Below, piece after piece: positions 1-37,470 of a stretch of 37,470 bases of DNA. The notes beneath the pieces are model-generated. The model was given only the letters and a program-made list of their open reading frames with translations. It searched no databases and was not told where the DNA came from. How positions within the stretch are numbered: the first letter of the stretch is position 1; every line of letters begins with the position of its first letter. This stretch comes from a virus. A program made the position numbers and the translations under genes. The stretch covers positions 1-37,470 of the IMG/VR virus record IMGVR_UViG_3300033571_008007; one strand, 5' to 3'.

Positions 1-15
1 CCCCTTGCCCAGTCC
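1..15. repeat. Terminal direct repeat, left copy
   Basis: The first 15 bases (CCCCTTGCCCAGTCC) are identical to the last 15. This is either a circular sequence cut with a short overlap or a short terminal redundancy. The cut falls in an intergenic hairpin between a Dam-type methyltransferase and a small membrane protein, with genes reading rightward on both sides, so joining the ends gives a sensible continuous operon. Confidence 0.8.
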
Positions 16-23
16 AACAAGGG
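2..23 (+). other. Intergenic hairpin with CCCAGTC loop
   Basis: CCCTTG (2-7) and CAAGGG (18-23) are perfect 6-bp arms around a loop beginning CCCAGTC. A second hairpin at 1212-1234, in the next junction of this operon but one, also has a loop beginning CCCAGTC. The arms lie upstream of the start at 41. The role is unknown; processing or translational coupling is possible. Confidence 0.45.
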
Positions 24-40
24 ATAATTAGAAGAAGAGA

Positions 41-262
41 ATGAAAAAAATAATATTAGGAATAATAATAATATTAGGTATAGGTTGTATTGTTTGGTTT
101 GCTTCTGGCTGGGAATGCACCAGTTACAGAACCGAAACTCAAATTGAAATGCCTATGGGTATAGTGGTCGGTGGTTCAAAATACGGAGGCGGTATTTCCG
201 TTCCAATAGGTAATGCTAGGCAGGTGGAAAAACAGGTGTGTAATGAGTGGATTAAAAACTAA
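41..262 (+). CDS. Small membrane-anchored protein, unknown function
   Basis: A 73-aa protein with a very hydrophobic N-terminus (residues 4-21, mostly Ile/Leu/Gly) that is either a single membrane anchor or an uncleaved signal. The exported part has two cysteines (C26, C67) and a Gly-rich stretch at about 43-51. Cys16, at the end of the hydrophobic segment, is not in a good lipobox. The purine-rich GAAGAAGAG just before the ATG could act as a weak ribosome site. It is probably transcribed with the Dam-type gene across the contig ends and is followed by a methyltransferase. No family was recognised. Confidence 0.55.
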   Translation: MKKIILGIIIILGIGCIVWFASGWECTSYRTETQIEMPMGIVVGGSKYGGGISVPIGNARQVEKQVCNEWIKN

Positions 263-275
263 TAACCCCAATAAA

Positions 276-1250
276 ATGTCACAAGAATTAAAAAAAGAGT
301 GGGAATACAATAAAGTTTATTTAGGAGGTTGCCTAGAAGTGATGAAAGAGATCCCTGATAAGAGTATTGATATGATTTTATGCGACCCACCTTACGGGAA
401 TATTAAAAAAGCTCCAACTGGGTGGAATATTGAAAAACTACAATGGGATAATATAATAAATCCACAGGAATACTTTAATTTGGCTAATAAAATTTTAAGA
501 AAAAATGGAATAATGATTTTATTTTCACAAGAACCATATACAACAAACTTAATAAATTCACAAACAAAAGATATACAATTTTGCTATAGAGCAATATGGG
601 AAAAAGATAATTTTGCAAATGCTTTAGGTGTAAATAAAAATATGGTTGGATTTTATGAAGATATATTGGTGTTTAAAAAACATTTTGAGAGTGAAAATAA
701 TGACGATAACCCTTGCAAGGAATATGCGGTTAGAGTATTTAACTTTATAAATAAACCAATGAAAGATTTAATTTCCAAATACGGGAATACTAATTTAACT
801 CATTTTTACAGTTCGGGAAAACAATTTAGACTTTGCACAGAAGAAACTTACAATAAATTGATTCAAGACTTTAGTATAAATAATATGCAAGGGTTTAAAA
901 CATTTTTGGAATTAAAAGAAATGAATAGGCAATATAAAAACTCATTTCTTTCCACTTTTAATTTGTGGGAAGGTAAAAAATATAAAAGTAATATATTAAA
1001 ATATTCAAAAGATTATGAAGGACTCCACCCAACTCAAAAACCAGTATTACTATTTGAGGATTTAATAAAAACATTTTCAAACGAAGGCGACCTAGTATTA
1101 GATAACTGTGCAGGCTCTGGTACAACAGGAGTAGCTTGTAAAAACACAAACCGAAACTTCATCCTCATAGAAAAAGAACAGGAATACATAGACATTATTA
1201 ACAAAAGACTCTCCTCCCCCAGTCGCACGGAGGATTTAACAGAGAAATAA
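276..1250 (+). CDS. Beta-class DNA methyltransferase (N6-adenine/N4-cytosine type)
   Basis: A 324-aa AdoMet-dependent DNA amino-methyltransferase. Catalytic motif IV DPPY lies at residues 37-40, ahead of AdoMet-binding motif I (DNCAGSGTT, about 276-284). That order is the beta class (PF01555 type), with the target-recognition region between them. A HPTQKP motif just before motif I is typical. The reading frame is open from 213, but the ATG at 276 is preferred: it begins the recognisable protein and follows the A-rich AATAAAATG context used throughout this phage. The N-terminal residues ELKKEW recur in the next gene. No restriction endonuclease is adjacent, so masking of phage DNA from host restriction is the likely role. 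Confidence 0.85.
   Translation: MSQELKKEWEYNKVYLGGCLEVMKEIPDKSIDMILCDPPYGNIKKAPTGWNIEKLQWDNIINPQEYFNLANKILRKNGIMILFSQEPYTTNLINSQTKDIQFCYRAIWEKDNFANALGVNKNMVGFYEDILVFKKHFESENNDDNPCKEYAVRVFNFINKPMKDLISKYGNTNLTHFYSSGKQFRLCTEETYNKLIQDFSINNMQGFKTFLELKEMNRQYKNSFLSTFNLWEGKKYKSNILKYSKDYEGLHPTQKPVLLFEDLIKTFSNEGDLVLDNCAGSGTTGVACKNTNRNFILIEKEQEYIDIINKRLSSPSRTEDLTEK
1212..1234 (+). other. Hairpin at methyltransferase 3' end
   Basis: TCCTCC (1212-1217) pairs with GGAGGA (1229-1234) around an 11-nt loop starting CCCAGTC. It overlaps the end of the methyltransferase coding sequence. The only strong SD-like sequence near the start at 1253 is thus inside the 3' arm, so the structure could limit downstream translation. 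Sequence-level inference only. Confidence 0.4.
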
Positions 1251-1252
1251 AG

Positions 1253-1540
1253 ATGAAAGAATTAAAAAAAGAGTGGTTTGAAAATAAACATTTACTTTCC
1301 GCTAATTCAACAAACGAAGAAATTGCCGACTGGTGGATTGAGAAAACAAATTTTTTACTCGCCAAGCAACAGGAAGAGTTTGTGAACGAAACAATCAAAC
1401 TAATGAAACGAGAATATATGAGGGGTTTAATTGACAGTAGACAACTTTATCACGAACTAGAACAACTAGAAAATAGATACAACCAATATATAAAAGATAA
1501 TCCGAGTGTTATCGCAGATATTAAAAGCAAACTAAAATGA
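1253..1540 (+). CDS. Helical protein of unknown function
   Basis: A 95-aa, strongly charged and probably all-helical protein, with a predicted coiled-coil region around residues 65-80. It begins MKELKKEW, nearly the same as the N-terminus of the upstream methyltransferase, and the underlying DNA shares a 19-base run, so the starts look duplicated or subject to the same constraint. Its stop overlaps the next start (ATGA at 1537-1540), indicating translational coupling. No family was recognised. Confidence 0.6.
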   Translation: MKELKKEWFENKHLLSANSTNEEIADWWIEKTNFLLAKQQEEFVNETIKLMKREYMRGLIDSRQLYHELEQLENRYNQYIKDNPSVIADIKSKLK

Positions 1541-1656
1541 TCATCATAGTAATGTTTCTCATCTTCATACTTACTTACCTTAAATGGTTCAAAGCGTTAA
1601 TATGGATATTGGTCGCCTTTTTAGTAGCAAGTTTAATTAGTGGTGGAAATATATGA
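1537..1656 (+). CDS. 39-aa membrane peptide
   Basis: A hydrophobic peptide beginning MIIIVMFLIF with two membrane-capable stretches (about 1-14 and 20-35) separated by LKWFK. The start overlaps the previous stop by 4 nt and the stop overlaps the next start, so it lies in a coupled three-gene run. The position at the end of the early operon suggests an accessory host-takeover or superinfection function, which is inference. Confidence 0.5.
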   Translation: MIIIVMFLIFILTYLKWFKALIWILVAFLVASLISGGNI

Positions 1657-1832
1657 TAGTAAAAGCCAAATTCAAAAACAAGACTTATCCGATGTCTAAG
1701 AAGAGAGTCTGTCAGAAGTGTATGGGGGAGAGAGTTATCTTTGTGCCAAACTACAAGGAATATCCAGGTAAAACACGGATCGAGAAGAGGGATCTAGGAT
1801 ATTGGGAGCCTTGCAAGTGTGTAATGAAGTGA
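1653..1832 (+). CDS. Small four-cysteine zinc-ribbon-like protein
   Basis: A 59-aa basic protein with paired cysteines C20-x2-C23 and C54-x-C56, a plausible zinc knuckle. The start overlaps the preceding stop (ATGATAG). It is the last rightward gene before the convergent terminator. Several other tiny Cys-pair proteins occur in this phage (34613, 35745, 35920). No specific function can be assigned. Confidence 0.55.
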   Translation: MIVKAKFKNKTYPMSKKRVCQKCMGERVIFVPNYKEYPGKTRIEKRDLGYWEPCKCVMK

Positions 1833-1833
1833 C

Positions 1834-1877
1834 AAAAAGCCTTGGATTAACAAGTAATTGTCTCCTAGGCTTTTTTT
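1834..1877. terminator. Bidirectional intrinsic terminator
   Basis: A stem of AAAAAGCCTTGG against CCTAGGCTTTTT with one mismatch, flanked by A5 on one side and T7 on the other, so it can work on both strands. It starts two bases after the last rightward stop and lies beyond the last leftward gene (2004), exactly where the two arms converge. Confidence 0.85.
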
Positions 1878-1912
1878 CAGTGCTTGCTTAGTCGGCACGC
1901 ACATAGCTTGAA

Positions 1913-2002
1913 ATCTTTACTTTGTATCCACCGGTGCTTTGATCCCTTTTCCCAAATGTTTCCGGGAGACTAGATCTGACTGCCGAATGGCCGAGTAAAG
2001 AT
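1913..2002 (-). other. Structured 3' region of late transcript
   Basis: ATCTTTACT and AGTAAAGAT are perfect 9-bp arms about 72 nt apart. On the minus strand they enclose further short stems (GCC/GGC, CCC/GGG and the palindrome CACCGGTG). The element lies between the last late gene and the terminator, so it would form the 3' end of the lysis/late mRNA. It does not code convincingly. It could be a transcript-stabilising structure or a small RNA. Confidence 0.4.
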
Positions 2003-2003
2003 A

Positions 2004-2216
2004 TTATTTAGTATTTAATAACTTTGTAATTTCACCTAGTATCAATCCAAGAACAGTTACGGTCGTATTACTTAGTTGTAAGTCTGTTGCTGATTCTAGT
2101 ATAACACTAAGAAAACCAACTACTAACATCGCTCCGCTTCTCCAGTAAAAGCTCTTAAATCTCTTGCTTAAAAGAATATTTTTAGCTACCTCCCACTTTG
2201 TTGTTATGTGTAACAT
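2004..2216 (-). CDS. Putative holin
   Basis: A 70-aa protein with two hydrophobic segments (about 29-43 and 52-66) and a basic N-terminal part, the layout of small class II holins. It directly follows the M23 endopeptidase gene (1-nt gap) and is the last gene of the leftward arm. Holins are too diverse for a sequence-only assignment; the call rests on topology and position. Confidence 0.5.
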   Translation of the reverse strand: MLHITTKWEVAKNILLSKRFKSFYWRSGAMLVVGFLSVILESATDLQLSNTTVTVLGLILGEITKLLNTK

Positions 2217-2217
2217 T

Positions 2218-2862
2218 TTATTTCCAAAATCTTAATGCTGTTAAAAGTTTCAACCACCAATCTGTGATGCCTAACTTCGACCACATCCAGATTAGAGGGT
2301 TCATATCGTGAGCATAACCAGAATCTTCACCTACATACCATTGGTTTTTATCAAAGTATAATAATGGGTCAGTCTCTCCTAGTATTGTTGGATTATTATA
2401 GACATACTGTCCGTTAGTTATTTTATAACAGCCAAAATGTAAATGAGTCCCAGCATAAGGGTTATCAGTTGTTGCTGGTGGATTCACTAGACCAGAATTG
2501 CCCATATAACAAATTATATCTTCTTCTTTTAATTGCTGTCCTTTTTTAACTACTATTTCACCAGTATGCCAAAGAATAAGTTTGTATTGAGTATTATTGA
2601 CAAGATTTGATTTTATATAAACACCATTACCTTTTGTTGTCATTGGAGATTCATATACTATCTCATCTACATAGCCACCTTCTGGAAACGGACAAACCAT
2701 AGGTGTACCATAAGATTGAACATTATTTCCACAACAAATATCTACCCCATTATGAAAAGCATTTTTAATACCATTAGCAGAATACCAAGCGTTCAAGGAA
2801 GTATTACCGTATAGTTGGGTAATAGTTGGCTTGATTGGAGATTTTAATGGTAGTTTATACAT
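2218..2862 (-). CDS. M23-family (LytM-like) endopeptidase, putative endolysin
   Basis: A 214-aa zinc metallopeptidase that cleaves peptidoglycan cross-bridges. Metal and catalytic motifs are visible: HNGVD (H37, D41) and HLHFG (H140, H142), with H99 (WHTG) between them. No signal peptide is evident, so access to the wall would need a holin, and membrane-protein genes flank it on both sides. Its start overlaps the stop of the upstream coiled-coil/TM gene. A virion-associated wall-degrading role is the alternative, but the lysis-cassette setting favours endolysin. Confidence 0.85.
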   Translation of the reverse strand: MYKLPLKSPIKPTITQLYGNTSLNAWYSANGIKNAFHNGVDICCGNNVQSYGTPMVCPFPEGGYVDEIVYESPMTTKGNGVYIKSNLVNNTQYKLILWHTGEIVVKKGQQLKEEDIICYMGNSGLVNPPATTDNPYAGTHLHFGCYKITNGQYVYNNPTILGETDPLLYFDKNQWYVGEDSGYAHDMNPLIWMWSKLGITDWWLKLLTALRFWK

Positions 2863-3260
2863 TAGAATATCTTATTAAAAACTGTCTTTACGAACCAACT
2901 TATTAAACCTAATCCGATACCTCCCAAAGATATGCCAGTCCAGATGATAACTTTCTCTGTCCACTTTTCTGCCTTTTTTTCTATTATTTCCTTGTGATAA
3001 GCATCTTGTGATTTTCGGTATTCTCCTTCTTCTGCAATATGAGATTTAAGCATCTCAGTTAAAGAGTCTATTTTTGTTTCTATCTTTCCCTGTCCTACTT
3101 TAAGATTTGTTATATCTTCACTCATTTGAGATATTTTTTTTATAGTTTCAGGGGAAGAATGAGAGTGTTCAGTTCCTGCACTAAAACCTTTCTGATAAAT
3201 AATACTATCCCTATCCTCTGGGCTTTGCATATTATGTTGTTTCGTAGGGTGTTCATTCAT
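2862..3260 (-). CDS. Coiled-coil protein with C-terminal TM segment (XhlA-like lysis accessory)
   Basis: A 132-aa protein with a polar His/Ser-rich N-terminus, a heptad-rich region (about 38-90) and one C-terminal membrane segment (about 105-126, Gly-rich). This coiled-coil-then-TM layout resembles XhlA/haemolysin-type lysis accessories or some holins. It overlaps the endolysin start by one base and follows a 44-aa gene with a 1-nt gap, so all four lysis-region genes are likely one transcript. Confidence 0.5.
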   Translation of the reverse strand: MNEHPTKQHNMQSPEDRDSIIYQKGFSAGTEHSHSSPETIKKISQMSEDITNLKVGQGKIETKIDSLTEMLKSHIAEEGEYRKSQDAYHKEIIEKKAEKWTEKVIIWTGISLGGIGLGLISWFVKTVFNKIF

Positions 3261-3261
3261 T

Positions 3262-3396
3262 TTATTCTACTTCATAGTTCTTATCTGGTGTTATTAGGGT
3301 GAATAAATGCCCACATTCACACGAGTGAATTACCCGATAATTATCTCTAATTGTTTTTTCAACCTTTATTATTTTGTGTTTATGTTTATGTTCCAT
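3262..3396 (-). CDS. 44-aa His/Cys-containing protein, first gene of lysis operon
   Basis: A short protein starting MEHKHKHK, with a single C-x-C pair followed by GH (about residues 26-30), suggestive of metal binding. Its ATG lies about 4 nt downstream of the predicted transcription start of the promoter at 3407-3435, so the mRNA is almost leaderless. No family was recognised. Confidence 0.5.
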   Translation of the reverse strand: MEHKHKHKIIKVEKTIRDNYRVIHSCECGHLFTLITPDKNYEVE

Positions 3397-3406
3397 ATTA
3401 AAATCT

Positions 3407-3435
3407 ATTATACCACTTTTTTCGCTTTTATGCGA
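3407..3435 (-). promoter_or_regulatory. Late promoter for lysis cassette
   Basis: On the minus strand, TCGCAT, 17 bp, then a perfect TATAAT (3407-3412). The -35 resembles the TTGCAT/TTGCAA hexamers of the early promoters. The expected start is near 3400, four bases from the ATG at 3396. Confidence 0.65.
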
Positions 3436-3449
3436 GTTAGTTTTTAAGA

Positions 3450-3469
3450 ACCCGTTTTATGCCACGGGT
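3450..3469 (-). terminator. Weak terminator-like hairpin after the cysteine-motif array
   Basis: ACCCGT and ACGGGT form a 6-bp stem with an 8-nt loop. On the minus strand it is followed by TTCTT rather than a proper U-tract. It lies just past the last array gene (stop at 3483) and before the lysis promoter, so it could insulate the two units. Confidence 0.35.
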
Positions 3470-3482
3470 GGGGCGTTAGAGG

Positions 3483-3650
3483 TTATGGGTATTTCAACCC
3501 GATTTCCAATCTTTTCCGTTTGATTACTTCACAGCACTCTTCAGGCTTTTCAGTCTGACGAACTGAGCAGTGTAAACGGCATTTGGTGCATAACCAAAGT
3601 GGAAAGGCTCCGACTCTGGCAATGTTGTAGTAAGCAGGTGAGATGTCCAT
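3483..3650 (-). CDS. Cysteine-motif mini-protein D (fourth of tandem array)
   Basis: A 55-aa protein with C21-x2-C24-x3-C28-x10-C39 and a proline three residues before the last cysteine, the signature shared by the three genes upstream. The frame is open further upstream, but the ATG at 3650 is chosen because it follows an AGGA ribosome site, starts 7 nt after gene C's stop and gives a protein of the same size class. The C-terminal tail is basic. The four cysteines could bind zinc or an iron-sulfur cluster. Confidence 0.6.
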   Translation of the reverse strand: MDISPAYYNIARVGAFPLWLCTKCRLHCSVRQTEKPEECCEVIKRKRLEIGLKYP

Positions 3651-3657
3651 ACGAGTC

Positions 3658-3876
3658 CTAGATATACGGTAGTTTGAGTTGTCTGTCGTCTTCAGGTTTC
3701 TGGTCTTTAGAACCAAGAATTTCATCCACAAGGATGAAGCATTCCAACAGATTGCAGACACAAAAGTCTGGTTTCTGTGGAAATAAGATACTGCATTTGT
3801 GTTCACAAACACAGCAGACATACAAATTCTGGTCGCTACCAGTTTTTGTAATAACCCAGTCTTCTTTACGCACCAT
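3658..3876 (-). CDS. Cysteine-motif mini-protein C
   Basis: A 72-aa protein, the longest array member, with C21-x2-C24-x3-C28-x10-C39 and the conserved proline three residues before the last cysteine. It has extra cysteines (C22, C41, C46) and a longer acidic C-terminus. The ATG at 3876 overlaps gene B's end by 11 nt and is preceded by GAGGTGG. An open frame on the opposite strand is a shadow. Function unknown. Confidence 0.6.
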   Translation of the reverse strand: MVRKEDWVITKTGSDQNLYVCCVCEHKCSILFPQKPDFCVCNLLECFILVDEILGSKDQKPEDDRQLKLPYI

Positions 3877-4048
3877 AACCACCTCTCTCGTTTACTGCCC
3901 AGACGGCTTGTTCACGCATCCGCTTTTCAGCAGTGCATTCAGTTGGTTTGTACCTTGAAGACAAGATACACTTGTTCCGACACCCAGTGCAACTATACAC
4001 CTTGCGGTCGGATTGGGATATGAGCTTCCAGTTCATTTGGTCTTTCAT
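3866..4048 (-). CDS. Cysteine-motif mini-protein B
   Basis: A 60-aa protein with C20-x2-C23-x3-C27-x10-C38. Its N-terminal half aligns closely with gene A (WKL-SQSD in both), showing that the two arose by duplication. The start overlaps gene A's end by 56 nt and follows AAGGAAGA, a usable Shine-Dalgarno. The C-terminus is basic and Arg-rich. Function unknown. Confidence 0.6.
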   Translation of the reverse strand: MKDQMNWKLISQSDRKVYSCTGCRNKCILSSRYKPTECTAEKRMREQAVWAVNERGGYGA

Positions 4049-4169
4049 CTTCTTCCTTACAGACAACGGGATTGGTTTCAGAAGTCCTTACACAGTGTAA
4101 GTAACATTCTTTGCAATACCACCGTTTGTCAGATTGTGATTTCAGTTTCCAAACAGGTAACCTTTTCAT
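3993..4169 (-). CDS. Cysteine-motif mini-protein A (first of array)
   Basis: A 58-aa protein beginning MKRLPVWKLKSQSD, with C19-x2-C22-x3-C26-x10-C37. The start is set by a textbook GGAGG six bases upstream, which most genes of this phage lack. The downstream gene B starts inside it. Upstream is a 135-nt inverted-repeat element and then the receptor-binding gene. The array reads as an inserted accessory (moron-like) unit. Confidence 0.6.
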   Translation of the reverse strand: MKRLPVWKLKSQSDKRWYCKECYLHCVRTSETNPVVCKEEDERPNELEAHIPIRPQGV

Positions 4170-4182
4170 TTATAACCTCCTT

Positions 4183-4317
4183 GTTAGTAGTAGAGTTCAG
4201 GGAGTAAGGTATCCCTTTAAATATCGGCTCGTCCTAACACCATCGTTAGGCAGACGAGTTGGGTATCCCCTTCTCCGTAATTCACACCAATAAAACTCCC
4301 TAAACTCTACCACTAAC
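4183..4317 (-). other. Long inverted-repeat RNA upstream of cysteine-motif array
   Basis: Two 23-nt arms (4183-4205 and 4295-4317) differ from perfect complementarity at two positions. Read from the minus strand both are G-U pairs; from the plus strand they would be A-C mismatches, so a minus-strand RNA helix is implied. Inside is a second hairpin (CTCGT/ACGAG and CCTAAC/GTTAGG, 4228-4258) and two copies of GGTATCCC. The element ends about 13 nt before gene A's start. It could be a regulatory leader or the remains of a mobile element with terminal inverted repeats. Confidence 0.6.
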
Positions 4318-4343
4318 TATTTTAAAGACCTAAGATGTTATTT

Positions 4344-4366
4344 ATAGACGTATCAGTATCGTCTAT
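4344..4366. terminator. Hairpin at 3' end of receptor-binding gene
   Basis: ATAGACG (4344-4350) and CGTCTAT (4360-4366) form a 7-bp stem that contains the TAG stop of the gene ending at 4363. On the plus strand it is followed by TTTGTTGTT, on the minus strand by an A-rich run. It may slow transcripts or protect the 3' end; terminator activity is uncertain. Confidence 0.35.
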
Positions 4367-6324
4367 TTTGTTGTTATTTGTCTTGAACCGACCGTATCAA
4401 TTTCGTAGTGGACACCGACAGAATGTAAGAAAGCATCACCTGTAAAAGCATCACCTGTTGGTCTTGCTAATCTAAATACACAAATCGCACCAATTGTAAT
4501 TCCTGAACCAGAAATAACCGCTGCTGTATTTGCTAGTTGGTGTTTATTTATAGTTCCACTACCTGCTTGAGTTATTGTTGTAGTTGTTGTTGCTCCAAAA
4601 GTACCATTAGCATTAATAATTGTATATTCAAAATTCCAGACACAGTTACCTGTATTTGTACTATTAGGCGACCAGTGTATGTGTGGTTGCAGGTCTGTTC
4701 CCTCTTTGTAATCGTGGGGAATTTCAAATGAGCCAAATACTTCATCTGATTGATTATTTATGAATAGTAATTGATACACACCATTTTGGAATACTGAAAA
4801 GTTTGGCACACTTACACCACCACGTAAGTTAGAAGCTGGTATAATAATGTCGTCCCAAACACTCTCTGTTAAAACAAGAGTTTTGTCTGTTCCACAATTT
4901 ATATTTAAATCAGAAGGATTATTTTTACTTGTTTTTATATGTCCCGCTGTGCCGTCATAGTAAGCAAGAATATCATCATCAAAATCAAAATAGCCAGCAG
5001 TCTGATTCCAAGAAAGAAATTGTCCTGTTGTAGTAAGTGGAGTTCCGTTTACATCAGAGAGTTCTTCAAGAGTATTGTGATGGCGAACATTTACTAAAAT
5101 AGAACCTTGTGTAGAGTGAGCATTTACTACTTGACCAATAATGTCAGAATGATGTGGAACGGCTGGCTCTACGTTCGATAAATAACCTGCTGTTGTTTTA
5201 GACACCCATAAAGTATCACCATCTGCCCAAGTTTGACCAAAAGGTGTTCCAGTTGTATTTATGTTTCTTACATATCCAAAAGTAGTAATTTTACCATCAT
5301 TGTTTTTTGGAATATCTTGTGTAGTAAGTCCTAAAACCTTTCCAGTAGAATCAGCATTACCTTTTGCAAGAGCGATAGTAGGGCGATTGCCTAACATACC
5401 ACTTGAATATACAGGGCGACCATTTAAGATAGTTGAAGCTGTGTTATTTCGTGCTTTTAATTGAACTTCCTGACCAATTTGAAGTGTAACATCATCTGGC
5501 ATATTTAAATCAACTGTCTCATCTGTTGCGTTCCATTGCATTAAACCTGGTGTAGAAGGAAGTGGTGTATTAGTTACATCAAATTGAACTGCCTGTATTC
5601 CTTCTTGGAGTTTAGCGTCAAGATAACCTGCTGTTGGGTCAGAAGCAGAGAGTTTTACTTTTTCGTCAGTACCACCCTCCATCTCTACCCAAGCCCTATT
5701 ATTCCTACCATAAGTCTTTCCATCTCTTGGCGCTTCACGGACACCGAAAGCGGCTGTTTGATGAGTCTTCTCTACGAACTCTGGGAGATCCTTGATTGCT
5801 GACGCTGATAGGCGGTCATCATCCTTTAATGTCTCCAAAGCATCACGGTAAATGCCAGCGTATTTAGGTAAATCATCAGTAATTGGTGGAATTGACTGTA
5901 TTAGCTCTTTAGTAGCTCCTAGAGCTATCTCAGAGGCTTCTAGGGCTATTTTATCGGTATCAATAGGGTTAGGTACTTCTCTAATCACCTCAGTCTTCTC
6001 AATAATCCGGTCCACCTTCTTCGCCCGGACATCAGCTATCACGTTCTTGAGGGTTTGGAGTTCCTTTTTGAAATAGTCATCGGAGTAGTCTTTATCTTTG
6101 GAGACTCTTTTTAACTCTTCATTTATCTTTTCTTCTAGCGCAGTATAGGTAGCCTTTAGATCAGCCAAAACACTATCTGTTTTTTCAACAGTTTTATCTT
6201 CCAACTTCTTTATTAGGTCAAAAGCTTGCTCCCTTAAATCGTTTATCTTAGCCACCAAAACAGCGTCAGGGTTGTTACTCTTTCGTACTTCGGCTAAATC
6301 TTTAATTCTTTGTTCTTTGTTCAT
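4363..6324 (-). CDS. Tail fibre / receptor-binding protein
   Basis: A 653-aa modular virion protein. The N-terminal ~150 residues are charged, helical and heptad-rich (coiled coil). A DGKTYGRNNRAWVEM segment near residue 210 is of a kind common in phage fibre and baseplate proteins. The rest is Gly/Thr/Asn-rich beta structure, ending in a domain with IPHDYKEG and HIHW motifs seen in many environmental phage fibres. It is the most distal structural gene before the accessory array and the lysis genes, as expected for a host-recognition protein. Confidence 0.65.
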   Translation of the reverse strand: MNKEQRIKDLAEVRKSNNPDAVLVAKINDLREQAFDLIKKLEDKTVEKTDSVLADLKATYTALEEKINEELKRVSKDKDYSDDYFKKELQTLKNVIADVRAKKVDRIIEKTEVIREVPNPIDTDKIALEASEIALGATKELIQSIPPITDDLPKYAGIYRDALETLKDDDRLSASAIKDLPEFVEKTHQTAAFGVREAPRDGKTYGRNNRAWVEMEGGTDEKVKLSASDPTAGYLDAKLQEGIQAVQFDVTNTPLPSTPGLMQWNATDETVDLNMPDDVTLQIGQEVQLKARNNTASTILNGRPVYSSGMLGNRPTIALAKGNADSTGKVLGLTTQDIPKNNDGKITTFGYVRNINTTGTPFGQTWADGDTLWVSKTTAGYLSNVEPAVPHHSDIIGQVVNAHSTQGSILVNVRHHNTLEELSDVNGTPLTTTGQFLSWNQTAGYFDFDDDILAYYDGTAGHIKTSKNNPSDLNINCGTDKTLVLTESVWDDIIIPASNLRGGVSVPNFSVFQNGVYQLLFINNQSDEVFGSFEIPHDYKEGTDLQPHIHWSPNSTNTGNCVWNFEYTIINANGTFGATTTTTITQAGSGTINKHQLANTAAVISGSGITIGAICVFRLARPTGDAFTGDAFLHSVGVHYEIDTVGSRQITTK

Positions 6325-6370
6325 TTACTTGTTATCAATTAGTGGTAACTGGCGTGGACTGCATACGGAA

Positions 6371-6399
6371 TTGATTAAGATATTGTGTTATGTTAGTAT
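6371..6399 (+). promoter_or_regulatory. Rightward promoter inside late region
   Basis: TTGATT, 17 bp, TAGTAT on the plus strand. The predicted start (6406) coincides with the ATG of a 34-codon ORF, the leaderless arrangement also seen at 26918. The -10 is followed by GTATGTATG, as at the promoters near 26906 and 31176. Confidence 0.55.
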
Positions 6400-6405
6400 G
6401 TATGT

Positions 6406-6510
6406 ATGGGATTTATATTATGGATTATTATATGTTTCTTAATGCCTCCTCTTGGTCTTCTTATTGCTGTTATTTACGGTATTCTTTTGATTGCTTCTGT
6501 TAATGATTAA
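6406..6510 (+). CDS. 34-aa membrane peptide on the opposite strand
   Basis: A peptide beginning MGFILWIIICF with a PPLG turn and a second hydrophobic stretch, almost all membrane-spanning. It is the only plus-strand candidate gene within the 24-kb leftward late block. It sits in the gap between the fibre and ejection-like genes and overlaps the end of the latter by 4 nt. Its own promoter would start the RNA at the ATG. A second short frame from 6402 is also open but less hydrophobic. Candidates are a regulator of lysis timing, a membrane toxin or chance. Confidence 0.4.
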   Translation: MGFILWIIICFLMPPLGLLIAVIYGILLIASVND

Positions 6511-8351
6511 AGTATATCATTAAATAAATCTTTTAACACCTTCTCTTTTACCGCTTTTGATTCTCCAGCCACATCTCTTAATTTACCAACAATTAGGTCT
6601 TTCACGCTAGATGCATTTTCTATACCAGCACCCACTTGCCCCTGTAATGATGTCTTACCAGCAATATCATAATACTTATCAAGGATATTATAAAAGTCCT
6701 GTAGGTTTTCTGTATTTACCAATGTCTTACCTTTAGATTTGACCGCTTTATCTAGTGCGTTTAATACACTTCGTATTTCAGGATTTGATTTTGCAAAAGA
6801 GGTAAGTCTACGAGCGAGTAATCCAGCTGACATATCTAGTATATCTTCTTCCACTTGACCACTAGCACCTTTAACATTAAGCATTTTTCTTAACTTCTTT
6901 AATGGATCGAGAGCTTGAGCATATTTAAGATTAAGATTCTTATAGGTTGCATTTTTTGCATCAAGAACATCAGCAATACCTTTTCTTATAGCTTCATAGG
7001 CTTTTTCTTGCGTACCAGTTATCTGTATACCGGCTTTTTTCTTACCACCAAGTATTTCAAATAACTCTTGGCGCAATAAATGTTTTTGCTTACCAGTTCC
7101 AGCTTTTATAGCATCATCAAATATCGCCTGGATAGCACTTCTATCACCTGCGGTACCAGCAGTAGCTAATACTGTGTTATCAAAATTAAGTAGTCCCTTT
7201 TCATCAATAATCAAATCTTCTAAACCACGAACCTTTTTTATATTAGCTAACACGCTAGGTGCTAATTCTTGAGTAGTAACACTTGGTAATTTATTTGCCA
7301 CTTCACCAATCTTTTTGCCAATATCTGAGGCAAAAGTTTCTGCTTGTTTAATTGATTTTACTATTGGCTGCCCAACAATTTCAAGGGGGTTAGTTTTTGA
7401 AGCACCGCTAGCAAAATCTTGTGTAGCTTTTAATAGTTTTTTGGCGGTATCTTTAAAACCTTTAGGCATGTTATATAGTGACTGAATATCAGCAACATCT
7501 ATACCACTTCTAGCGGCTGTTTTAGCTGCAGTAGATGGTAAAGATTCAATAGTTGATTCAGCTACTTTTTTAGCGGCAATATTTGTAGACACTCTACCAG
7601 GAATAAGTTTTGCTTCTTTAACTAATGGAGATACAACATCTGAAATACCGCCAGTCACTTTCTTAATTCCTGGGGCTACTATGTCAGCTCCTTTAATTGC
7701 AGTATTTGCTACACCTTCCGCTACATTCTTTACCCCACTCTTGACCACTGATTCACTAGCCTTTACTCCCTTACCAACAAGACCTCCACCAACAACATCA
7801 GTAATAAGAGAACCTGCACCTAAGGCAGCACTTATATCTCTCTGTATCTTTGGGTCTAGTGTTTTATACATAGACATAATATCTTGAGCAGTTTTTGATT
7901 GCATAATAGGTGTGGCAATTTCAGTTATAACCCCCTTGGTAGCATCTTCAGCATCCTGAGGTAAAATAGTTTTTACAGCCCCCTTAATACCAGCACCAAT
8001 GGTGTCGCTAACCAAACCAGCACCTTGTCCTATTGTTTGTAAGAAGGTTCTACCTATCCCCTGTTCGCCTCGGTTCATTGCTTCAATAGATTCACCAACA
8101 TTAGATGAGCGTTCCTTAGCGGCTGTTACGACATCAGTCCCTACTTGTTTTATGTCAGCAACAGTCTCCTCTCCTCTGGTCTGTTCTGGTGCTGGATTTT
8201 CACGAGCAATAGCGGCCTTGGCTGCTTCAGTATCAATACCCTCAATATTGTAACCACGAGAGATTAGGCCGTCTAGAATCTTTTTAGTATCTAGACCTTG
8301 AGCTTTACCATTATCTATAATCTTCTGTGTTTGTTCTCTTGTTAGTTCCAT
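6507..8351 (-). CDS. Putative internal virion / DNA-ejection protein
   Basis: A 614-aa protein rich in Ala, Lys, Gly and Ile. A small N-terminal helical domain (about 1-40) is followed by a polar linker and then amphipathic, Gly/Ala-rich stretches (about 95-240) and a long helical C-terminal half. It lacks enzyme motifs. Size, composition and position (between the coiled-coil virion protein and the fibre) match podovirus ejection proteins that form the trans-envelope channel. The assignment is by context. Confidence 0.5.
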   Translation of the reverse strand: MELTREQTQKIIDNGKAQGLDTKKILDGLISRGYNIEGIDTEAAKAAIARENPAPEQTRGEETVADIKQVGTDVVTAAKERSSNVGESIEAMNRGEQGIGRTFLQTIGQGAGLVSDTIGAGIKGAVKTILPQDAEDATKGVITEIATPIMQSKTAQDIMSMYKTLDPKIQRDISAALGAGSLITDVVGGGLVGKGVKASESVVKSGVKNVAEGVANTAIKGADIVAPGIKKVTGGISDVVSPLVKEAKLIPGRVSTNIAAKKVAESTIESLPSTAAKTAARSGIDVADIQSLYNMPKGFKDTAKKLLKATQDFASGASKTNPLEIVGQPIVKSIKQAETFASDIGKKIGEVANKLPSVTTQELAPSVLANIKKVRGLEDLIIDEKGLLNFDNTVLATAGTAGDRSAIQAIFDDAIKAGTGKQKHLLRQELFEILGGKKKAGIQITGTQEKAYEAIRKGIADVLDAKNATYKNLNLKYAQALDPLKKLRKMLNVKGASGQVEEDILDMSAGLLARRLTSFAKSNPEIRSVLNALDKAVKSKGKTLVNTENLQDFYNILDKYYDIAGKTSLQGQVGAGIENASSVKDLIVGKLRDVAGESKAVKEKVLKDLFNDIL

Positions 8352-8355
8352 ATAT

Positions 8356-9873
8356 TTAGTTATACCCAGCCTCGGAGTATATATTATCGCTCTTTAATAA
8401 AGTTTCATCAACGGCATTCAAATAATTATTGATAGCATCCTGTTCAGCTTTAGAGCCAGGACGTATACCGCCAAGTTCAGTAAATATGGAATCAGTGGCA
8501 TTAAATATTTTATCTAATTCGGCATTAAAGTTATCTTCATCAATATTATAACCGGTAACCTTTCCATTTTTATCTTTAATTTCCCAAGAACCAATTTGAG
8601 TAGCAGCTTCAGATAGTTTCTGTCCTTCTCTTTCAGATAAGGCTCCAAGAGTACCACCCTGAGACTTTAGTGCTGTAATGGCGTCAAGGAATTCTTTGTT
8701 AGTTAGTTGATTAACAGCTGAGATAAAGGACTGCTTATCACCTGAAATGATATTACCAATATTTGAGATACTGGTACCAAAAATACCACCACGAGACCAG
8801 AAGGTTGTACCAACAATCGCCCCAATAGCCGGATTATTCTTAATCTTTTCAATCAAATCTAATTTAGCCTGTAATTGTGGCAACTTAGCTTTTTTCTCTG
8901 TCTCTAAGGCTAGTCTAGCCTTTTTATCAGCGGCGCTCTCGGCTCCGATGTCACTATAAATCTTATCTAATTGTGCTTGTTTTAATTTTAAATCTAAGCG
9001 ATCAGCAGATGACATAGAGTAGTTACCCAAGACATTAGCCACTTCAGTAGATGTTCCACCTTTTTCTATAATCTTTCTAGCCTGATCAATAAGTCCTTGA
9101 GGAGCTTTACCTTGTAGAGCATTGACTATCATAGTCTCTGCCCTTTCCTTATTCTCTAATTCTTTATTAAATTCAGTAGTCTTTCTAGCCAACAAATTAC
9201 TAAACTCAGCTGTCTGAAAGGCTTTGTTATTCTCTTGGATGTATTTAAGGCCTTCAAGTTCGGCTTTCTTAGGGGCCATAAGCATTTCCACCTTATCTTT
9301 GGCAATACTTAGTGCGGTATCATAACGTCTGCCTGCTGCATTACCAAGAATAGCAATGTCAGCTTGTTTGGAGAGACTCTTGCGCTCCATATCATCTAAT
9401 TGATTCTGTAAGCCACTTGCTAGAGCGCCAGTGGGGTTAGTTGCTCGTAATTTCTCACTCTCACGCCTTAATCGGAGCTGTTCGGCTTCCATTTGGGAAG
9501 TATACTCATCATATTGCTTCTTAGCTTCATAACCACCAGCTTGTTCCATAAACTGCCCTTGTTGACCTGAAATTACGCCAATATCTTTGTATAATTGTGA
9601 TACCCCCTCGGCATCTTTTTGAGATTTAGCCCTAAGTGCTTCTGCTTCGGCATCAACATTATTCTTAGCAGTAAAGTTATTTACTCCAGCTTGCACGTCT
9701 GAGTTATCATAGACCGGGGCTGGCGGTAAATTAGTACTTCCTCTAGGTTGTAGATCAGTAGAGGAGATAGCATTATTGGGAGTAGAATAACCGGCAACCA
9801 GTTTATTGTAAGCCTCGGTTTGCCCACTTGTTTTTGCCTCTGCGACTGTCATATCTTTTAGTTCTTTTGCCAT
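8356..9873 (-). CDS. Putative internal virion protein, long coiled coil
   Basis: A 505-aa protein, mostly alpha-helical and heptad-rich from about 70 to 330, rich in Ala/Lys/Glu/Gln, with no enzyme motif. It precedes the other ejection-like gene by 4 nt and follows the tail nozzle-like gene, consistent with a second ejection protein. Its ATG lies five bases downstream of a predicted transcription start, so a promoter at 9885-9913 probably drives both ejection genes. Confidence 0.5.
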   Translation of the reverse strand: MAKELKDMTVAEAKTSGQTEAYNKLVAGYSTPNNAISSTDLQPRGSTNLPPAPVYDNSDVQAGVNNFTAKNNVDAEAEALRAKSQKDAEGVSQLYKDIGVISGQQGQFMEQAGGYEAKKQYDEYTSQMEAEQLRLRRESEKLRATNPTGALASGLQNQLDDMERKSLSKQADIAILGNAAGRRYDTALSIAKDKVEMLMAPKKAELEGLKYIQENNKAFQTAEFSNLLARKTTEFNKELENKERAETMIVNALQGKAPQGLIDQARKIIEKGGTSTEVANVLGNYSMSSADRLDLKLKQAQLDKIYSDIGAESAADKKARLALETEKKAKLPQLQAKLDLIEKIKNNPAIGAIVGTTFWSRGGIFGTSISNIGNIISGDKQSFISAVNQLTNKEFLDAITALKSQGGTLGALSEREGQKLSEAATQIGSWEIKDKNGKVTGYNIDEDNFNAELDKIFNATDSIFTELGGIRPGSKAEQDAINNYLNAVDETLLKSDNIYSEAGYN

Positions 9874-9884
9874 TTGTTTGAGTT

Positions 9885-9913
9885 ATTATATCACAATTTT
9901 GATAAAAAGTTAA
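9885..9913 (-). promoter_or_regulatory. Late promoter for ejection-like genes
   Basis: Minus strand: TTAACT, 17 bp, TGATATAAT, an extended -10 with perfect TATAAT at 9885-9890. The expected start is near 9878, five bases upstream of the ATG at 9873. The -35 overlaps the stop end of the upstream gene. Confidence 0.6.
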
Positions 9914-11922
9914 TTTTTTGCTGGTAATAAATATTTATTGTCCACCTTCATCTCTTCAATTTGGGTTCCTAAACCTCTTAGTTCTACTTTTACTTGGATA
10001 AACTTACCATTAGCACCTATTTCTTGAGATAAATAACCATTACCAGTGGAATCAATAACAGCAAATTTAGTCCAGTTACGGAAAATAGCATAAGAAACAT
10101 CACCTGTTAGATATTGCTCAAAAGTTTCGTCTATTGTGACGGTATAAGTTCCTGAATTATTTACTATCTGAGTAATATGAGCTAGTAATCCACCAGCCGC
10201 TCCTTTTAAGACTTCAATTTCATCACCAACTACAGCATCAGCCCATTTTGTTTGTGTGGTGGTAAAAGTGGTAGTTGATGTCCAAGTGATACCCCATTGA
10301 GATGAATCAATGATTTTATCCTTATCTAAGAAATCATCTACTGTTCGGTATTTAATAATAATCTTATCAAGTTCGTTGTTTAGTCTGGAGTATTTTAGTG
10401 TTAGTAAATTAAAATTATCAGTTATTTCATTTGAAAATACTCTAGGAGTAATGAAGTAACCACGAGCTTCAACGAAGTTAGAAGTAGTCCCCATAAAACC
10501 ATCAGCTCCTGATAATGTTCGTAAACTTACTTCTCCGCCCCAAATCACATCAGAGCCGTATTTTAATTCACCTGATGATGGATTGCCTATTGAATAAAGT
10601 GCCATAGTTCTATTAGCAAAAAATGTTCCATAATCTACATTAGGGAAGAATATGAATTTTTGTCCTACTTCACCTGTGGTCGTTAAATCAATAGCTGTTC
10701 CAGCCAGAGCATTAACTTTAGTTGTTGCAACTTTAATATGAGTAGCGTCTACTTTTATGACAAAATATTTAGTTCCATTCACTAAACCACCGATAACTGT
10801 CCCTGACTTAGAATATATAGCCTCGGTTCCTGTAGCTACAGCTGGTGTTGCAACTGTGATTACATTAGTGTCTACATCAACTGAAGCTGTGGGAATTGCC
10901 TCAATCTTAACTAAAGAATTGGTCAAAGAATATTTATGATATAGTCCTACGTTATCATCATAACACCACACACCATCTGGTTGATTGATTAAATTAGCAC
11001 TACTATTATTAGAATTTGAAAAAAGAATATAAAGGACATCACCGTTAGATTTCATTATATTCTTATACATTGACACATTAGCAAAATCTGCCAAAGACAT
11101 ATCAGTGTAATAAATAGGAAAGGCATCTAATAATGTAAATCCACCACCATTAAATCTTAGTAATTCACCTGTACCATCAAGCAATACAACGCTACCTTTA
11201 TGAACACATGTGCTAAAAATAATATTTGAATCCACTTCATAAGCCTGTTGAGCAGCCGATCCTGAACCATTCCACACAAACAAGAAGGCATGTTCACCTT
11301 GAACATTTTTAGTTCCGATGTATAAGTTTTGATTCAAGTAACACATAGAAGTTATCTGAAATTCGGCTGGAATTGTAAGTGTAGTGATTAGCGTTGGTGT
11401 TGCCGAAAAAGGTGAGGCGTAAAGACCGACAGTATTTACATTAGCAATAGCTAAAGCCTGCTGGCTTAAAAAGTTCACCATTGGATGTTGACCACTATTA
11501 GTTAATGTAATATCGGTGTCTACCCAAGCATCAGTTGACGTATCATAATAATCAACATCTGTAGCTTGTGAAACTACCATTTTATTATTAAACCAAGCTA
11601 GATCAGTCTGACTACGTGTCGCTGGCACAGTCCCAGAACCACCAACATCTACTGGATAAGTTCTTAATATTTCATTTCCACACTGAAACATATTGTCCCA
11701 AGTTGGTATAACATAAGCACCTAAGTCACTGTTATAAATAAAAGCTGTCGGATTATCAAAATCTTCATCAACAGACGCATTCATCGCAGCCCTAGAAGAA
11801 TTAGATAGTTTCAAATATCCTTCATTATCAAAGTTAATGTTTTTAGTTACCGAAATGTTGCCCTGTAAATCAGAGTTATTAGCTTGTCTCCACTGTTTGT
11901 TTGTGTTTGGGATTGAAATCAT
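9910..11922 (-). CDS. Tail nozzle-like beta-propeller protein
   Basis: A 670-aa protein made of repeated short beta-blade-like segments (for example motifs of the type N-L-Y-I-G and VVLLDGTGELLRF). An inserted segment (about 350-440) is rich in Val/Thr/Ala, and a C-terminal region ends KVDNKYLLPAKN. Size, order in the operon and propeller-like repeats match the hexameric tail nozzle of P22/T7-type phages. No enzymatic motif is visible. The assignment is structural inference. Confidence 0.5.
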   Translation of the reverse strand: MISIPNTNKQWRQANNSDLQGNISVTKNINFDNEGYLKLSNSSRAAMNASVDEDFDNPTAFIYNSDLGAYVIPTWDNMFQCGNEILRTYPVDVGGSGTVPATRSQTDLAWFNNKMVVSQATDVDYYDTSTDAWVDTDITLTNSGQHPMVNFLSQQALAIANVNTVGLYASPFSATPTLITTLTIPAEFQITSMCYLNQNLYIGTKNVQGEHAFLFVWNGSGSAAQQAYEVDSNIIFSTCVHKGSVVLLDGTGELLRFNGGGFTLLDAFPIYYTDMSLADFANVSMYKNIMKSNGDVLYILFSNSNNSSANLINQPDGVWCYDDNVGLYHKYSLTNSLVKIEAIPTASVDVDTNVITVATPAVATGTEAIYSKSGTVIGGLVNGTKYFVIKVDATHIKVATTKVNALAGTAIDLTTTGEVGQKFIFFPNVDYGTFFANRTMALYSIGNPSSGELKYGSDVIWGGEVSLRTLSGADGFMGTTSNFVEARGYFITPRVFSNEITDNFNLLTLKYSRLNNELDKIIIKYRTVDDFLDKDKIIDSSQWGITWTSTTTFTTTQTKWADAVVGDEIEVLKGAAGGLLAHITQIVNNSGTYTVTIDETFEQYLTGDVSYAIFRNWTKFAVIDSTGNGYLSQEIGANGKFIQVKVELRGLGTQIEEMKVDNKYLLPAKN

Positions 11923-11926
11923 ATTT

Positions 11927-12424
11927 TTATTCTATTGAGTAATAAATAATTCCTGAACCAGTGTCTGTTAAATCTATTGGTGAACCTCCAAACGTTGATG
12001 ACACCTTGAATGTGTTTGTAGTCATATTTACTGGATAATATGTAGCACCAAATAACAAAGGAGCAGGTATATAACCATCAGAACTTTGAAAATAAAGTTG
12101 TTCTCCACCCTGCAAATTATGTGCAATAGTTGTAAAAGTATTATCTGTGGAATTTACGACAGTTGCTTTTAGATTATATAATGGCTCAGAAGATATAATA
12201 GCCCTATTTTCCCTAAAGTCTGTAACGAGATAAAAAAATTCTTTACCGCTAGCATTTACGGTCACTATTTTATCTGTATATTTTAGAAATCCCCTTGACA
12301 CAAGTATAGATTCAATAACTGAAGGAAATGAAGATTGAGAAATTAGATTTTCATAATTAGCTTCAAGCGTTTGTATCTTATTTTCTAATTCCTGTATTCT
12401 TTGTTGTAGTTTTTCGTTTTCCAT
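11927..12424 (-). CDS. Small fibre-like protein with N-terminal coiled coil
   Basis: A 165-aa protein. Residues 1-28 are a clear trimer-type coiled coil, followed by beta-rich sequence containing AHNLQGGEQLYFQSSDG and a following GATYYPV, a module that recurs in phage and bacterial adhesin-like fibres. It shares its start with the stop of the upstream LamG gene (1-nt overlap) and probably forms a tail accessory or short fibre. Confidence 0.5.
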   Translation of the reverse strand: MENEKLQQRIQELENKIQTLEANYENLISQSSFPSVIESILVSRGFLKYTDKIVTVNASGKEFFYLVTDFRENRAIISSEPLYNLKATVVNSTDNTFTTIAHNLQGGEQLYFQSSDGYIPAPLLFGATYYPVNMTTNTFKVSSTFGGSPIDLTDTGSGIIYYSIE

Positions 12425-13431
12425 TAGCTTTTATTCTCATTAGTCCAAGATGATGAGTTTTTATTCTCATTAGTCCAAGATGATACTGACTTTGCAATAT
12501 TATTCCACTTCTTTTTAATCTCGACTAATACTTCTATAAGTCCAGTACTTTCGGCAATTGTGAATAAAAAAGTTCTGGTTGCTGTAAAGGCTTCCACTAA
12601 GCCAAGGGAATCAGTGATATTAAAAGCTATGCCTTTAAGAAAAGAGGTAGCCTCTACTAAACCTAGAGTTTCAGCCAGAGTGAATAGACGAGTTCTTATG
12701 TTTGTTATTGTTTCAGATAGAGTAAGGACTTCTGTGATTGTGAAATTTATTGAAAACGGATATTGCTTGCCGTTCCCTGAATTGTATAATTCATTGACTT
12801 CTGTGGAAGATAAAGCACGAGACCAGATACCGACTTCATCTAACATAGCGTCAAGTTTGTTTCCAATTAAAGCACTAGGTGCTTCTATACCCAAACCAAA
12901 ATATCTTGAAGTTGAAGTTAGAGTAGCTCCATCGTCAATTGTTTTAGTTGGAGATAAAACAGAACCATTGGCATATAATAAAAGAGTAGTTCCGTCCCAA
13001 GTTGCTGTAAAGTAAGTCCAAGTATTTTGAGCAAATATATTAGTGTTTGAACGATAATCTTTTCTAAAATTTCCTGCTGAATCAAAGATAATAAATCTAG
13101 CCTCATCAGTTGCTGTACCCTCACACTTGACTATGTTTGCACTACCAGAGCTAGGAGCATAAGCAAATAACTCATTATTTGAGAAATCAGCAACTGCTGG
13201 CTTAACCCACATAGATATAGTGAAAGCATTTGTAAAGAGAGAAACTCCAGCAGAAGTTGTTAAACACTTAGTTGTAGCAGAAGCAAAAGTCGCCCCATTG
13301 TTTATCTTACCTCCTGTGTAAGTTAAGGTATTATTATTCGTTAGGGTAACACTATTACCAGAACTATCAGAGGCATTACCACTGCTTTCATCTAATTTCC
13401 AGTATGAAACTAAGTTATCTGTTAATGCCAT
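12424..13431 (-). CDS. LamG/concanavalin-like virion protein with repeated C-terminal tail
   Basis: A 335-aa protein. Residues 1-215 form a LamG-like jelly roll (SYWKLDE at the start, ISMWVKP and DEVGIWSRALSS motifs). Residues about 225-300 are about four degenerate repeats of the type F-x-I-T/A-E-S/T-x-G-L-V-E. The tail ends with a duplicated SSWTNENK. Such proteins decorate capsids or fibres and bind glycans. The 30-bp repeat at the 3' end shows recent slippage or duplication. Confidence 0.65.
   Translation of the reverse strand: MALTDNLVSYWKLDESSGNASDSSGNSVTLTNNNTLTYTGGKINNGATFASATTKCLTTSAGVSLFTNAFTISMWVKPAVADFSNNELFAYAPSSGSANIVKCEGTATDEARFIIFDSAGNFRKDYRSNTNIFAQNTWTYFTATWDGTTLLLYANGSVLSPTKTIDDGATLTSTSRYFGLGIEAPSALIGNKLDAMLDEVGIWSRALSSTEVNELYNSGNGKQYPFSINFTITEVLTLSETITNIRTRLFTLAETLGLVEATSFLKGIAFNITDSLGLVEAFTATRTFLFTIAESTGLIEVLVEIKKKWNNIAKSVSSWTNENKNSSSWTNENKS
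12429..12484. repeat. 30-bp-period tandem duplication
   Basis: A 26-base sequence occurs at 12429-12454 and again at 12459-12484 without mismatch. In frame it duplicates the SSWTNENK motif at the C-terminus of the LamG-like protein. Identical copies imply a recent event or conversion. Confidence 0.85.
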
Positions 13432-13441
13432 TTTTTATTTA

Positions 13442-13909
13442 TTAAGCAAACTTCAATGTGTATGTTCCCGTGAGTGTTTCACCATTACTTACTGCCTTAG
13501 AAGTTGTCAAAGCGTGACATAATAGAGTTCCAGATGATGAAGCATTAAATACTCCAACTTCTTCAATCGTTTTTGAGCCAGTTGCTGTCCAAGTCTTAGT
13601 AATCTTGTAAGTATCGTTAGCTCCAGTTGTGGTTATTCTTGAGACTGTGCCTGCCGCTCTTTCAAGTCCTGTATCGGTTATTTCAGCAGTTAATGTAGTA
13701 TCACCTACCGCTACAGCCGTGCTTGAAGTTCCTACTGCAATGTAAGTAAATGGAACAGCTGAAGCATCGCCAGCTAATAAAGCTAATTGAGCAAAACCAA
13801 CTGTTGTGACTAAGTTTTTAACTTCCCAACTATCTCTAACTTTCCCGTTAACATCTTTGATTTCAAAATGAAATACTCCTTGTAATTTTTTTGTTGTTTC
13901 TTGTATCAT
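13442..13909 (-). CDS. Putative virion structural protein
   Basis: A 155-aa beta-rich protein with conserved-looking elements: an N-terminal WEVKNLVTTVG, a central YIAVGTSSTA and a late EEVGVFN. This arrangement is common in uncharacterised tail/fibre-associated proteins of environmental phages. It lies in the tail gene cluster directly after the adaptor gene (4-nt gap). A fibre-base or decoration role is likely; no enzyme motif is visible. Confidence 0.55.
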   Translation of the reverse strand: MIQETTKKLQGVFHFEIKDVNGKVRDSWEVKNLVTTVGFAQLALLAGDASAVPFTYIAVGTSSTAVAVGDTTLTAEITDTGLERAAGTVSRITTTGANDTYKITKTWTATGSKTIEEVGVFNASSSGTLLCHALTTSKAVSNGETLTGTYTLKFA

Positions 13910-13913
13910 TGTT

Positions 13914-14633
13914 TTATATATAATTAATATCTTCTGCTTGTAAAACTAAGTTCTCGTCTTTCGACCTATCACGATAATGTTTCATAATGCAAGTCTCCAT
14001 TTCTAACATATCTCTTTTAAGTACTTCTGCATTCTTCATATCATGATCAGTAGCGTATCGGTAGCAAGGGCGAAGTCCAACATATTCATGGAATAATCCG
14101 GCAAAGCCTGGCATCTTAGTAGTGTCAGATGTTGTAAAGTGTGAACCTTCTCTATTTATGAATATTTTAAGTCCAGCTGTTCTATTTGTAGCCGGTACTT
14201 GGTCCAAAAAGATACCATTAGCAGTTTTATCATATCTAAATATTGTACCTTGCACGTTCTGGCCGTCCCATAGGTTCTCGGTACCACTTTCAGACTGCAT
14301 ATCTACCGGATATATCTCTTCATAACGACCAGCTTCATTCATTACCATTACTTTATAGACATCTAGGATTAAATTACCAGAACCATCAGCTGTAAAGGAG
14401 TAATCTCGCTGTCCAGCTACTAAGTCAGTAGTAATAAATGGATAGTCAGTATGATTTGAGTCATCATATTGCCATCTACCGCCCACCTCAAAGATTTTAG
14501 CCATGATATAGTCAATCGCTAAGTTCTCATCGGCCGTTCTATCAGCTAAAGGATAGGAAATCAAATTATGTGGACTCTTTAGACCGAGTCTGCGATCAAT
14601 GTAGGCATCAATTTGTGTTTTAGTTTGGCTCAT
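13914..14633 (-). CDS. Putative head-to-tail adaptor (P22 gp4 / T7 gp11-like)
   Basis: A 239-aa protein with helical N- and C-termini flanking a beta core: an N-terminal helix (QIDAYIDRRLG), WQYDDSNHTDYP, then a FHEYVGLRPCYRYA helix near 180. This layout and size fit tail adaptor proteins that dock to the portal. It follows the coat and decoration genes and precedes the tail genes. The leader has AATAAAAAACA, shared with other capsid genes. Family membership is by architecture only. Confidence 0.45.
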   Translation of the reverse strand: MSQTKTQIDAYIDRRLGLKSPHNLISYPLADRTADENLAIDYIMAKIFEVGGRWQYDDSNHTDYPFITTDLVAGQRDYSFTADGSGNLILDVYKVMVMNEAGRYEEIYPVDMQSESGTENLWDGQNVQGTIFRYDKTANGIFLDQVPATNRTAGLKIFINREGSHFTTSDTTKMPGFAGLFHEYVGLRPCYRYATDHDMKNAEVLKRDMLEMETCIMKHYRDRSKDENLVLQAEDINYI

Positions 14634-14666
14634 AAATGTTTTTTATTAAATTATTAACTCTCTCAT

Positions 14667-14692
14667 CTCAATGGTGGTTAATCACCACTGAG
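14667..14692 (-). other. Intercistronic hairpin
   Basis: CTCA-A-TGGTG and CACCA-C-TGAG form a ten-pair stem with one mismatch and a 6-nt loop. It lies between the decoration gene and the adaptor gene. No U-tract follows on the minus strand, so a transcript-processing or attenuation role is more likely than full termination. Confidence 0.5.
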
Positions 14693-14700
14693 GGGGAGAA

Positions 14701-15111
14701 CTAATCAGGTATGATTGCGGTCTCATAAGCACCGATAGCAGTCCTACCTTCTAGCATCCAACCTATTGTGTTATCAATTTTGGTAACAGTATAGATATTA
14801 GTTGCGGTAAGTAGAGCTTCCTTAGTACCATCGCAGTCTTCAGAGTTTATTTTTTCTGCAGAAGATGCAGGAGTTCTAAGTTCTGAATTAGCAGCACCAG
14901 CAATGATAGTGATAATGTGACCATTTGGTACACTTGCCAATGAAGGCAATACCGTAAAGTCATTTACATCATTGACGTTTGCTCCTAATCTAGCCACTTT
15001 TGCAAGTGCTGGAATACTATTACCTGTTCCTTGAGTAGCAGCAGGTAAAATAGTAACAGGTTCAAACTCTACTCCTTGTAGTCTTGGATTTAATCCATTT
15101 GGAATTGACAT
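14701..15111 (-). CDS. Putative capsid decoration protein
   Basis: A 136-aa Ala/Thr/Ile-rich, probably all-beta protein with no enzyme motif. It follows the coat gene except for an inserted HNH endonuclease gene and starts after AATTAAAAAACATT, a leader shared with other structural genes here. Small proteins at this position are commonly head decoration or stabilisation proteins. The assignment is by context. Confidence 0.45.
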   Translation of the reverse strand: MSIPNGLNPRLQGVEFEPVTILPAATQGTGNSIPALAKVARLGANVNDVNDFTVLPSLASVPNGHIITIIAGAANSELRTPASSAEKINSEDCDGTKEALLTATNIYTVTKIDNTIGWMLEGRTAIGAYETAIIPD

Positions 15112-15123
15112 AATGTTTTTTAA

Positions 15124-15675
15124 TTAGCTGATAAAATATTTAACGATTTTTACTTGCTTTCGACTGTTACAACTTCCACATAATGGTTGTATATTTTCTA
15201 TATTATCACTTCCGCCTTTTACAACTGGTATAATATGATCTCTAGTCAATTTTATACCTTGTTTTTTACAACATGGACAAGTCCAGTTATATTGAGCTTG
15301 AAGTAATTCCCATTCTGCTTTAGTATGCGAACCTCCTACTTGTTTCAATCTCGCAACTCTAAGTTTTCTATATAGTGGCGTTATTCCCCCTCTCCAGTTA
15401 CCGGCTAATGCACCAATTCTACCAGTCATTGCTTTCCTGAATTTTTCGCAAACTTCAGGCGAGCGTTTATGGTGTCTATTTCTATTTGTCTCAGCACTTT
15501 TTCTAACTGCTTCAGGAGATTTTTTAACTCCTGTAAGTTTAGACCTAATTTTTTCAATAGATTCTGGTTTAAGTCTGCACTTCTGCCAAGGGCGAGGACG
15601 ACTACTAGCAATACTTAATTTAAGTTTATGTTCTTCAGATAGGATCTTCCTTTTTTTAATAGAAGTATTATTCAC
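15124..15675 (-). CDS. Free-standing HNH homing endonuclease with NUMOD3 repeats
   Basis: A protein of about 183 aa. The N-terminal half has repeated NUMOD3-type DNA-binding helices (SEEHKLKLS, SPEAVRK, SPEVCEK). The C-terminal half has a zinc-supported HNH nuclease: CPCC, DHIIPVVKGG, N-I-Q-PLCGSCN. The frame is open to a GTG at 15711, but the GTG at 15675 is preferred because it coincides with the predicted start of the promoter at 15682-15690. It interrupts the coat-decoration gene pair, the usual behaviour of phage homing genes, and probably spreads itself into related phages. Confidence 0.85.
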   Translation of the reverse strand: MNNTSIKKRKILSEEHKLKLSIASSRPRPWQKCRLKPESIEKIRSKLTGVKKSPEAVRKSAETNRNRHHKRSPEVCEKFRKAMTGRIGALAGNWRGGITPLYRKLRVARLKQVGGSHTKAEWELLQAQYNWTCPCCKKQGIKLTRDHIIPVVKGGSDNIENIQPLCGSCNSRKQVKIVKYFIS

Positions 15676-15681
15676 ACACTT

Positions 15682-15690
15682 ATTATAACA
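15682..15690 (-). promoter_or_regulatory. Extended -10 promoter of HNH gene
   Basis: Minus strand TGTTATAAT: a perfect -10 (15682-15687) with the TGn extension and no good -35. The predicted start falls on the GTG at 15675, so the message would be leaderless. Confidence 0.5.
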
Positions 15691-15748
15691 TTTTTCTCTA
15701 TCCTTTTCCACCCTTACAATGTAAGAGTGGATTTAGATAGATACTTGA

Positions 15749-16597
15749 CTACGCAACTAATATATCGTATAATATAGGGGTTACTTTAACCCATGATTCG
15801 AAGCCATAATCTACTCTAGTCTCCAAACCAATACCAGAAATCTGAGCGCCACCTACTACTGGGTTCATGATGTCTTGCATTTTACCATAGGTAGCTTTTA
15901 GGATACCTGCGGTGAAAGCTTTCTTAACACCACCAAAAACGTGTCCAGCTGTGTGCTTTGAAGAAGAGTAGTGTTCTACACCACCATACTTAAAGCCCTG
16001 CTTGATACCATTTTTCAATGCATCATCAGCGGTATTAAAACCTTGAGATGAAGCTAAAGCCTCTACTTTCTCAAAATCTGCTTCTCTCCAAACAATAAAC
16101 ATACCGTTTCGGTTTGCCATTTCACCACCACCAGCGGTTCGGATAGCAGTCTTCATTGCACGGATAATATCGTCTACATTTGATACAGAAACAGTGATGT
16201 TTCCAGCGGAACCACCAATAGAAGCGTTATCAAAGTTAGTCCACTGAGCGTGTTCTGCAAGCATTGCAGTCTCAATAGTCTCGTTCAACATGGTAGCCAT
16301 GTTATCAGCCATTTCCATCCAGTTGCTGAATGTCTTCTGAGCTAGATCAGCGCGATCAATGTGCTGAGCGCAGTACTTATAAGTGCTGATAGTGATGCTG
16401 TCATCAGTGGTAGCAGCCGCAGTTGAGGTATAACCTGTTCCACGAGTACCAGTTCCAACAGTCGCATCAGTCATGTAAGGATTGTGCAACACTCTAGTAT
16501 CTGTATAAACTACTTTACAAACTTCCTTCCATACAGTAGGAGCGGATAGTCTCTCTTGAAGTTTTGTTTCAAACTCCTCATGGTATACAATAGCCAT
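15749..16597 (-). CDS. Major capsid (coat) protein
   Basis: A 282-aa protein that fits an HK97-fold coat protein. It has an N-terminal helix, an extended Thr/Gly-rich loop (about 45-68, E-loop-like), long helices with WMEMADNMATMLNETIE, a central AIRTAGGG segment, and a C-terminal beta region (GLETRVDYGFESWVKVTPIL). It lies directly after an acidic scaffold-like gene, and its codons look more GC-rich than most neighbours, as for a highly expressed gene. The start follows AATAATAAAATG with no Shine-Dalgarno. Confidence 0.8.
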   Translation of the reverse strand: MAIVYHEEFETKLQERLSAPTVWKEVCKVVYTDTRVLHNPYMTDATVGTGTRGTGYTSTAAATTDDSITISTYKYCAQHIDRADLAQKTFSNWMEMADNMATMLNETIETAMLAEHAQWTNFDNASIGGSAGNITVSVSNVDDIIRAMKTAIRTAGGGEMANRNGMFIVWREADFEKVEALASSQGFNTADDALKNGIKQGFKYGGVEHYSSSKHTAGHVFGGVKKAFTAGILKATYGKMQDIMNPVVGGAQISGIGLETRVDYGFESWVKVTPILYDILVA

Positions 16598-16638
16598 TTT
16601 ATTATTTTTAAAATTAACTTATAATGGTCAGAGGTTTA

Positions 16639-17238
16639 TTATGAATTATAGAACACTCCCTTAGAATCTTCTTTTTTAAGCCGAGCGTTAACAACTTTTC
16701 TTCGCATCTCTACTTGGTCCTTTGGAGGTAACTCCCCCTTAGCTATCCAGTATTCAACAGTATCTACTGATGAGTTATTGGAGCGTTTAGTCCCTGACGG
16801 AGTAGCGTTAGTGGTTGCTTTCTGCTCTCGAAATTCATTTAGCTTTGTTTGAAAATATGTATCTTCAAGCAATGAGTCTAAATCAAGTCCGGTTTGCTTT
16901 TGAAGTTTCTGGGCGAATTCATGCTCATCACTACCTTTAATTCCATTAGCGGTAAGATAAGCCTTTTCACCATAATCGAAACCTTCTGACTTTTTGCTAG
17001 TTCGTGAAGGCTTTTCTTCGTCATTTATTCCAAGTTTTTTATTCACTTGCTTTAATTGACGGAGTAATCTAGCTTGCCTTTGCTCAAGAGTTTCAACTGG
17101 CCTTTCGTCAGTCTCTTCCTCTTTAGTCTTTTCGGTTGATTCTTCCTCTTTGGTTTTACCCTCATTGGTTTCCTCTTCCTTAGTTTCATTGCTTTCTTCC
17201 GAGCCAATGATAGTCTCGTTTTGTTCATTAGTTGACAT
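16639..17238 (-). CDS. Scaffolding protein
   Basis: A 199-aa, very acidic and hydrophilic protein. The first 60 residues contain repeats of the type TKEEE(T/S); then comes a helical Arg/Gln-rich segment (about 55-70) and a basic C-terminus that could bind coat. Position immediately before the coat gene and composition are those of phage scaffolds. An upstream in-frame start at 17262 exists, but the ATG at 17238 follows the AATAAAAAACAT leader shared with other capsid genes. Confidence 0.7.
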   Translation of the reverse strand: MSTNEQNETIIGSEESNETKEEETNEGKTKEEESTEKTKEEETDERPVETLEQRQARLLRQLKQVNKKLGINDEEKPSRTSKKSEGFDYGEKAYLTANGIKGSDEHEFAQKLQKQTGLDLDSLLEDTYFQTKLNEFREQKATTNATPSGTKRSNNSSVDTVEYWIAKGELPPKDQVEMRRKVVNARLKKEDSKGVFYNS

Positions 17239-17322
17239 AATGATATGTTTTTTATTAGTCACTTTTAGGGTGTGATAACCACTTTTATTAAGTTCCTTTT
17301 GATTGGTAGAATAACCAAGTTG

Positions 17323-18921
17323 CTAACTATAAATCATCGTTACATCTGCTACACCTCCAATCGTTACATAGAGACCATTGTTAAAAGCTATTGGTCTCTT
17401 TAATTTGTAAACTTTCGACCCCGTTGGAATTGTAAAAGTATTAACTAAAGTTGTGGACAGACCAGTACCGATTGTCATCTGTAAGCTAGGGTCTACTGTT
17501 CCATCGGCAGTTGCTGGACCGTTACTAGAAACATAAATATCATTCTGTCCCGGATATAAGGTGAGTGGTGTGACATCATAAAGTCCTCCTGCTGTATCTA
17601 TCACCGTTCCATCAGCCCAACCATCTGTAGTAGGAGCTGTGACTGATACTGTTTGAGTAGCTGTAGATACTGTGAGGTTAGTGGTGTTTTTAGAGTAGAG
17701 GGTTTGGTGATAAATATCTAGATTCCACACAGTCCAAGAACCAGAGGCATCATATTTAGCAGTTCCGCCTGTACCATCAGCTTCTCGTGTTATGTTTGTT
17801 TGTTGATTTGTACCGCTATCTAAAGATATAACAATCCAATATGTACTTCCAACCGTAAGTGTTGATGATAAATTGACGGTATAACTTCCATTGATAGCAT
17901 TAAAAGTAGCATTTAATATTGCAGAAGAAACAATCGCTGAGCCACTAGGTGAACCTGCTGTATCGTTTTGTATGGATACTGTAACATCACCAGTTATTGT
18001 GGTTGTTCCTTTTCTAAAAACTATTCCAGTTAGATTCTTTTTTGTGGGTACAAATGATTGTGCTATTTTTCTAACCGTTCCAGAAGACGTTGTTGTAGAT
18101 GTATTACTCTGGTCTATATTATTTGTACTACTTGCTGCTGTTAATTTAGGATAGTAGAGAGCTGGGGTAGAGCCTGAGTTAGTGATGGAGGAGACTGGGG
18201 TGAGAGTCATGGAATTTCTACCAAACCACAGAATACCATCGAAATAGTTTGTTGCGTCACCGTATAGTCCAATACAAATGTTTACATATTTACTATTTGC
18301 GTGTGTTGTAAAATCAACTGTATATTCTGTTATATCTGCAACGCTTACTATACCTACTACTGTATGATTACTTTTTGTTAGAACTGTGTCTGAGTGTTCT
18401 AATATTGAAATTTTTACACCAGTAGGAGTTCCGAAAACATTAGATATTGTAGATTTTAGTTTTACTTTAAAACGATATACTGTTGCACCCACGACTGGTG
18501 ATAAGTATTTTGTAATTTGACTTGGACTTCCTGGGCCTATATCTGGGTAAGTATTGGGCCAAATATCTGCATTAACTCTTTCTTTAATTGCTACTCCTGA
18601 AAGTTTCACACTCTTTGAGCCGTCAATTAAAACTGCTGTATCAAATTCAGCACTTGGTGAAGTTGTAACAAACATTTTTACAGATGTTCCATACTTCTCA
18701 TCTTCTATCCACCCATTTGTAGTCCTAGCTATATCTCCAGTAGCAGAGTCTATAACTCTAACCACTCCACCTTTGACTGTGAGGGGGGATTTATAATCAG
18801 CCCCCCTGTCTTCAATCTTTAAAGTTCCGTCAGTATGAGAATTAACAATAAAACCAGCTAACAGTCCTTTACCGTTTTTGACAAACCGACTATTTGTTAA
18901 ATTATCATATTTGTAATACAT
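17323..18921 (-). CDS. Capsid-associated protein, mosaic paralogue 1
   Basis: A 532-aa, beta-rich, Thr/Ser/Val-rich protein. Its first ~40 residues (GKGLLAGFIVNSHTDGTLKI) and last ~35 (ending FNNGLYVTIGGV...) match those of the next upstream gene, while the middle is unrelated. The middle has a carbohydrate-binding-like segment (about 100-230) and a second beta domain. The two ends probably form one small docking domain with the middle inserted. A TATAAT (TTGGTG-16) lies in the end of the preceding gene, about 12 nt from the ATG. Likely a head decoration or fibre. Confidence 0.55.
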   Translation of the reverse strand: MYYKYDNLTNSRFVKNGKGLLAGFIVNSHTDGTLKIEDRGADYKSPLTVKGGVVRVIDSATGDIARTTNGWIEDEKYGTSVKMFVTTSPSAEFDTAVLIDGSKSVKLSGVAIKERVNADIWPNTYPDIGPGSPSQITKYLSPVVGATVYRFKVKLKSTISNVFGTPTGVKISILEHSDTVLTKSNHTVVGIVSVADITEYTVDFTTHANSKYVNICIGLYGDATNYFDGILWFGRNSMTLTPVSSITNSGSTPALYYPKLTAASSTNNIDQSNTSTTTSSGTVRKIAQSFVPTKKNLTGIVFRKGTTTITGDVTVSIQNDTAGSPSGSAIVSSAILNATFNAINGSYTVNLSSTLTVGSTYWIVISLDSGTNQQTNITREADGTGGTAKYDASGSWTVWNLDIYHQTLYSKNTTNLTVSTATQTVSVTAPTTDGWADGTVIDTAGGLYDVTPLTLYPGQNDIYVSSNGPATADGTVDPSLQMTIGTGLSTTLVNTFTIPTGSKVYKLKRPIAFNNGLYVTIGGVADVTMIYS

Positions 18922-18922
18922 T

Positions 18923-20695
18923 TTAGCTATAAATTATAGTGCAATCCAATACTCCACCAACAGTCACATACAAACCGTTATTAAAGACTATTTCATTAGG
19001 AAATTCATAAATAGCAGAACCTGCGGGGAAGGTAAAGGTATTGCAGATTACTTGCGTATTGCTTCCTGTACCTGAAGCCATAACTGTACTTGTCCACGCT
19101 GTGTTTGCGAGGGTTGTGGTAGTAGCGATAGAGTTTCCAGCAGTTCCTAATTCTAAGGCTTCAATAATTTGGGAGTCATTAGCATTAGTTGTAGCTTTTA
19201 CCTGATTATTTATTGTAGTTCCTGTTGAATAATTTGTCCCCTCAACACCAGAACCGTTAATCGCTAGTTTCATATTATCAAGAGCAGTAGCTACGTTGGT
19301 AACATAGTATATCTGATCAGCGACAGCACTTGCACCGGATGTTTCGGATAGTTCAGTTACGAATGTATATGTCCTAGTTCCGATAGTAAATGTTGCAGCT
19401 GCAGTAGTAACAGCAGGATTGGAATCACCAGTACCTCCTCCTAGAGTTGTGTCGGCCCAAGCTGTGTTTGCCATTGTTTCGGTTGTTGGCAAGGCATTTA
19501 TTGCAGTTGTAAAATCATTACCTCCAACAGTTCTAGCTACGATTATCTGAGTTGTATCAGTGTTTGTAGTAGCAATTACATCTGGATGAGCAATAGTTCC
19601 GGTTGAGTATAGAGTTCCGACTCCAGCACCACCATTGATAGCCAATTTTAGGTTATCAAGCATGTTAGCTTCAGCGGCACCCTTCTTTACCTGGTAAGGA
19701 ACTGCGGTAGCACCATAAGTCTCTGATAATTCATCAACAACGGTGTAAACTGTAGTACCTATTGTAACTGTAGCGTTTGCAGTAGTGACACCAGCGTCTG
19801 ATGCACCTGTACCACCTCCTAATGTAGTATCAGGCCATGAGCCAGCCACACAAGTCTCAGTAGTAGCAACAGCGTTGAGTGAAGTACCTGGTACACGTCC
19901 TCTAACAGTAACAGTTGTAGCATCTGAAGCCACAGCTCTTACTTGAGTGCTTGTAGCATTGATAGCGTTCTTTAGATTTACTAGAGAAGCTGTCAATGTT
20001 GAACCAATTTGGAAATGATTTATTTCTGTTGGAAAGAACTTTGGTGTATATACAGTAGTTCCGATAGTGATTGTATCGGCAGCAACTCCACCAGTTAAGG
20101 TAGTGTTTGAACCATCCCAATCTAAGTGTGCATCATCTTCTGTAGCGGCAATTGAGTTACCTGCAGTTCCAGCAGTCTTTGCGGTTACTGTAATCACATA
20201 AGTAGAAGTCTTTACTGTATCTACTAATGGGTTATTAAGTAATGCCTGATAAAGATTATTCATCGTCTCCGCAGTGTTGTTTCCTAATGGTACATTACAA
20301 GCAGTTGCTCCGTTCGTTGCGGCTGTTCCTAAAGCTACGAATGTATAAGTAATATCACCTACAACAACAACCTTTCCTGCTGTTGGTTGTGTCTGATCTG
20401 ATGTAAGAACAGCACTTGCTTTAACTCCCTCAAGGAAGTTAGCTGAACCTGTAAATACTGACACAGCATGAGTACCAGCCACCATAGCACCAGAAGATGT
20501 TATCTTGCTAGTTGCATGAGTAGCGGCTACCATTGCTCCGGTGCTTGTTAAGGTGCTAGTAGCTGGAGTTCCAACTGATAGACCATCAAAAATCTTTAAC
20601 GTTCCACTAGAGTGGGAATTGACAACAAGTCCACTCAAAGATCCTTTGCCTGTTTTTACTAAAGTTGATTCTGTTACTCTTTTATAAGTTTCCAT
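18923..20695 (-). CDS. Capsid-associated repeat protein, mosaic paralogue 2
   Basis: A 590-aa protein. It has the same terminal halves as its neighbour (GKGSLSGLVVNSHSSGTLKI at the start, FNNGLYVTVGGV near the end) but a different centre: about four ~100-120-residue tandem repeats with the pattern (T/V)IGTxxYTxVxxLSET...NLKLAIN...VxATTN...TLGGGTG. The repeats are strongly Ala/Thr/Gly-rich and resemble surface-exposed phage decoration repeats. It ends two bases before the next gene's start. Confidence 0.55.
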   Translation of the reverse strand: METYKRVTESTLVKTGKGSLSGLVVNSHSSGTLKIFDGLSVGTPATSTLTSTGAMVAATHATSKITSSGAMVAGTHAVSVFTGSANFLEGVKASAVLTSDQTQPTAGKVVVVGDITYTFVALGTAATNGATACNVPLGNNTAETMNNLYQALLNNPLVDTVKTSTYVITVTAKTAGTAGNSIAATEDDAHLDWDGSNTTLTGGVAADTITIGTTVYTPKFFPTEINHFQIGSTLTASLVNLKNAINATSTQVRAVASDATTVTVRGRVPGTSLNAVATTETCVAGSWPDTTLGGGTGASDAGVTTANATVTIGTTVYTVVDELSETYGATAVPYQVKKGAAEANMLDNLKLAINGGAGVGTLYSTGTIAHPDVIATTNTDTTQIIVARTVGGNDFTTAINALPTTETMANTAWADTTLGGGTGDSNPAVTTAAATFTIGTRTYTFVTELSETSGASAVADQIYYVTNVATALDNMKLAINGSGVEGTNYSTGTTINNQVKATTNANDSQIIEALELGTAGNSIATTTTLANTAWTSTVMASGTGSNTQVICNTFTFPAGSAIYEFPNEIVFNNGLYVTVGGVLDCTIIYS

Positions 20696-20696
20696 A

Positions 20697-21029
20697 TTAT
20701 ATTCCTGGATTATATGGAGACTCGACTTCTTTTGTCTCCGTTTTAATTGTTTTTAATTGACCAAATCCTTGCTCTACGACATCGACCCCTGAGAACAAAC
20801 CTCTTAATTCTGCACCTAATTCTTCATTTGATACTTCTACACCCCTCTGATAAGCCTTAGACAATAAATCAAATGCTTGATTCCTTGGCTCTAGCTTCTC
20901 ACCTTTCTTTAATGCACCGGAGTAATAAACTACGGCTAACATTACCTTGCGAACAGCCTCAAACATTGCTTCATCAGCACAAAACTGTTCTACCTTTGCT
21001 ATTTCTATATCTGTTAAGTATTCTTTCAT
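20697..21029 (-). CDS. Small helical protein between portal and decoration genes
   Basis: A 110-aa, mostly alpha-helical, acidic N-terminal region with a Gly/Pro-rich tail ending SPYNPGI. It starts after AATAATTATA with no Shine-Dalgarno. It follows the portal gene (5-nt gap). It could be a head-assembly factor; no family was recognised. Confidence 0.5.
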   Translation of the reverse strand: MKEYLTDIEIAKVEQFCADEAMFEAVRKVMLAVVYYSGALKKGEKLEPRNQAFDLLSKAYQRGVEVSNEELGAELRGLFSGVDVVEQGFGQLKTIKTETKEVESPYNPGI

Positions 21030-21034
21030 TATAA

Positions 21035-22837
21035 TTATTTTTTAACTTCTTCTTTTAAAACCTCACCTTCGACTGGCGATTCTATTCTTTTAGTTTCGAC
21101 CTCTGGGTTCATCTGTACCCCTGCGATAATGTTACTAAAATCTATCGGATTCATACCTGATTCTTCAAGTAATTGGTTATAAGCACTGCCTAGTCCCGGT
21201 ATCATAGCGAATGCTTGAGGGTTAGCGAGAATGTTTCCAATCAACTTAGAAATCTTATCAGCGTTCTGGGCCATATATCTTTGCTTACCAGCAACGTTTA
21301 CTTTAACTTTGACTGGGACATCCTTGAGTTCATCTTTTAATGTTTTAAAGAACCTGCGACCTCCTTTCTTTTTCTCTTCTTCTTTGAAAGCCTGCACCAT
21401 TACATCTTTCTCTTCTTTTAGCACTGGCTTACCTGTCTTCCAAATTGTATCTTCTATTTTCTTCTCAGCTTTATTGTTTGCAATAATATCAGCAATCTCA
21501 TTTATTTCATCTAAAGATAGTTCCTCAGAGAATTCCATTGAACTGTTTATATCTTTAATCAAGTAGCCAAGTATCCAATCACGATAGAGAACGTCAGCAA
21601 AGAAGGTGGCAATTTTACCTCTGCGATAATCATGGATACCTTCACCTTGCTGGACCATAAGATCAGCGAGAGCAAATGGGGTACCAGAGGATGGAGCCTT
21701 ACCCATAGCAGGGTCAGAGGCGGAGCCAAGAGTTCTAGCGCTTACGGCTAGTCTATCCTGATGATTTGCAAACTCATTTAGGTTAGCACCAGTATTGGTA
21801 TCAACACGATTAAGAGGTTTACCATCTTCCATTTTGAGTACGGTCATTCCTTTTACGCCAGTTAGTTTCTGATTCTGTATTTCAACACTTGATGTTTGAG
21901 CTAACACTAAAGCGGCAGCATCGAGCATTTCCTTAATACGAATACCGGAATAGTTTGTCCATACTTGTGGTTCAAATAATCTTTCTACGATTGAACGTCC
22001 GCAAGCTCTGCCAAATGAACGTACCTTATCAATTTTCAAAGCCTTAAAGACATCGGTAAGTTTCTTATCACGCCCCTTATAGAGAGTAATACCATTCTTA
22101 TTACCATTCATATCAGTGTAGTAGGTAACAATATGTAGTTGGTCTACATAAGTATCTGGGTCGCCATCATCTTTTAATTTATCTTCTGGGAACATTCCGT
22201 GTAGTTCATAGACTTCGATGTAACGTCCGGGAGTCTTAGCTTCTTTATCATTAGCGCTTGATACCTCTTTAGATGCTCTAGACATAACAATTACTTCGTC
22301 TATTTTATCATCATTCCACTTACCTTTGAAAGACAATAAATCAGGAATAGAGTATTGATGTTTCAAACAAATTGGACCAGATAGAACATCAGTCTGATCG
22401 CAGAAAGCTATCTCTTGTAGTGGTACAACTTCGGGTCTAACATCATTGACGTTCTTAACCAAGACTAAATCATATACGATTGAGCTCTCAACCACTTCAT
22501 CAATAAAAGTATCAAGCTCATGCTCTCTCGCCCATTGTGGATGATATTTTTTAATGATAAATGACTTATAGAAATCTTTAGAAGAGTCAACATAAGGGAC
22601 AATGTCCTTAACATCAAAGCCTTCCGTCCTAAAGGCCACATCAATAATCGGAGTAACAATATCATTATAGGGTCTCAATCCATCGTTAGCACCTTGATAG
22701 AACCAGCCGTTAGCAACAGCCGTACAGCGTTCAATATGCTCCGACATGTTCCAGTCCTTAGCACTGGTAATAGGCACTCTAGTTGTTTTCCAGTTAATCT
22801 CCTCGTTCTTTATATAATCAAAAATTGATTTATCCAT
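21035..22837 (-). CDS. Portal protein
   Basis: A 600-aa protein that would form the dodecameric portal ring for DNA packaging and exit. N-terminal wing-type sequence is followed by a central segment with IRIKEMLDAAALVLAQTSSVE, then VKGMTVLKMEDGKPLNRVDTNTG and a PSSGTPFALADLMVQQGEG helix typical of P22/SPP1-class portals, then a charged crown region. It lies between TerL and capsid genes as expected. The final 8 nt of the preceding gene overlap its start. Confidence 0.8.
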   Translation of the reverse strand: MDKSIFDYIKNEEINWKTTRVPITSAKDWNMSEHIERCTAVANGWFYQGANDGLRPYNDIVTPIIDVAFRTEGFDVKDIVPYVDSSKDFYKSFIIKKYHPQWAREHELDTFIDEVVESSIVYDLVLVKNVNDVRPEVVPLQEIAFCDQTDVLSGPICLKHQYSIPDLLSFKGKWNDDKIDEVIVMSRASKEVSSANDKEAKTPGRYIEVYELHGMFPEDKLKDDGDPDTYVDQLHIVTYYTDMNGNKNGITLYKGRDKKLTDVFKALKIDKVRSFGRACGRSIVERLFEPQVWTNYSGIRIKEMLDAAALVLAQTSSVEIQNQKLTGVKGMTVLKMEDGKPLNRVDTNTGANLNEFANHQDRLAVSARTLGSASDPAMGKAPSSGTPFALADLMVQQGEGIHDYRRGKIATFFADVLYRDWILGYLIKDINSSMEFSEELSLDEINEIADIIANNKAEKKIEDTIWKTGKPVLKEEKDVMVQAFKEEEKKKGGRRFFKTLKDELKDVPVKVKVNVAGKQRYMAQNADKISKLIGNILANPQAFAMIPGLGSAYNQLLEESGMNPIDFSNIIAGVQMNPEVETKRIESPVEGEVLKEEVKK

Positions 22838-23111
22838 TTTTAGTAAATACTAGCTTGTTTATAAATACCTCAAGCGCTACTTTATTCATAAATAATCTGC
22901 GTCCCTGTAATAGTAACAGCATTTTCTCGCACACTAAATCACCTTTCTTGATTAAGAAAAGCACACGAGTCTTTAATTGAAATGGAGCGACAGACATTAT
23001 TGACTCAGCTAAGTCATCTGTATCAAAGGTAAAAATTTGGTCGTTAAAAGAGATAGTAAGGTTATACTCTTTAGTAGAAGACTTTTGTTTTTTAGCAACG
23101 GGTTTCTTCAT
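22830..23111 (-). CDS. Small protein preceding portal
   Basis: A 93-aa protein with a basic Lys-rich N-terminus followed by a predicted alpha/beta domain (NLTISFNDQIFTFDTDD). The ATG at 23111 is chosen over the upstream in-frame start at 23144 because a promoter (TTGTAT-17-TATAAT) would begin transcription three bases before it. It overlaps the portal start. Function unknown. Confidence 0.5.
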   Translation of the reverse strand: MKKPVAKKQKSSTKEYNLTISFNDQIFTFDTDDLAESIMSVAPFQLKTRVLFLIKKGDLVCEKMLLLLQGRRLFMNKVALEVFINKLVFTKNG

Positions 23112-23120
23112 CTGTTTTTT

Positions 23121-23149
23121 ATTATAGCATATTTTTCTTGTCAATACAA
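23121..23149 (-). promoter_or_regulatory. Late promoter for head genes
   Basis: Minus strand TTGTAT, 17 bp, TATAAT (23121-23126). It sits just past the TerL stop and gives a predicted start three bases before the ATG at 23111. Probably the main promoter for the portal-to-capsid block. Confidence 0.65.
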
Positions 23150-23150
23150 T

Positions 23151-24713
23151 TTAAATTGCCATATTCTTTTCTTTCTCTGGCATATCCCATTCTTCAGACA
23201 TTGGTCGGGCTGGACGAGTGTGATCCTTCATCTGCCAAGCTATCGCTAGGGCTGTAACAAAGTCAAAGTGTCTTGTCGTTAGTCGTATATCCACTGGATT
23301 ATCAATTAAATCATTTCGGGTATAACTCTTACACTCGTTTATCAAGTCTTCGTCATTCAATTCAATCAGTCCGGACTCTATCGCTTCCCTTAATGAGGAG
23401 AGCATATTGCTCTTACTCAAGCTATTAGTATTCCACCCATATGTTGTGGGGGTAGTGACTATAATTTTGATAGCCTTCCCCATTGATGTCCAGATTTTAG
23501 CACCAAGTTGTCTGGCTTTAAGTATTGTCTGGTCAAATTTATTGTTCTCTGGGCAGACCAGACACCCACCAAAGCGATTAGCTTGACTCACTATCTCATC
23601 ACCAAAGGCTTCTGGAAGTATGGTATTACTTGCAAACGTTCCCACCACTTGTGCTGGCATACACGAGAAGTCTATAAAGACTGATGTAGAACTATCAAGA
23701 CCAACACCACCAGCCACATCATGGCCACCAGCGTATCTATGGGACGGATTATAGTCCTTGAAGATTTTAAAACCTGCAATGTCCCTTATTGGTTGTCTGA
23801 TAGGCATTTTCTCAAGACTTGCACGGTCAAAGTAGATGTCCTTAGAGGCGTTGGGTTGACACATACGCTCGCCCTCAAAGTCCTCATCTTCAGCTCTCAT
23901 CTTTTCAATGTCCGCTAGACTATACCTATTCCAAGTCGGCTGTCCTTTACTGTCTAATATAGAGGTAATTTGCACCACCTTGCTGTCGGTTTTTTTTGTT
24001 ACTAGCTTGTGAATGTTCCCTGCCTCACTAAAATAGTTTGCGGTATAAATAGAAGCACCACCAAGAGCTAAACCAGTCCTAGCCTCTTCCATGTTCTCAC
24101 CAATCTTGTGGGTTATAAGAGCAGAGCGAATAGTAGTTTTGGTTTCAATATCATCGTACCAATCAAAATCTGATTTAGCATCTTCCATAATCTTACCTCG
24201 CTGATCAACACCAATTTGTTTTGCAAGTATCTTAACACTAGTCGCTGTGGTAAACCCGTTCATTGTTTCTTCACGTTTGAGTTCAGATTTTTCAAATATC
24301 TCTGGATAGATTGTCTTTATCTTTGGCTGAACGCACATATTAAAAATATCTGTTACAGACTGTTTAGCGTTATCAAGATCTGCTGATAAACAACGAATGA
24401 AACGCCTATAATGATTTACATCATTCATAATACAAAAAGCAATGAAGAGTTTGGTTCGGGCGGTCTTAGCAAAACCTCTGAACGCAATATTAACATACTG
24501 AGTTATAGAACCACGATATGCCAGAAGATTATTTAAATCCATCTTCTTATGAGCCTCACAGTCATCTGAGCTAAAATACTTTAAGAAGAAAAACCGACAC
24601 CAGATATTAAACTTCAAAAGAATAGCGTCATTGCTATCTCTATTCAAATCAAATGAGAATAAAATTTTTAACTCCTTTGGATTATTTCTCTTTATTATTT
24701 CCTGTATTGTCAT
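23151..24713 (-). CDS. terL: Terminase large subunit
   Basis: A 520-aa packaging ATPase-nuclease. A Walker-A-type loop, AFRGFAKTARTK, lies at about 77-88 and a Walker-B-like WYDDIE at about 186-190. The RNase-H-like nuclease has an Asp in GGHDVAGGVGLD (D332) and a late Asp in HFDFVTALAIAW (about 487). Length and domain order are normal. It overlaps the upstream TerS-like gene by 32 nt. The nuclease cuts concatemers and the ATPase drives DNA through the portal. Confidence 0.85.
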   Translation of the reverse strand: MTIQEIIKRNNPKELKILFSFDLNRDSNDAILLKFNIWCRFFFLKYFSSDDCEAHKKMDLNNLLAYRGSITQYVNIAFRGFAKTARTKLFIAFCIMNDVNHYRRFIRCLSADLDNAKQSVTDIFNMCVQPKIKTIYPEIFEKSELKREETMNGFTTATSVKILAKQIGVDQRGKIMEDAKSDFDWYDDIETKTTIRSALITHKIGENMEEARTGLALGGASIYTANYFSEAGNIHKLVTKKTDSKVVQITSILDSKGQPTWNRYSLADIEKMRAEDEDFEGERMCQPNASKDIYFDRASLEKMPIRQPIRDIAGFKIFKDYNPSHRYAGGHDVAGGVGLDSSTSVFIDFSCMPAQVVGTFASNTILPEAFGDEIVSQANRFGGCLVCPENNKFDQTILKARQLGAKIWTSMGKAIKIIVTTPTTYGWNTNSLSKSNMLSSLREAIESGLIELNDEDLINECKSYTRNDLIDNPVDIRLTTRHFDFVTALAIAWQMKDHTRPARPMSEEWDMPEKEKNMAI

Positions 24714-25044
24714 TCAAATATTTATCAATCGCTGATTCTATCTTCTCTCTATCTTCCACAACGATTGGGGCTACTGCCTGTCCGTGCTTACGGTCAAGGA
24801 TGTCTTTATAAAAACGATAGTCGCCAGCACGGGCTAACTTAATAGCGTTTGATAGCATCTCAACTTCAAGCGTGTCCGGCTCTTTACCATTCAATTTAGC
24901 CAAGTGAATTAAGCCTTCTCTGTATAGAGTAGCGTAATTCTTCTGACCCACTGGGCGACCGTTAGGGTTAGCCGTCTGTCCGGGCTTACAAGGTATAAGA
25001 TTTGCTATTCGCTTATCTCTGTTTTTGTCTTTGTTTTTTGCCAT
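24682..25044 (-). CDS. Terminase small subunit-like protein (DUF5681 motif)
   Basis: A 120-aa basic N-terminal part containing KPGQTANPNGRPVGQKN (about 20-36), the hallmark of DUF5681 proteins often located before terL, followed by helices. Overlapping genes on both sides (40 nt with the ParB-methyltransferase, 32 nt with terL) imply tight coupling. A DNA-recognition role in packaging is likely but not proven. Confidence 0.55.
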   Translation of the reverse strand: MAKNKDKNRDKRIANLIPCKPGQTANPNGRPVGQKNYATLYREGLIHLAKLNGKEPDTLEVEMLSNAIKLARAGDYRFYKDILDRKHGQAVAPIVVEDREKIESAIDKYLNDNTGNNKEK

Positions 25045-26180
25045 ATAATTTCTTTACCATTTAACTTAATATTCTCATTACCTGTGTAGTCAACATAGCG
25101 TTGGACAATCACGTCTACGTATTTTGGGTCTAGTTCCATTCCGTAACATATACGACCTGTTTTTTCAGAGGCTATGAGAGTAGAGCCAGAGCCGAGGAAG
25201 TCATCAATTACTATTCCGCCTGGGTTAGAGCTAATTTTAAGTTCATTAACTATCAATTCAACAGGTTTCATTGTTGGATGTGGTGTTGAATTTTCTCTAC
25301 CAAACTCTAGACTCTTTGAATATGAAACTCCTTGAACTGCATTGTTCCAAATAGCATTTTTTCTTATAGTTAAGAGATATTCTACATCTGGTCTATGTTG
25401 TTCTCCTAAAGGAAGAGCATTTGGTTTCTTCCAAAAAAGGATATTAAAAGCATATTTACATTCTCTAGCCCAATTAAGATAATCTGGAACTAAATCTTTA
25501 TTACAAAATATATAAGCATTCATTCCTCTTTCAAAGTATAAAGGAAGTGTATTTAACCATTCTGCTGGTTCAAAACTTATAATATCTTTTATACTCTCAC
25601 CTATTTTAGCGGCACTCTTTCCTACCCATTGATTAGAACCACCCTCTGCCTCCATCCTATAAGGCGGGTCAGTAAACACCATATCTGCCTTCTTCCCATC
25701 CATAAGACTTGAAACTGCCTCTATTTGCGTGGAATCCCCACATAATACTTTGTGACGACCTAACTCATACAAATCCCCTAATTTAGAGCGACTAGGCACA
25801 TTCTCTGGTATTACATCATCGGCTTCATCAGCCTCTATAAGTAAATCAGCATCAAATCCGGTTAGCCCCACTAGATCATCATCCTCCAATGATTTCAGTT
25901 CATCAATAACGAGCGCCATATCCCATTCACTTTCGTTCAACTTATTATCAGCTAGACGATAAGCATCAGCTTTCTTTTTACTTATATCCAATACTTTTAC
26001 CTCTGGTTCTATACCAAGTAACTTACACGCTTCCCATCTTCCGTGTCCTACTATTATCACACCTTGTTTATCTACAACGATAGGTTGATTCATACCAAAC
26101 TCTTTAATAGAGTTAGCTACTTGTTGTATCTGTTTCTTTGAATGCTTTTTAGCATTTTTTGGATAAGGTTTTATTTCCAT
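25005..26180 (-). CDS. ParB-like domain fused to N6/N4 DNA methyltransferase
   Basis: A 391-aa protein. Residues 1-95 are a ParB/Srx-like nuclease domain with the VIIVGHGRWEAC signature at 41-52. A linker follows, then a methyltransferase with DPPY at 171-174 and AdoMet motif DFLGSGSTL at about 339-347 (beta class order). Such fusions are common in phages beside terminase genes. It is the second gene of the leftward arm; the ATG at 26180 lies immediately after a tRNA-like leader. It may mark DNA against restriction or couple methylation to packaging. Confidence 0.8.
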   Translation of the reverse strand: MEIKPYPKNAKKHSKKQIQQVANSIKEFGMNQPIVVDKQGVIIVGHGRWEACKLLGIEPEVKVLDISKKKADAYRLADNKLNESEWDMALVIDELKSLEDDDLVGLTGFDADLLIEADEADDVIPENVPSRSKLGDLYELGRHKVLCGDSTQIEAVSSLMDGKKADMVFTDPPYRMEAEGGSNQWVGKSAAKIGESIKDIISFEPAEWLNTLPLYFERGMNAYIFCNKDLVPDYLNWARECKYAFNILFWKKPNALPLGEQHRPDVEYLLTIRKNAIWNNAVQGVSYSKSLEFGRENSTPHPTMKPVELIVNELKISSNPGGIVIDDFLGSGSTLIASEKTGRICYGMELDPKYVDVIVQRYVDYTGNENIKLNGKEIIWQKTKTKTEISE

Positions 26181-26257
26181 TTTGGTAGTTGGGAATCGAA
26201 CCCTTATTTTATAACCTGGCGATTATTCAATACCATATCTAACCAATCAAACTATAT
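26181..26257 (-). other. tRNA-like 5' leader of ParB-methyltransferase mRNA
   Basis: From the predicted transcription start (26257) to the ATG, the minus strand can form a closing helix TAGTT/AACTA (26250-26254 with 26186-26190), a hairpin ATAATC-GCCA-GGTTAT and a T-arm mimic GGG-TTCGATT-CCC (26191-26203). It looks like a tRNA gene at first glance, but it has no 7-nt anticodon loop and only a 3-bp T-stem, so it is not a standard tRNA. The leader ends with CCAAAATGG at the start codon. Confidence 0.4.
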
Positions 26258-26263
26258 ATTTGT

Positions 26264-26272
26264 ATTATATCA
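26264..26272 (-). promoter_or_regulatory. Extended -10 promoter for packaging operon
   Basis: Minus strand TGATATAAT (26264-26272) with a weak -35 (TCGAAA-like, 17 bp upstream). Transcription would begin near 26257, the 5' edge of the tRNA-like leader. It overlaps the 3' end region of the upstream small basic gene. Confidence 0.5.
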
Positions 26273-26277
26273 CACTT

Positions 26278-26448
26278 TTAAACTTTTTTCGACCACCTTA
26301 TATTTATTATTCTCCTAGCATACTCTGACCTTTGCTTGGCAGTAGTCTTAGACCATCTAGCTTTCGCCATTTTAGAAGCACGTATTTTACGTTCTTCAAC
26401 ACCTATATTATTCCAATATGACTTCCTAGCTTCCGACATTTTATTCAT
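26278..26448 (-). CDS. Small basic protein with KARWSK motif
   Basis: A 56-aa, strongly basic helical protein containing MAKARWSKTTAKQRSEYARR, a Lys/Arg pattern found in many short phage proteins of unknown function thought to bind DNA. It is the first leftward gene beside the origin. Its ATG coincides with the start predicted from TTGTAA-16-TATTCT (26455-26482), so it may be leaderless. It could act in control at the origin-proximal divergent promoters. Confidence 0.6.
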   Translation of the reverse strand: MNKMSEARKSYWNNIGVEERKIRASKMAKARWSKTTAKQRSEYARRIINIRWSKKV

Positions 26449-26454
26449 ATATAC

Positions 26455-26482
26455 AGAATATCATAATGATACACACTTACAA
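26455..26482 (-). promoter_or_regulatory. Leftward promoter next to origin
   Basis: Minus strand TTGTAA, 16 bp, TATTCT, placing the predicted start at 26448, the ATG itself. The -10 matches the consensus at only four positions, so confidence is moderate. Confidence 0.4.
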
Positions 26483-26520
26483 TATTGACAAGTATGTAGT
26501 AAATATTTGTACATACACAT

Positions 26521-26872
26521 CTGCCATACCTCAGAGGTATGGCAGGAGGTATGGCAGGAGGTATGGCAGACTTTTTATGGCTACACATAAGGGTTTTATC
26601 CCTCCTGCCATACCTACCATACCTTTTTTATATATAAAGAGTTAGTATAGAAATATAAAATATAAAATACCACCGCGGGGGGTATATATAGGAGTTTGGT
26701 ATGGCAGGTATGGCAGATAAGTATGTATTCTTCACTTATACGTTGCTATATAAGGCTTATTTACCTGCCACACCCCCTCTGCCATACCCCCTTATTTTAC
26801 CCATTTTTGCCATACCTATACTCAAAAAATGACCATTTTTTACCTTTTAGGTATGGCAGAAAGTTATCCACA
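26521..26872. other. Replication origin with iterons, AT-rich zone and DnaA box
   Basis: No gene is supported here. Ten exact copies of GGTATGGCA occur: plus strand at 26536, 26548, 26560, 26698, 26707 and 26850, and inverted at 26522, 26606, 26780 and 26808. One-mismatch copies lie at 26615 and 26766. Copies at 26536-26568 are 12 bp apart; those at 26522 and 26536 form an 11-bp-arm palindrome. A stretch at 26624-26668 is nearly all A/T (unwinding region), and a perfect DnaA box lies at 26864-26872. The helicase-primase gene follows at once. Confidence 0.8.
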
Positions 26873-26911
26873 GGGGTACTATTTGCATTAATTTTTCATG
26901 AAGAGTATAAT
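26864..26911 (+). promoter_or_regulatory. Early promoter 1 with upstream DnaA box
   Basis: TTATCCACA (26864-26872), 10 bp, TTGCAT (26883-26888), 17 bp, TATAAT (26906-26911). The predicted start, 26918, is the A of an ATG. It would drive the leader peptide and the replication genes. Two other early promoters share the box and spacing. Confidence 0.8.
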
Positions 26912-26917
26912 GTATGT

Positions 26918-27043
26918 ATGAAACAATTTAGCATTACAAGTTTTAATAATCACCAGCAGTCCTCCCGGAATATTTGCGTAGTAATGCACGTAGTTTCAGT
27001 TCCTGGAGGACTTTTGGTTGTTAATATATCGCAAAATATATGA
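26918..27043 (+). CDS. Leader peptide upstream of helicase-primase
   Basis: A 41-aa ORF starting MKQFSITSF at the predicted transcription start (leaderless). The stop overlaps the primase start (ATGA at 27040-27043). The frame runs open upstream through the iterons, but that part precedes the promoter and is not credible. It spans a long stem-loop (26958-27012), so its translation would open or close that structure. Either a regulatory leader peptide or a small early protein. Confidence 0.5.
   Translation: MKQFSITSFNNHQQSSRNICVVMHVVSVPGGLLVVNISQNI
26958..27012 (+). promoter_or_regulatory. Candidate attenuator hairpin in primase leader
   Basis: AGTCCTCC (26958-26965) pairs perfectly with GGAGGACT (27005-27012). 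After one mismatch GGAA (26967-26970) pairs with TTCC (27000-27003). The 29-nt loop lies within the leader peptide frame. The sequence after it is TTTGGTTGTT, so it could act as an intrinsic terminator. It also hides the only GGAGG upstream of the primase start. Confidence 0.5.
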
Positions 27044-29187
27044 ATAAACTTATAGAAAAATTTGGAGAGGAAAAGAGATGGGTAACTTATAAAATAGTTT
27101 TAAAAGATGGTAAGAAAACTAAAGTACCTTTTACAAAAAATGGAAAAGCTGCGGCTTCTACCAATCCAGATCATTGGTCTACTGTAAAAGAATTAAGAAA
27201 TCTTCCTTTAGGAATTATTTTTACACCGGGACAAACACTCCTTGGAATTGATATTGATCACTGTTTAGAAGGACAAAAAATTGTTCATCCAGAAAAAGAA
27301 GTAATAGAAAAACTTTTAGCTTCCACTAATACTTATACAGAAATTTCACCATCAGGTACTGGTCTACATTTATTTTTAGAAATAACAGAATCATTTAAAT
27401 TAGAAGCGAGTCGTACACACAGTTTGCCGTATGAATTTTATACATCCGGTCGCTACTTCACTGTGACTCAAAATATATATGGTGAAGAAAAAGAAGTAAG
27501 AACTGTTACCCCAGAAGAGGCTATATCTATTCTTAAAATTACTGGATACCCTTGGAAGACTGAAGAAAAGAAAGAAATTAAACCACAAATATCTGCTCCG
27601 ATTGAAATAGATGATCAAAAACTTTTAAAGAAGATGTTTAAATCAAAGAATGGTACGGCCATTCAGTCATTGTATAATGGCGATATTTCAAAATACAATA
27701 ATGATGACTCTTCTGCTGACATGGCGTTATGCACGTTTTTATCTTTTTGGACTGCTTGTAACTTTAATCAAATGGAAAGGATTTGGTTATCATCACCATT
27801 AGGAAGCCGTAGCAAAACCCAGACAAAGGCTGATTATCGTAAAAGAACTATTGATAAGGCGATTGCTGGCTGTAATGAAGTGTATGAAACTCCTAAAATG
27901 AAACAAGAAAAGGTTAATAAAGAATTAGACCTTGAACTTTTATTTACTCTAAACAAAGACGGTGACAAAGTATTTATTCAAAATACCGAGAATATGTGTC
28001 GCATCCTTCGTAAACACCCGGACTTTCAAGGTAGACTTCACTATGATGTGTTTAAAAATACTTTAGAAATATTTAAAAATAATTGTTGGACCGGGATAGA
28101 AGATAATGATTCTGTAAACTATCAGACTAAAATTCAAATACTATTTTCTTGTTTTGCTAAAGTGGGTAAAGATATGGTTTATGATGCTATGATCAAAGTA
28201 GCCAAAGAAAACACTGTAGACTCAGCCAGTGATTATATCCGTTCCTTGCATTGGGATGGTACAGATCGTCTATCATCTTGGTTAACAAAGACTTATGGAA
28301 CACCGAATGATAAATATCACCAAGCTGTTGGTAGTAATTGGCTAAAAGGCCTTGTGAAGCGTATAACCGAGCCAGGATGTAAGTTTGACTATGTTTTAGT
28401 ACTTGAGGGTGAACAAGGCACCAAGAAGTCTACATCTCTTTATATCCTTGGTGGCAACTGGCACGTTGAAACGGCTATGTCTACTGACTCCAAAGACTTC
28501 TTTATGCAGTTCGCAGGCAAAGCTATCGTGGAGTTCTCAGAGGGTGAAACCTTAAGCCGTACTGAAGTTAAGCGTATGAAAGCTATCATCACAATGCAGA
28601 CGGACAAATACCGTCCACCCTATGAGCGTTCCTCACAAGAATTCCCCAGACGTTGCGTATTTGCTATGACTACAAACCAGACTGAGTATCTAAAAGATGA
28701 GACCGGTAACAGACGTTGGCTACCAGTAACTGTGGCCCTACCAGAAGCAAATATTGAATGGTTAGCCGCTAATCGAGATCAATTGTTTGCTGAAGCCTAT
28801 CACCGGGTAGCAAATCTTAAGGAGACTACTTATGATTTTCCTAAAGAAGAAATGCTTGAAGCTCAAGAAAAAAGACGTATTCAAGATGCTAACACCGATC
28901 TTGTGACTGATTGGTACTTTAATACTTTAACTAACTCTCAAAGAGAAGAAGGTATTACTATCCAGCAGGTTTACAAAGTATTGAATGGTAATTGGTCCGG
29001 TAAACCATTAACTAAGTATGAGGAAATGACTATTTCCACTGTGCTAAAGAAATCACTAAAATTATCGAATGAGCGTGTCTCCGTTGGTGGTGCTAGATGT
29101 ACTAAGTGGTTTGATCGTACTGGCCGAACGATTGAACAGGAGGTATTAGAAGACGGTAATGCTGTATTAAGCTCAAACAGATGGTAA
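27040..29187 (+). CDS. Prim-pol / VirE-type helicase-primase
   Basis: A 715-aa replication protein. The N-terminus (about 1-170) is a bifunctional primase-polymerase domain with catalytic DID (71-73) and SPSGTGLHLFL (103-113). The C-terminal half is a VirE/SF3-like ATPase with Walker A GEQGTKKST (457-465), Walker B-like AIVEFSEG (about 495-502) and TTNQ...DETGNRRW (about 548-563). It lies beside the iteron origin and is probably the initiator/helicase that acts there. Its start overlaps the leader peptide stop. Confidence 0.85.
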   Translation: MNKLIEKFGEEKRWVTYKIVLKDGKKTKVPFTKNGKAAASTNPDHWSTVKELRNLPLGIIFTPGQTLLGIDIDHCLEGQKIVHPEKEVIEKLLASTNTYTEISPSGTGLHLFLEITESFKLEASRTHSLPYEFYTSGRYFTVTQNIYGEEKEVRTVTPEEAISILKITGYPWKTEEKKEIKPQISAPIEIDDQKLLKKMFKSKNGTAIQSLYNGDISKYNNDDSSADMALCTFLSFWTACNFNQMERIWLSSPLGSRSKTQTKADYRKRTIDKAIAGCNEVYETPKMKQEKVNKELDLELLFTLNKDGDKVFIQNTENMCRILRKHPDFQGRLHYDVFKNTLEIFKNNCWTGIEDNDSVNYQTKIQILFSCFAKVGKDMVYDAMIKVAKENTVDSASDYIRSLHWDGTDRLSSWLTKTYGTPNDKYHQAVGSNWLKGLVKRITEPGCKFDYVLVLEGEQGTKKSTSLYILGGNWHVETAMSTDSKDFFMQFAGKAIVEFSEGETLSRTEVKRMKAIITMQTDKYRPPYERSSQEFPRRCVFAMTTNQTEYLKDETGNRRWLPVTVALPEANIEWLAANRDQLFAEAYHRVANLKETTYDFPKEEMLEAQEKRRIQDANTDLVTDWYFNTLTNSQREEGITIQQVYKVLNGNWSGKPLTKYEEMTISTVLKKSLKLSNERVSVGGARCTKWFDRTGRTIEQEVLEDGNAVLSSNRW

Positions 29188-30086
29188 ATTTTATAGATAA
29201 AATAGAAGGTAAATATAGGGGACCTGTAATAAATATAATTCTAGATGGTATAAGAAGTTTTGATGGTAAATGTAATTCGTCTGAAGTAATTGAGTGGGTA
29301 CGAGAAGATTTAAAAAGGCGTAAAAAATATGGACTACCTAATTACCTCAAAATAGTTAAACAAAACTTAGATGAAGAAGAAATGCATATATTTATTAATG
29401 AATATATTGCCTATCAAAATCTTCCTTACGAACAAAGACAACGAGTAAAACAAATTAAAATAAATTCCAAACAAATGCAAAAAAAACTAATTAAAGACAT
29501 TTTTAATAATCAACGACCTCTATCATGGTCTGCTATTTCGTCATGGAATTATTCTAAAGAGGACTGGGCAAAAAAATATATAGATGGTGAAGTTCCAAAA
29601 TCTAGTAAGGAAATGGACTGGGGTAAAAAAATTGGTAAACTCTTAGAGACTGATCCTACCTATTTACCACAAGTCCCACGACATTCTAAAATGGAACATA
29701 AGTTCAGTGTCAATTTATCTGGTATCCCCCTTGTAGGTTATGCGGATTCTTTTTGTGATAAGAGCCATAATAAGTTACTCGAATTTAAGACTGGTAAAAA
29801 AGCCTGGGATCAAAAACGTACAGATGAACATGGTCAGATCACAATGTACTGTTTAATGAATTATATTACTAATAAAATCAAACCAGAGGATATGGATATT
29901 GCTCTTGTCTGGCTCCCTACACAAGATAACGGAGACTTCTCCATCTCCTTTGTCGAACCGATTGAAGACCACATTCAAATCTTTAAAACTAAACGCACCA
30001 TGCAAGACATCCTTCTCTTCGCCTCTGAAATAAAAAAGATTTATAAACAAATGGAGGAATATGTAAAAAATTATGAAAAAAATTAA
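29181..30086 (+). CDS. PD-(D/E)XK nuclease, RecB/Cas4-like
   Basis: A 301-aa protein. Catalytic-type residues are in order: GYAD (D189), EFK (E201, K203) and Q219 in HGQITMY. SWSAISSW at about 115-122 is a typical beginning of PF12705-type exonucleases. The N-terminal ~100 residues are a separate helical part. It overlaps the primase by 7 nt and the next gene by 14 nt. Probably a recombination/replication exonuclease working with the downstream ssDNA-binding-like protein. Confidence 0.75.
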   Translation: MVNFIDKIEGKYRGPVINIILDGIRSFDGKCNSSEVIEWVREDLKRRKKYGLPNYLKIVKQNLDEEEMHIFINEYIAYQNLPYEQRQRVKQIKINSKQMQKKLIKDIFNNQRPLSWSAISSWNYSKEDWAKKYIDGEVPKSSKEMDWGKKIGKLLETDPTYLPQVPRHSKMEHKFSVNLSGIPLVGYADSFCDKSHNKLLEFKTGKKAWDQKRTDEHGQITMYCLMNYITNKIKPEDMDIALVWLPTQDNGDFSISFVEPIEDHIQIFKTKRTMQDILLFASEIKKIYKQMEEYVKNYEKN

Positions 30087-31125
30087 AGTATTATCATTAT
30101 TTGACGGTATATCAGTGGCCCAGCAAGCCCTAAAAGAATTAGGGTATGATGTGGAGTATTACGCTTCCGAGATAGATAAGTATGCTAGTCAGATTACACA
30201 GAAGAATCATCCGAAGACTATTCAAGTTGGTAGCGTAGTTGGTTTGCAACCATTATTCAAGCCAGATCTCCTCATCGGTGGCTCACCTTGCCAAGACCTA
30301 TCAATCGCCAAGAAGAATCGTCAAGGCTTAGATGGTGCAAGGTCGGGTCTATTCTGGGAGTATGTTCGTATCTTGAAAGAAGTAAAGCCGAAATACTTCG
30401 TGCTTGAAAATGTAAACTCTATGCCAAAGGAAGCAAAGGCAATTATCACCGAAGCTCTTGGTGTTGAACCAATAATGATAAATGCCTCCCTTGTTTCAGC
30501 GCAGAACCGAAAGAGATTGTTTTGGACAAATATACCGAATGTTACCTTGCCAAAAGACAGGGGGATATTGTTGAAAGATATTTTGGAGGAGAATGTTGAT
30601 GAGAAATATAAGGTAAATATTTCTCCGAAGTATGGACTAAAAGGATTGTGCGAAGCAAACGATAAAGCTAAAGCGGTTACTGCTTCTTGTTATAAAGGTT
30701 ACGGTAATGATGGAGTTTCAATTATTCGTGTAGGGAAAATCGGCAAAGGTGGTCAAGGTGATAGAATCTACTCTCCAGAAGGCAAGTCGGTCGGTCTATC
30801 AGCTCTCGGTGGTGGTCGTGGGGCAAAGACGGGGTTGTATTGTATTGGAAACATCTATGCTAAAAAAGGACAAGCTGGAAATGTTTATGATGTGAATGGA
30901 AAATCTGCCACTATTAGTTGTGCTGGTCGCGGTGGTGCTGATAACGCTGGTCTTTATCAAGCTGATTCCATAATCCGCAAACTTACCCCAATAGAATGTG
31001 AACGCCTGCAATCTCTCCCAGATAATTACACTGAAGGAATAAGCAACAGTCAGAGATATAAGTGTTTAGGCAATGCGTTTAATAAGGAGGTGGTCAAACA
31101 TATTTTGAAAAAAATGGCTAACTAG
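30073..31125 (+). CDS. C5-cytosine DNA methyltransferase
   Basis: A 350-aa protein with all main motifs: motif I (LSLFDGISVAQQAL, 7-20), catalytic PCQ (72-74), ENV (112-114) and motif VIII QNRKR (144-148), then a variable Gly-rich recognition region with repeated GKS-type segments (about 215-300). C-terminal motifs IX/X are present (RKLTPIECERLQSLPD and KCLGNAFNKEVV). Complete and probably active. A GGAGG lies upstream within the preceding frame. Likely anti-restriction. Confidence 0.9.
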   Translation: MKKIKVLSLFDGISVAQQALKELGYDVEYYASEIDKYASQITQKNHPKTIQVGSVVGLQPLFKPDLLIGGSPCQDLSIAKKNRQGLDGARSGLFWEYVRILKEVKPKYFVLENVNSMPKEAKAIITEALGVEPIMINASLVSAQNRKRLFWTNIPNVTLPKDRGILLKDILEENVDEKYKVNISPKYGLKGLCEANDKAKAVTASCYKGYGNDGVSIIRVGKIGKGGQGDRIYSPEGKSVGLSALGGGRGAKTGLYCIGNIYAKKGQAGNVYDVNGKSATISCAGRGGADNAGLYQADSIIRKLTPIECERLQSLPDNYTEGISNSQRYKCLGNAFNKEVVKHILKKMAN

Positions 31126-31135
31126 AGCCGTAGAG

Positions 31136-31181
31136 TTATCCACACCCCATCCCTTGCAATATTATGTGTATGTATTATTAT
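31136..31181 (+). promoter_or_regulatory. Early promoter 2 with upstream DnaA box
   Basis: TTATCCACA (31136-31144), 9 bp, TTGCAA (31154-31159), 16 bp, TATTAT (31176-31181). Start near 31188, 39 nt before the next ATG. It lies in the gap after the C5 methyltransferase. The -10 is followed by GTATGTATG as at promoter 1. Confidence 0.75.
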
Positions 31182-31226
31182 GTATGTATGGTCGTATAAA
31201 TTATTAAGATAAATTAAAAGATAAAA

Positions 31227-31424
31227 ATGAAAAAAGAAACAAAAACATTTATTGGTGGGTCAGTCTTAGGTGCTATTATTGGAGGATTTATTGTCGGCTT
31301 CTGTGTCTTCGCTATTATGGGGACACTTTTTATTAACTATTCTCTAAATCAAGACAAGGTTTGTAATGAGATGAAACTAAAATATGAAAAAAATACTATT
31401 AAAAATTTGGTTGGCAATTTATAA
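31227..31424 (+). CDS. Small membrane protein with GG-rich TM segment
   Basis: A 65-aa protein. One strong membrane span (about 9-37) is rich in Gly (SVLGAIIGGFIVG), followed by a short charged tail with an extra Cys. It begins with MKKETKTF. It is the first gene after early promoter 2. The start is A-rich with no Shine-Dalgarno. Function unknown. Confidence 0.5.
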   Translation: MKKETKTFIGGSVLGAIIGGFIVGFCVFAIMGTLFINYSLNQDKVCNEMKLKYEKNTIKNLVGNL

Positions 31425-31450
31425 TTATGCTAAACACATAAATTAAAATT

Positions 31451-32038
31451 ATGGAAATCCAAAAAGAATTAGTCCCAATAGAAAAAACAGTTGCCCTTGT
31501 CTCTAAGAAGGTAGCAGACTTAGTGATTAAAGATGCCGAGTCTATGGCCACTGCTTCGGAGTATCGCTCACAGTTAAAAGAATATGCTAAAGCGATCAAA
31601 GAAAAGAAGGGTGAAGTCCTTGACCCACTCAATGAGACATTAAAGAAATTTAAGAGCTGGTTCAAACCAGTGGAAGACAAGTGTGAAGCTAATCTTACTA
31701 TCATTGATAGTAAAATGGTCTCCTATCAGACAGCCAAGATTGCCAAAGAAAAAGCCGAGGAAGCTAAAATAGTTGCTAAAATGGAGTCTGGTAAAATTGA
31801 TATAGATAAAGCGGTAGATAAACTAGCTAAGATTGACCGGGTTGATAAAAAGGTAGAGACTGACTCCGGCTCAACATCATTTATCACTACACAGTGTTTT
31901 GAAGTGATGGATGTCACTATGTTGCCAGTAGAATATATATTACCGAATGAAGTTGCTATTCGTTCCGCCATGAAAGAAGGCAAGCAATTACCTGGAGTCC
32001 GTTACTATACAGAACAACGCCCCAGAAACGCCCGATAG
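31451..32038 (+). CDS. Coiled-coil protein linked to recombination genes
   Basis: A 195-aa protein, almost entirely helical with heptads over about 5-130 and a short C-terminal globular piece ending PGVRYYTEQRP. This combination (long helical body plus AMKEGKQLPGVR) is a pattern in phage proteins located beside ssDNA-binding and annealing genes (Gp157/DUF1351-like). It precedes the ssDNA-binding-like gene. A recombination-accessory role is inferred from context. Confidence 0.5.
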   Translation: MEIQKELVPIEKTVALVSKKVADLVIKDAESMATASEYRSQLKEYAKAIKEKKGEVLDPLNETLKKFKSWFKPVEDKCEANLTIIDSKMVSYQTAKIAKEKAEEAKIVAKMESGKIDIDKAVDKLAKIDRVDKKVETDSGSTSFITTQCFEVMDVTMLPVEYILPNEVAIRSAMKEGKQLPGVRYYTEQRPRNAR

Positions 32039-32095
32039 TGTCTAAAAACTCTAGGTCGGTAGAGATTAGAGAATTATAAGATAATAAATAAAATA

Positions 32096-32902
32096 ATGAC
32101 AAAAGAAATACAAAAAGTAATTAGCGCAGAGGAGTTAGCAATGTTAAAGGATAGTTACCCTGTTGAGCAAGGTCTTAGCCGAATTATGATACCAAGACTT
32201 GAATTTGTTTCTCAGGACCAAACTGAAGGTAAGGGTAAGTCTATGAAAGTTACTGTAGAAGCTGGAACATTCTTTACCAGCAATCAATCAGACGAAGTAG
32301 ACGAAGACGGTAAGAAAGTCTGGGAGAAGGAAGAGATTGGTAAGGAAATTGATGTGATTGTACTTTATGAGCGTAAGCAATTAAAGTTCTATGATGGTGA
32401 AGGATATGTATCTTCACCTATCTATGACACTGATGACCAAGTAATCCCATTATTCAAAGATAAGGCCGAAATTGATCGTGGTACACCAGCGGAATTAAAA
32501 TCTCGCTCACAGTATCAGGGTAAGTCGGCTAAGGGTAAAGATATTAGTAAATTGGAAGAGAATAAGGTGCTTTATGTTTTGTATAAAGATGAATTGTACC
32601 AGTTCTCTATCCGAGGAACTTCTATGTATGCCTTCCGTGATTATAAGAAAACTGTTACCCCAAATGCTGTAGTTACCACCCTAAACTCCGTACCAAAGGA
32701 GAACGGTAGCACCGCATGGAATCAGATAACTTATACCGAAGACAGGACTATCAATGGTACTGAGTTGCCATTAGTTTTGGAGTCTATTGCTAAGATAAAA
32801 GTTGCAGTAGAAATGGAGAAGACTTATTATAATGAGAAAAGCCAAGCCGACAAAGATTATGATGCTTTGCCAGGCAAGGTAGAAGCCCCAAAGAACTTCT
32901 AA
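32096..32902 (+). CDS. Putative ssDNA-binding-type protein
   Basis: A 268-aa protein. An N-terminal helix (ISAEELAMLK) is followed by beta-rich sequence (about 30-230), without a nuclease motif, and an unstructured charged C-terminus. The position (between the coiled-coil recombination accessory and the helicase) suits a phage ssDNA-binding protein, which also often ends in such a tail, although here the tail is mixed rather than purely acidic. It lies upstream of a structured RNA region (32917-33033). Family not confirmed. Confidence 0.4.
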   Translation: MTKEIQKVISAEELAMLKDSYPVEQGLSRIMIPRLEFVSQDQTEGKGKSMKVTVEAGTFFTSNQSDEVDEDGKKVWEKEEIGKEIDVIVLYERKQLKFYDGEGYVSSPIYDTDDQVIPLFKDKAEIDRGTPAELKSRSQYQGKSAKGKDISKLEENKVLYVLYKDELYQFSIRGTSMYAFRDYKKTVTPNAVVTTLNSVPKENGSTAWNQITYTEDRTINGTELPLVLESIAKIKVAVEMEKTYYNEKSQADKDYDALPGKVEAPKNF

Positions 32903-32916
32903 TTGTATATCTATAG

Positions 32917-33033
32917 TGGGCAGAACAGGCTGGCATTTTAAGAGGTAGTGATATGGTTGCTTTCGGTCTAAGGAGCCGTTTCACAGCCACCACCTAAGTA
33001 AGTTTAATAGCCTCAGCCGGCCTATCCTGCCCA
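32917..33033 (+). ncRNA. Structured intergenic RNA upstream of SF2 helicase
   Basis: TGGGCAG (32917-32923) pairs with CTGCCCA (33027-33033). After a 3x3 internal loop AGGCTGGC (32927-32934) pairs with GCCGGCCT (33016-33023, one G-U). Inner paired segments include AGGTAGTG against CACCACCT and GTTG against CAGC. It ends nine bases before the helicase ATG. There is no good ORF in it. It could be a regulatory leader or a small RNA. Confidence 0.5.
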
Positions 33034-33042
33034 TTATTAGTT

Positions 33043-34164
33043 ATGGAATTAAAACCTTTACCACATCAACAAAGAATCATTGACTTAAACCCTAAGAAGA
33101 TACTTTTGGACTGGTCACCAAGAGTTGGTAAGACATTACCAGCGTGCTATTGGATCGATAATCCACAACAGGGTAACAATACCTTTATTATTTGTAAGAA
33201 GAGTAATAAGAAAGAATGGCAAAGTATGGGTACTAGAGCTACTGTGTTAACTAAAGAAGAATTTAAAAAACACGCTTCAAAGATAGTTAATCCTACTGCT
33301 ATTGTAATTGACGAAATCCATAATTTTGGTGCCTCCTTATTCGTTAAAGGTCGTTCTGAACTAGCTACAACTCTCTATAACCTAGTTAAAGCCTATCCTA
33401 ACTGCCATTTGATGGGGTTATCGGGTTCGATGGTTAGAAACTCGCCTTGGTCATTCCACAGTCTTCTGTGTTATATAGGAGTGTATATTGACTGGAAGCA
33501 ATGGAGAACAGAGTTTTTTGAACTTACTAAAACTCATTTTCAGCCCTGGCCGATCTGGATGCCTAAGAAAAACTGGCGTGAAGGGATATATAAACTACGC
33601 AAAAAATATTGTGATCAGGTATCATTAAGTGATGTAGTTGAGTATCTTCCACCGGTCAAGCCAACAGTGGTAAAGATTAAGTCAGATAAATATGTACCAC
33701 CAGTCGGAGAGATAGTTACCTGGACTAATGAACATCAGCACGAGCAGAGAAATAAATATAAGTGGTTAATAGAGTTAGAATATAAAAAGATTATTATAGT
33801 TTGCCGATACACTGAACAGATAAACGACTTAGCAAACAAACTTAAAGAATATAAAGATGTATTCATCCTTAACGGTCAGACAAAAGATCAAGGTAACACC
33901 ATTAAGAAAGCCCAAGAGTCTGAAGAGTGTTACTTCCTAGTTAATTCAAAGATGGGTGAATCGTGGGATGGTTGGATGTTTGACTGTATGGTCTTTGCCT
34001 CAATGGATGACGCCTTTGTCGCAAATTTCCAGATGCATGAGAGACAGAGAAACATTAAGAATTTAAAAGACATTGAGATCTTCTATCTGATCGGAGGACA
34101 TTGGGATCAGAAGGTATATAATAGCTTTTTATTAGGTCAAGATTTTAACCCACATGCAAAATAA
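33043..34164 (+). CDS. SF2 helicase
   Basis: A 373-aa compact helicase: Walker A SPRVGKT (25-31), DEIH box (90-93), motif III LSGS (126-129) and a motif VI-like QMHERQR near 342. It is shorter than cellular SNF2-type enzymes. It probably remodels DNA for phage replication or recombination. The stop overlaps the next start (TAATG). Confidence 0.8.
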   Translation: MELKPLPHQQRIIDLNPKKILLDWSPRVGKTLPACYWIDNPQQGNNTFIICKKSNKKEWQSMGTRATVLTKEEFKKHASKIVNPTAIVIDEIHNFGASLFVKGRSELATTLYNLVKAYPNCHLMGLSGSMVRNSPWSFHSLLCYIGVYIDWKQWRTEFFELTKTHFQPWPIWMPKKNWREGIYKLRKKYCDQVSLSDVVEYLPPVKPTVVKIKSDKYVPPVGEIVTWTNEHQHEQRNKYKWLIELEYKKIIIVCRYTEQINDLANKLKEYKDVFILNGQTKDQGNTIKKAQESEECYFLVNSKMGESWDGWMFDCMVFASMDDAFVANFQMHERQRNIKNLKDIEIFYLIGGHWDQKVYNSFLLGQDFNPHAK

Positions 34165-34556
34165 TGCTCCCATCACTTCCACAACAAAATAAACAGAAGG
34201 AATCTAAGTCTGGTATTAAGTTTAGAACTTGGCTTAAGGCTAATCCACGTTATACCTCGTCAATTGAGATGAAGGACTCTCGATCAAAGACTTCTATTAG
34301 ACTTTCAGAGATTACTGATGAACAGATAAACTACGCCTTAGCTATTCAAGAGAGTAAGTCCGGGGTCTTGATTCGCACAACCGGTGTAGCTGGACTACCA
34401 GACTATGTCTATCTACGCAATGAACCAGCTTACTTCTGTATTAAATATCCTAAAGGATTTTGTCTTATAAATGTAAATCAGATTGTTAACGAGAAGAAGA
34501 AAGCTAAGTCGTTATCTTATTCTAGGGCTAAAGATATAGCTATAATTACCTTTTGA
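34164..34556 (+). CDS. Putative PD-(D/E)XK-like resolvase
   Basis: A 130-aa basic protein. Candidate catalytic pieces are IEMKD near 36-40 and GLPDYVYL followed by AYFCIKYPKGF (about 77-100), a pattern seen in Holliday-junction-resolvase-like phage proteins in which the usual D...ExK is altered. It follows the helicase. The call is tentative; it could be a small DNA-binding protein. Confidence 0.4.
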   Translation: MLPSLPQQNKQKESKSGIKFRTWLKANPRYTSSIEMKDSRSKTSIRLSEITDEQINYALAIQESKSGVLIRTTGVAGLPDYVYLRNEPAYFCIKYPKGFCLINVNQIVNEKKKAKSLSYSRAKDIAIITF

Positions 34557-34557
34557 G

Positions 34558-34605
34558 TTATCCACATCCCCCCTGTTTGCAATCATTTATAAGTAAGTAT
34601 ATAAT
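34558..34605 (+). promoter_or_regulatory. Early promoter 3 with upstream DnaA box
   Basis: TTATCCACA (34558-34566), 10 bp, TTGCAA (34577-34582), 17 bp, TATAAT (34600-34605). Start near 34612, next to the ATG at 34613. It has the same layout as the promoters at 26864 and 31136. Confidence 0.8.
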
Positions 34606-34612
34606 TATGAGT

Positions 34613-34774
34613 ATGAAAGAATTAAAATGTAGCAGATGTGGAGATTTATTCGTTCAAGGTTATGCAGGTAACGATGAAGTTTGTGATCAGTGTCTTGAGG
34701 AGATGGCGGTCGACATCCCCGATGAGCCAGATATGAGTGGAGCGGATAAACCGGGAGAGGAGGGTAATAGATAA
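34613..34774 (+). CDS. Small zinc-ribbon-like protein
   Basis: A 53-aa protein with C6-x2-C9 and C24-x2-C27, a typical zinc-ribbon pair, then an acidic tail. The frame is open upstream from a TTG (34553), but the promoter starts transcription at 34612, so the ATG at 34613 (or 34607) is the likely start. Its N-terminus (MKELK) resembles that of the gene at 1253. Function unknown. Confidence 0.55.
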   Translation: MKELKCSRCGDLFVQGYAGNDEVCDQCLEEMAVDIPDEPDMSGADKPGEEGNR

Positions 34775-34778
34775 ACAT

Positions 34779-34880
34779 ATGAACATCTACACAGGAATAA
34801 TCGTAGGTTTTTTATTAGGAAGTTTAATTGTAACAATATTTTATGATAATAACACTACTATTCTTAATAAACTTAGTTAG
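34779..34880 (+). CDS. 33-aa single-TM peptide
   Basis: A peptide starting MNIYTGIIVGFLLG, with one membrane span and a polar C-terminus. It begins five bases after the previous stop and overlaps the CAP-domain gene start. It could be a membrane partner or a leader. Small size limits confidence. Confidence 0.4.
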   Translation: MNIYTGIIVGFLLGSLIVTIFYDNNTTILNKLS

Positions 34881-35178
34881 AGACGTTCCGCTTCAGGAGT
34901 CTGCTGTCCTTAATCAGAGAGCAGAAGTTAGAGCAGAGCAGTTATGTCACAACAAACAATGGAGTCATATAGGTTGGATAGATTCGTTTAAAGGTCTTGA
35001 TTATGACTATGCAGGTGAAAACCTATCAAAGGACTTTGCTAACGATTTAGACGCCTTTATAGCCCTTATGGGGTCACCTAGACACAAAGCTAACATCTTA
35101 AACAAGAACTATAGTGAGATAGGTATAGGATATTCAAAAGAGTGTAATTTAAAGGTTGAATTATTTAGAGGTCTTTAA
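34843..35178 (+). CDS. CAP/SCP-domain secreted protein
   Basis: A 111-aa protein. The hydrophobic N-terminus (MIITLLFLIN) is a probable signal or anchor. The rest is a short CAP (CRISP/PR-1/SCP) domain: H42 in KQWSH, E59 in YAGENLS and H81 in MGSPRHKANILN, the usual cavity residues. It is shorter than typical CAP domains (about 130-150). A host-surface or exclusion role is conceivable, but no phage function is established from sequence. Confidence 0.65.
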   Translation: MIITLLFLINLVRDVPLQESAVLNQRAEVRAEQLCHNKQWSHIGWIDSFKGLDYDYAGENLSKDFANDLDAFIALMGSPRHKANILNKNYSEIGIGYSKECNLKVELFRGL

Positions 35179-35184
35179 CAACAA

Positions 35185-35388
35185 GATTAAGGATAGATGT
35201 CGTGGGTGGTCATCAGAAGCCCGTTGATATAGTATTGACCCGATATGCAAGACCACATCTAGCCCCGCTACCGAAAGGTATAAACGCGACTGATGAGAGT
35301 TTAAAACTTGAAACAGAAATGTATCGCGGAGTGTCCCAAGCGGGGGAATAACTGGACACCAGTCGGGTCACGGCATCTGTCCTTAATC
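35185..35388 (+). ncRNA. 204-nt pseudoknotted RNA domain containing a hammerhead ribozyme
   Basis: The ends, 35185-35204 and 35369-35388, pair as a 20-bp helix with two G-U pairs, which supports plus-strand sense. Inside: GTGGTC/GACCAC (35206-35211 with 35251-35256), with TGACCCGA (35236-35243) pairing out of that loop to 35363-35370 (the last two bases compete with the closing helix). CCCCGCT (35263-35269) pairs with AGCGGGG (35339-35345), itself in the loop of GTGTCC/GGACAC (35331-35336 with 35354-35359). A TACC-GAAA-GGTA hairpin and the hammerhead lie in the middle. No ORF of note. The region 35179-35581 otherwise holds only the tRNA-like element. Confidence 0.75.
35285..35328 (+). ncRNA. 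Hammerhead ribozyme, type I topology
   Basis: Core CTGATGA (35290-35296) and GAA (35310-35312) with A15.1/U16.1 at 35313/35322 and cleavage base A35323 (GTA triplet). Stem I is CGCGA/TCGCG (35285-35289 with 35324-35328), stem II GAGTT-TAA-AACTT, stem III ACA-GAAA-TGT. All invariant bases are present; the 10.1-11.1 pair is G-U instead of the preferred G-C. The chain enters and leaves via stem I. Predicted cut between 35323 and 35324. Confidence 0.85.
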
Positions 35389-35412
35389 AAATCAAAGAGG
35401 GTGTGAGATGGG

Positions 35413-35539
35413 GGAAGATTGGCAGAGTGGCTTATTGCAAGTTAACTGAAAAGAATCCCATACAAAAAGAGGGAACTGTAGCTGGACTGAGTTTGAAAGT
35501 AACTGGCTACCTTAGGTTCGAATCCTAAATCCTTCCCCA
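35413..35539 (+). tRNA. tRNA-Ser-like element with 48-nt anticodon-loop insertion
   Basis: Standard tRNA geometry is visible: U8, G9, D-stem GCAG/TTGC with A14, GG (18-19) and A21; T-arm TTAGG-TTCGAAT-CCTAA; CCA encoded at 35537-35539. The anticodon stem AGTTA/TAACT (35440-35444, 35500-35504) encloses ACTGAAA (anticodon UGA, Ser) plus about 48 extra nt. Oddities: C at position 33, an A-C mismatch at 4-69 in the acceptor, C73, and a GTAGC/GCTAC pairing (35478-35482, 35506-35510) that would make a pseudoknot. An alternative acceptor GGGGAAG/CTTCCCC and an outer GTGAGA/TCTCAC helix also form. Confidence 0.45.
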
Positions 35540-35581
35540 CCTCCCACTCTCACAAGTCTAGCAAGATAATAAAAAAATAAG

Positions 35582-35740
35582 ATGGAAAAAGAACAATTAA
35601 ATAAATGGGTATATAGATTACAATATTATATTAAAAATGTAGAAAACTCACAAGGGCAACAGAAAGAAATTGCTATACAGTCCTTGTTAGGTTATTTATC
35701 AAGTTTGGAGATTATAATAACGCCCCCAGTGCAAGAATAA
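35582..35740 (+). CDS. 52-aa helical protein
   Basis: A short protein starting MEKEQLNKW, helical with many Gln and a C-terminal ITPPVQE. The ATG lies after an A/T-rich leader without Shine-Dalgarno. It is the first gene after the RNA region; its 3' end contains one copy of the C-tract/CAGT motif. Function unknown. Confidence 0.45.
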   Translation: MEKEQLNKWVYRLQYYIKNVENSQGQQKEIAIQSLLGYLSSLEIIITPPVQE

Positions 35741-35744
35741 TAAA

Positions 35745-35918
35745 ATGGAAAAGAAAAAAATGAAAAATATACACAGATGTCCATTATGCTACAGAACGAC
35801 CCCTAATAATTTTGGCGAGTGCTTATGTAGTTATGATTTGCTTATGTTTAGTGGCGATTATGAAAAAATATGCCAAAAATTAGCTGGAATTATTAAAGGT
35901 TTTTGGAGATTAAAATAA
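35745..35918 (+). CDS. Small four-cysteine zinc-finger-like protein
   Basis: A 57-aa protein with CPLC (12-15) followed by CLC (26-28) and a late Cys, a compact metal-binding pattern. The A-rich AATAATAAAATG start is identical to the one at 36133. Four bases separate it from the preceding stop. Function unknown. Confidence 0.5.
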   Translation: MEKKKMKNIHRCPLCYRTTPNNFGECLCSYDLLMFSGDYEKICQKLAGIIKGFWRLK

Positions 35919-35919
35919 T

Positions 35920-36093
35920 ATGAGAGAAGAAATAAAATTAAAAGATGGTGAGAAATGGGCTTATGAACCAAATTGGTATCTAGCGGTCGGTGATGATTTT
36001 GAAAAAGGTGCTAGGTGTGCAGATTGCGATAAATGGATTGAAAGGGAAAATAGAGATAGTTTACAAGTTCACGAAATGCAACATTGGGACTAA
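35920..36093 (+). CDS. C2H2-type zinc-finger mini-protein
   Basis: A 57-aa protein with CADC (33-36) and HEMQH (51-55), a C2H2-like arrangement, preceded by an acidic/aromatic N-terminus (KWAYEPNWYLAV). The start is one base after the previous stop. Could bind nucleic acid or a host protein; unknown. Confidence 0.5.
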   Translation: MREEIKLKDGEKWAYEPNWYLAVGDDFEKGARCADCDKWIERENRDSLQVHEMQHWD

Positions 36094-36120
36094 TCCCCCC
36101 ACTCAGCTTTAATAGAATAA
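36091..36120 (+). repeat. 30-bp exact repeat, copy 1
   Basis: A 30-base sequence (stop TAA, then C6, ACTCAGC and AATAGAATAA) is identical to 36670-36699. Both copies begin at a stop codon and lead to the next start, so they look like a transplanted gene junction. Confidence 0.9.
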
Positions 36121-36132
36121 AAGAATAATAAA

Positions 36133-36672
36133 ATGGAAAAGAAAATAAACAAATTAAAAATAGGAGACGTTTATAATTTTAATTGGAATACTGAAGAATA
36201 CAATAAACAGTCTTGGGGTGGCTCACTAAGCCATTGTTTTGAGGGATTACTTGTTGTTATGGAATACCCTGAATGGAATGAAGAAAAAGACAAATATGAA
36301 AATGAATTGAAATTGGTTGATACGTTTTGGGGTGTAAATAGGACATCAGATAACAAGTCATTCACCTTAGAAGAAGCACAGAAACGAGGCGTTTTAACTT
36401 TTTATTGTAACCTAAATGATATTGAGGGTATAGAAAAATATAATTTAGACAAGTATGATGATAAAGATTTGTTCGCACTCCACGACCAGCATTCTTGTGT
36501 TGAGAGTTGCATTCATTGGTATAAAAAGAAGGGTGCTAAACAAAGTCCAGCAAAAAGAATTAGTGTAATTGATGAAGAAATAATAAAAGCCAAAAAAGAT
36601 ATTGAATATAATATCAGACAAATTGAAAATTTATCAGGTGAACGTAAAAAGTTAGAAATAAGTGGTTTTTAA
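36133..36672 (+). CDS. Conserved-looking phage protein of unknown function
   Basis: A 179-aa protein. An N-terminal beta-rich domain with SWGGSLSHCFEG and DTFWGVNR (about 25-80) is followed by a central Asp-rich part with a His/Cys cluster (HDQHSCVESCIHW, about 117-129) and a C-terminal coiled coil (about 143-175). The His/Cys cluster suggests metal binding. It is flanked by the two 30-bp repeats. Family not recognised. Confidence 0.55.
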   Translation: MEKKINKLKIGDVYNFNWNTEEYNKQSWGGSLSHCFEGLLVVMEYPEWNEEKDKYENELKLVDTFWGVNRTSDNKSFTLEEAQKRGVLTFYCNLNDIEGIEKYNLDKYDDKDLFALHDQHSCVESCIHWYKKKGAKQSPAKRISVIDEEIIKAKKDIEYNIRQIENLSGERKKLEISGF

Positions 36673-36699
36673 TCCCCCCACTCAGCTTTAATAGAATAA
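36670..36699 (+). repeat. 30-bp exact repeat, copy 2
   Basis: Identical to 36091-36120. It overlaps the stop of the upstream gene and ends 13 bases before the next ATG (36713). Confidence 0.9.
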
Positions 36700-36712
36700 T
36701 TAGATAAAGAAG

Positions 36713-37453
36713 ATGAAATATGTAGGTTCAAAAAATAGACACTCCAAAGAGATTTTACAGGCCATTACTACTGAATGTGGCGGTATGTCTGGTGTTGGTA
36801 AATATCAAAATTGGATTGAGCCGTTTGTTGGTGGTGCAAATATGATAGATAAAGTTTATGGGTTTATTAAATATGGTAGTGATGTAAATCCTTTCTTAAT
36901 ATCAATGTTTCAGGCCGTTCAAAAAGGTTGGAAACCCCCAGAAGATATAGACGAGGAAACATATAATTTATGTAAAGAAAACTCCAAGTTATGTTGTGGT
37001 GCTACATTAGAAGAAAAGGCACTAATTGGTTTTGTTGGTATTGGATGTTCTTATTCTGGCAAGTGGTTTGGTGGGTATGCTAGGGGAAATGCAAATAACG
37101 GACAACCAAGAAATTACTGCAAAGAAAGCAGGGATAATCTTTTGAAACAGACAAAACACATAAAAGATGTAAAATTTATTTGTTCCGACTACCAAGCTCT
37201 AACAATACCAATTACACCATCAATAATTTATTGCGACCCTCCGTATCAAGATACAACAAAATACCACGACTCAATACGACATAAAGAGTTCTGGAATTGG
37301 TGCAATAATTGGGTAGAACGTGGAAATAAAGTATTTGTTAGTGAATACAACGCCCCAGAAGGCTGGAGATGTATTTGGGAAAAGGTTGTCAATAGTTCGC
37401 TCACGAAAGAAACTGGAAGCAAAAAGGCGACTGAAAAGTTATTTACTAAGTAG
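36713..37453 (+). CDS. dam: Dam-type (D12 class) N6-adenine DNA methyltransferase
   Basis: A 246-aa protein. MKYVGSK at the N-terminus, EPFVGGANM (37-44, AdoMet motif) and catalytic DPPY (175-178) in alpha/D12 order. It is slightly short but motif-complete, with the recognition domain between the two. Stop TAG lies at 37451-37453, just before the terminal repeat. Target unknown (GATC is common in this class). Likely protects phage DNA from host restriction. Confidence 0.85.
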   Translation: MKYVGSKNRHSKEILQAITTECGGMSGVGKYQNWIEPFVGGANMIDKVYGFIKYGSDVNPFLISMFQAVQKGWKPPEDIDEETYNLCKENSKLCCGATLEEKALIGFVGIGCSYSGKWFGGYARGNANNGQPRNYCKESRDNLLKQTKHIKDVKFICSDYQALTIPITPSIIYCDPPYQDTTKYHDSIRHKEFWNWCNNWVERGNKVFVSEYNAPEGWRCIWEKVVNSSLTKETGSKKATEKLFTK

Positions 37454-37455
37454 CC

Positions 37456-37470
37456 CCCCTTGCCCAGTCC
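37456..37470. repeat. Terminal direct repeat, right copy
   Basis: Identical to 1-15, and preceded here by two further C residues after the Dam-type gene's stop. It shows the contig ends overlap or that the ends are redundant. Confidence 0.8.

Follow-up and report, generated by a model that had tools for sequence, protein, structure and literature searches.

A perfect DnaA box at a fixed distance before three early phage promoters: possible activation by the host replication initiator

Three perfect copies of the DnaA box TTATCCACA were found on the plus strand, in the early region of a 37,470-base viral contig (the whole stretch of DNA analysed here, referred to as the window), at 26864, 31136 and 34558, and each of them stands at nearly the same distance before a sigma70-type promoter. 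It is quite probable that host DnaA, bound at a box placed one turn of the helix before weak early promoters, activates the first genes of the phage. The three boxes match exactly the 9-mer of the high-affinity R1/R4 type and are regarded as candidate DnaA sites; no fourth perfect copy was present on either strand of the window.

Box 1 (26864-26872) ends 10 bp before promoter P1 (26883-26911), which has the -35 hexamer TTGCAT at 26883 and, after a spacer of 17 bp, the -10 hexamer TATAAT at 26906-26911. Similarly, box 2 (31136-31144) ends 9 bp before P2 (31154-31181; TTGCAA at 31154, spacer of 16 bp, TATTAT at 31176-31181), and box 3 (34558-34566) ends 10 bp before P3 (34577-34605; TTGCAA at 34577, spacer of 17 bp, TATAAT at 34600-34605), all on the plus strand. 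Measured from the box centres, transcription is expected to begin about 48-50 bp downstream, at about 26918 for P1 and about 34612 for P3. A previous sequence-only reading had noticed three perfect boxes and no further copy, each 9-10 bp before a TTGCAA/T -35 hexamer and centred about 50 bp before the start, and all of these statements agree with the present measurements and with the count on both strands. The comparison with shuffled sequences that it had proposed was less decisive: dinucleotide shuffles contained 0.61 copies of TTATCCACA on average and at least three copies in 2 of 100 cases, so the number of boxes is only mildly unusual and by itself weak evidence. What stands out, and is strong evidence, is the geometry of box and promoter as opposed to the count. 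A promoter in such a register follows no more than 0.76% of the intergenic positions of the window's early region, and the product from this background gives a chance of about 4e-7 for three of three boxes. When the box was relaxed to TTATNCACA, two extra TTATTCACA copies appeared in the window, at 12559 (minus strand) and 15668 (plus strand), neither of which adjoins a comparable promoter.

The late genes (terminase, tail-fibre-like protein) are on the minus strand and the replication genes on the plus strand from 26.9 kb. Boxes 1, 2 and 3 head a primase-helicase operon, an exonuclease-helicase-resolvase operon and a small-gene operon, respectively, and these would be early operons judging from their gene content (primase-helicase, nuclease, helicase, resolvase and methyltransferases). 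By direct reading, an ORF of 41 aa (26918-27043) begins at the expected P1 start and overlaps by 4 bp the first large gene after P1, a primase-helicase with Prim-Pol, NrS-1 HBD and VapE-like domains (27040-29187). The same operon holds an exonuclease-like gene (29181-30086), homologues of which precede a second boxed promoter in relatives, and a C5-cytosine DNA methyltransferase gene lies at 30073-31125. The P2 operon (31227-34556) comprises a 65-aa ORF and exonuclease-like, unknown, helicase-like and Holliday-junction-resolvase-like genes. At the P3 start, a Cys-rich ORF of 53 aa (34613-34774) was likewise read directly; it looks zinc-ribbon-like by eye and had no Pfam match. Since an ATG stands at the expected P1 start and the ATG at 34613 adjoins that of P3, the messages from P1 and P3 are probably leaderless. 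It was also observed that this 37-kb phage has four DNA methyltransferase genes (213-1250, 25005-26180, 30073-31125 and 36713-37453), one of which is fused to a ParB-like domain.

Relatives were gathered from viral contigs by the primase-helicase, of which thirteen were used (39-66% identity), and by the terminase; the GC content of the window and these relatives ranges from 33 to 59%. The phage collection contained no near-identical phages, and the protein relatives with known hosts were distant ones only. A box was considered to be in register when it was followed by a TTG -35 at a gap of 8-11 bp and a -10 matching at least 5/6. Of the 27 perfect boxes counted across the window plus 14 representative loci, 11 were in register as against 0.2% of all positions, while one-mismatch boxes reached 2 of 87 and control words 0-1; the register in the window and its relatives is not due to chance. 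A boxed promoter precedes the primase gene in the window, L001, L002, L419, L420, L422 and L423, and in a looser form in L418. The gap in L002 is about one turn longer, and the primase promoters of L419, L420, L422 and L423 have poor -35 hexamers (TATTCA in L419 and L420). In L001, L417, L419, L420 and L422 another boxed promoter directly follows the nuclease gene; its counterpart in the window is the one at 31136, behind the nuclease-methyltransferase pair. L001, L002, L417 and L418 also have boxes at gaps of 1, 18-20 or 30 bp. Most relatives keep the spacing, as the sequence-only reading had proposed to check, and the window is free of the scattered boxes which that reading had named as an argument against itself. 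However, a perfect box is absent from the 15.7 kb of L416, whose primase is, together with that of L001, the closest to the primase of the window. No perfect box was found in the sequence examined of L421 and L424 either, and in L421 TTATCCACT abuts a -35-like hexamer.

The same arrangement was sought in 2.9 million viral contigs with the pattern TTATCCACA-N0-30-TTGACA-N17-TATAAT. For TTGACA promoters, 38 of 90 non-redundant sites had gaps of 8-11 bp (P 5e-12), with no site at gaps 7, 12 and 13 and a minor rise at 17-18, and for TTGCAA promoters the gap was 8-10 bp in 12 of 17 (P 7e-8). The viral loci in register formed 42 DNA clusters. A scrambled word gave only 9 matches in total, and the reversed box, about as common as the box itself, had no peak at 8-11 (11/88) and a broad excess at gaps 5-8. 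Moreover, boxes in which position 5 is A, G or T (TTATACACA/GCACA/TCACA, i.e., TTATDCACA) showed no peak at 8-11 among the matches listed (7/79) and a small excess there at gaps 6-7. The excesses at 6-7 and 5-8 could possibly represent a second geometry in other hosts. Because neither reversed nor relaxed boxes have the 8-11 peak and the scrambled word gave so few matches, the signal appears to need the exact high-affinity box in one orientation and at one helical position. A box held before the core promoter at a constant distance set by the helix is what is expected of DnaA-activated promoters. Boxes of the TTATNCACA type in the same register, which might also be expected of such promoters without strictly defining them, showed no such peak among the matches listed. 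A plain AT-rich UP element was considered and rejected, the signal being carried by the exact 9-mer and not by AT-richness. In-register boxes were associated with weak core promoters such as the TTGCAA/T promoters of the window: together with a box, TTGCAA was enriched 12-fold over TTGACA (P 9e-7), in a comparison for which all loci were fetched by the box-promoter scans, so that the no-box background is box-selected and not a random sample. As a separate observation, viral contigs L032 (at about 2227) and L112 each have a promoter with four DnaA boxes, some flanking it and some lying within it, also in the -35/-10 spacer; the arrangement resembles a multi-state switch.

Bacterial chromosomes gave a more restricted picture. 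In a GTDB-wide scan for the box-promoter module, the overall gap distribution was flat among the matches listed, partly because of repeated rpmH-like loci, and a peak was seen among them in the Patescibacteria subset only, which was then re-tested on drawn genomes. With looser -35 and -10 hexamers, 30 of 76 matches in 379 Patescibacteria genomes fell at gaps 7-10 (P 6e-9), 14 of these at gap 9. No gap peak was found in the phylum of Intestinibacter (199 genomes, 18 matches) or in Chloroflexota (151 genomes, 6 matches). The modules in Patescibacteria, several of which are at clearly chromosomal loci, precede genes for three LexA-like S24 proteins, hrcA, ksgA, two Phd antitoxins, a PadR regulator and a transposase. 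In two of them, L265 (at about 1500) and L266 (at about 1500, minus strand), the palindrome GTGAACG..CGTTCAC lies between -35 and -10 before the LexA-like S24 genes and is a candidate LexA operator beside the DnaA box.

Judging from these sequence comparisons, Patescibacteria would be the likeliest source of the box architecture, and they are a plausible host phylum of the phage. The terminase search of Patescibacteria genomes gave two weak partial matches. The primase profile had no match in the 379 genomes, and a search of 334 Patescibacteria genomes gave one prim-pol element, which is a different element and has the prim-pol domain alone in common. Locus L517, in the Patescibacteria-class genome G858, combines a prim-pol domain of the window type with a different C-terminal ATPase-like part, and the gene probably belongs to an integrated element. 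A broader proposal, put forward tentatively and with somewhat more doubt than confidence, is that DnaA in Patescibacteria serves as a general promoter-proximal activator from a box 7-10 bp before the -35, over lexA-like repressors, hrcA and antitoxins, and that many phages of the phylum subject their early operons to this switch, whereby takeover would be gated by the host replication initiator.

The mechanism proposed for the phage starts from three early operons, each of which would be driven by a weak sigma70-type promoter with a TTGCAA/T -35 and a good -10; a single high-affinity DnaA box, always in the same orientation, ends 9-10 bp before each -35. Host DnaA would occupy this solitary site, whose centre near -50 keeps it on a constant face of the helix, and would recruit or stabilise RNA polymerase. 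The early genes could then fire once the DNA enters a cell with active DnaA, and a phage-made activator would not be needed. We infer DnaA as the reader of the boxes, activation as the direction of control and a link to the growth or replication state of the host; the coupling of infection to the cell cycle is a consequence of the model and not a result. Taken together, the upstream position, the fixed helix face and the weak -35 hexamers that accompany the box suggest that a bound protein contacts RNA polymerase and thereby activates transcription. DnaA is the natural candidate for this protein, since it stimulates transcription at ori-lambda and stabilises RNA polymerase at nrdAB (PMC8203912; PMC3985674). 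The sequence-only reading had left the direction between activator and repressor, and the position of the box upstream of the -35 together with the weak -35 hexamers favours activation. Repression, in which DnaA would block or trap RNA polymerase until it is titrated by the replicating phage or until the state of the cell changes, is unlikely, although fixed spacing also fits a repressor in contact with the polymerase and DnaA is known to repress dnaA and, when abundant and ATP-bound, nrdAB (PMC8203912). The boxes are not over the core promoter, and the association of in-register boxes with weak -35 hexamers is the reverse of what a repressor needs.

Because relaxed boxes have no 8-11 peak among the matches listed, the reader would be stricter than E. 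coli DnaA, and the strict need for C at position 5 may leave room for a reader other than DnaA. A different DNA-binding protein of the host or the phage, in which case the likeness of TTATCCACA to a DnaA box would be convergent, would fit this strictness. However, TTATCCACA is the perfect DnaA consensus and is frequent around dnaA in Patescibacteria (17 copies in 68 kb), and the module recurs in many unrelated contigs, as the 42 DNA clusters indicate; such a reader is rather improbable. Domain IV of DnaA in Patescibacteria retains the GG(R/K)DHTTV signature.

Box 1 may have two jobs, at an origin and at a promoter, since it adjoins the probable origin of the phage. An array of about ten iterons, with copies of GGTATGGCA / TGCCATACC on both strands, occupies 26516-26859 and its last iteron ends 4 bp before box 1. 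Together with the GC-skew minimum, at which it lies, this array marks a probable replication origin, and it corresponds to iteron-type origins, in which direct repeats stand beside a replication gene and a DnaA box. Plasmid origins such as those of P1, pSC101 and RK2 likewise consist of iterons plus a DnaA box; boxes 2 and 3 of the window differ in that they are 4-8 kb from the iterons and without iterons of their own, and the box belongs to the promoters. Unrelated iteron words are found at the same place, before the primase gene, in L003, L419/L420 and L422/L423. That the boxes serve replication, with box 1 in the iteron origin, the others titrating DnaA or acting as secondary origins and the register a by-product, is suggested by these arrays before the primase and next to box 1 but is very improbable, as boxes 2 and 3 share the same register and a constant distance to a -35 would be unnecessary for titration. 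The earlier claim that the box belongs to promoters and not only to the origin is supported by the register in relatives, by its recurrence in dozens of viral contigs unrelated to the window and by its presence in Patescibacteria chromosomes, with the qualification that box 1 is also beside the probable origin.

Class I and class II activator promoters of the CRP-like type place one activator site before a weak -35, at a spacing fixed by the helix. The promoters of the window share this arrangement; they differ in that the presumed activator is the replication initiator and in that the box is centred near -50, intermediate between the positions typical of class I and of class II. DnaA is already known as a transcription factor, including at a phage promoter, lambda pR. 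According to PMC8203912, DnaA activates ori-lambda transcription with a potential contact to the beta subunit of RNA polymerase, and the stimulation of pR and the transcriptional activation of ori-lambda are attributed to Szalewska-Palasz et al. (1998) there and in PMC3985674. As in the window, a phage early/replication promoter is under positive control by host DnaA (putative here) with an iteron origin adjoining. However, the lambda sites only resemble the DnaA box and are downstream of promoter pO (PMC3985674), whereas the window has perfect boxes upstream of the -35 in a fixed register at three promoters. The nrdAB genes of E. coli, which DnaA activates at low levels or as DnaA-ADP and represses as DnaA-ATP, also have high-affinity DnaA boxes in the promoter region, where DnaA stabilises the complex of RNA polymerase and promoter (PMC8203912). 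Unlike the window promoters, with a single box each, phage genes and no sign of a repressing phase, nrdAB are host genes with several boxes and a repressing second phase.

The literature search found no description of such a fixed upstream box geometry in phages or Patescibacteria. In the papers searched there was likewise no account of one perfect box standing at a fixed distance before several early promoters of a genome, of its spread over a phage family and numerous unrelated viral contigs, and of a matching rule in the chromosomes of Patescibacteria. In many well-studied phages, the first transcripts come from strong consensus promoters or depend on the phage's own regulators. The spacing rule is explicit and can be tested by single-base changes or inserts of half a helical turn. 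If the proposed activation is true, it would offer a simple and testable way into the gene control of phages and ultra-small bacteria that are difficult to culture, and a widespread class of phages, with weak promoters and a single site for the host initiator, would join the timing of infection to the replication capacity of the host.

Follow-up and report, generated by a model that had tools for sequence, protein, structure and literature searches.

The window analysed here comprises the 37,470 nucleotides of the IMG/VR virus record IMGVR_UViG_3300033571_008007. It contains an array of short repeats, flanked by a leftward gene starting at 26180 (-) and a rightward gene at 27040-29187 (+). Ten exact copies of the 9-mer GGTATGGCA were counted in the window, six on the plus and four on the minus strand, and all of them are confined to 26522-26858. 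In dinucleotide shuffles of the whole window this word occurred 0.12 times on average and twice at most. A de novo search of all 8-mers, with no word preset, gave ten mixed-strand copies within 400 bp; 40 Markov shuffles reached three to four. Allowing one mismatch added GGTATGGTA at 26615-26623 (-) and GGTGTGGCA at 26766-26774 (-), so that the array consists of twelve sites. The variant GGTGTGGCA recurs as a regular form in the relatives L105 and L254. The first-pass annotation of this DNA had described at least ten exact sites in both orientations with 9- and 12-bp spacings, and both statements were confirmed, the site number being far above that of the shuffles.

On the left side of the array, exact sites are located at 26522-26530 (-, outer left), 26536-26544 (+), 26548-26556 (+), 26560-26568 (+) and 26606-26614 (-). 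The last of these is abutted by the GGTATGGTA variant and forms with it the left core tandem. The right core tandem consists of the exact sites 26698-26706 (+) and 26707-26715 (+), followed by the GGTGTGGCA variant and by exact sites at 26780-26788 (-), 26808-26816 (-) and 26850-26858 (+, outer right). Read in order, the orientations are - + + + - - on the left and + + - - - + on the right. Thus, the twelve sites form a mirror image about the 74-bp spacer between the core tandems, which is exact for the orientations and not for all spacings. This symmetry had been missed before. Both inner pairs are contiguous tandems with a 9-bp step and point away from the spacer. With 73% AT the spacer (26624-26697) is a candidate melting site; the adjacent stretch reported earlier is therefore AT-rich, but not AT-only. 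The palindrome at 26521-26545 is made up of two inverted iterons. Its arms measure 12 bp (26521-26532 and 26534-26545) with 1 bp between them, instead of the 11 bp first given.

From the end of the array to the start of the rightward gene there are 182 bp, the array being 5' of this gene. This leader holds a sigma-70-like promoter match for the replication gene at 26882-26911 (+; TTTGCA-18-TATAAT, 10/12), in a region whose number of promoter-like sites is not above that of shuffles. Between promoter and start codon a stable hairpin is found at 26947-27023 (+), the structure of which is kept in relatives. Strong hairpins just 5' of the initiator start codon were observed at seven loci including the window, with z values of -3.4 to -9.8. 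The other six are L009 (3900-3990), L010 (3895-3985), L011 (3920-3990), L107 (2720-2810), L080 (6370-6460) and L135 (4915-4990). They follow a TATAAT-like box in the 5' leader and differ in sequence, which gives the impression of a conserved structure.

On the other side of the array, the gene at 25005-26180 encodes an N6/N4 methylase to which a ParB N-terminal domain is fused. It is one of four DNA methyltransferase genes in this 37-kb phage, the others being located at 213-1250, 30073-31125 and 36713-37453. Directly before its start codon, the minus strand at 26181-26250 resembles the 3' half of a tRNA (GGGTTCGATTCCCAACTACCA); no call was made for this stretch by ARAGORN and Rfam. The Rfam scan of the window gave no match.

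The rightward gene encodes the candidate initiator P0001 with 715 amino acids. Its description as a prim-pol/helicase gene proved right. In order, it contains a Prim-Pol domain (PF09250), an NrS-1 HBD (PF22763) and a VapE-like helicase (PF05272, E 1.9e-67), followed by a predicted C-terminal winged helix. Prim-Pol and HBD preceding an SF3 ring domain correspond to the order of the NrS-1 type, and the SF3/AAA+ helicase is of the Pri-Rep kind known from SaPIs and PICIs. The AlphaFold2 model has a mean pLDDT of 78 with a poorly modelled N-terminal domain. For residues 619-691 (28894-29112, +) it predicts the H-H-H-S-S order of a winged helix at a pLDDT near 85, which makes this domain the candidate iteron reader. 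The best PDB match of the model was PriRep1 with dsDNA (7pds; Z 32.3, 394 residues, 24% identity), which we take to be a SaPI initiator. The alignment spans residues 295-700 of P0001 and includes part of the predicted winged helix. Next in rank were the NrS-1 polymerase (N300 and CTR structures) and the SaPI5 primase-helicase. The N-terminus matches the NrS-1 prim-pol with about 30% identity to 6a9w and 7rr4.

Two further features had been put forward in connection with an origin, a DnaA box and a GC-skew check. The DnaA-box-like TTATCCACA is present at 26864-26872 (+), but it is not above chance and so gives no evidence for an origin. Five matches of TTATNCACA were counted in the window against 2.3 expected, and 8 of 100 shuffles did as well. 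Because of this chance level, and because a DnaA box is close to the array in just 7 of 62 lineages, it was rejected as a conserved part of the origin. The minimum of the cumulative GC skew falls into the bin 26001-27000. The opposite flip is found near 2 kb, where genes converge, and not half a genome away. Since the direction of the genes changes there as well, the flip of the skew at the array decides nothing.

VapE relatives were fetched from viral contigs and named phages, and the surroundings of each gene were searched for 8-mers of any sequence that recur on both strands. Arrays above their own shuffles were found in 26 of 34 non-redundant lineages. In this set, to which the iteron word contributed some loci, the centre of the array is no more than 600 bp from an end of a VapE gene in 21 of the 26 (expectation 6.8, p 1e-8). 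In a set compiled by protein only, mixed-strand arrays with at least four copies were detected at 22 of 37 VapE flanks, compared with 4 of 72 control ORFs drawn from the same contigs (p 1e-9). No array reached this threshold in the other 15 lineages, a number that may comprise fragments and degenerate iterons as well as cases of true absence. None was found at the VapE genes of TCUEAP1, BC669P2 and Javan100.

The location of the array relative to the VapE gene is upstream, directly downstream or, for L009 and L010, about 3 kb upstream. In 112 of 127 cases it lies directly 3' of the gene or over its last codons (e.g. L105, L035, L104). With its position varying in this manner, the array is tied to the protein rather than to a promoter. 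VapE is also the gene beside the array at short loci and in helicase-only forms (L080, L107, L029).

The iteron words differ between the lineages. In the closest relative L009, with 65% protein identity, the layout is retained but the word is GGTATGCAA and not GGTATGGCA; the array is situated about 2.7 kb upstream of the gene. L104 and L105, with 25-26% identity, have exactly GGTATGGCA, and L011 has GCTATGGCA. For many prophages among the fetched relatives the iteron is GGTGGGACA or GTAGGACA. Arrays of the same design as in the window were identified in APSE-2 (GGTTGTTAC), YeP5 (GGTTGTCTA), Haddon (GTGGGACAG), 2638A (AAGGGACG) and RcAqua (AGGGTGAGA); phiSa2wa_st30 and ACF1 possess arrays, too.

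The arrays share a geometry of outward-facing tandem sites around a spacer of 60-120 bp. Of 28 lineages not selected for geometry (L009-L213, L354-L363 and the window, with the loci from the DNA core pattern left out), 27 have left-hand and right-hand sites that point away from each other across the spacer. When the words are read outwards from the spacer, those of most lineages align as (A)GGT..GG.CA-like. Neighbouring sites on the same strand are mostly 9 bp apart; for opposite strands the distances cluster near 20, 35-39 and 44-46 bp. The AT content of the spacer was above that of its own locus in about 23 of the 28 lineages. An AT-rich spacer was nevertheless rejected as a defining part, as it fails in the GGTATGGAA group. 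In these loci (L267, L255, L155 and others), whose named hosts are mostly Betaproteobacteria, the spacer is often GC-rich, with an AT fraction of 0.19-0.45 in many of them. The melting site of this group may lie elsewhere than in the spacer.

Furthermore, a search was carried out with the pattern CCATACC-N60..90-GGTRTGG-N1..3-GGTRTGG, which contains no protein information. It matched 70 viral contigs, and a VapE homologue adjoins the match in 59 of them (57 of 64 for matches with at least four sites). On 80 genome contigs VapE was found beside 16 of 19 matches with at least eight sites and beside none of the 50 with only the three required sites. The VapE-linked matches belong mostly to Betaproteobacteria (Nitrosomonas, Methylobacillus, Dechloromonas). 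Among the exceptions, the array adjoins a primase-helicase-like protein (phrog_21086/phrog_35358) in L016 and L335 and a DUF5906 protein in L072. These GGTATGG arrays are located just 3' of the respective genes, at 3514-3785, 943-1043 and 1769-1877. A looser pair pattern also matched single-strand clusters (L077, L085, L091 and others), which were set aside as coding repeats.

Several known systems resemble this arrangement. The rep-ori modules of SaPIs and PICIs (PriRep1, SaPI5 Rep, EcCICFT073 Pri-Rep) likewise combine an SF3/AAA+ initiator helicase linked to a primase domain with short iterons beside the initiator gene and with two iteron sets around an AT-rich spacer (PMC6092414). A plasmid with pri-rep-ori of an E. 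coli PICI was maintained; rep was required, and loss of ori reduced maintenance (PMC6092414). Unlike these satellites, which use the capsid of a helper phage, the phage of the window encodes a TerL-like and a head protein itself. Its array is 5' of the gene, whereas the SaPI and PICI origins are immediately 3', and its initiator has an archaeo-eukaryotic Prim-Pol N-terminus of the NrS-1 type and the iteron GGTATGGCA. Phage P4 with alpha and the type 1 repeats of crr and ori (GGTGAACA) also has a primase-helicase beside GGT-starting iterons of 8-10 bp in both orientations. Its crr is annotated just 3' of alpha and contains contiguous GGTGAACA tandems, with inverted sites about 43 bp away. However, P4 has a separate ori and crr, the latter a 120-bp direct repeat, and no outward-facing pair around a spacer, whereas the window has a single array with another iteron.

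The NrS-1 primase-polymerase shares with P0001 the N-terminal Prim-Pol and HBD (PF22763) and the C-terminal SF3 ring. For its Tail domain a novel fold was reported, and the origin of the phage is a guess based on just two 8-nt sites (PMC7102993). Cch2 of SCCmec is a self-loading 3'-5' helicase whose C-terminal domain binds direct repeats 3' of the gene (PMC7581432). It differs from the window in its three short AAGTG iterons, its separate polymerase-primase and its location on a chromosome-cassette element. Iteron plasmids of the RepA type have tandem iterons beside the initiator gene and AT-rich DNA as well. In the window, however, the initiator itself is the helicase and DnaA boxes are not significant; no RepA-like initiator was seen there, with the short ORFs searched in part. 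The term plasmid-like, used for this organisation at first, is thus imprecise. The design is that of the self-loading helicase replicons of SaPIs and PICIs and partly of P4, and not that of RepA/DnaA iteron plasmids.

Taken together, the array is very probably the replication origin of this phage, with iterons read by the adjacent Prim-Pol/VapE protein P0001. The comparison of lineages and the fold match to PriRep1 strongly support this core of the initial proposal, but not its plasmid-like and podovirus parts. The reader domain is most likely the C-terminal winged helix, by analogy with SaPI Rep and SCCmec Cch2, which read iterons by the C-terminal domain (PMC7581432). Analogy is the basis here because iteron similarity tracks the CTD no more than the core: in partial Mantel tests of iteron against protein similarity, 0.16 (p 0.017) was obtained for the CTD and 0.22 (p 0.006) for the helicase core. 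Coevolution of the iterons specifically with the CTD was therefore rejected.

For initiation, we propose that P0001 binds the GGTATGGCA iterons, most likely via the winged helix, and that two oligomers, probably hexamers, would form back-to-back on the tandem pairs 26606-26623 and 26698-26715. The inverted outer sites may assist this assembly. Between the assemblies the spacer would melt; it is AT-rich here, like that of E. coli PICIs (PMC6092414). Each SF3 ring could then load itself and the forks would proceed both ways, bidirectional forks being suggested by the mirror symmetry. According to family knowledge, they would be primed by the Prim-Pol domain of the same protein.

Alternatively, the array could be an operator by which a phage regulator or P0001 controls the two divergent operons starting on either side. 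Initiators of iteron replicons often autoregulate, and the location between divergent genes, just upstream of the promoter-like site, would suit this function. An operator does not require a fixed outward-facing geometry around a spacer, however, and the arrays of most relatives (the 112 of 127 mentioned above) have no divergent promoter. As a substitute for the origin it is unlikely; a second, regulatory role of the array is plausible, given its position 5' of the gene and beside the promoter-like site.

It is also conceivable that the array is an origin whose iterons are read by a host factor or another phage protein, with VapE recruited later. The coevolution result, not specific for the CTD, would agree with this, as would the three pattern matches without VapE (L016, L335, L072), which adjoin another primase-helicase family. 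Against it, VapE repeatedly adjoins the arrays, even in the short and helicase-only loci, direct iteron binding is known for SaPI Rep and Cch2 (PMC7581432), and the enrichment of DnaA boxes is too low for DnaA as the reader. We consider a separate reader very unlikely. A further reading is that of repeats of another kind, namely in coding sequence, for packaging or for partition, or of mere chance. Single-strand clusters as expected from coding repeats did occur among the matches of the loose pair pattern. The array of the window, however, is mixed-strand, mirror-symmetric and outside the main genes, the shuffles exclude chance, and arrays track the replication helicase and not other genes of the same contigs. 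Such an explanation has hardly any probability left.

The working principle of an origin read by P0001 is already known from SaPI and PICI satellites and in part from P4. The spread, the common motif and the fixed geometry in phages appear to be undescribed; a literature search for the 9-mer, for origins of VapE phages and for the shared geometry found no description among the openly accessible papers searched. To our knowledge, origins have been described for a minority of phages, and the proposal for NrS-1 is limited to two 8-nt sites (PMC7102993). The chances seem evenly balanced that phage SF3 initiators share one origin grammar, across VapE proteins with 25% identity and other primase-helicases (phrog_21086 in L016 and L335, DUF5906 in L072), and that DNA alone locates origins and initiators. 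This grammar would consist of contiguous tandem (A)GGTnnGGnCA-like iterons in an outward-facing pair around a spacer of 60-120 bp, with outer inverted sites peaking at 35-39 and about 45 bp. The DNA-only rule points to origin and initiator together, both for uncultured phages and, among the named ones, for Pseudomonas phage Haddon, YeP5, 2638A and RcAqua. Should it hold, origins with self-loading helicases would no longer be confined to a few satellites but would occur across much of phage diversity. The recognition code between protein and DNA would then be open to study via natural pairs, e.g. GGTATGGCA and GGTATGCAA at 65% protein identity.

With regard to the virus itself, the scans of the window gave weak TerL and major-head matches for genes of the left arm and a weak fibre match. 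No portal or tail-type call and no other podovirus hallmark was obtained in these scans; the assignment to podoviruses is thus neither confirmed nor excluded. Of the 28 main genes, 26 have no Shine-Dalgarno-like motif, and their upstream regions are A/T-rich, which hints at a host group not relying on such motifs. The ends of the window (1-15 and 37456-37470) have the 15-mer CCCCTTGCCCAGTCC in common, which suggests a contig that can be closed to a complete genome, either circular or with terminal redundancy.

Follow-up and report, generated by a model that had tools for sequence, protein, structure and literature searches.

A hammerhead ribozyme within a pseudoknotted RNA family of phages

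Hammerhead ribozymes are known as stand-alone cutters, which cleave the chain 3' of position H17 and leave a 2',3'-cyclic phosphate and a 5'-OH. For most of the hammerheads of bacteria and phages, no role is known. Examples from intergenic regions of phages include those of PaP3 and Bcep176 (PMC3088659, Figure S6), and clustered phage hammerheads have been suggested to process transcripts (PMC3088659). Other small self-cleaving ribozymes of phages, the theta ribozymes, cleave at tRNA 3' ends, and some of them are located beside tRNAs (PMC10879173). GOLLD and ROOL are conserved structured RNAs of phages and prophages that have no known function and are often found near tRNA islands (PMC12286853), whereas the type SGC and CSG permuted hammerheads (HRIMA-1, PMC10085705) combine hammerhead chemistry with pseudoknots. 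Here we describe a hammerhead of type I core and its surrounding RNA in a stretch of 37,470 nucleotides of viral DNA (positions 1 to 37,470 of IMG/VR record IMGVR_UViG_3300033571_008007), hereafter the window, and compare them with related loci in other phages.

The hammerhead and its host RNA in the window

The original prediction placed a complete hammerhead at 35285-35328 and described it as nested in a larger pseudoknotted RNA. Every invariant base, the three stems and the GAAA loop of stem III were indeed found there, and the helices of the larger RNA (A, C, D, E and P0) could be located around them, in agreement with the comparative evidence. The larger RNA is a double pseudoknot of about 180 nt, at approximately 35195-35378. 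The coordinates were read from the sequence, and the features are as follows.

35195-35204, + strand: terminal stem P0, 5' strand (AGAUGUCGUG), pairs with 35369-35378
35200-35206, + strand: conserved x1CGUGGG at the 5' start, x1 being U35200
35207-35211, + strand: helix A, 5' strand (UGGUC), pairs with 35251-35255
35236-35242, + strand: helix C, 5' strand (UGACCCG), inside the helix A loop, pairs with 35364-35370 (pseudoknot)
35251-35255, + strand: helix A, 3' strand (GACCA)
35256-35262, + strand: conserved CAUCUnG motif
35263-35269, + strand: helix D, 5' strand (CCCCGCU), pairs with 35339-35345
35270-35279, + strand: small hairpin ACC-GAAA-GGU, read from the sequence, within the linker between helix D and the hammerhead
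35285-35328, + strand: hammerhead ribozyme, type I core
35285-35289 and 35324-35328, + strand: hammerhead stem I (CGCGA/UCGCG)
35290-35296, + strand: hammerhead C3 to A9 (CUGAUGA)
35297-35301 and 35305-35309, + strand: hammerhead stem II, the whole stem-loop being 35297-35309
35310-35312, + strand: hammerhead G12 to A14 (GAA)
35313-35322, + strand: hammerhead stem III (ACA-GAAA-UGU)
35313 and 35322, + strand: hammerhead pair A15.1-U16.1
35323, + strand: hammerhead H17 (A35323), with the predicted cut at A35323|U35324
35324-35331, + strand: x2CGCGGAG, start of the predicted 3' cleavage product, x2 being U35324
35331-35336, + strand: helix E, 5' strand (GUGUCC), pairs with 35354-35359 and crosses helix D (H-type pseudoknot)
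35339-35345, + strand: helix D, 3' strand (AGCGGGG)
35346-35355, + strand: invariant loop GAAUAACUGG
35354-35359, + strand: helix E, 3' strand (GGACAC)
35364-35370, + strand: helix C, 3' strand (CGGGUCA)
35369-35378, + strand: terminal stem P0, 3' strand (CACGGCAUCU)

The window carries each base of the core (C3 U4 G5 A6 N7 G8 A9, G12 A13 A14, the pair A15.1-U16.1, and an H17 that is not G), and the core is surrounded by three helices with the adjacent pairs U-A at 1.1-2.1, G.U at 10.1-11.1 and A-U at 15.1-16.1. Stem II is closed by the G.U pair, and stem III has only 3 bp. In the arrangement of the window and of most other members, which we call the normal order, the RNA runs P0 - x1CGUGGGU - A - (C in the A loop) - A' - CAUCUnG - D - linker - hammerhead, and is continued 3' by x2CGYGGAG - E - D' - GAAUAACUGG - E' - C' - P0'. 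The hammerhead occupies the first loop of an H-type pseudoknot made by helices D and E, and the helix C strand that lies in the A loop has its partner beyond E'. The length of the linker from D to the hammerhead ranges from 3 to 24 nt across the family, and in the window helices C and P0 compete for positions 35369-35370.

None of the Rfam 15 hammerhead models (Hammerhead_1, _3, _II, HH9 and HH10), with which the original prediction was to be checked, scored as high as its gathering threshold in the window or in any of 20 relatives; the best score was 26.4 bits for Hammerhead_HH9, against a cut-off of 52, in the relative L063. Since Rfam makes no call on the window hammerhead, the decision was left to sequence comparison.

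The RNA family in phage genomes

A blastn search against cultured phages gave the first relatives, Dickeya phage Setonix and Pectobacterium phages Pappous and Taid, which have a different yet complete hammerhead at the same place (stem I CGCGC/GCGCG, stem III AUAC-AAAU-GUGU, triplet GUC). In Pappous and Taid (L002 and L003, positions 2040-2156), the RNA is spanned by an annotated 'hypothetical protein', which is probably a false gene call. The pattern derived from the window and these phages, CTGATGA..GAAA..GAATAACTGG, matched at least 119 stretches in IMG/VR; among the matches listed, many were chance matches inside genes and about half shared one repeated architecture. Later pattern scans and blastn searches added Enterobacter phage SDFMU_EhYP, Arthrobacter phages Constance and Karkharias, and Mycobacterium phage Gaia, and model R1 (59 training members) recognises EhYP, Constance and Gaia outside its training set with E values from 7e-19 to 1e-14. 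Altogether, the analysed family includes 120 distinct members in 101 clusters at approximately 85% identity, a lower bound given the strict search patterns. Most members come from IMG/VR contigs, and the others from cultured phages of Pectobacterium/Dickeya, Enterobacter, Arthrobacter and Mycobacterium. Judged by its sequence matches, the larger RNA is widespread and occurs in phages of both Proteobacteria and Actinobacteria. Only three chromosomal matches came from a single scan of about 85,000 bacterial genomes; two were due to chance and the sole real one (L186, Pseudomonas nitroreducens) has the same sequence as phage contig L065; a bacterial chromosomal RNA was rejected on this basis.

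Pairing was assessed by comparison with shuffled sequences, and strong covariation was seen in hammerhead stems I-III as well as in helices A, C, D and E. For hammerhead stems I, II and III together with helix E, 96.6% of cells were paired in 59 sequences, with 214 double changes versus 63.5 in shuffles, and the pairing fell to about 30% when the partner was shifted by one column; stem I also paired above shuffles in the test of helices A and D. The pairing of helix D was 99% versus 71% shuffled (anchors only) and that of helix A was 99% versus 59% (anchors only, with the best of the regex placements chosen). Further percentages for A, D and E, obtained from a pairing-filtered set, are not independent. 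The covariation counts themselves derive from sequences gathered by sequence patterns and, for E, D and A, partly with pairing filters. Helix C had a score of at least 14 in all 101 clusters versus 15% of shuffles, and a long terminal stem P0 extending upstream of x1 was found in 41 of the 97 normal-form members versus 2% in shuffles.

The core of the hammerhead is conserved, too. Two positions absent from the search patterns were constrained in the 84 hammerhead members: U16.1 was present in every one, and H17 was C in 58, A in 24, U in two and never G. The C3-G8 combination occurred in 83 members and was replaced by U3-A8 in phage Gaia, a compensated core change whose natural occurrence and activity have been reported (PMC3088659). 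Position N7 varied freely (U in 60, C in 19, A in five), as the published consensus permits (PMC3088659). Stem I is short (4-5 bp), and loop II has the recurring sequences GUAACG and CUGAAAUG. The 10.1-11.1 pair was non-standard in about a third of relatives (21 of 59), which, together with the G.U pair and the 3-bp stem III of the window, suggests that cleavage may be slow. Loss of core bases in related phages, which the original prediction had named as a sign against itself, was mostly the opposite of what we saw: a pattern scan blind to the hammerhead gave approximately 66 family hits, of which at least 54 had the full core, three were degenerate and about eight were without the domain. We take these comparisons as confirmation, at the level of sequence, that the hammerhead at 35285-35328 is real and more than a chance match, since the RNA recurs, with compensatory changes, in unrelated phages.

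The fold also exists without a hammerhead, in about 30 members. In most of them only 2-5 nt separate helix D from x2CGYGGAG, while some contain different short inserts; the remaining RNA is unchanged. Decayed hammerheads were seen in a few further members, namely L135, L143 and L138, the last with an additional A following A6. The pseudoknot retained in the hammerhead-less members is therefore the conserved unit and the hammerhead an inserted optional module, which sits exactly at the bond of its predicted cut; these members show that the cut is not required for the fold. The Pectobacterium phages and EhYP are among 23 members that show a second arrangement, which runs hammerhead - x2CGYGGAG - E - D' - E' - C' - hairpin (P0 capped) - x1CGUGGG - A - C - A' - D. 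By its order of parts this is a circular permutation, in which a loop closes P0 and the two ends of the chain come to lie between D and the hammerhead. All 23 permuted members have a hammerhead, although this contrast is only suggestive because the scan for hammerhead-less members could find normal-order ones only.

The RNA was present in one copy per contig in 50 of 50 contigs and was mostly intergenic, with a mean ORF overlap of 0.35 versus 0.74 at random places. A tRNA was located within 300 bp in 34 of the 120 members, always on the same strand (versus 12% at random places, on either strand), and further away in the other 86. In one hammerhead-less member, L137, the RNA occupies a gap in a tRNA array. 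Neighbour genes are diverse and include those for terminase, scaffolding, capsid and head-tail adaptor proteins, Q antiterminator, integrase, homing endonuclease and methyltransferase. The assignment of the hammerhead to a phage early region thus holds for the window, where a primase/helicase and methyltransferases are nearby, and fails for other members that adjoin capsid, terminase and scaffolding genes. This diversity led us to reject cis-regulation of a fixed gene. An RNA with its own terminator acting as an independent sRNA was also rejected, as a terminator-like hairpin lies just downstream in only seven of 120 members, a count that leaves an independent transcript not established. By its genomic setting, this is an RNA of phages that has no fixed partner gene and resembles a trans-acting RNA more than it does a leader.

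Several further elements were observed around the RNA. A tRNA-like gene at 35413-35539 (+ strand), 34 nt downstream of the RNA in the window, has the acceptor GGGGAAG/CUUCCCC, a D arm and a T arm. It was missed by default ARAGORN and by Rfam, and the intron-allowing mode of ARAGORN reported it as a tRNA-Phe(GAA) whose anticodon loop contains a 48-nt insertion. Directly upstream of the RNA, a short ORF at 34843-35175 (+ strand) matches phrog_16914 (labelled sporulation protein) and looks like a CAP-type domain. Two copies of the 12-nt word TGTCCTTAATCA, one near 34907 and the other at about 35379, flank the phrog_16914 ORF together with the RNA. In L195, a phrog_850 protein labelled as an RNA-binding protein is encoded at 99-1184 (+ strand), approximately 1 kb upstream of a hammerhead-less RNA.

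Interpretations of the predicted cut

Comparison of the family members establishes, as far as sequence can, the fold, the conserved hammerhead, its optional nature, the two permutations and the single copy. In the account that we consider fairly likely, the whole is a structured non-coding RNA of phages with a double-pseudoknot core, in which the hammerhead is a built-in self-cutting domain for maturation and the mature RNA most likely acts in trans. The core consists of helices A, C, D and E, often closed by P0, with the hammerhead inserted in the D-E loop. The hammerhead would cut co-transcriptionally in the phage, leaving the 2',3'-cyclic phosphate on H17 and the 5'-OH on x2CGYGGA. In the normal order, the two halves would stay joined after the cut by D/D', C/C' and P0 and give a nicked RNA, as the original prediction had proposed from the helices bridging the cut. 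That proposal does not extend to the permuted order, where the same cut would instead free the 5' leader, so that the mature RNA would start at x2. The most likely subsequent action in trans is suggested by the lack of any conserved neighbour gene.

This maturation account leaves one regularity unaccounted for. The base before CGUGGG (x1) is identical to the first base after the cut (x2) in 118 of 120 members, as compared to a mean of 51 and a maximum of 70 in shuffles. Among the members with a hammerhead, 54 of 57 have an x1 that could also pair with the stem I strand. The rule also extends to all 36 members classed as without a standard hammerhead (e.g. L129, L137, L198 and L202), with C, G, U and A all in use. 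A partner position that would explain it in the hammerhead-less members was sought, and only the nucleotide just before x2, which tends to be complementary to x, clearly co-varies. We read the two xCGU copies as competitors for a shared partner, the ACGx' strand of stem I and, where present, the 3' strand of P0; among the family members compared, no single partner accounts for all cases. A tentative and rather doubtful extension of this reading is that the family is a new class of phage non-coding RNA, in which a plug-in hammerhead cuts at a fixed place and the xCGU words at the 5' start and at the cut exchange their pairing partners (x1 = x2). On this reading the RNA would be rebuilt after cutting (nicked, permuted or re-ligated) and not destroyed, a natural RNA that reaches its active form through self-cutting and refolding.

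It is unlikely that the hammerhead is a plain processing element that cuts precursors of phage tRNAs or mRNAs, with the pseudoknot merely stabilising it, although processing of this kind has been proposed for other prophage hammerheads and for theta ribozymes adjoining phage tRNAs. Such a role would suit the subset in which the RNA lies directly beside tRNA genes on the same strand, as well as the tRNA-like gene downstream in the window, and it would agree with the functions suggested for clustered phage hammerheads and reported for theta ribozymes. However, the predicted cut in the normal order lies inside the RNA (54-55 nt from its 3' end in the window) and not at a tRNA end, and the halves would remain joined thereafter. 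The pseudoknot also exists without the hammerhead, even inside the tRNA array of L137, the majority of members are more than 300 bp from a tRNA, and each genome has one copy.

We consider it improbable that the cut starts a strand exchange, in which the 5' x1CGU replaces x2CGU in stem I (both can pair with ACGx') and leads to a switch of fold or to ligation by the hammerhead to a new 5' end, for example into a circular RNA. The identity of x1 and x2 and the complementarity of the stem I strand to x1 both speak for such an exchange, but the identity persists in the members without a standard hammerhead. Moreover, x1 is within or beside the upstream-extending terminal stem in the 41 normal-form members that have it, and hence does not form a free 5' end there. 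RtcB is an enzyme able to join such RNA ends; it was found in only four of 50 contigs, and circularisation by a phage RtcB ligase was rejected for this reason.

Still poorer prospects attach to the view that the cut has no role and that a functional pseudoknot RNA tolerates the hammerhead in one of its loops as a relic or passenger. The persistence of the pseudoknot in hammerhead-less members and the degenerate copies in L135, L138 and L143 would be expected of a passenger, but not the intact core in most hits of the hammerhead-blind scan, the compensatory changes in the stems or the one in the core; the uniform presence of the hammerhead in permuted members, where the predicted cut would trim a leader, points the same way, given a hammerhead-less scan that saw the normal order only. 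A hammerhead-like sequence that arose by chance in some unrelated structured RNA, to which the lack of an Rfam hammerhead match at cut-off might point, is already contradicted by covariation and core conservation across 101 clusters and is scarcely credible.

As the RNA is single-copy and widespread, occurs in two permutations and has a removable, covarying hammerhead, the role of the hammerhead becomes testable, and genetics could set a cutting form of this RNA against a non-cutting one.

Comparison with described ribozymes and phage RNAs

The larger RNA was unmatched by any Rfam 15 family in the window, in 20 hammerhead-bearing and in four hammerhead-less relatives, where the scans yielded nothing beyond tRNAs, hits below threshold and a single unrelated sRNA located elsewhere; we therefore rejected a known RNA family. 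No published description of it was found among open PMC papers, and its novelty is provisional, as an unindexed description may exist. The hammerhead is of a known kind in a new setting, and the host RNA family looks undescribed.

HDV-like ribozymes have a nested double pseudoknot with the cleavage site at the 5' end. The RNA described here has another order of helices (A C A' D E D' E' C') and gave no Rfam HDV-like match, so a theta or HDV-like ribozyme was rejected. The hammerhead itself, of type I by its core bases, agrees with the type I hammerheads (Rfam clan CL00010, with a weak similarity to Hammerhead_HH9, RF02275) in its core bases, three stems, A15.1-U16.1 pair, H17 other than G and open stem I. 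In contrast to them, it is embedded in a conserved pseudoknotted RNA, scores below every Rfam gathering threshold, and has a stem I of 4-5 bp whose sequence is tied to another part of the RNA. Hammerhead-like cores were found in PaP3 (L127, 44030-44111, - strand) and Bcep176 (L128, 17446-17508, + strand), and are probably those of the 2011 hammerhead paper. Both are without the larger RNA, and the scores of model R1 (11.5 and 12.5 bits) are at chance level, which led us to reject them as the same element.

In the type SGC and CSG hammerheads the core itself is permuted, whereas here the permutation affects the host RNA and leaves the core inside it in standard type I order. Theta ribozymes differ in their HDV-like fold and in cutting at the tRNA 3' end, in contrast to a hammerhead with a predicted cut inside the RNA. 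GOLLD and ROOL are much larger and have no Rfam similarity to the RNA described here, their models being unmatched by the window or the scanned relatives. In spirit, GOLLD and ROOL and the tRNA-adjacent theta ribozymes are the closest to the host RNA. With it, a compact (about 90-180 nt) and seemingly unnamed pseudoknotted RNA joins GOLLD and ROOL among the phage RNAs that have no known function.

Follow-up and report, generated by a model that had tools for sequence, protein, structure and literature searches.

A small predicted double-pseudoknot RNA of bacterial viruses with a hammerhead ribozyme as optional insert

Our analysis revealed an RNA class that is carried by many unrelated bacterial viruses, usually with a hammerhead ribozyme and often between tRNA genes. 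Comparison of the sequences showed a core of ~95-110 nt that is predicted to fold via two crossing helix pairs (e with c and a with b), and, on the same grounds, it is this core and not the hammerhead or the closing helix that defines the class. The original prediction had described helix, pseudoknots and hammerhead as one fold. Of these only the double-pseudoknot core proved constant, and since homologues keep this core, the closing helix and the hammerhead are regarded here as dispensable surroundings.

The RNA was found in a virus record of 37,470 bases, analysed at its full length and here called the window, which encodes a primase-helicase and several DNA methyltransferases together with a match to a major head protein and a weak match to terminase. 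Four ORFs of the window (213-1250, 25005-26180, 30073-31125 and 36713-37453) matched DNA methyltransferase families. The structured RNA occupies positions 35185-35388 of the plus strand (204 nt), where it sits between ORFs of ≥60 aa and is overlapped by none of them. A promoter and terminator scan of 34800-35800 gave nothing on the plus strand. Features are listed below by window position, with percentages of paired cells and counts of pairs that change on both sides.

35185..35204, plus strand: 5′ strand of helix d, the closing helix; 20 consecutive pairs with 35369-35388
35202..35207, plus strand: GUGGGY opening the core; invariant columns in the form A alignment; overlaps the end of d and the start of e
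35206..35211, plus strand: 5′ strand of helix e, pairing with 35251-35256; 100% of cells paired, two-sided change in 4/6 pairs
35237..35243, plus strand: 5′ strand of helix c, within the e loop, pairing with 35363-35369; first pseudoknot, with e
35237..35243/35363..35369, plus strand: helix c, both strands; 97.2% of cells paired, two-sided change in 7/7 pairs
35251..35256, plus strand: 3′ strand of helix e, from the covariation alignment
35263..35268, plus strand: 5′ strand of helix b, pairing with 35340-35345; 99.6% of cells paired, two-sided change in 5/6 pairs
35285..35328, plus strand: type I hammerhead ribozyme between b and a; predicted cut 35323/35324; core motif complete in 50/63 members
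35325..35331, plus strand: CGCGGAG, 3′ strand of hammerhead stem I; retained in most hammerhead-less members
35332..35336, plus strand: 5′ strand of helix a, pairing with 35354-35358; second pseudoknot, with b
35332..35336/35354..35358, plus strand: helix a, both strands; 98.0% of cells paired, two-sided change in 4/5 pairs
35340..35345, plus strand: 3′ strand of helix b, within the a loop, from the covariation alignment
35345..35355, plus strand: conserved GGAAUAACUGG, a mostly unpaired joint between b and a, with its first G in b and its last GG in a
35354..35358, plus strand: 3′ strand of helix a, from the covariation alignment
35363..35369, plus strand: 3′ strand of helix c, from the covariation alignment
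35369..35388, plus strand: 3′ strand of helix d; 35369 is contested between d and c
35413..35539, plus strand: tRNA-Phe(GAA)-like gene, a neighbour only; found with the ARAGORN intron option, missed by default ARAGORN and by Rfam

The 204-nt RNA has a minimum free energy of -75.2 kcal/mol (z = -5.67), which none of 200 shuffles equalled. Perfect helices of ≥20 pairs, counted with G-U allowed and a span of ≤250, occurred twice in the window (overlapping registers counted) and not at all in five mononucleotide shuffles. Two U-G pairs of the closing helix (35194/35379 and 35200/35373) would be A-C if read on the other strand. The claims of a structured RNA with a 20-bp closing helix, two pseudoknots and two G-U pairs that work on the plus strand only were thus confirmed. 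The proposed crossing pairings of 8 bp and 7 bp do cross and are conserved; they comprise 7 pairs for helix c in the family register (8 with a one-pair extension), 6 for e, 6 for b and 5 for a.

Evidence for the core comes from an alignment of 41 members with the gene order designated form A, which reads GUGG, e, AA, c, UGUGCA, e, AUCUG, b, insert, CGCGGAG, a, CCAG, b, GAAYAAC, a, CCAG, c, so that e crosses c and a crosses b. All six pairs of helix e were formed in 41/41 members, and overall 96.7% of the cells were paired, compared to 70.1% in shuffles and 34.7-40.2% in slid controls. Among the 34 pairs examined, which included those of the hammerhead stems, 25 showed changes on both sides, and in total 330 cells had two-sided change vs 84.1 in shuffles. 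The covariation score was 0.622, against 0.148 for shuffles and 0.04-0.11 for slid controls. In the patterns used to collect the members, some unpaired positions and parts of b were prescribed, and most of the variable bases of a, c and e were left free. The core helices are joined by strongly conserved unpaired stretches (GUGG, UGUGCA, AUCUG, CGCGGAG, GAAYAACU and CCAG), among which CGCGGAG is counted as core because it persists in most members without a hammerhead. Collecting homologues and checking their covariation had been proposed as a test, and the pairings were indeed kept: each crossing helix shows compensatory changes. Chance folding or an assembly artefact can be set aside with near certainty, as it is refuted by the covariation over 41 distinct sequences and by the presence of the RNA in cultured phages and Escherichia coli chromosomes, and nothing in its support was found.

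The core matches no catalogued RNA family and is, by that measure, a new RNA class. Rfam at gathering score returned no family for the whole window, and a search of 34881-35740 at E values up to 10 gave three chance families only, with no tmRNA, RNase P, 6S, group I intron or phage pRNA among them. This agrees with the initial statement that the fold resembles none of tmRNA, RNase P, 6S and group I, since Rfam gave no such match over the window RNA. ARAGORN found no tmRNA in the window, no GOLLD or ROOL match was obtained in the window or in those loci of relatives that were scanned with Rfam, and Rfam 15 holds no family covering the core. At the RNA in relatives, only sub-threshold hammerhead matches were detected. 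No published description of the core was found in titles, abstracts and readable passages, and an unpublished, supplementary or subscription-only one is not excluded. The suggestion of a new RNA class with a hammerhead as one module is supported, as the crossing helices covary and the core was found both with and without the hammerhead.

A distant blastn search of window 33000-36700 against 50,697 phage records matched three phages, Pappous, Taid and Setonix, each time on the hammerhead and the RNA's 3′ half. Primase-helicase relatives of the window (L001-L004) showed no convincing RNA copy by blastn. A 17-base pattern from the phage match yielded 39 stretches in viral contigs, of which 24 places, L005-L007 among them, passed a stricter script, and two half-RNA patterns that did not require the hammerhead yielded 37 and 81 stretches; many of the 39 and the 81 were chance matches to a short pattern. 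Later pattern scans added 48 and 42 stretches in viral contigs and 16 in bacterial genomes; five of the latter (L127, L128, L129, L136 and L141) were judged members and the remainder, on sequence inspection, chance matches. A first parsing script counted 70 places, 51 of them distinct, and a second one, run after the further scans, 63 distinct members, a count that misses at least L144, L155, L156, L163 and L167, which were recognised by eye. A subfamily (L150/L169, L157-L162, L166, L167, L171 and L172) has an e loop without UGUGCAG, and its helix a mostly ends in CCUAG, not CCAG.

Cultured phages carrying the RNA are Pappous, Taid, Setonix, SDFMU_EhYP, Constance and Karkharias, and the RNA also occurs in E. 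coli chromosomes. A 301-base query containing the RNA in its second gene order, form B, matched 367 of 5,426 E. coli genomes; the matches listed mostly cover about three quarters of the query, and the full RNA was not confirmed in each. The same query matched 201 phage records, and among the 60 matches listed, which mostly cover its first ~90 bases (a tmRNA-like leader), four carry the RNA. Blastn against phages and plasmids gave no match for L111 and L066, whereas L119 matched Arthrobacter phages, L097 and L062 the same four enterobacterial phages, and L108 one Aquitalea plasmid.

The hammerhead is situated between b and a. In the window it comprises CUGAUGA (35290-35296), GAAA (35310-35313) and stem I (35285-35289/35324-35328), has stems of 5, 6 and 3 pairs and is predicted to cut after A35323. 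A complete type I catalytic core (CUGANGA ... GAAA, with UH before the cut) was found in 50/63 members including the window, with UC, UA or UU as the cleavage dinucleotide. The hammerhead is missing in 12 members and broken in one, and is therefore regarded as an optional insert; in seven of these 13 (L072, L079, L111, L127, L143, L157 and L160) a gap of only 7-8 nt takes its place, and the fold of the hammerhead-less cores is kept. The 50 complete cores have three stems with stem I open, stem I having 1-5 and stem III 2-8 contiguous pairs. Counted from its closing pair, stem II scores zero in ~12 of the 50 (A-A or internal-loop variants), and because several carry A-A for the usual closing pair not all hammerheads need be fast. 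The hammerhead family RF00163 had no Rfam match at the window, and L048 (28.7) and L027 (24.7) remained below its gathering score of 34 bits. The sequence UAACG in the stem II loop, perhaps a docking motif, is common to L026, L034, L056, L062, L069, L095, L104, L113, L119 and L147. The core was not found in PaP3, Bcep176 and HF2, phages with reported hammerheads. On the core tree, in which 34 of 60 inner branches are unresolved, the presence of the hammerhead requires 11 changes or more, and we infer from this tree that the hammerhead has been repeatedly gained or lost. We discarded the idea that hammerhead loss goes along with loss of the closing helix, as L070, L058 and L143 have the helix without the hammerhead.

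The sequence of stem I is nearly fixed, since its 3′ strand is the CGCGGAG of the core that is retained without the hammerhead. Stem I abuts CGCGGAG and helix a, which would suit a natural allosteric ribozyme: on binding a ligand or protein, the double pseudoknot would switch the hammerhead, with which the core is connected through stem I. The unpaired joints are conserved in a manner reminiscent of riboswitches and ribozymes, and hammerhead cores are either complete or mostly gone. Nonetheless, the persistence of the core in 13/63 members without an intact hammerhead rules this out as a general role, and no constant regulated gene lies downstream, so that we consider such a ribozyme rather improbable.

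The 63 members occur in two gene orders, form A (52 members), in which the e/c segment comes first and the RNA is usually closed by a helix, and form B (11 members), in which the a/b segment comes first, followed by a hairpin-capped closing helix and then the other segment, with strands unchanged. As the same helices form in both orders, the RNA is circularly permuted between phages. All form B members have a hammerhead (11/11, vs 39/52 in form A; Fisher p = 0.10), which is suggestive only. Locus L172 has a second RNA copy in tandem, directly downstream, around position 1377 on the minus strand. Two tmRNA-like genes, with Rfam tmRNA matches below threshold and a frame read as ANDDVVLMAA, were noted in phage IME11 (L049, 2849-3286) and in an E. 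coli prophage (L027). In L027 the hammerhead RNA fills the stem behind the tag, while the same stem of IME11 contains another insert. The RNA does not itself contain the tag reading frame and tRNA-like ends that would make it a tmRNA; the L027 copy is located downstream of the tmRNA-like tag frame, but L048 carries form B with its outer stem standalone. The permuted orders, the tandem copy in L172 and the varied insertion sites, including form B with outer stem alone or behind a tmRNA-like gene and the other insert in the IME11 stem, would be accounted for if the RNA were selfish or mobile and spread via a circular RNA or in the form of a cassette. We give this little credence, given that no transposase or reverse transcriptase was among the neighbour families listed and that the permuted form looks like few origins (at least four changes on a poorly resolved core tree).

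Members have the RNA either squeezed between tRNA genes or inside a long enclosing helix; the two settings rarely coincide. Using ARAGORN, a same-strand tRNA was detected within ~300 nt of 10 of 51 members, for most within 2-32 nt; the usual distance from the core was 2-13 nt for an upstream and 11-32 nt for a downstream tRNA. A significant enclosing helix was present in 34/41 members without a nearby tRNA vs 1/10 with one (Fisher p = 3e-5, not corrected for relatedness), the one being L143; seven of the 41 (L136, L082, L108, L060, L097, L145 and L033) have neither. The window RNA combines its closing helix with a tRNA-like neighbour 24 nt downstream that default ARAGORN does not see. This tRNA-Phe(GAA)-like gene has an A-C mismatch in the acceptor stem and a 48-nt anticodon-loop insert that is too short for a group I intron. 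By eye, the RNA was also located between two tRNA sequences in L079 and, tRNA-like ones, in Arthrobacter phage Constance.

Among the neighbour proteins (164 listed), 63 of the 81 with ≥170 aa were scanned against PHROGs and Pfam; no constant partner emerged from these 63, the commonest PHROG, a TerL family, being matched by three. Searches of the loci by tblastn detected RtcB in two and Ro60 in one, and RtcB was dismissed as a general partner because only two loci have it. In L026 the RtcB gene lies 16 nt downstream of the RNA. On the 150-kb viral contig L058 (1180-2400), Y-RNA-like repeats and tRNA-like pieces lie beside a Ro60/TROVE-like gene, with the core RNA at the end of the array. L051 (2410-7126), a short viral contig of unchecked origin, has a class A RNase P RNA (266 bits) within an array of ~30 tRNAs. 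A link to translation or RNA metabolism is hinted at, though only by the neighbourhood, which includes tRNAs, tmRNA, Y-RNA/Ro60, RtcB and RNase P RNA; proximity to translation genes may mean no more than that phages store their spare RNA genes there.

Several copies occupy the spaces between genes of structural or late operons, namely after a capsid gene, before scaffold and capsid genes, beside TerL and between Q and lysis genes. This location might point to a cis-acting processing or stability element, in which hammerhead and knotted core cut a polycistronic mRNA and leave a protected 5′-OH end on its downstream part, and mRNA processing by prophage hammerheads was proposed by Perreault et al., as far as the accessible part of that paper goes (PMC3088659). 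Such an element is hard to reconcile with the RNAs inside tRNA arrays, with both permuted orders and with the 13/63 members lacking an intact hammerhead, and in form A a cut would leave upstream and downstream RNA joined, because the enclosing helix holds both. We therefore regard it as unlikely, though worth keeping in view.

Permutation, tRNA wedging and a dispensable ribozyme are most simply accounted for by a discrete RNA with an optional hammerhead. The explanation we lean towards, with moderate confidence, is that these small non-coding phage RNAs form a new class, are excised as discrete molecules and act in trans in translation or RNA metabolism. Comparison establishes the core, the optional hammerhead and the permutation; transcription, excision, cleavage and action in trans are inferred without RNA-seq data. 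Where the RNA lies between tRNAs, it would be cut from longer transcripts by tRNA-processing enzymes, and elsewhere it might be freed by cleavage of the long enclosing helix by an enzyme of the RNase III type, a known cutter of such helices. The hammerhead would cut one nucleotide before CGCGGAG, which in form B would create the mature 5′ end and in form A would nick a molecule still held together by its helices. The matured RNA would then have a conserved host component as its target in trans, most likely one of translation or RNA metabolism, and this is the weakest step. More tentatively, the core might be a new functional fold (trans-acting, a sensor or a catalyst) in phages of several bacterial phyla, for which the hammerhead is a cut switch repeatedly gained or lost. 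Hammerhead-cut RNAs end in a 2′,3′-cyclic phosphate and a 5′-OH, which RtcB joins. As such ends can be joined and one member has RtcB encoded 16 nt downstream, some members might, on this more tentative reading, switch freely between the cut and the resealed state.

The closest systems by setting are GOLLD, ROOL and theta ribozymes, and by module the prophage hammerheads. GOLLD and ROOL are described, in the part of the source available, as elaborately folded phage and prophage RNAs of unknown function that are often near tRNA islands, and they are far larger than the RNA described here, with many GOLLD RNAs of >800 nt (PMC12286853). According to the available portion of the respective study, the HDV-like theta ribozymes of gut phages are self-cleaving, lie beside phage tRNAs and were proposed to process tRNA 3′ trailers (PMC10879173). 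They have another fold, and in our case the tRNAs appear to release the RNA and not the reverse, and hammerhead-less copies are located between tRNAs as well (L079, L127 and L051). In 50/63 members the insert shares with type I hammerheads (RF00163) the CUGANGA and GAAA motifs, the three stems and the UH cut site, but here it is plugged into a larger pseudoknotted RNA. Natural permutation is also known, on the portion of the source at hand, from permuted hammerheads (type SGC and others), where a hammerhead-containing RNA has pseudoknots (PMC10085705). In those it is the hammerhead itself that is permuted, whereas here an ordinary type I hammerhead resides in a circularly permuted RNA.

The finding adds a widespread structured RNA, which occurs naturally in two circularly permuted forms, to the few phage RNAs that have no assigned function. 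It is readily testable, since the cultured phages Pappous, Taid, Setonix, SDFMU_EhYP and Constance and E. coli lysogens carry the RNA, and as a natural example of RNA modularity it is useful for RNA structural biology and design. The role of prophage hammerheads was left open in the 2011 survey, as far as its accessible text goes (PMC3088659), and these hammerheads now gain a concrete setting as an optional insert in a conserved RNA.
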